Positions 1 through 23,375 of a DNA stretch of 23,375 nt are shown piece after piece (positions within the stretch are counted from its first letter, which is position 1; each line of letters begins with the position of its first letter). The DNA is from a virus, in the IMG/VR virus record IMGVR_UViG_3300027801_002890, positions 1 to 23,375 of that record, one strand, 5' to 3'. A program made the translations under genes and the position numbers. The notes beneath the pieces are model-generated. The model was not told the origin of the DNA. It made no database searches and was given only the letters and a program-made list of their open reading frames with translations.

Positions 1-644
1 TCCATATCCACATCTTCATTACCTCTACTAAAGTGTTGTGTGGCCACCATCGTAGTTGCCGTTGTATTTGTTGAACAACTATAAGGAAATAAAGCATATC
101 TAGAATAATTCGAGGCTACTGTCGCACTACTACCTGTGTATATACCACAAGTGGATAATGGAACATCATATGTATTCCCAGACCAAGGAATATTAGTTTT
201 TCTATAACACCAATTACTAACCCCTGCAGTTGTGAATTTTGTACCAGAATCCCATGACTGTCCCAACTTAAAAGCTATCAAATCAAAAGAATTAGCACGA
301 GTGGCAGAATTAAATAATGTATCTTTACCTAATAGTTCGTCATTATTAAAAATAGTATTTGTCATTTTTAACTTATGGGTTGCTTTAGAGTGTAAACCAG
401 TTGACGCAGTAAAACCACTAAGGGTTATTTCTTTAGACTCGATCCGTTTAACTAATCCTGATAGGTCAAAATTAAACATAAATCTACTATAATTTGTATT
501 AATCACTGTGGAACCTGTACCAGCCCCATAAAATAATTCAGTTATAGGATTTAATGCGGTATTCATTAAAGCTTCTGTGGATCCAGTTGAGAATCCCTTA
601 ATTATTGTGTTGCTATCTGTAAAGTATGTTCTATATATTGACAT
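1..644 (-). CDS. Virion-type structural protein, 3' end cut by window edge
   Basis: An open frame runs from an ATG at 644 to the left edge without a stop, giving at least 214 residues. It begins MSIYRTYFTDSN and is rich in Ser, Thr, Asn and Gly, with low Lys content, as in phage tail or fibre proteins. Around residues 51-60 there is a segment, RFMFNFDLSG, that resembles the 'R-x-L-L-x-F-D-L-S' signature of DNRLRE-like beta-sandwich domains found in surface and fibre proteins; this likeness is from memory and weak. It starts 24 bases after the stop of the gp5-like baseplate gene, which supports a role in the tail or baseplate. No enzymatic motif is visible. The reading frame is clear; the specific function is unknown. 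Confidence 0.75.
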   Translation of the reverse strand, partial: MSIYRTYFTDSNTIIKGFSTGSTEALMNTALNPITELFYGAGTGSTVINTNYSRFMFNFDLSGLVKRIESKEITLSGFTASTGLHSKATHKLKMTNTIFNNDELLGKDTLFNSATRANSFDLIAFKLGQSWDSGTKFTTAGVSNWCYRKTNIPWSGNTYDVPLSTCGIYTGSSATVASNYSRYALFPYSCSTNTTATTMVATQHFSRGNEDVDM

Positions 645-668
645 TTATAAATCTTTAGTAATAAATAC

Positions 669-1607
669 TTAATTAATTCTAATTCGATGACTTATCATTG
701 AACTAAAATTAAATTGTGAAATTTTAGTTATTCCGTCAGATTCATCACTCGCAACATCTGGGACCATTTGGCCATAAGGGTGGGTATGGTTTTGTACGAA
801 TTTTTGTATTAACTTACAAAATTCTATTAGTCTATCACCATAAACTAAGGGATGTAATCTACCTCCAGTAGGAAGGTTATCCTGTGTTAACCCTCCGTTA
901 CCACCTAAATATGATTGTAATTTTGCTCCCGAACCATCTAATCCGTTACGGTCTAGATTATTGAACGACACATTTGGTTGTCCAGTGTAGGACACCAGGT
1001 TTATTCTATCTGCGAATATATTTGCAACACTTTCATTAGTGTCCATTAGATTTAGTTGTATTCTTGCAGGATTTACCCTATTCAACTCAATTGGATTACC
1101 AGGGACAAATTTTCCTGCCCTCAAATCAATTTTTGCTGAAGTTAAAATGATATCAGCATTATCTCTTCCTTGTATTGCAACATCTTGAGGATCAGGGTAA
1201 ACACCGATTGCTGTCATTATATATTCAGTAGACTTTAAGGCGTTAGTTGCCCCAATATCTGATTGTGTACCTAGAGAGGTACGTTTATCTTGGTACTTGA
1301 GTTCTTGATCCTGACCAATTACAGGACCTATATAACTTCTATTAATGTCAGCTTTGTTCTTATCAATAGTATATTGTAAAATTCTAACACCCTCACCTTT
1401 TTTCGGTACGACGTTGAAGAACCGTGGCATTAAAGGAAAACACCAAGGTAATTCATTATCACTATAGTCTTTATCTACTTGTTTAATTCTTGCTTGAATT
1501 CTTCCTGTTCCTAAAGGATCCCTAGCGTTTATTACCTCTGCATAATAAAAAATATGGTCCCTAGTCATATCGAATTTCCTACCTCTAAAGTTAAATGGTT
1601 TTCCCAT
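669..1607 (-). CDS. Baseplate hub/spike protein with gp5-like OB-fold
   Basis: The 312-residue product has an N-terminal segment (about residues 18-85) that fits the OB-fold of T4 gp5 and related baseplate spike proteins: an 'ARDPLGTGRIQARI' strand pair, then ELPWCFPLMP and a GEGVRILQY strand. The pattern of a 'DPL-x-x-GR-x-x-x-R' turn followed by 'LPW' and 'P' is typical of these proteins. A C-terminal HTHPYG (about 274-279) is also common in phage baseplate proteins. No lysozyme domain is present, unlike T4 gp5, so this would be a spike or hub adaptor without built-in muramidase. It starts 2 bases after the 56-residue ORF and is the fourth gene of the virion block. The OB-fold call is fairly strong; the exact gp number is not certain. 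Confidence 0.75.
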   Translation of the reverse strand: MGKPFNFRGRKFDMTRDHIFYYAEVINARDPLGTGRIQARIKQVDKDYSDNELPWCFPLMPRFFNVVPKKGEGVRILQYTIDKNKADINRSYIGPVIGQDQELKYQDKRTSLGTQSDIGATNALKSTEYIMTAIGVYPDPQDVAIQGRDNADIILTSAKIDLRAGKFVPGNPIELNRVNPARIQLNLMDTNESVANIFADRINLVSYTGQPNVSFNNLDRNGLDGSGAKLQSYLGGNGGLTQDNLPTGGRLHPLVYGDRLIEFCKLIQKFVQNHTHPYGQMVPDVASDESDGITKISQFNFSSMISHRIRIN

Positions 1608-1609
1608 GG

Positions 1610-1780
1610 CTATATATCATATCTTTTTTTAACCTCCTCCAATACCTCTCTGTATTGTTCTTCTAGTCTATCCATTTCTTTTAACTTCTCTAATAGATCA
1701 GCTTTTACCTCATCATGTTGAGTCTTTACCTCATTCAATAAGGTGTTTAATTGGTTATTACTTTTATTTTCTGTTTTCAT
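1610..1780 (-). CDS. Small coiled-coil protein, 56 aa
   Basis: An ATG at 1780 opens a 56-codon frame ending in TAG at 1610-1612. It fits exactly between the 161-aa gene (stop 4 bases upstream) and the OB-fold baseplate gene (start 2 bases downstream). The product begins MKTENKSNNQ and from about residue 12 to the end is almost entirely helical and charged, with leucine, valine and tyrosine at heptad-like spacing (LLNEVK, LLEKLKEMDRLEEQ, VLEEVKKR). That predicts one long coiled coil. The tight fit and composition argue for a real gene. Its position suggests a small tail or baseplate assembly factor, but no family is recognised. Confidence 0.72.
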   Translation of the reverse strand: MKTENKSNNQLNTLLNEVKTQHDEVKADLLEKLKEMDRLEEQYREVLEEVKKRYDI

Positions 1781-1784
1781 ATAT

Positions 1785-2270
1785 CTAAACTGTTACACCA
1801 AAACCAAATCCGGGAGTACTTACAGCACCATACGCGACTAACGCACCTCCTGCATTGGCACCAGATGCCATAAGAGCTTGTCCGGGAGGTATTGCTATCA
1901 CTGTTCTCATTTTTTCGGTTATTTCTCTTGTTATTTCTTGTACCCTTATTGTTTCCATTCGTTCTTGGACGGATATCTCTCCGTTAGAACGAACACCTAG
2001 TGGTGCGCCAGCCTCACTTTGTCTCGAAATAATATTAGCAGCGCATCTTCTAGCGCTCATTCCACTTCTCCCTCCCCCTAATAAAGCAGTAGGAGGGGGA
2101 ACTGGAGGTGTAGGGATACTATCCAGAGAGGCAAATTTAATAAGTCCCTCAATAACACTTAATGCAACACCAAAGTTAATACCTTCCTCTTCTTCAACAC
2201 GAGGATCTCTCTGTATCTCGGTTGGTGTTAGTCCGAGTTCAGAAGGTAAGTATGTCATTCCACAACCCAT
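1785..2270 (-). CDS. Hypothetical virion-block protein, Pro-rich linker and Gly/Ala C-terminus
   Basis: The 161-residue product starts at an ATG overlapping the stop of the 504-aa gene by one base (TAATG), a classic translational-coupling junction. It has an acidic N-terminus (EEEEG near 26-30), a helical stretch, a proline-rich linker (PTPPVPPP at 53-60) followed by a glycine run, a charged helix around 100-122, and a low-complexity Gly/Ala/Val tail (about 136-161). No catalytic motif, signal peptide or membrane helix is seen. Placement between two structural genes suggests a baseplate or tail component. It is not recognised as a known family. Confidence 0.7.
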   Translation of the reverse strand: MGCGMTYLPSELGLTPTEIQRDPRVEEEEGINFGVALSVIEGLIKFASLDSIPTPPVPPPTALLGGGRSGMSARRCAANIISRQSEAGAPLGVRSNGEISVQERMETIRVQEITREITEKMRTVIAIPPGQALMASGANAGGALVAYGAVSTPGFGFGVTV

Positions 2271-3784
2271 TAGAATATTCTTTTTATTTTGCCGGCCATT
2301 TTAACTCGACCTCTTGTTATTGTTGCTTTAATAGAATTGGTCCATATTGTTAGTTTTTCTTTTAGTATCCCCAACGCTATTCTAGCCATGTAATTTTTAA
2401 TATTAGTTCCTAAGTCTTTGAATAAGACTTCCACCACTAATTCATATAGAATCTTAATTAATTCTCTCATAGAACCTTGTAAGTTCTTAAACAATTCCAT
2501 TCTTTCTGGACCCAACTCAATCTTCCTTGGTTGTCCCGCGCCTTGGTCTTCTAACTCACTATCATCAACTAAGGCATATCCAATTAATAACATCATAATC
2601 ATAGTTTGTGGAGTTAAAGTTTGTTTAATAAATGTGTTTTTTAAGCTATCGATGATTCTCTTCACTAAATCACCTTTTATTGTTTCTGAAGTAGGGTCTA
2701 ATTCATATCTAATCCCGGTTAAATGAGTCCTTGTCTGATTTCCTTCTATCATACTACTTAACCCATTAATCATATTGGTGACCCCTTCCAGTCTTTGTCT
2801 CTCTGTTACGAATACTTGTGCGTAGGTTTGGTTGATTTGGGAAGCTAATTCGATGGCATCCGCATCCGAAGTATTTACATTAAACGTACCACATTGTAAA
2901 TCTACAACATTTACACCTTGTGATTTATTTTGCGCATTAAAGTTGAAAAGATCTAAATCATTTCTACTAAACTTAAAGAATTTTCTTTGTTCATTTACAA
3001 CTTCACCACAATCAGTTCCTGCCATTCGATTAAAAATCATATCAATTTCCTCAAACTCAAGAATTTGTTGATATGTTCTACCGGCTTTTTTACTAAACAC
3101 ACCTGTAATTGTATCTACAATCTCCGTTGTAATCGCAGCTGGGTCAAATAACCTAAGATTGTCAAAATAATCATCAATAAAAGATTCAACATTCTTATTA
3201 GTATAATCCGTACCTATTTTTATGATAAACCCACCACCGGTATAGGTTACCTGAAGAATTTGGAGGTTTGTACCAGGAAGGGTAATAAATTTTGAAGAGT
3301 TAAGGTCGTCCACGGCTTCCATAATTTTACGGTTAAAACTATCTGCCTTACCTAATACATTATCCGCATATTGACTACCGATACCACCATTACCTTGTAC
3401 CGCTTTTAATAAATCAAAAATATCTATGTTTACTAAAGAAATTTCTAACCCACCACCATTTAACCATGCAGGAAAACCAGAATTTAATACTGACTCACCA
3501 CACTTAGCTTTTAACATTGCCCTAAGTTGGTCTCGTATCTTTCTATCAAGTTCTTCTAATTGGGACCCTATTAGATTGGTTAATATCTGTTCGAGTCTTT
3601 GACCACCAGCAATTAATGAAATTAAATCCATTAAAAATGGTATTAGGTCTTTTTGTCGGTCTCTAGGGTCTGCAAATGGGGAAATTCCTAATTCAGCATT
3701 TAAGTCTAATGCATCAGTATTATTAATAACTTTTAATACATTAATAATTTTTTTTAACTCACTTTTTGAAGAATCTAAACCCAT
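2270..3784 (-). CDS. Large putative baseplate/virion structural protein, 504 aa
   Basis: The 504-residue protein begins MGLDSSKSELKK. It has long amphipathic helical regions at both ends and a more mixed middle with a GGGFIIKIG strand. A hydrophobic stretch near 392-408 (MIMMLLIGYALV) could be a buried helix and is unlikely to be a membrane anchor on its own. Four scattered cysteines show no metal-binding spacing. It lies 11 bases after the acidic 124-aa gene and is coupled by TAATG to the 161-aa gene, leading into the gp5-like baseplate gene. Size and context suggest a baseplate wedge or hub component of a myovirus, but no specific family is recognised. The gene is sure; the function is inferred from neighbours only. 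Confidence 0.72.
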   Translation of the reverse strand: MGLDSSKSELKKIINVLKVINNTDALDLNAELGISPFADPRDRQKDLIPFLMDLISLIAGGQRLEQILTNLIGSQLEELDRKIRDQLRAMLKAKCGESVLNSGFPAWLNGGGLEISLVNIDIFDLLKAVQGNGGIGSQYADNVLGKADSFNRKIMEAVDDLNSSKFITLPGTNLQILQVTYTGGGFIIKIGTDYTNKNVESFIDDYFDNLRLFDPAAITTEIVDTITGVFSKKAGRTYQQILEFEEIDMIFNRMAGTDCGEVVNEQRKFFKFSRNDLDLFNFNAQNKSQGVNVVDLQCGTFNVNTSDADAIELASQINQTYAQVFVTERQRLEGVTNMINGLSSMIEGNQTRTHLTGIRYELDPTSETIKGDLVKRIIDSLKNTFIKQTLTPQTMIMMLLIGYALVDDSELEDQGAGQPRKIELGPERMELFKNLQGSMRELIKILYELVVEVLFKDLGTNIKNYMARIALGILKEKLTIWTNSIKATITRGRVKMAGKIKRIF

Positions 3785-3795
3785 ATCTGATTATT

Positions 3796-4170
3796 TTAGA
3801 CGTCATATGAGATTCCCTTCTCGTCTCCTTCTTCCGAGTCTTTAATCATATTTTGGATTAATTCTTTATCTTCATCTGTTAAATGTACTGAAGACGTGGA
3901 TTCAGAAGAGTCCTCGGACTTAACAAGGGAGATTTGGAGCTTTACTATCTCCAACTTTTTAGAAATAGAGGAATCGATTATTCTTAATAATTCGTTATTA
4001 ACTTTACCGACTTGTTGAATGTCATTATTATCGTTTACGTCTCTAAGTTGTTTATTTAGTACTTGTACAGCCTTAGATCTATTTTCACAAGTTTCGTTAT
4101 AACTTTCTTGTAGTATCTGTTCAATACTCTGTTTATCTAATTGTACTTGTTTTCTTTTAGGTCTAGGCAT
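3796..4170 (-). CDS. Small charged protein with acidic tail, downstream of the late sigma gene
   Basis: The 124-residue product has a very basic start (MPRPKRKQ), a helical and probably coiled-coil body (about 12-85), then a Ser-rich acidic linker and an acidic tail (residues 87-120, with DSSESTSS, DEDKE and EEGDE). It starts 14 bases after the stop of the gp55-like sigma gene and ends 11 bases before the 504-aa structural gene. This size and charge layout is seen in phage transcription accessory proteins such as T4 gp33, and also in small terminase subunits. Nothing in the sequence separates these options, so the function is left open. Confidence 0.68.
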   Translation of the reverse strand: MPRPKRKQVQLDKQSIEQILQESYNETCENRSKAVQVLNKQLRDVNDNNDIQQVGKVNNELLRIIDSSISKKLEIVKLQISLVKSEDSSESTSSVHLTDEDKELIQNMIKDSEEGDEKGISYDV

Positions 4171-4184
4171 AATAATATTCTTTA

Positions 4185-4907
4185 TTATAAATATTCGGAG
4201 TTAAAGTTATCTTTGATTGATTTATATATCTTTTTATAACGTCTCATACCATTTCGTATTTCTTTGGTGGTTAAAGAAGTCATTTCACGAATATTATGTA
4301 AAACTAAATTTTTATTAAATTTATTATTTCCACTAGCGTCGCTAAAAATTATACCCCAGTTCTCAAACATGTAAACCAAGGATTCACCAACGGACCTTTC
4401 ATTCTCTGTTAATTTTTCGTTTTTTAATTCTTCATTTATTTGACCTATTATTTCTTTCATTAAAAGAGATAACATCTTTTCCTTTTTTGTGTATTCGTCT
4501 CCCTGATAAACCATCATATCATCTCTTTCTTCCAAATCAGTAGCATAATCTTCATAGGAAAGTTGGGTTGTACGTTTCTTATTGTCTTTAATTAGTTGAC
4601 CTAAAAGATAATTTTTAACTATTGTACCAAAATAAGAATAAGCCTTGTTACCTTTTTCTGGTTTGAATTTATCACATTTAGTAATAAGGAAAGATAGAGT
4701 ATCGTCATGCATGTTAATAAAAGTCATATCATCTCGATAAAGTTTATACTTTCTTATAATACTCTCCACCATGGTATTAAGGGGTTTTCTTAGATGATCG
4801 TTGTAAATTTTATTTTTTTCATCGTAAGTAGATGCGCTTAAAAACCTAACTACTGCGTCTTCTTGCTCAATACCGAAATAAGGCTTCTTTCCTTTAACTC
4901 TTGGCAT
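4185..4907 (-). CDS. T4 gp55-like late-transcription sigma factor
   Basis: The 240-residue product resembles the divergent sigma-70 family factor of T4-like phages, which directs host RNA polymerase to late promoters together with the sliding clamp. The region around residues 57-115 fits sigma region 2: a 'DDMTFINMHDDTLSFLITKCDKF' helix pair, then KGNKAYSYFGTIVKNYLLGQLIK and a basic KDNKKRTTQ. The 'A-[YF]-S-Y-F-x-T-I-x-[KR]-N' core is characteristic of gp55 homologues. It is longer than T4 gp55 (185 residues), with extra C-terminal helices. The ATG lies one base after the stop of the GT2 gene, so the two are probably co-translated. It is the best single marker that this is a T4-like phage. 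Confidence 0.8.
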   Translation of the reverse strand: MPRVKGKKPYFGIEQEDAVVRFLSASTYDEKNKIYNDHLRKPLNTMVESIIRKYKLYRDDMTFINMHDDTLSFLITKCDKFKPEKGNKAYSYFGTIVKNYLLGQLIKDNKKRTTQLSYEDYATDLEERDDMMVYQGDEYTKKEKMLSLLMKEIIGQINEELKNEKLTENERSVGESLVYMFENWGIIFSDASGNNKFNKNLVLHNIREMTSLTTKEIRNGMRRYKKIYKSIKDNFNSEYL

Positions 4908-4908
4908 T

Positions 4909-5694
4909 CTATAAGTTCTTTACCTCTATTTCTCTGTCTTCAGTAAAAAAATATTCTTTTTTTGCGGTTTCCATCCAAAAGGGTGCTTCTTCTCCGTTGA
5001 CTAAAAAGTCAGGGTGATTTTTATAATTATAGAAAAGAGAACCTTCTCTCATATTAACATGTTTATATCCTATTTTTGGAATCGTCATTATACGAGCGTC
5101 CATAAATACGGATCTTAACAAGAACTCATATATAAATGTTAATTTAATGTTTTTCTTGAATCCCCCGATATCGTTAAATAACTCTGTTCTCATAACCATA
5201 CCATCTGTATTAAAGTTAGGATAGTTAAGAAGAGAATCTAGATCCAAATGACCTATTTCCTCAGAGAAATTTAACGCCCAAACTGGCTCATTCGACCACC
5301 CAATAAATTTATTGGTGTCATCGACGTTGGTTATTAGAGGTAGGAATACATCAACCTCGTCATAGTGACCCATATACTCCGTTGCGTTTTTTAACCAAAT
5401 ATTTGATAATTCATCATCTAGTTCTAAAACACAGAAAAATTCGGTAGAACACCCAGCAACTCCTAAATTAATTTGGGAGGCAAAATCAGTTTCTCCATCA
5501 TTAATTACTATTTTCTTATTTAGTTTACCAAAGTCTAATTTTTTAACATCTTTTTCTAATGATTTAGGACAAACAATAGAGATAACTTCAGGTTTAACCT
5601 TTTGGTCTTCTACACTTTTTATTGCCACTTGTAAAAGTTCTAATTCTTTATTTTCATTTGTGTGGATTGGTATAATTACAGTAATATCTTTCAT
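4909..5694 (-). CDS. GT2-family glycosyltransferase
   Basis: The 261-residue protein opens with a GT-A nucleotide-binding strand, MKDITVIIPIHTNENKELELLQVAIKS in outline, as in family 2 glycosyltransferases. An acidic cluster ELDDE near residues 97-101 occupies the position of the metal-binding DxD motif. Downstream, NTDGMVMRTELFNDIGGFKK (about 163-182) matches the acceptor-side 'x-x-R-x-x-F-x-x-x-G-G-F' element. Length is normal for a single GT-A domain and no membrane helix is present, so it should be cytosolic. The start is preceded by an A-rich leader with no Shine-Dalgarno. It sits 6 bases after the upstream glycosyltransferase gene. Donor and acceptor sugars cannot be read from sequence. 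Confidence 0.8.
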   Translation of the reverse strand: MKDITVIIPIHTNENKELELLQVAIKSVEDQKVKPEVISIVCPKSLEKDVKKLDFGKLNKKIVINDGETDFASQINLGVAGCSTEFFCVLELDDELSNIWLKNATEYMGHYDEVDVFLPLITNVDDTNKFIGWSNEPVWALNFSEEIGHLDLDSLLNYPNFNTDGMVMRTELFNDIGGFKKNIKLTFIYEFLLRSVFMDARIMTIPKIGYKHVNMREGSLFYNYKNHPDFLVNGEEAPFWMETAKKEYFFTEDREIEVKNL

Positions 5695-5700
5695 TTTGTT

Positions 5701-6843
5701 TTATTTTAATTTTTGTTTTCTTATTGGATCATCATATCCTGACCATTCTGGTTCTTTCATCGCATTTCTTTTTTCTTCTTGACTCATAGCTAACGCCAAT
5801 TCATTTATTCTCTCTTGAAAGAAACCATCATAGAAGTCAGCCACCTTTTGTGCTTCATTTAATGAGGTATATTGACTAGCTGTTTTTTCCATCTCTTCAT
5901 AAAGGTCTTGAGGTACACTATCCTCCAACCAACTCTTCATAACACCAGCAACGGTATCTACTAAAGTTATGTGATTTTGTGCCCAGATACCATTTTTTTC
6001 ATTTAACCATTCAGCAGGTAGGGTAGGTAATACACCAATAACTGGAGTACCACATTTCATAGATTCTAATGGGAAGGTACCACAACCAGCGGACTTATCA
6101 ATCCATACAGATAATGCTGATTCTTTTAATGAGTCTGCAAATTCTTTTCTAGTTAAACCTCTCATATCTCTAAATGTAATCCATTTTAAGAAAGGATGTT
6201 TAATATAAAAACTTTTAATGAAATTAGCTGTGTCTCGGGCATCTCTAGAATGTATAGAAATAAAAGGTTTTCTTGGTTCACTGGTAGACGTAAAATAGTC
6301 CGGAATACCTAATTCAATAACAGAAGTTTCTATATTAGGGAAAAGTGATTTAATATAATCACTTTGTGACTTTGTTGTGGTTATACATTTCCTAACCCCC
6401 CATTGACCCCAAGTTTCACCTGGTTTCATAAGCTCAAAAATGTAATCATAGGCTTGTGTAAAAATAACTTTCTCACAATTAGCCGTTTTTAATTGTTCTA
6501 ATATCCCTCCATATACTTCAGGTAGAATTATAAAATCCTGTGGTCCAATAACAGTTCCTTCTGATTCACTAGACTCATGATTGAGTTGATCATATTCCTC
6601 ACCTAACCAAGTACCTGGTTTAGTGTAGTCGTTCTTCTCAGTTAGGATAGTAACATTATATCCTAATTCTTTTAATATTTTTGCATGTTCATATATGGTA
6701 GCGATGGAGGCCATTGCTCGCCCTTTTGAGTCCATACAAAAGAAAAAGATTTTATTTTCTTTTGATTTAAGTTGGGAGATAGCGTTTTTAATTTTACCTA
6801 ATACCTCCTCTTTAACTGATTGTACGTCTTGTTCTTCTTGCAT
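5701..6843 (-). CDS. GT4/GT-B type glycosyltransferase
   Basis: The 380-residue protein has a Rossmann-like first half (IFFFCMDSKGRAMASIATIYEHAKIL, about 33-58) and a second domain with the E-x7-E-like GT-B element GTFPLESMKCGTPVIGV (about 263-279). In retaining GT-B transferases this element binds the donor nucleotide sugar. No signal peptide or membrane helix is present, so it is predicted to be cytosolic. It lies between a HAD-like gene (6 bases upstream) and a GT2 gene (6 bases downstream), forming a second glycosyltransferase group away from the main sugar cassette. Family placement is good; specificity is unknown. Confidence 0.78.
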   Translation of the reverse strand: MQEEQDVQSVKEEVLGKIKNAISQLKSKENKIFFFCMDSKGRAMASIATIYEHAKILKELGYNVTILTEKNDYTKPGTWLGEEYDQLNHESSESEGTVIGPQDFIILPEVYGGILEQLKTANCEKVIFTQAYDYIFELMKPGETWGQWGVRKCITTTKSQSDYIKSLFPNIETSVIELGIPDYFTSTSEPRKPFISIHSRDARDTANFIKSFYIKHPFLKWITFRDMRGLTRKEFADSLKESALSVWIDKSAGCGTFPLESMKCGTPVIGVLPTLPAEWLNEKNGIWAQNHITLVDTVAGVMKSWLEDSVPQDLYEEMEKTASQYTSLNEAQKVADFYDGFFQERINELALAMSQEEKRNAMKEPEWSGYDDPIRKQKLK

Positions 6844-6849
6844 TTTTTT

Positions 6850-7443
6850 TTATAATTCTTTATGGTCTACCATTTCGGTATTTATTAATTTATTGATATA
6901 ATCTTCTTCTAGGAATTCTGATATTGTTTTAATACTATAATCTGACTTTATTCCTTTATTATATTGTCTTTCTACTTTTACTGATGTTTTACCTTCTGGT
7001 TTAGTCTCTAATGATTTAGGAAAAGAGGTGACCAACATATCACATTCTTCCCACATCTCTTCATAACTATTTACGAACTTTATATTTTTACACATAGAAC
7101 CAGTTTTGGAAAGAAAAAATAGAGTACCAGGAATAGCTCTCCCACATTCTCTAGTTAAAATCTTTACCGTTATCTTTTCTTGGTTTCTTGAAATAAAAGA
7201 ATTTAATTTTGTAATGACGTGCTCCTCAATTTCGTCAGAGTACCCAAAGATTTCCAGAGAACAGTCTTCGTATAAAAACTTTAGAAAACCCTCACCCTCA
7301 TCTTCAAAAGTGAAATATTTTTCTAAGTCATAGTCCTTAATATCCTCCACATCAATATCCGATTCATAGTACTTTTTATGAGTACTAATAAGTTTGTTAA
7401 GATGGTTTCTTAAAACCCCGTCCAAGTTTATTCCTATTGTCAT
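6850..7443 (-). CDS. HAD-like phosphatase-fold protein with altered nucleophile
   Basis: The 197-residue protein begins MTIGINLDGVLRN, which matches HAD motif I (DxDGVLR) except that the first Asp, the catalytic nucleophile, is Asn6; Asp8 is kept. KILTRE around 94-99 fits motif II (hydrophobic strand ending in Thr/Ser). The stretch from CDMLVTSFP (134-142) through KPEGKTSVKV resembles the C-terminal part of phage HAD or nucleotidase-like proteins. With Asn at the nucleophile, phosphatase activity would be expected to be lost or much reduced, so it may act as a binding or regulatory protein. It lies 41 bases after PhoH, the widest gap in the minus-strand run, and 6 bases before a glycosyltransferase gene. 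The fold call is moderate and the substrate unknown. Confidence 0.68.
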   Translation of the reverse strand: MTIGINLDGVLRNHLNKLISTHKKYYESDIDVEDIKDYDLEKYFTFEDEGEGFLKFLYEDCSLEIFGYSDEIEEHVITKLNSFISRNQEKITVKILTRECGRAIPGTLFFLSKTGSMCKNIKFVNSYEEMWEECDMLVTSFPKSLETKPEGKTSVKVERQYNKGIKSDYSIKTISEFLEEDYINKLINTEMVDHKEL

Positions 7444-7484
7444 ATGATTGAATTATATGTTCTTTATTACCAAAGTAAAGTTAT

Positions 7485-8150
7485 TTACATTCCATTTAAT
7501 AGTTCGAATACTGCGTCTATTGCTTCATGTCTGTGATTATCCGTTAATAAAGATTTATAAACAAATTTTGATGTTGAAATTTTAGGCACTTCATGGATAG
7601 CTGAGTAGTTCTTATCTTTTAGATCTATTTGTTGATTATCCCCTGTGAATATCATAGTAGAATTTTTACCTAACCTACTCAATACCATGGATAGTTGAGA
7701 CTTGGTTAAGTTCTGAAACTCATCAATAATACAAACACTATCCTCAAAGGTTCTTCCTCTAAAGTGAGCTAAGGATACCAACTCAATAGACTCATCTTTT
7801 TCCATTGAATCTAATTTTTCAGGTTTATTATAGACCTTTCTCATATTACTTCTAATTGGGACTAACCATGGTTCCATTTTTTCTCTCTCAGAACCAGGAA
7901 GAAATCCATTATCCTCTGTAGAAACTGTTGGTCTAGTAATAATAATTTTATTACATTGTTTCTTGAAGAATTGGTCTAGTGCGATCTGCACCGCTAGTAA
8001 TGTCTTACCACTCCCCGGTTTTCCAACAATAAAATTAAAAGGATGTCTTAATATTTCTGTTTTAGCCTTTTTCTGTTCTGGAGAAAGGGAAAGTGAAAAT
8101 CTCACAGCTCCTTTCGGTGGGGTTCTATCTTTATTATTTTTAGGTGACAT
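7485..8150 (-). CDS. phoH: PhoH-like P-loop ATPase
   Basis: The 221-residue product has a Walker A motif GKPGSGKT at 43-50, the PhoH-typical RPTVSTEDNGFLPGS segment at 73-87, a Walker B CIIDEFQN at 140-147 and a sensor-like FTGDNQQID at 168-176. This order is diagnostic of the PhoH family, widespread in marine and T4-like phages, with a predicted ATPase/helicase role linked to RNA or phosphate stress; the exact function is unsettled. Length is normal for a single-domain PhoH. The ATG overlaps the end of the epimerase gene by 11 bases, tying PhoH to the sugar operon in transcription. Confidence 0.9.
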   Translation of the reverse strand: MSPKNNKDRTPPKGAVRFSLSLSPEQKKAKTEILRHPFNFIVGKPGSGKTLLAVQIALDQFFKKQCNKIIITRPTVSTEDNGFLPGSEREKMEPWLVPIRSNMRKVYNKPEKLDSMEKDESIELVSLAHFRGRTFEDSVCIIDEFQNLTKSQLSMVLSRLGKNSTMIFTGDNQQIDLKDKNYSAIHEVPKISTSKFVYKSLLTDNHRHEAIDAVFELLNGM

Positions 8151-9156
8151 TTAATGTTTTTTTTATGTTATCTATTATTATTTTAGAAGGTTTTCCATTT
8201 GTCATATAGAAATCCTTCATTCTTGTGATTTTAGTGGAAGATACCCAATCTATAGGATCGTCAAGGTTCTTATACCTTACCCCATAATCTTTTTCTTCAA
8301 CTTCTATCCACTCAATACTATCTCTCATAACGAGACATTTCTTTCCAAAGAAAGGACTTGTTTTCATTAACCCACCCGAATCTGTAATTATGAATTTACA
8401 ACTAGAGAGGGCTTCTACCATTTCATTATATTTGGCCGGTGGCTTAACTATAATATTTTTTGGGAGAACAATGTCATTATTTTCTATAAAAGATTTTGTA
8501 CTATGATGTAAGTAGAAGTTAATAGGTTTGTTATATGACTCACAAAAAGAAAGAATCTTAGAGAAACTTTCTAAATTTAGATTTCCTTTTCGATGAATTG
8601 TCATAACAGGAGGATTCACAAAAGTGATATTCTTATCGTAATATCTATTAAGTAATTCATATTCTAAATCACCACACACTATCTCATTATTAAAAAAATC
8701 TTGTATGTGTCCTGTTTTTTTAGGGGTAAATTGAATCTCTGATGTTAAATCTGCAACTATCCTATTTAATTCCTCTGGAACTTTGATATCGTTACATCTT
8801 AGACCCGCCTCTATATGGGCGAAGGGGACTTTTAGTTTATAACAAACTAAAGAAGATGATAAGGTACTATTTGTGTCTCCATAGATTAATACAAAATCAG
8901 GATTTTCATCCTCTAAGATTTTTGTTAACTTCTCCATAGTCTGTGTTATGAAAAATACCTCACCACTATTTGATGTTTTAAGGTCATGATCAATATGGAG
9001 TGAAAACTCGTCTATAAAATAATCAGAAACATTTTCACTATAGTGTTGGTTAGTGTCAACAATGATGTGGTTAATCTCATTTTCGTTACAATAATCAAAA
9101 ATAGGTTTAACTTTTACATATTGAGGTCTAGTACCAATAACACTAAGAATCTTCAT
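8140..9156 (-). CDS. UDP-N-acetylglucosamine 2-epimerase family (WbpI/WecB-like)
   Basis: The 338-residue protein carries the family hallmarks: GTRPQ at 8-12, YGDTNS at 92-97, HIEAGLR at 114-120, PEELNR at 127-132, VMTIHRKGN at 184-192 and a C-terminal DSGGLMKTSPFFGKK element. The conserved acidic residues in EAGLR and PEELNR and the histidine in the HRK segment are those used for C2 epimerisation of UDP-HexNAc substrates. In the proposed pathway it converts UDP-GlcNAc3NAcA to UDP-ManNAc3NAcA (WbpI step), though a plain WecB reaction is possible. It is slightly shorter than typical (about 370). Its ATG lies inside the last codons of the dehydrogenase gene (14-base overlap). Confidence 0.88.
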   Translation of the reverse strand: MKILSVIGTRPQYVKVKPIFDYCNENEINHIIVDTNQHYSENVSDYFIDEFSLHIDHDLKTSNSGEVFFITQTMEKLTKILEDENPDFVLIYGDTNSTLSSSLVCYKLKVPFAHIEAGLRCNDIKVPEELNRIVADLTSEIQFTPKKTGHIQDFFNNEIVCGDLEYELLNRYYDKNITFVNPPVMTIHRKGNLNLESFSKILSFCESYNKPINFYLHHSTKSFIENNDIVLPKNIIVKPPAKYNEMVEALSSCKFIITDSGGLMKTSPFFGKKCLVMRDSIEWIEVEEKDYGVRYKNLDDPIDWVSSTKITRMKDFYMTNGKPSKIIIDNIKKTLNVT

Positions 9157-9952
9157 TTTTTCTCATTTTATTTCTTTCGCTTATTGTCGCACCCAAAACT
9201 TCACAAATACTACCGTTTTCTAACATTGTGTTATAAAGTGCTTGGGTGTCTTTAGGGAAGCAAGCTCCTCCATAACTAAGACTACCATCAGGTCCAGGTA
9301 TTGTTGTGTGCATTTCATTGACCCATCCATTATCTAAGATTAGATTTCTAACCATTCCATATCGAGAATCTAATTTACTACATAAGTCATACATCTCATT
9401 AAAAAATTGTATTTTAACTGAGTAAAAAGAATTTGCGAATATTTTCATAAGTTCAGACTCTGTAGATGTACATGTAGATATCTTTGCTTCTGGGAAATTT
9501 CTTGCGTATAAATCCATTAATCCAGTTAATTGTTCTTCGTTTTCACTATACCCTAGAACGATATGGGATTGGTCGGCGAAATCTTGATCACTAGTTCTGG
9601 CTGTTAAAAATTCAGGATTGTGTACTATCTCTAAATTATAAAGATGGTGAAGATTGAGGACTGTTTTAGGTTGGGTTGTACTTTTTATAATGATTAATCC
9701 TTTATAGTTTACATTATCTAATTTTTGTAAGACTTCATGTAGTGCACTATAATCATAACCTCTTAGTTCTGTAGAGTATAGAGTGGGTAAACAAAGAAAG
9801 ATAAAATCCGACTCCGACACCTCTTCAAAAGAGTCATATTTCTTGAATTTGTCATAACTCTTTACCGTGTATTGTTTGGTGGTGAACCATTTGGCAACAG
9901 CGTTACCAACAAAACCTCGACCCATAACACCAATTATTCTTTCGTCTTTCAT
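9143..9952 (-). CDS. Short UDP-sugar 6-dehydrogenase (WbpA/UGD-like, no C-terminal domain)
   Basis: The chosen ATG at 9952 follows the stop of the acetyltransferase gene by one base and gives 269 residues; an upstream ATG at 9985 would add 11 poorly placed residues. The Rossmann motif GRGFVG (11-16), NPEFLTART (112-120), Lys180 and Asn185 in the FANSFYSVKIQFFNE helix, and the catalytic Cys231 in GGACFPKDTQAL identify a UDP-glucose/UDP-GlcNAc 6-dehydrogenase. It would oxidise C6 to a uronate with NAD. Bacterial relatives are about 430 residues; here the protein stops about 40 residues after the catalytic cysteine, so the C-terminal UDP-binding domain is missing. The next gene starts at once, leaving no room for a lost exon-like remnant. 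Activity is therefore uncertain. Confidence 0.83.
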   Translation of the reverse strand: MKDERIIGVMGRGFVGNAVAKWFTTKQYTVKSYDKFKKYDSFEEVSESDFIFLCLPTLYSTELRGYDYSALHEVLQKLDNVNYKGLIIIKSTTQPKTVLNLHHLYNLEIVHNPEFLTARTSDQDFADQSHIVLGYSENEEQLTGLMDLYARNFPEAKISTCTSTESELMKIFANSFYSVKIQFFNEMYDLCSKLDSRYGMVRNLILDNGWVNEMHTTIPGPDGSLSYGGACFPKDTQALYNTMLENGSICEVLGATISERNKMRKNEDS

Positions 9953-9953
9953 T

Positions 9954-10361
9954 TTATTTATTAAATTTTTTAGCCGGCACCCCAACCCATATCTCTTTTT
10001 TAGGTATATTTTTTGTAACGACAGAACCTGCTCCTATCTTACAACCCTTCCCCAAAACAATATTAGGGAGTATTGTAGAATTTGCCCCTATTGACGAATC
10101 TTCCTGGACTACCGTAGGAGGTTCTTTTTTCCAAGCTCCGTTTGATGGGGGATTTTTATCGTTAGTGAACACTGTATGAGGACCAATAAATACATTATCT
10201 TCTATAATAATGTTTTCCGGAATAAACGACCCACAACCTATCCTACAATTTTTTCCTATCCTTACCTTATGACCAATTTCAACAAAAGCCCCTATTCTGG
10301 TTCCCTCGCCTATCTCTGCACTGTCATAAATGTTACTACTTTCATGTATATAAGTTTCCAT
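9954..10361 (-). CDS. Left-handed beta-helix N-acetyltransferase (WbpD-like)
   Basis: Starting at the ATG at 10361, four bases after the oxidoreductase stop, gives 135 residues; an ATG at 10388 would add nine residues within the upstream gene. Imperfect hexapeptide repeats ([IV]-G-x-x-x-x) run from about 11 to 62 and again from 84 to 118, forming the left-handed beta-helix of sugar acyltransferases. The loop HTVFTNDKNP (62-71) between them is typical of WbpD-type UDP-3-amino-sugar N-acetyltransferases, and VGVPAKKF closes the helix. In the pathway it acetylates the 3-amino group made by the neighbouring aminotransferase using acetyl-CoA. It is shorter than WbpD (about 190 residues), apparently lacking extra coils. 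Confidence 0.85.
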   Translation of the reverse strand: METYIHESSNIYDSAEIGEGTRIGAFVEIGHKVRIGKNCRIGCGSFIPENIIIEDNVFIGPHTVFTNDKNPPSNGAWKKEPPTVVQEDSSIGANSTILPNIVLGKGCKIGAGSVVTKNIPKKEIWVGVPAKKFNK

Positions 10362-10365
10362 ATTT

Positions 10366-11268
10366 CTAAATGTAAAAAGTTTGACCATCCAATCTTACTT
10401 CTTTCTGTCTTAGACCGTCGATTAATTTTATTGTAGGTTCTACGTCTTCAAGGGTGAACCCATTCCCTTTTAGTATTTCTTCATAACTTATTTTATGTAA
10501 CTCCGTAAACCCTGTCGAGAATTCTAACTCTTCTCCATCTATCTTGATTGACCTAAAGGGTTTCCATTCGTCCCATGGGAGGTCCTCCTTCATAATACTT
10601 AGATTATAGGTAACCTTAGCGTTCTCAAGGTGTAAAGTACCCTTACATCTCTTCCCTGTGGTTTCTACATTATAAGAGACAACATCCCCGAATATCCATA
10701 TTAACATATCGAAGAAATGTACACCTATATTTGTCACAACTCCACCTGACTTATCAGAATCACCCTTCCATGAGTAATCATACCAAACCCCTCTTGGTGT
10801 TATATAATCTAGTGTTACCTCATGTTGTATAAGAGGTGAACAGTTTTTATATTTTTCTTTGAGCTCTTTAATTAATGGGTGATGTCTAAGTTGAAGAATG
10901 TTGTATATTTTTTTACCCGTTTCTTTTTCTAAACTCTTTAACGATTGTAGGTGCTTATCTCTTAGGACTAATGGTTTTTCACAAATAACATCACACCCAT
11001 TTCTAAGTGATAAACGTATATGTGCATCGTGTAAGTAATTAGGACTACAAATTGAAACAAAATCAATACTGTCTTTATTCCTATACAAATGTCTATCGAA
11101 TCTTTCAGATTCTTTGAAGTATGAAGCCTCTGGAAAATATCTATCTATGTATCCCACTCCATCGTAAGGATCAAGAAGTGCAACCAAATCATTATTAGTG
11201 TGTTTTATCGCCTCAACATGTTTTGGTGCGATATATCCGCCAGCCCCTATAAGGGCGAAATTTTTCAT
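10366..11268 (-). CDS. Gfo/Idh/MocA-family UDP-sugar 3-oxidoreductase (WbpB-like)
   Basis: The preferred ATG at 11268 follows the aminotransferase stop after one base and gives a 300-residue protein beginning MKNFALIGAGGYIAPKH, the characteristic start of WbpB-type oxidoreductases; an ATG at 11286 would overlap upstream. The dinucleotide loop GAGGYIA is at 8-14 and the family EKP motif at 97-99. SGGVVTNIGVHFFDML contains the active-site His region typical of the C-terminal domain. WbpB oxidises C3 of the UDP-sugar uronate with NAD, producing the 3-keto substrate for the WbpE aminotransferase encoded next to it. Length is close to WbpB (about 316). The family call is strong, with specificity supported by context. 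Confidence 0.88.
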   Translation of the reverse strand: MKNFALIGAGGYIAPKHVEAIKHTNNDLVALLDPYDGVGYIDRYFPEASYFKESERFDRHLYRNKDSIDFVSICSPNYLHDAHIRLSLRNGCDVICEKPLVLRDKHLQSLKSLEKETGKKIYNILQLRHHPLIKELKEKYKNCSPLIQHEVTLDYITPRGVWYDYSWKGDSDKSGGVVTNIGVHFFDMLIWIFGDVVSYNVETTGKRCKGTLHLENAKVTYNLSIMKEDLPWDEWKPFRSIKIDGEELEFSTGFTELHKISYEEILKGNGFTLEDVEPTIKLIDGLRQKEVRLDGQTFYI

Positions 11269-11269
11269 A

Positions 11270-12388
11270 TTAGTGTTCGAATTCATTTATACAAGTTGTT
11301 ATAGTTTTTAATTCATCTTCACTTAAATGTGGAGAAACAGGTATATGTAAAACCTCTCTACATCTTTTTTCACATTCAGGTAATGATTGTTCGCCAAACA
11401 TTTCTAAGTAAACCGGTTGGTTGTGTAGTGGTATTGGCCAATACACAAATGTTTCTATCCCGTTTTTCGTTAGATGTTCTTGAAGTTCATCACGTCCTTC
11501 TACGATAAGAGTATACAAATACCAACTATGATTGTCAAGAGTATCAGTAGGATACGGTAAGGTGACTCTTGGGTTATTTATATTCTTAAAAAAATATTCT
11601 GCATTATATTGTCTTTTATCTAACCAGGTTTTAGACGCCCCATTCATAAGAACGGTTAAGAATCTAGCTTGTAGAGCATCAAGTCTTAAGTTACCACCTA
11701 CCATTTCATGATAGTATCTTTTTTTAGAACCATGAGCTCTAATCATTTTTATTTTTTTATAAGTTTCTTCGTCATCTGTTATGACAATCCCACCATCTCC
11801 AAGACAACCCAATGTTTTGGCTGGGAAGAAACTAAAAGCCGCGGCTAGTGACCTAGTACCTGAATGACCCCCTTCAGGATAGTACGAACCAAAAGATTCC
11901 GCACAATCCTCAAATAAAATCACTCCTTTACTATCACATAGTGTATTAAGTTCGTCTATTGATTTAGTTTCACCAAATAAGTGAACAAACATTATTGCTT
12001 TTGTATTTTCAGTCCAGGCTTCCTTAAATTCCTTTACTGAAGGGTGAAAGGAGTTTGGTGCATTGTCTACAAATATTGGATTGAGTCCCGCAACAAGAAT
12101 TGCTTCCGAACTTGCGATAAAGGTATAGGAAGGTACTAACACGTCAGATCCTTTGGGGAGGTCTAATGACATTAGTATTGCCAATAACCCATCGGTACCA
12201 CTTGAAACCCCGATTGCGTATTTTGAACCAGTATAGTCAGCAAATTCCTCCTCAAATCGACTAACAGAAGGCCCATTCACATAAATTCCGTCTAAAAGGG
12301 ATTTATCTAATTCATTACTAAGATAATCTTTATAAGGTAAGAGTAACTTAGGATAGTCAAAAAATTTAATAGTTTCTTTTGTTGGCAT
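11270..12388 (-). CDS. DegT/DnrJ/EryC1 PLP aminotransferase (WbpE-like)
   Basis: The 372-residue protein is full length for the family. Key elements are SSGTDGLL (62-69) for phosphate binding, VPSYTFIAS (85-93), FEDCAESFGS (159-168) with the Asp that contacts the PLP ring nitrogen, and SFFPAKTLGCLGDGG (186-200) with the Schiff-base Lys191. These are the standard marks of sugar aminotransferases. In this setting it would transfer an amino group from glutamate to the C3 ketone made by the WbpB-like enzyme. Its start overlaps the WbpG-like gene by 23 bases, while its stop is one base before the WbpB-like start, so the two partner enzymes are translationally linked. Confidence 0.9.
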   Translation of the reverse strand: MPTKETIKFFDYPKLLLPYKDYLSNELDKSLLDGIYVNGPSVSRFEEEFADYTGSKYAIGVSSGTDGLLAILMSLDLPKGSDVLVPSYTFIASSEAILVAGLNPIFVDNAPNSFHPSVKEFKEAWTENTKAIMFVHLFGETKSIDELNTLCDSKGVILFEDCAESFGSYYPEGGHSGTRSLAAAFSFFPAKTLGCLGDGGIVITDDEETYKKIKMIRAHGSKKRYYHEMVGGNLRLDALQARFLTVLMNGASKTWLDKRQYNAEYFFKNINNPRVTLPYPTDTLDNHSWYLYTLIVEGRDELQEHLTKNGIETFVYWPIPLHNQPVYLEMFGEQSLPECEKRCREVLHIPVSPHLSEDELKTITTCINEFEH

Positions 12389-13499
12389 ATTTTAAGTAAA
12401 AGCTTTTAGGTACTAAATCTAATCTATAAAGAACATAAAAGAAAGGTCTAAGTTTCTCAAATAATCTTTTGTATGTTGGGTAGTGGGTGTAATCCTTCTT
12501 CTCCCTATTCATCATTTCTTCAAATTGAGAGTCTGTGAGGTCAAGTCGTTTTTTCATTTCTGAGATTAAACTATTGTCCATTTCTTTTTCTTTGGTAATT
12601 TCTATCATTGCCAGTTTCCTACTCATTTGTCCCGATCTTATTAAGGCAGAATACTCACACTTCCGTAAGTCAATTCCAAACTTATTAGGTAAATAAAAAT
12701 TATTAACAAAGTAAGCGGAACGATTTTCCATATGATGACCACCATACCATTCCCACCCATATTCTTTATGTAAGAAATCTTTAGTTTCTTCTTTATCGTA
12801 ATCCATATAATATAAAGGACGTATTCTTTTAATTCTTTTAACCAATAATTGTCTCATCCATGGCCAGAAATCCATAAGTGGTAAACTAGTTAATTTCCCT
12901 TTTCCAAAAAGTTTATTGATTGACCTAATATATCTAGCATCTTGGTAGAACCAACCTTGTGGTGATATACCTTCAGTTCTAAATGAATGACCGTTCCAAA
13001 TCCATTTAATGTTGTATTCTTCAGCTGCTTTATAAAGGGTTGATCCAATACCTAAATCAGTTCCTGACTCTAAATCAGGAACTGACGCCAAAAATAAAGA
13101 ACGTACCAAATCATTATATTCTTTATTGTCAACAACATGAGTGTAGAGGTCAATATCCAAAGCATTAATCATTTTCTCTATATTCTCCACTGCTATTTTA
13201 GAATTCCAAGTATTGTCAAAATGGACAGCCAGTGGTCGTAACCCGGTTTTAACTGCTAAATGTAGTAAAAATGAAGAATCACAACCCCCACTAACACCTA
13301 CAACAAGATCATATTTCTTACCCTTACCATCTTTTTTAATCTTTTGTATAATTCCGTTTAATATTTTTCCTCCCTTTTCCCCTGTTGGGTACTCTATGTT
13401 TAAGTCCTCATCTCTCTCGCAGTAGTTACATACCCCTTCGACGTTAAACTCAATATGAGGTATTGTTTCGTCGTATATACATTTTTTACAGATTTTCAT
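12366..13499 (-). CDS. N-acetyl sugar amidotransferase (WbpG/PseA-like)
   Basis: The 377-residue protein begins with a Cys4 motif (Cys4, Cys7, Cys24, Cys27 in MKICKKC and CNYC), the zinc-finger-like start of WbpG-type enzymes. An ATP-pyrophosphatase loop VGVSGGCDSS (67-76) follows, with the SGGxDS signature that adenylates the substrate. A segment around 175-195 (WIWNGHSFRTEGISPQGW) and long conserved C-terminal helices fit the N-acetyl sugar amidotransferase family. WbpG uses ammonia delivered by HisH2/HisF2 to turn an acetamido group into an acetamidino group. The HisF and HisH homologues are directly upstream, and their 14-base overlap with this gene fits a three-part complex. Confidence 0.9.
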   Translation of the reverse strand: MKICKKCIYDETIPHIEFNVEGVCNYCERDEDLNIEYPTGEKGGKILNGIIQKIKKDGKGKKYDLVVGVSGGCDSSFLLHLAVKTGLRPLAVHFDNTWNSKIAVENIEKMINALDIDLYTHVVDNKEYNDLVRSLFLASVPDLESGTDLGIGSTLYKAAEEYNIKWIWNGHSFRTEGISPQGWFYQDARYIRSINKLFGKGKLTSLPLMDFWPWMRQLLVKRIKRIRPLYYMDYDKEETKDFLHKEYGWEWYGGHHMENRSAYFVNNFYLPNKFGIDLRKCEYSALIRSGQMSRKLAMIEITKEKEMDNSLISEMKKRLDLTDSQFEEMMNREKKDYTHYPTYKRLFEKLRPFFYVLYRLDLVPKSFYLKYANKRNY

Positions 13500-14247
13500 A
13501 GTTTTTTATAATTTTGTCAATATTAGTTTGTTTTGGGAATTTAATTAGGACTCCCATATTTTTTTTAGAATAAACACACATACTACCGATGGCAACACCA
13601 GAACTACCATTAAGAATGCCATCTTCAATGTCTTCTAGTTTCCCAACCCCACCACATGAGATAACTGGTAAATGTGTTTTATGAGTTATCTCATTTATTA
13701 AGTCATTATCCATACCTTCCCAAGTGCCGTCCCTATCTACAGAATATAATAGAATTTCTCCCACACCCAAATCCTCCAACTTTCTAATATACTCTACAGG
13801 GTTTAAGTTTACTGTTTTTTTAGTAGAATGTCTATAAATTTTATTAACTCCCCATATATTCTTTTTTACGTCAACTGAGGCTACGATACTTTGACTTCCA
13901 AATAACTCAACCGACTTTCTTACAGTCTCAGGGTCGTCAAATAATATATCATTAACTACGACCTTCTCAATACCTAATTGAAATAGGGTTCTAATGTCTT
14001 CAATTGTTTTGATACTACCCCCATAACATAAAGGCATGAAACATTCTCGAGTGATTTTACGTATATCGTTAAAGGGAATCTCCTTTTTAGAAATATCAAT
14101 AAGGAGTAGTTCGTCAACTTCCTTTCCATTGAATATTTTTATTGCATTAACTGCGTCTCCAACATACGACGGATTGTTAAATTTAACGGTCTTCACTAAA
14201 GACCCATCTTTAAGTAATAAACACGGCATTATTCTAGGTCTTAACAT
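13486..14247 (-). CDS. HisF-like synthase subunit for sugar amidination (HisF2)
   Basis: The 253-residue TIM-barrel protein is clearly HisF-related (CYGGSIKTIEDIRTLF, VDVKKN, SCGGVGKLEDI). However, the catalytic Asp11 of histidine-pathway HisF, in the CLDVKDG motif, is leucine here: residues 9-15 read CLLLKDG. Asp126 in VASVDVKK, equivalent to Asp130, is kept. This CLLLK form is, as I recall, typical of HisF2 proteins encoded beside WbpG in O-antigen loci, where the subunit channels ammonia and does not cyclise an imidazole. It starts one base after the HisH stop. No other histidine genes are nearby, in agreement with a sugar role. Confidence 0.9.
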   Translation of the reverse strand: MLRPRIMPCLLLKDGSLVKTVKFNNPSYVGDAVNAIKIFNGKEVDELLLIDISKKEIPFNDIRKITRECFMPLCYGGSIKTIEDIRTLFQLGIEKVVVNDILFDDPETVRKSVELFGSQSIVASVDVKKNIWGVNKIYRHSTKKTVNLNPVEYIRKLEDLGVGEILLYSVDRDGTWEGMDNDLINEITHKTHLPVISCGGVGKLEDIEDGILNGSSGVAIGSMCVYSKKNMGVLIKFPKQTNIDKIIKNYENL

Positions 14248-14248
14248 A

Positions 14249-14848
14249 TTATAAGTTTATAAATTTTTCCATTAGGTCCATTCCATATTTGTGACTTTTT
14301 TCTGGGTGGAACTGAACACCAAAAATATTATCTTTAGAAACCCCAGAAACAAACTCAATGCCGTAATTTGTTTTTAACATTATATTATCTTTTTCGATAC
14401 ATTCTACGTAATAAGAATGCACAAAATAAAAACGAGAATTGTTATCACATAGTTCATTAGTTATCGGAGACGCGACGTTCCATCCCATATGAGGCACCTT
14501 TAACGATTTATCAACAAACTTAAATTTCTTACAATCCCCCTTTATCCAACCTAATCCACCTAACTTACCTTCTTCACTTTTATCCATTAATAACTGCATC
14601 CCTAAACAAATACCTAAAATTGGTTTCTTATTGTTTAATACTTGTTTATTTAATTCATCTAATAGACCATAGTCTTTTAGGTTCTTCATACCATTATCAA
14701 AAGTGCCCACTCCAGGAAGGATTAACTTATCTACTAATAATAGTTCAGATTTTTTTTTAATAATTTTGGTTTTATGGCATCCTAAATAGTTTATCATTGA
14801 TTCCACAGAGCCCACATTACCCATTCCATAGTCGATTATACCTATCAT
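14249..14848 (-). CDS. HisH-like glutamine amidotransferase (HisH2)
   Basis: The 199-residue protein is a class I glutamine amidotransferase. The nucleophile Cys81 lies in GICLGMQLL (79-87) and the triad partners His181 and Glu183 are in FHPEKS. The N-terminal IDYGMGNVGSV (5-15) and LPGVGTFDNGM (44-54) are HisH signatures. It hydrolyses glutamine and passes ammonia to the HisF-like partner encoded next, which in turn would supply WbpG. The ATG overlaps the formyltransferase stop by four bases (ATGA). Length matches bacterial HisH. Confidence 0.92.
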   Translation of the reverse strand: MIGIIDYGMGNVGSVESMINYLGCHKTKIIKKKSELLLVDKLILPGVGTFDNGMKNLKDYGLLDELNKQVLNNKKPILGICLGMQLLMDKSEEGKLGGLGWIKGDCKKFKFVDKSLKVPHMGWNVASPITNELCDNNSRFYFVHSYYVECIEKDNIMLKTNYGIEFVSGVSKDNIFGVQFHPEKSHKYGMDLMEKFINL

Positions 14849-15792
14849 TTTATATTTTCAAATTTTGTACCAAACCTCATTTTATTAATTACATTTTCTT
14901 TTGATCCTTCACCTCTAATATTTACAATTTTTAAGGCATTTTTTCCACAACAGACTATAATTGAATCGTTATCCGCCTTTGAAATTAACCCCTTTGGTCC
15001 ATAATGAGTTTCGTTAATAATGATAGACTCAAGGATATAGTATTTTTTATCTCCAATGTGAGTAAAAGCGCCAGGATAAGGATCTGACTGAGACCTTATA
15101 AAATTATGAATGGTAATATTATCACCACCCCAATCGATTAAACCATCTTCTGGTCTTCTAATTGAACAATAACTGACATTATTTTTTGATTGAGTTATTC
15201 TATTATTGGTTTTATTTAGAATTTTTTTATAATTAGAATCCATCATATCTAAAGACATTTCTTCTACCTTACTTAGTAAGGTTGCAATTGTGTGGTTATT
15301 ACCTATTGTTAATTCTCTTTGGTCAATAATGTCCCCCGTATCAACCCCATCAGACAAATAGAATAAACTTATTCCAGTTTTTTTCTCTCCATTTATTACT
15401 GCCCATACTAAAGGGGCAAATCCCCTATATTGCGGTAGTAGGGAAGCGTGAAGACCAATTAATCCGTTTGGGACTTTGTTCAGTACTTCAGTTGGGATAA
15501 TCCAGTACCAACCAGATACGATGATTAGTTCAGGTTTTTCTTCATCAATAATGGTAGATAATTCTGATGGATTACCCAATACATCAATAGAGATTTTATT
15601 TTTGGTGGCAAAATTTTGAAATTTGTGGTAGGAACTCCTATTGTCCTTCGTATCGTCTATAGTTATAATCTTACAAATACTATTTTCATCAATTGAGTGT
15701 AACTTTTTCAGAATAGAGTAACCAAGTTTTTTTGAACCTATAAAGAATACTTTATTTATCACAGTATAGTCTGGAGTTTCGTTGAGTTCCAT
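14845..15792 (-). CDS. Methionyl-tRNA formyltransferase-fold sugar N-formyltransferase
   Basis: The product is up to 315 residues and belongs to the formyltransferase fold that uses N10-formyltetrahydrofolate. [10 protein letters not shown] (115-124) and [11 protein letters not shown] (147-157) carry the catalytic His115 and Asp151. The Asn that normally sits two residues before this His is Gly113 here. A C-terminal segment with YPGAFT resembles the Fmt/ArnA second domain. The sugar-gene setting suggests N-formylation of an amino sugar, like ArnA or perosamine formyltransferases, more than of Met-tRNA. The ATG at 15792 lies 34 bases inside the SDR gene; a GTG at 15762 overlapping the SDR stop (GTGA) is an equally good start and removes ten residues. 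Confidence 0.85.
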
Positions 15793-16736
15793 TTGTCTTC
15801 TATATATTTTGCTGTTTTTAATATTCCTTCTTCTAAATCTATTTTTGAACTAAACCCTAGGACTTCTTTTGCTTTTTCTACACTAGGTATTCTAATAGCC
15901 ACATCTGCAGACAATGGAGGGTCAAAGACAATCTTAGATTTGGATTCTAGAACTCTACAAATAGTTTGAGCTAATCCTAAAATAGTCACAACGGCTCTAG
16001 GGTTACCGATATTAAAACTTTCTCCTATTGCTTTAGGACTTGTTATACAACTCATTAAACAGTCAACAAAGTCGTCAACATAACACCAAGCACGAATCTG
16101 GTTTCCATCACCATCAATGTGTATATCTTCTCCTCTAAGAGCTTTTTCGATAAAAATTTGTAATGCTCCATTAGCTGATTGTCCTGGACCATAAACATTA
16201 AATGGTCTTATGGTTACTATAGGTAATCCATACTCTGTTGTGTAAGCCTTGGCTAAGTGTTCTCCAGCTAATTTACTAACAGCGTAAACCCATCTTGCCT
16301 CTCCAGCGGAACCGGCCACAGTCTGGTCTTCTTCTTTCGATTTGAAAGCCATGGATCCAAATACTTCCGATGTAGAGAAATCAATTACCCTATCAGGTAT
16401 GGTTAATTGTTTACAAACCTCAAGAACATTGGCGGTACCTAACATATTGACTCTCATTGTTTTTACTGGGTGTTTTATAACGGTATCTATACCGGCTATT
16501 GCAGCGGCATGAATAACAATATCAGGTACGTCAGAACTCATAGATACAAATAGTTTATCGTAGTCTAAAATGTCTCCTTTTATTATAGTTAAGTTTTTAT
16601 GATTACTTAGACCACTTGAAGATAGTGTATCGCGCTCAAAGTTATCATACACAGTTATTAAATGAGTGTCAATTAATCTCTTAATTATTGTATTTGCAAT
16701 AAACCCTGCTCCTCCAGTTATAAATATTTTTTTCAT
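15759..16736 (-). CDS. Extended SDR sugar-nucleotide epimerase/dehydratase/decarboxylase
   Basis: The 325-residue protein is a classic extended short-chain dehydrogenase. The NAD loop GGAGFIA is at 8-14, the active-site strand STSEVFG at 121-127, and the Tyr151/Lys155 pair lies in [15 protein letters not shown] and [11 protein letters not shown] further on match the substrate domain of nucleotide-sugar enzymes. Ser-Glu in STSEV and the RW-x-Y-x-x-SK context recall the UDP-glucuronate decarboxylase half of ArnA, but the same pattern occurs in 4-epimerases. It overlaps the preceding glycosyltransferase by four bases and the formyltransferase by up to 34. It likely makes or reshapes a UDP- or dTDP-sugar; the exact reaction is open. 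Confidence 0.85.
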
Positions 16737-18019
16737 AATAATAGTTCTTTTTCAAATTTAGTTGCGACTGCTTTATGTGTTGATGTCTCGTAATACCATT
16801 GTAGACTTTGGTGAGCAAGGTCTTTTAATTCCTCTACTGGTTTTTCCAGAAAGGATTTAAGGATATCTCTGAATTGTTTTGGGTTTTCTCCTAAATGTAT
16901 TACGGGACATAAAGAAGATTTGATATTTTTATTAGCGGATTTCATCGCATCAATAGTAAAATTATTAATTGTTGCAAAAGCAACGTTTCCACTCATAAGA
17001 GCTTCAACAGTGCTCCCACCAAAGTACCCCACTTGAGGATTAAATTCATCTATATAAATGTGGGCCATTTCTTTAATTTTCATAATTTCACTATTTGGTA
17101 TCCATCCGGTTGAGGCATCCATTAACTTTTTAGTGGGTTCATATGATTCGGGAGTTATATACTCATACTCTAAGTCAACCCCATTTTTTTTATTCCATTT
17201 ATTCATATAACTTACCAGACCACTTACAACCGCAGTGATTATATTTGTTCCTTTCATTTCTTTACTTGTTGGTGCGTGGAATATGGTAATTTTATTAGTA
17301 TTAAATTTTTTATTAATCAGTTTAGTAATTCTTTCTTTCTCACTATCTCTATCATATGACGTATAAATCGCTAGATTATTCTGAGGTTTATAATTAGAAG
17401 TTAACCCTAATAAATTCAGGTCTTCCACACTTAAATCATTCCAGGATAATCTATGTAAATCTACCGCGTATATAATTTTATTAAAATGGTGAGACCCAAT
17501 CAGATTAAATATATCTGGTTGGTTTCTGTAGACACTACCTGTGTGATAAAGATGTAGGTTATTGTCTCTACCAGCTTTGGTATCTTTTATTATGTCCATT
17601 TTTAAGATATTGGTAAAGATATCTTTTATAGTACCTAAAGATTCTTTAGGGTCCATTTTGGCACATTCTTTAATCGCTTCCAGTTGCCAATTCTGTCCAA
17701 ACTTCTCATAATAATATTCTGGTTGATGGGTGATCTGAGGACCTTTTTCTTCACCTACAATTATATGTGAAGATTGTGATATCCATTTCCTAGCTTCAGT
17801 AATTTCTTCTTCATTTCTTTCCCACTCATCTTTTTTTTCGTTATATGTTAATAGGTCATAATCATGTTTAGTTTCAAAATCTATTGGGTGTGAGCATTCA
17901 CATATAACTTTTGACTCAAAACCATCACAATGTTTATTAATAGCTTTTGAATATTCGGTCATACAATTAGCATAATCCTTGTAACCAATAAATGTAACTT
18001 TTTTTATATTATTCTCCAT
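16733..18019 (-). CDS. Putative GT-B glycosyltransferase
   Basis: The chosen ATG at 18019 gives 428 residues beginning [17 protein letters not shown]; an ATG at 18055 would add 12 basic residues and a 47-base overlap with the upstream gene, against 11 here. The N-terminal strand VTFIGYK and the C-terminal [22 protein letters not shown] (about 340-361) fit a two-domain GT-B transferase, where the Glu in VEALMSG takes the donor-binding position. The N-terminal domain is poorly conserved and no membrane helix is present. It is flanked by another glycosyltransferase and the SDR gene with ATGA-type overlap, so a role in glycan assembly is well supported by context. Sugar specificity is unknown. 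Confidence 0.7.
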
Positions 18020-18761
18020 ATACGACTTTTGATACTTCTTGTAATTTTTGGACATACTTCCAATACTTCGTTTCCCTTATATCGGTTAGGTCTTCTATTG
18101 GCCAAATCCAATTATTTCTTTCTCCTTCGAGATAATGTGAACCATGTCCTGGTGGTTCCCCATTTGCCCAAGCCTTTCTTCTCCTCTCTAGAGTTTCTTC
18201 TCTTTCTTCTTTAGTTTTGGTATTACCATAATTTATCATCATTCCTTCTATTATCCCTAATCTTTGGCCGGGAAAGGAAACGTCGTCAGCTAAGTAACGT
18301 AAAACAGGGTTATATTTGTGAATCATATTAAATTTATTCATAGTACCATAATGAAAATAAGTGTTAAAAGGGTCTTTTATTTCTCTTTCCTCTCCAGTGT
18401 TAAAAAAGTTAACACATTCTATCTGAGCAAGATTAAACCCCCTTCTATCCAAACGAGACAAAGCATCGTGTAATGGTTCAATAGTCACTGGAAATAAATC
18501 ACAACCATTGTAGATTGCCCAATCGGGTTTCTCTCGGTGAAGGGTCTCCACAATATCATTTTGTAACACCCTCAAATCAAAAGAATCACCAGTATCTAAT
18601 CTATGTGATGGGACTTTATTTTCTTGGAGGTATTCCCAAGACCCATCAGTAGACATATTATCTATGATATACGGTTCTAACTTATTTTGTTTACAGTATT
18701 CTAATTTTAGTGGAAGGTACTCTCTTTCGTTCCACACTGTTAATATACACATTACTCTCAT
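18009..18761 (-). CDS. GT2-like (GT-A fold) glycosyltransferase
   Basis: The 250-residue protein starts MRVMCILTVWNEREYLP, the nucleotide-binding strand of the Glyco_tranf_2_4-type family, followed by IIDNMSTDGSWEYL (32-45), a conserved 'DN-x-S-x-DGS' element. YNGCDLFPV (around 84-92) replaces the usual acidic DxD-like motif with NGCD. A C-terminal RRRKAWANGEPPGHGSHY stretch is typical of this group. It is cytosolic, with no signal peptide. The ATG overlaps the stop of the double-domain glycosyltransferase by four bases. Family assignment is good; donor and acceptor are unknown. Confidence 0.77.
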   Translation of the reverse strand: MRVMCILTVWNEREYLPLKLEYCKQNKLEPYIIDNMSTDGSWEYLQENKVPSHRLDTGDSFDLRVLQNDIVETLHREKPDWAIYNGCDLFPVTIEPLHDALSRLDRRGFNLAQIECVNFFNTGEEREIKDPFNTYFHYGTMNKFNMIHKYNPVLRYLADDVSFPGQRLGIIEGMMINYGNTKTKEEREETLERRRKAWANGEPPGHGSHYLEGERNNWIWPIEDLTDIRETKYWKYVQKLQEVSKVVYGE

Positions 18762-20311
18762 TCTACTACGTTTATAAATTGTCCTATAATACTCCCCTTC
18801 CTATTATCACCTAAAGCTCCTCCTATAAAAGGAAAAAGCCTCTCTCTATAGTCTTCTTGGAGTCTTTCTAGTTTTTCATCACTTTTATCTCTTGTTTTAC
18901 TTTCATAATGATACGCAACCGCGTCACTAACAAATAAATTTACTTTTCCCTCTAGCAACACACTAAAGTTCAATTCTGCGTCTTCAAAACACTCAATGTA
19001 GGTTGGGTTAAACCCACCCACTTTAATAAACAAATCTCTCTCAATTAATAAAAAAGCTCCAGTATTACCTACTACCGGATTAGTACCTTCTATTCGATGT
19101 CGATAACCTTGACGTAAATTATAATGAGTAATTTCAATTCTACTCATACCTCTATCACTTAACCACTCTTTTTTTAACCATAATAACATACCTCCATGTT
19201 GTACCGTGTTGTCTTCAAAATGAAGTCTCGCACCAACAGTACCAACCTTCCGTTTATTTTTTTGCCAAACAGAAACCATTCTACTAATGGCGTCATTAAT
19301 TAACTCGATATCATTATTACAGAATAAAACTAACTCCGTATCATTCGACACATATTCATAAACTACCTCGTTATTTATTTGGGCAAAATTATAATAATCA
19401 AACTCCACCAATGTAGTCTTATCATTACTAGAACAAAACTCCTTAATTTTTTCTAGATTCGAAGGATCACTACCCGTATCCGCAACAATTATTTCGAAAT
19501 TAGTATATGTAGTCTTTTCGTATATTGAGGTCAAACAATTAAATAGAATATCGATATTATCTTTTGTTGGTATTATTATTGAAAGTTTGGGTTGCTTCTT
19601 AATAACCACACGCTTTTTAGGGTAAAATACTTCAACCCCAACCTCAGAAGGTAATTTGTCTGAGTATCGTTTAGCGAAATCCAGTCTATTTTCTTCCCAT
19701 TGTTCGTTTGTTTGACCAATAGATTTATGTGTGATTCTAATATTAGTAATTACCCCAACCTTAACACCTTCTAAATGGTTTGAGAAAGTGAAGTCGATAT
19801 CATAGAAATGAAATCCACTAACCTCCTCATTAAATTGTTTCTTAATCTTCCTCCTATCAATGGCGAAAAATAATCCATCCAATATCACTACAGGGATTAT
19901 ATTTGTTAAAACTGGTTCAGAGTATTTTGATTCCCATGTTTTACCATCTTGAGAATGATTAACAATCCCAACCATATTACTTAGTGGTTGGTTTATGTCT
20001 TCCCACCAACTACCACTTTCTGTTAGTTTTCTTGTTCCAGCTAAACCAAGAATCCCATAATCTGACTCATTAAAATGATTTAATAATTTTTTACCCCATT
20101 TTTTGGCATTGAATATTATATCATCGTGGCAGAAAAGAATAATATCATTTGTGGACTCTTTTAGTGCTTTATTATAAATTTTTGTAAGTGATTCCCCATT
20201 AGGGTTTTCATAAGACAAAATTTGTATATTTCTAATACCAGAAGTTTCTTTTATGTGTTCTATATAAGACTCGTCTAATTTTCTTGTGCTAAATACTACT
20301 GTTAAATTCAT
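18758..20311 (-). CDS. Tandem double GT2 glycosyltransferase
   Basis: Starting at the ATG at 20311, just after the dUTPase stop, the protein has 517 residues; an ATG at 20335 would add eight residues read from within the dUTPase gene. It contains two GT-A modules. The first (about 1-230) has FCHDDIIF as its metal-binding region and HFYDIDFTF downstream. The second (about 245-505) opens LSIIIPTKDNIDILFNCLTS and has FCNNDIEL as the DxD-like site and GGFNPTYIECFEDAELNFSV, the conserved 'E-D-x-D/E' acceptor element. Two-module enzymes of this type often add two sugars in alternation or in sequence. No transmembrane segment is present. It is the largest sugar gene in the window. Confidence 0.85.
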   Translation of the reverse strand: MNLTVVFSTRKLDESYIEHIKETSGIRNIQILSYENPNGESLTKIYNKALKESTNDIILFCHDDIIFNAKKWGKKLLNHFNESDYGILGLAGTRKLTESGSWWEDINQPLSNMVGIVNHSQDGKTWESKYSEPVLTNIIPVVILDGLFFAIDRRKIKKQFNEEVSGFHFYDIDFTFSNHLEGVKVGVITNIRITHKSIGQTNEQWEENRLDFAKRYSDKLPSEVGVEVFYPKKRVVIKKQPKLSIIIPTKDNIDILFNCLTSIYEKTTYTNFEIIVADTGSDPSNLEKIKEFCSSNDKTTLVEFDYYNFAQINNEVVYEYVSNDTELVLFCNNDIELINDAISRMVSVWQKNKRKVGTVGARLHFEDNTVQHGGMLLWLKKEWLSDRGMSRIEITHYNLRQGYRHRIEGTNPVVGNTGAFLLIERDLFIKVGGFNPTYIECFEDAELNFSVLLEGKVNLFVSDAVAYHYESKTRDKSDEKLERLQEDYRERLFPFIGGALGDNRKGSIIGQFINVVE

Positions 20312-20312
20312 T

Positions 20313-20948
20313 TTATTTATTACCTGTAGAACCAAGACCGGAAACCCCTCTCTCAGTTTTTTTATTATTATTATTATTATGTGTAAAATCTACAAACTCT
20401 CCTGTAACTACAGGGCATAAACAAGCTTGAGCTATTCTATCACCTTTGTCTATTTTTATTTCTTGATTACTAAAATTTGCTAGTATTACTTTTACCTCTC
20501 CAATATAACCTTGATCAACAGTACCTGGAGAATTAAGAACAAATAGATTTTTTCTATGGGCCAATCCAGAACGACTCCTTACCTGGATCTCAAAACCTCT
20601 AGGAATATCAAAACTTAGTCCGGTACCTATCATCTCTACTTCTTTTGGTTTGATAACTTTTTCTTCCGAGGACCTCAAATCAAAACCACTGTCCGACTTA
20701 TAAACATACTCAGGGTTTTCATTTTCGGATTCATTAGAATATCCTAATGATACCATTATTTTTTCTGGGGTGCCGTTTATATTAGACCCCACTTCTAGAG
20801 TTGAGTTATAGTTATCGGTTGCGTCTGATATTTGATTAGCTAGTGACGATAACTCTTCGAGAGAGGCGTCGTCAGACAAAGAGTCATATTTGTCAACTAA
20901 ATGACCGAAAATCTTTTCTATTTTATTTGAGTCTTCGTGATTTGACAT
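20313..20948 (-). CDS. dut: dUTP diphosphatase with N-terminal extension
   Basis: The 211-residue protein holds all five trimeric dUTPase motifs: SDSGFDL (85-91), RSRSGLA (124-130), GTVDQGYIGE (142-151), GDRIAQ (169-174) and RGVSGLGSTG (200-209). It hydrolyses dUTP to dUMP and pyrophosphate, keeping uracil out of DNA and supplying dTTP synthesis. Phage dUTPases are usually about 140-150 residues; here about 65-75 extra residues precede the core, acidic and helical, with no recognised domain. A run of five Asn (191-195) between motifs 4 and 5 is encoded by an AAT/AAC-type microsatellite. It lies 3 bases after the exonuclease gene. Confidence 0.92.
   Translation of the reverse strand: MSNHEDSNKIEKIFGHLVDKYDSLSDDASLEELSSLANQISDATDNYNSTLEVGSNINGTPEKIMVSLGYSNESENENPEYVYKSDSGFDLRSSEEKVIKPKEVEMIGTGLSFDIPRGFEIQVRSRSGLAHRKNLFVLNSPGTVDQGYIGEVKVILANFSNQEIKIDKGDRIAQACLCPVVTGEFVDFTHNNNNNKKTERGVSGLGSTGNK
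20362..20380. repeat. ATT/AAT trinucleotide microsatellite inside dut
   Basis: About six tandem ATT units (AAT on the coding strand) encode the Asn run between dUTPase motifs 4 and 5. The run keeps the reading frame when whole units are gained or lost, so tract length could vary among relatives without breaking the gene. It lies in the loop before the flexible C-terminal arm. Confidence 0.8.
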
Positions 20949-20951
20949 AGT

Positions 20952-21650
20952 TTATAAATTTTTAACTTTTTTAATTATTTTAATTAGAGAACTTACATCT
21001 TTTTCACAATAATGTATAATTTCAGTCTTCTTATCATTATACCAAGATTGATGCATATTTTCTCCAGTTACCTCACCTTCTTTAGGTGAAGTTATTCCCA
21101 TAACGGAAGTTACTAGATGTAAAGAAGATAAACCTTTATATGAACCAAAATTCCAAAGTTCCTTTGTATCCAAGGCTTTAATCTCCCAAGGTTTCGTATC
21201 ATGAGATGGTAATAAAGACGGTGGATTGATGTTGTTAATTAACATTCTTTTACCTAAATAAGGTAAGTCAAAATTCTTAATGTTGTGACCACATAAAGTA
21301 AAACCAACCTTCTCTATTTTATTTAGTAGTTGTGTTACTTGGATAAGGTCGTCTATCTCATTACCACTACAGAAGGATTGTAACTTTTCTTCTTCTCCGT
21401 TTATAAACCCTACACTGACACATACAATCTTACCAAATTCAGGTAGTAATCCAGAATATTTTTCATATAGAAATTCACAGTCCTCATCCCCATCTTCGGG
21501 ATAATGTCTTCTAAAATAAGAACATCCTATGGAATTCCACAAATCCCATAAAATTTTATCCATCTTTTTTAATTCGTTGGAGTCTTTGTAAGAACCTGCA
21601 GTTTCTATATCTAGAAACAATAATTTATTTTCGTTTATATTTTCTAACAT
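20952..21650 (-). CDS. DEDDy 3'-5' exonuclease (PolB-exonuclease-like)
   Basis: The 232-residue protein is a DnaQ-like exonuclease. Motif I is FLDIETAG with Asp14 and Glu16, motif II is CGHNIKNFDLPYL with Asp128, and motif III is HYCEKDVSSL with Tyr214 and Asp218, the DEDDy form. EFGKIVCVSVGF (71-82), KPWEIKALDTKELWNFGSYK and the GITSPKEGEV segment match the stand-alone 'PolB exonuclease-like' family (PF10108 type) that I recall as common in Bacteroidota. It would degrade single-stranded DNA or RNA 3' ends in replication or repair. It is 12 bases downstream of the broken glycosyltransferase and 3 bases before dut, so it sits in a small nucleotide-metabolism pair. Confidence 0.86.
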   Translation of the reverse strand: MLENINENKLLFLDIETAGSYKDSNELKKMDKILWDLWNSIGCSYFRRHYPEDGDEDCEFLYEKYSGLLPEFGKIVCVSVGFINGEEEKLQSFCSGNEIDDLIQVTQLLNKIEKVGFTLCGHNIKNFDLPYLGKRMLINNINPPSLLPSHDTKPWEIKALDTKELWNFGSYKGLSSLHLVTSVMGITSPKEGEVTGENMHQSWYNDKKTEIIHYCEKDVSSLIKIIKKVKNL

Positions 21651-21662
21651 TTTACAAATATA

Positions 21663-22331
21663 CTATTTTTTAATTAAGCTTTTGTACCAAGACGCTCTTT
21701 CTTTAGTTACTTCTTTAATGTGGTATTTTTGGACGTCTTCGTATAGTTGTTCACCTAAATCCTTAATCATATTTGGATTATTGATGAGTTTTTTAATATT
21801 TTTATACCATTGTTTATGGTTTTTTGATGTTGGAATCAATAGCGAGTTTTTACCATCAACACAATCGATATTGTAAGGGCCAAAGTCCTGTGCGATTAGG
21901 GCTTTTTTATGAAAACCGGCTTCAATAACTTTTAATTGTGATTTAACTCTATTAAAGGTGTGTTCTTTTAAGGGGGCCAAAGAAATATCCATAAGGTTAT
22001 AGTTTGTGGCATAAGTTGTGATTGGTTTTGTCCAAACTCTCCTATAGAAATCCCCACCATCGCCTTTACGTTTCTTAAATTCTAATAATGAGTCAATGTC
22101 TTTTTGTTCTTTGACTAGTTGATAGTCGTTTGTAAAAATCTGTTCATAATTGTACCACACAGACTCTTTTGGTTCTATTGATCTAGTGGTTTGTTCTCCA
22201 GTTACTGAGTTAATTTCAGTCATTGATCCCCTAGTATCAAAACCACATAAAACAAATTGAAATTTATTTTTTAGTGTTTGGTCTGTGGTGATTTTATGTA
22301 TATTACCTCTAAGTATTTCTAGGTCGGACAA
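21663..22331 (-). CDS. Glycosyltransferase, C-terminal part of a frameshifted GT-B gene
   Basis: The 222 residues from the first ATG in this frame contain the C-terminal GT-B domain, including FNRVKSQLKVIEAGFHKKALIAQ (about 126-148), the donor-binding 'K-x-x-x-E' type element of GT4 transferases. The frame stays open upstream to 22439 and there reads VFPNAIDPNKKQF and VRVGWLGGSSHLSDLE, the expected linker and first strand of the C-terminal domain, continuing the N-terminal fragment encoded at 22412-22855. The ATG at 22331 is therefore probably internal. If the frameshift is real, this half might be expressed alone but would lack the acceptor domain. It ends 12 bases before the exonuclease gene. 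Confidence 0.75.
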   Translation of the reverse strand: MSDLEILRGNIHKITTDQTLKNKFQFVLCGFDTRGSMTEINSVTGEQTTRSIEPKESVWYNYEQIFTNDYQLVKEQKDIDSLLEFKKRKGDGGDFYRRVWTKPITTYATNYNLMDISLAPLKEHTFNRVKSQLKVIEAGFHKKALIAQDFGPYNIDCVDGKNSLLIPTSKNHKQWYKNIKKLINNPNMIKDLGEQLYEDVQKYHIKEVTKERASWYKSLIKK

Positions 22332-22411
22332 GTGAGAAGACCCCCCTAACCAACCAACCCTAACTAGGTCGGATTCTTCGGGATTGGATTGAAACTGTTT
22401 CTTATTTGGGT

Positions 22412-22855
22412 CTATTGCGTTTGGAAAGACCTCATGTTCTTATTATACTTCCTAAGTTCCTTGGCAAAAACTTCAGTAGTAGTTGTTACGTACTGAGCAT
22501 TTTTTAGGTTATCAACTATTTTTTCACCAAGTTTGTGTTCTTTTATCATTGGGTAAGCGGGGTGGTCTTTCCCTGGGTCCCAATAATCGTCCAAATCCAT
22601 TATAGTTATAATACCCCATTTCTTACAATCTTCTAATAAACGTAGACAATTCGCCCAATCACCCATTCCTCTATGGAAATGAACAATATCAAAACTTTGC
22701 CAATAGGTATCTCTATTTTTCCAAGGGTCATAATTAATATCCACCTTAAATTCGTTAGGGTAATATTTTTCAAGCGCTATGTGGGGATCGATTGACCTAA
22801 AAGAACCAACTCCTGTTCTATCTGACGGAACTACTAAGATTTTTACTTTGTTCAT
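22412..22855 (-). CDS. Glycosyltransferase, N-terminal part of a frameshifted GT-B gene
   Basis: The 147 residues begin MNKVKILVVPSDRTGVGSFR and cover the N-terminal Rossmann-like domain of a GT4-type transferase (FDIVHFHRGMG at 55-65, IIMDLDDYWDPG-like segment around 90, VTTTTEVFAKEL near 126-137). The frame then runs into a TAG at 22412-22414. A shift by one base between about 22430 and 22439 joins it to the frame that ends at 21663, giving a full-length transferase of about 397 residues; the span 22855-21663 is one base short of a whole number of codons. The simplest reading is a one-base deletion, either true or a sequencing error. It is the first minus-strand gene, starting at the divergent spacer. 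Confidence 0.75.
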   Translation of the reverse strand: MNKVKILVVPSDRTGVGSFRSIDPHIALEKYYPNEFKVDINYDPWKNRDTYWQSFDIVHFHRGMGDWANCLRLLEDCKKWGIITIMDLDDYWDPGKDHPAYPMIKEHKLGEKIVDNLKNAQYVTTTTEVFAKELRKYNKNMRSFQTQ

Positions 22856-22966
22856 AATTGTATTTTTATCTAATAATAATAAACAATTAAAATAATTAAA
22901 TCAAATAAACTACATATATTAAAATACTTAGTGAGGTAAATATATTTATCTATAGAAATAAAATAC
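22856..22966. promoter_or_regulatory. Divergent AT-rich promoter region
   Basis: This 111-base spacer separates the long minus-strand gene run from the plus-strand gene and has only 14 G or C bases. It is the only place in the window where both strands begin genes, so it should hold promoters for both. A TATATTTA at about 22940-22947 on the plus strand is one base from the Bacteroidota -7 consensus TAnnTTTG, and the minus strand has a GATAAATA, one base from the T4 late TATAAATA box. At this base composition such near-matches are expected by chance. No terminator hairpin was seen. Confidence 0.45.
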
Positions 22967-23375
22967 ATGGCAATACAAAATTACTACTTTAATAACCTCG
23001 ATGCTTACATAAGTTATGACTCTTTTTGGGATTTTAATCTTTCAGATGATGAGAGAAATTATAACAAAGAAGTTATATATAATTCATCGATAATGTACTA
23101 TAGTGCAGGTACTACTACTTTTTCAGATTCATTCTATTCTTATAAATTACCTGTAGTAATGGACCTAAACGATCCCGAATGTTCACTACAAATAGACACT
23201 GTTACTAAAAATGATGATGGAACAATATCCAATAGAGGGACAATAACAAACCAAGATGCGGGAGATGGACCTATTAACCCTGGGACTTTTTATTCAGCAA
23301 ATACCTTAGTCAGTAAGATGGCTTGGAGTTTATCTGAGGTTACTGATGGGCAAATAATAGATAATGCCGCTTTGT
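22967..23375 (+). CDS. Hypothetical protein, likely virion-associated, 3' end cut by window edge
   Basis: An ATG at 22967 opens a plus-strand frame that runs to the window end without a stop (at least 136 residues). The product begins MAIQNYYFNNLDAYISY and is rich in Tyr, Asn, Ser, Thr and Asp with few Lys or Arg, a composition typical of phage structural or tail-associated proteins and similar in flavour to the protein at the left edge. No catalytic motif or signal peptide is seen. It is the only plus-strand gene here and probably starts a separate transcription unit. The start is preceded by an A-rich leader (AGAAATAAAATAC) with no Shine-Dalgarno. Confidence 0.72.
   Translation, partial: MAIQNYYFNNLDAYISYDSFWDFNLSDDERNYNKEVIYNSSIMYYSAGTTTFSDSFYSYKLPVVMDLNDPECSLQIDTVTKNDDGTISNRGTITNQDAGDGPINPGTFYSANTLVSKMAWSLSEVTDGQIIDNAAL

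Follow-up and report, generated by a model that had tools for sequence, protein, structure and literature searches.

This locus raises the question of whether a glycosyltransferase encoded in two reading frames of a phage contig is one gene or two, and what put its halves out of register. The sequence studied, hereafter the window, is the 23,375-nucleotide IMG/VR virus record IMGVR_UViG_3300027801_002890, a single contig. An earlier note, made from the sequence alone, had read two overlapping frames as one GT4-type transferase of about 397 residues, interrupted by a shift of one base between about 22430 and 22439. The features concerned are the following:

22412–22855, minus strand: N-terminal half of the glycosyltransferase (frame A), from the ATG at 22855 to the TAG at 22414–22412, 147 residues; matches positions 24–115 of phrog_7162
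21663–22439, minus strand: C-terminal half of the glycosyltransferase (frame B), an open frame; matches positions 117–305 of phrog_7162
22412–22439, minus strand: overlap of frames A and B, 28 nucleotides, containing the frame break at about codon 141

The two frames belong to one gene, in which the reading frame breaks a single time, at about codon 141. Frames A and B match successive parts of phrog_7162, a glycosyltransferase profile of 309 positions, with E-values of 8e-10 and 4.8e-25, respectively. They are therefore two parts of one protein, and the combined match extends over most of the profile (24–115 and 117–305 of 309). The frames are offset by one reading-frame step, with frame B one step back, in the -1 direction. 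In most aligned relatives, a residue E precedes the x-FPNAID motif, and the window reads that residue in frame B, which places the break at roughly 22433–22437 and within the interval proposed earlier. The DNA alignment between the window and one of its two nearest relatives, L002 (3300006921_004083), needs only one single-column gap besides the gaps common to both, and the protein of L002 has 397 residues from its ATG, the length that the earlier note had predicted with one base restored. Judging from the fold described below, the break probably lies near the boundary of the N-terminal and C-terminal Rossmann domains. The first common start codon in frame B past the stop of frame A is a TTG at 22331, within a conserved WLGGSSHL loop that follows the opening strand of the C-terminal domain. 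A C-terminal piece translated on its own would thus miss the start of its domain.

Two IMG/VR scans, one with each separate half, identified 18 loci, among which L002 and L011 are on the same contig. Both halves lie in a single open frame at 17 of these 18 loci, the exception being L009. The nearest relatives, L002 and L003 (3300006735_006281), both have the gene unbroken. L002 shares 80% identity with the N-terminal half and 86% with the C-terminal half (the latter spanning residues 1–256) in an open frame of 412 codons; the corresponding values for L003 are 73% and 77%, in an open frame of 402 codons. Both relatives have the gene order of the window, with an opposite-strand gene and then the exonuclease, dUTPase, and GT2 genes, but differ from it in that the glycosyltransferase is one open frame. 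With a whole-protein scan and a search of bacterial and archaeal genomes added, the set grew to 107 loci. L009 alone among them has its pieces spread over more than one frame, a count that provides no fair break rate because whole-protein ranking favours unbroken copies. A fairer second scan used the alignment of the N-terminal half only and returned 80 loci with 66 distinct DNA slices, many of them on contigs shared with the whole-protein scan. The reading frame runs through the C-terminal half at 77 of these 80 loci; two others run off their contigs, and in one (L117) the N-terminal half has an early in-frame stop, unrelated to the break in the window. A break after the N-terminal half was thus found in none of the 77 readable copies (95% upper bound, 4.7%). 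This comparison with relatives, suggested in the earlier note as a check, revealed no homologues that naturally encode two separate proteins.

We took an AlphaFold model of the intact L002 protein (mean pLDDT 73.2, pTM 0.72) as a stand-in for the window protein. It has two Rossmann-like domains, as in GT-B enzymes of the GT4 type, and a Foldseek search of the PDB matched it to the solved structures of GlgM, BshA, MshA, and PglA (E 1e-11 to 1e-8, query TM 0.53–0.62). These proteins resemble the model in fold, yet share only 10–13% identity with it; we take all four to be GT4 enzymes, one PDB title naming GT4. A PDB search with the enzyme sequence found no relative. Neither half reached the Pfam gathering scores: the N-terminal half scored 14.1 of the 28.5 bits needed for Glyco_transf_4 (22.5 for intact L002), and the C-terminal half 21.4 of the 27 bits needed for Glyco_trans_1_4 (20.4 for intact L002). 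The GT4-type assignment made earlier is thus upheld by the fold of the L002 model but falls below the curated Pfam cut-offs, and the enzyme is accordingly filed by its fold and its PHROG, not as a Pfam member. Intact L002 matches phrog_7162 with an E-value of 1.1e-38. Gene 164 of Escherichia phage phi92, a putative example of phrog_7162, matches 98% of the C-terminal half, but only distantly (25% identity), and the window differs from it in having a broken frame.

The genes that follow on the same strand are intact:

20952–21650, minus strand: PolB-type 3'-5' exonuclease-like gene (Pfam PF10108), intact and colinear in relatives
20313–20948, minus strand: dUTPase gene (Pfam PF00692), intact and colinear in relatives
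18758–20335, minus strand: glycosyltransferase with two GT2-like domains (Pfam PF13712 and PF00535), intact

We checked the frames across the window against open frames of at least 80 codons from L002, L003, and L021, the last covering 16.5 kb of the contig behind L003. Every window gene matched in this way (E up to 1e-15) is in one frame, except the glycosyltransferase. The 27 counted genes span 98% of the window. A formyltransferase gene at 14845–15792 is without a match in L021; the flanking genes there are separated by about 480 bases. A plus-strand frame at 22967–23374 is the start of an open frame of 1112–1168 codons in L002 and L003; the part seen in the window has no PHROG match.

The region 8140–16736 is a glycan gene cluster containing a WecB-like epimerase, a short sugar dehydrogenase, an acetyltransferase, an oxidoreductase, an N-acetyl sugar amidotransferase (TIGR03573, above its cut-off), the formyltransferase, and a dehydratase/epimerase. 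By eye, two genes at 13486–14848 look like HisF/HisH partners of the amidotransferase, and 11270–12388 looks like an aminotransferase. The sugar dehydrogenase (9143–9985) has 280 residues against a model of 413 positions, of which it matches 67–297. Its counterpart on the contig behind L003 is short too, in a 313-codon open frame uninterrupted by stops, so the short form looks natural. The cluster presumably resembles pathways for amidated or acetamido uronic acids in bacterial O antigens. The glycosyltransferase at 21663–22855 most likely adds one sugar to the glycan that its neighbours make, or else to a target on the virion or on DNA.

Constraint on the gene has been normal to either side of the break, up to the present or until very recently. 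Across 94 relatives, 70 alignment columns are conserved at 95% or more, and the window retains every one of them, a count that left out 13 of the 107 loci (11 partial or multi-piece matches and two open frames of at least 470 codons). In a three-way comparison, the nonsynonymous distance on the window branch was 0.057 for the N-terminal half and 0.040 for the C-terminal half, versus 0.066 and 0.053 on the sister branch of L002, and the window-branch values of four neighbouring genes ranged from 0.020 to 0.082. These distances are given without a ratio to synonymous ones, synonymous sites being saturated or nearly so. A pseudogene of some age is rejected by the retention of all 70 conserved columns and by a nonsynonymous rate that is not raised.

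What broke the frame has to be judged from the site itself and from the state of the gene around it. The 28-nucleotide overlap and a required shift in the -1 direction speak for programmed -1 ribosomal frameshifting or transcriptional slippage, which would produce a short and a full-length protein. However, the overlap has no X-XXY-YYZ heptamer in register, in line with the absence of a classical slippery site remarked on earlier, and no homopolymer of at least four nucleotides. The sole in-register X-XXY-YYZ in frame A is at 22504, about 65 nucleotides upstream, with stops of frame B intervening. Recoding is not conserved either, since the gene is in one frame in both nearest relatives and in almost the whole family, and we reject a programmed frameshift as extremely improbable. 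Phase variation classically affects glycosyltransferase genes, and the earlier note had listed it among its options; slippage of a repeat tract would then switch the enzyme on and off. That idea fares no better, because the break site has neither a homopolymer of at least four nucleotides nor a simple repeat, and we give it hardly any credence. The absence of heptamer, homopolymer, and simple repeat disfavours programmed frameshifting, transcriptional slippage, and tract-based phase variation alike. A pattern of the junction with a variable gap had no matches in IMG/VR, so that no switching population was shown; promoter-like and terminator-like scans and a repeat search gave nothing useful. 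The two halves might also be translated separately and jointly form a split GT-B enzyme, given a break near the domain boundary and the internal TTG at 22331. Part of the fold would be missing with this start inside the WLGGSSHL loop, and no relative split likewise was found in the sets of 18, 107, and 80 loci, making such an assembly exceedingly unlikely. Taken more broadly, the proposition that the break is real and that a working enzyme is still made, via recoding without a classical slippery sequence or via assembled halves, is highly improbable. GT-B enzymes bind donor and acceptor between their two domains. Read at face value, the sequence would yield an N-terminal domain of 147 residues plus, at most, a fragment initiated at the internal TTG, and neither product should be active because of this binding mode.

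On balance, a one-nucleotide error in a single metagenomic contig is the probable cause of the break, with the phage itself then presumably encoding the usual product of about 397 residues. This explanation is favoured by the relatives encoding one protein (17 of 18, and 77 of 80 in the N-terminal-half scan), by the lack of decay (70 of 70 columns, with nonsynonymous distances on the window branch not above those of L002), and by the break being the only one among the window genes comparable with colinear relatives. A single isolated indel is unremarkable. Indel errors usually fall in homopolymers, and the location of the break outside one counts against an error and keeps a real, young mutation in play. 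The rarity of breaks among contigs of the family (none of 77, upper bound 4.7%) likewise counts against it. A true and very recent loss of function, in the phage's genome or in a subpopulation, is accordingly a serious possibility; it would make a null allele of the gene that opens the minus-strand run and leave the glycan missing or altered, though we hold it to be the less probable one. The gene is probably dispensable, its PHROG being classed as moron/auxiliary and several other glycan genes lying nearby, and a site without an error-prone homopolymer would suit a real mutation. Against this, selection shows no sign of being relaxed on the window branch, which would require a very young mutation, and no second copy was found, the junction pattern having no matches in IMG/VR in a search from which records very near the window were possibly absent. 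An error and a recent null allele fit the homology, conservation, and colinearity alike. Neither an exact 33-base pattern from the C-terminal half, run against IMG/VR, nor megablast of the whole window against 50,697 phage records returned a match. Literature searches found no report of a frameshift in a phage-encoded glycosyltransferase and none on the indel error; passages of PMC12619734 served as background.

Three homologues of the glycosyltransferase carry an intein-like insertion of 377–379 residues at the same site:

L145, 3017–4147: intein-like insertion with a LAGLIDADG domain
L117, 3017–4147: intein-like insertion with a LAGLIDADG domain
L009, 2885–4021: intein-like insertion with a LAGLIDADG domain

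The insertions interrupt the C-terminal domain in its glycine-rich loop, with WLGG(S/A) or YLAGS on one side and SH on the other; this site is empty in the window. Inteins start with C and end in GN before S, and the three insertions likewise begin with C and end in GN before S. All three score above the cut-off of Pfam LAGLIDADG_3 (28.0 to 36.5 versus 22.5 bits). Of the models for inteins themselves, two gave matches, both under their cut-offs: TIGR01445, the intein N-terminal model, with L009 alone and the Pfam intein splicing model with L145 alone. In L145, an open stretch of 799 codons spans enzyme and insert without interruption. The insertions of L145 and L117 are 84% identical, and that of L009 shares about 50–54% identity with both. 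A PDB sequence search with the L009 intein found nothing, and a structure model based on three sequences was too poor for use (mean pLDDT 45.8, pTM 0.33). Two of the carriers have interruptions of their own in the N-terminal half, namely a frame change at a run of T at about 2621–2636 in L009 and an in-frame TAA at 2543 in L117; these may be sequence errors or mark decayed intein hosts. The inteins described in passages of PMC5874633 and PMC5050341 are mostly in nucleic-acid enzymes, and our literature search found none reported in glycosyltransferases in titles or the openings of abstracts.

In summary, the frame break is of little consequence by itself: a single gene call in this contig is not to be taken for a pair of genes or for a switch. 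A true null allele would represent a wild phage dropping one step of its glycan pathway. The intein-like LAGLIDADG element in the glycine-rich loop of a glycosyltransferase may matter more than the frame break.
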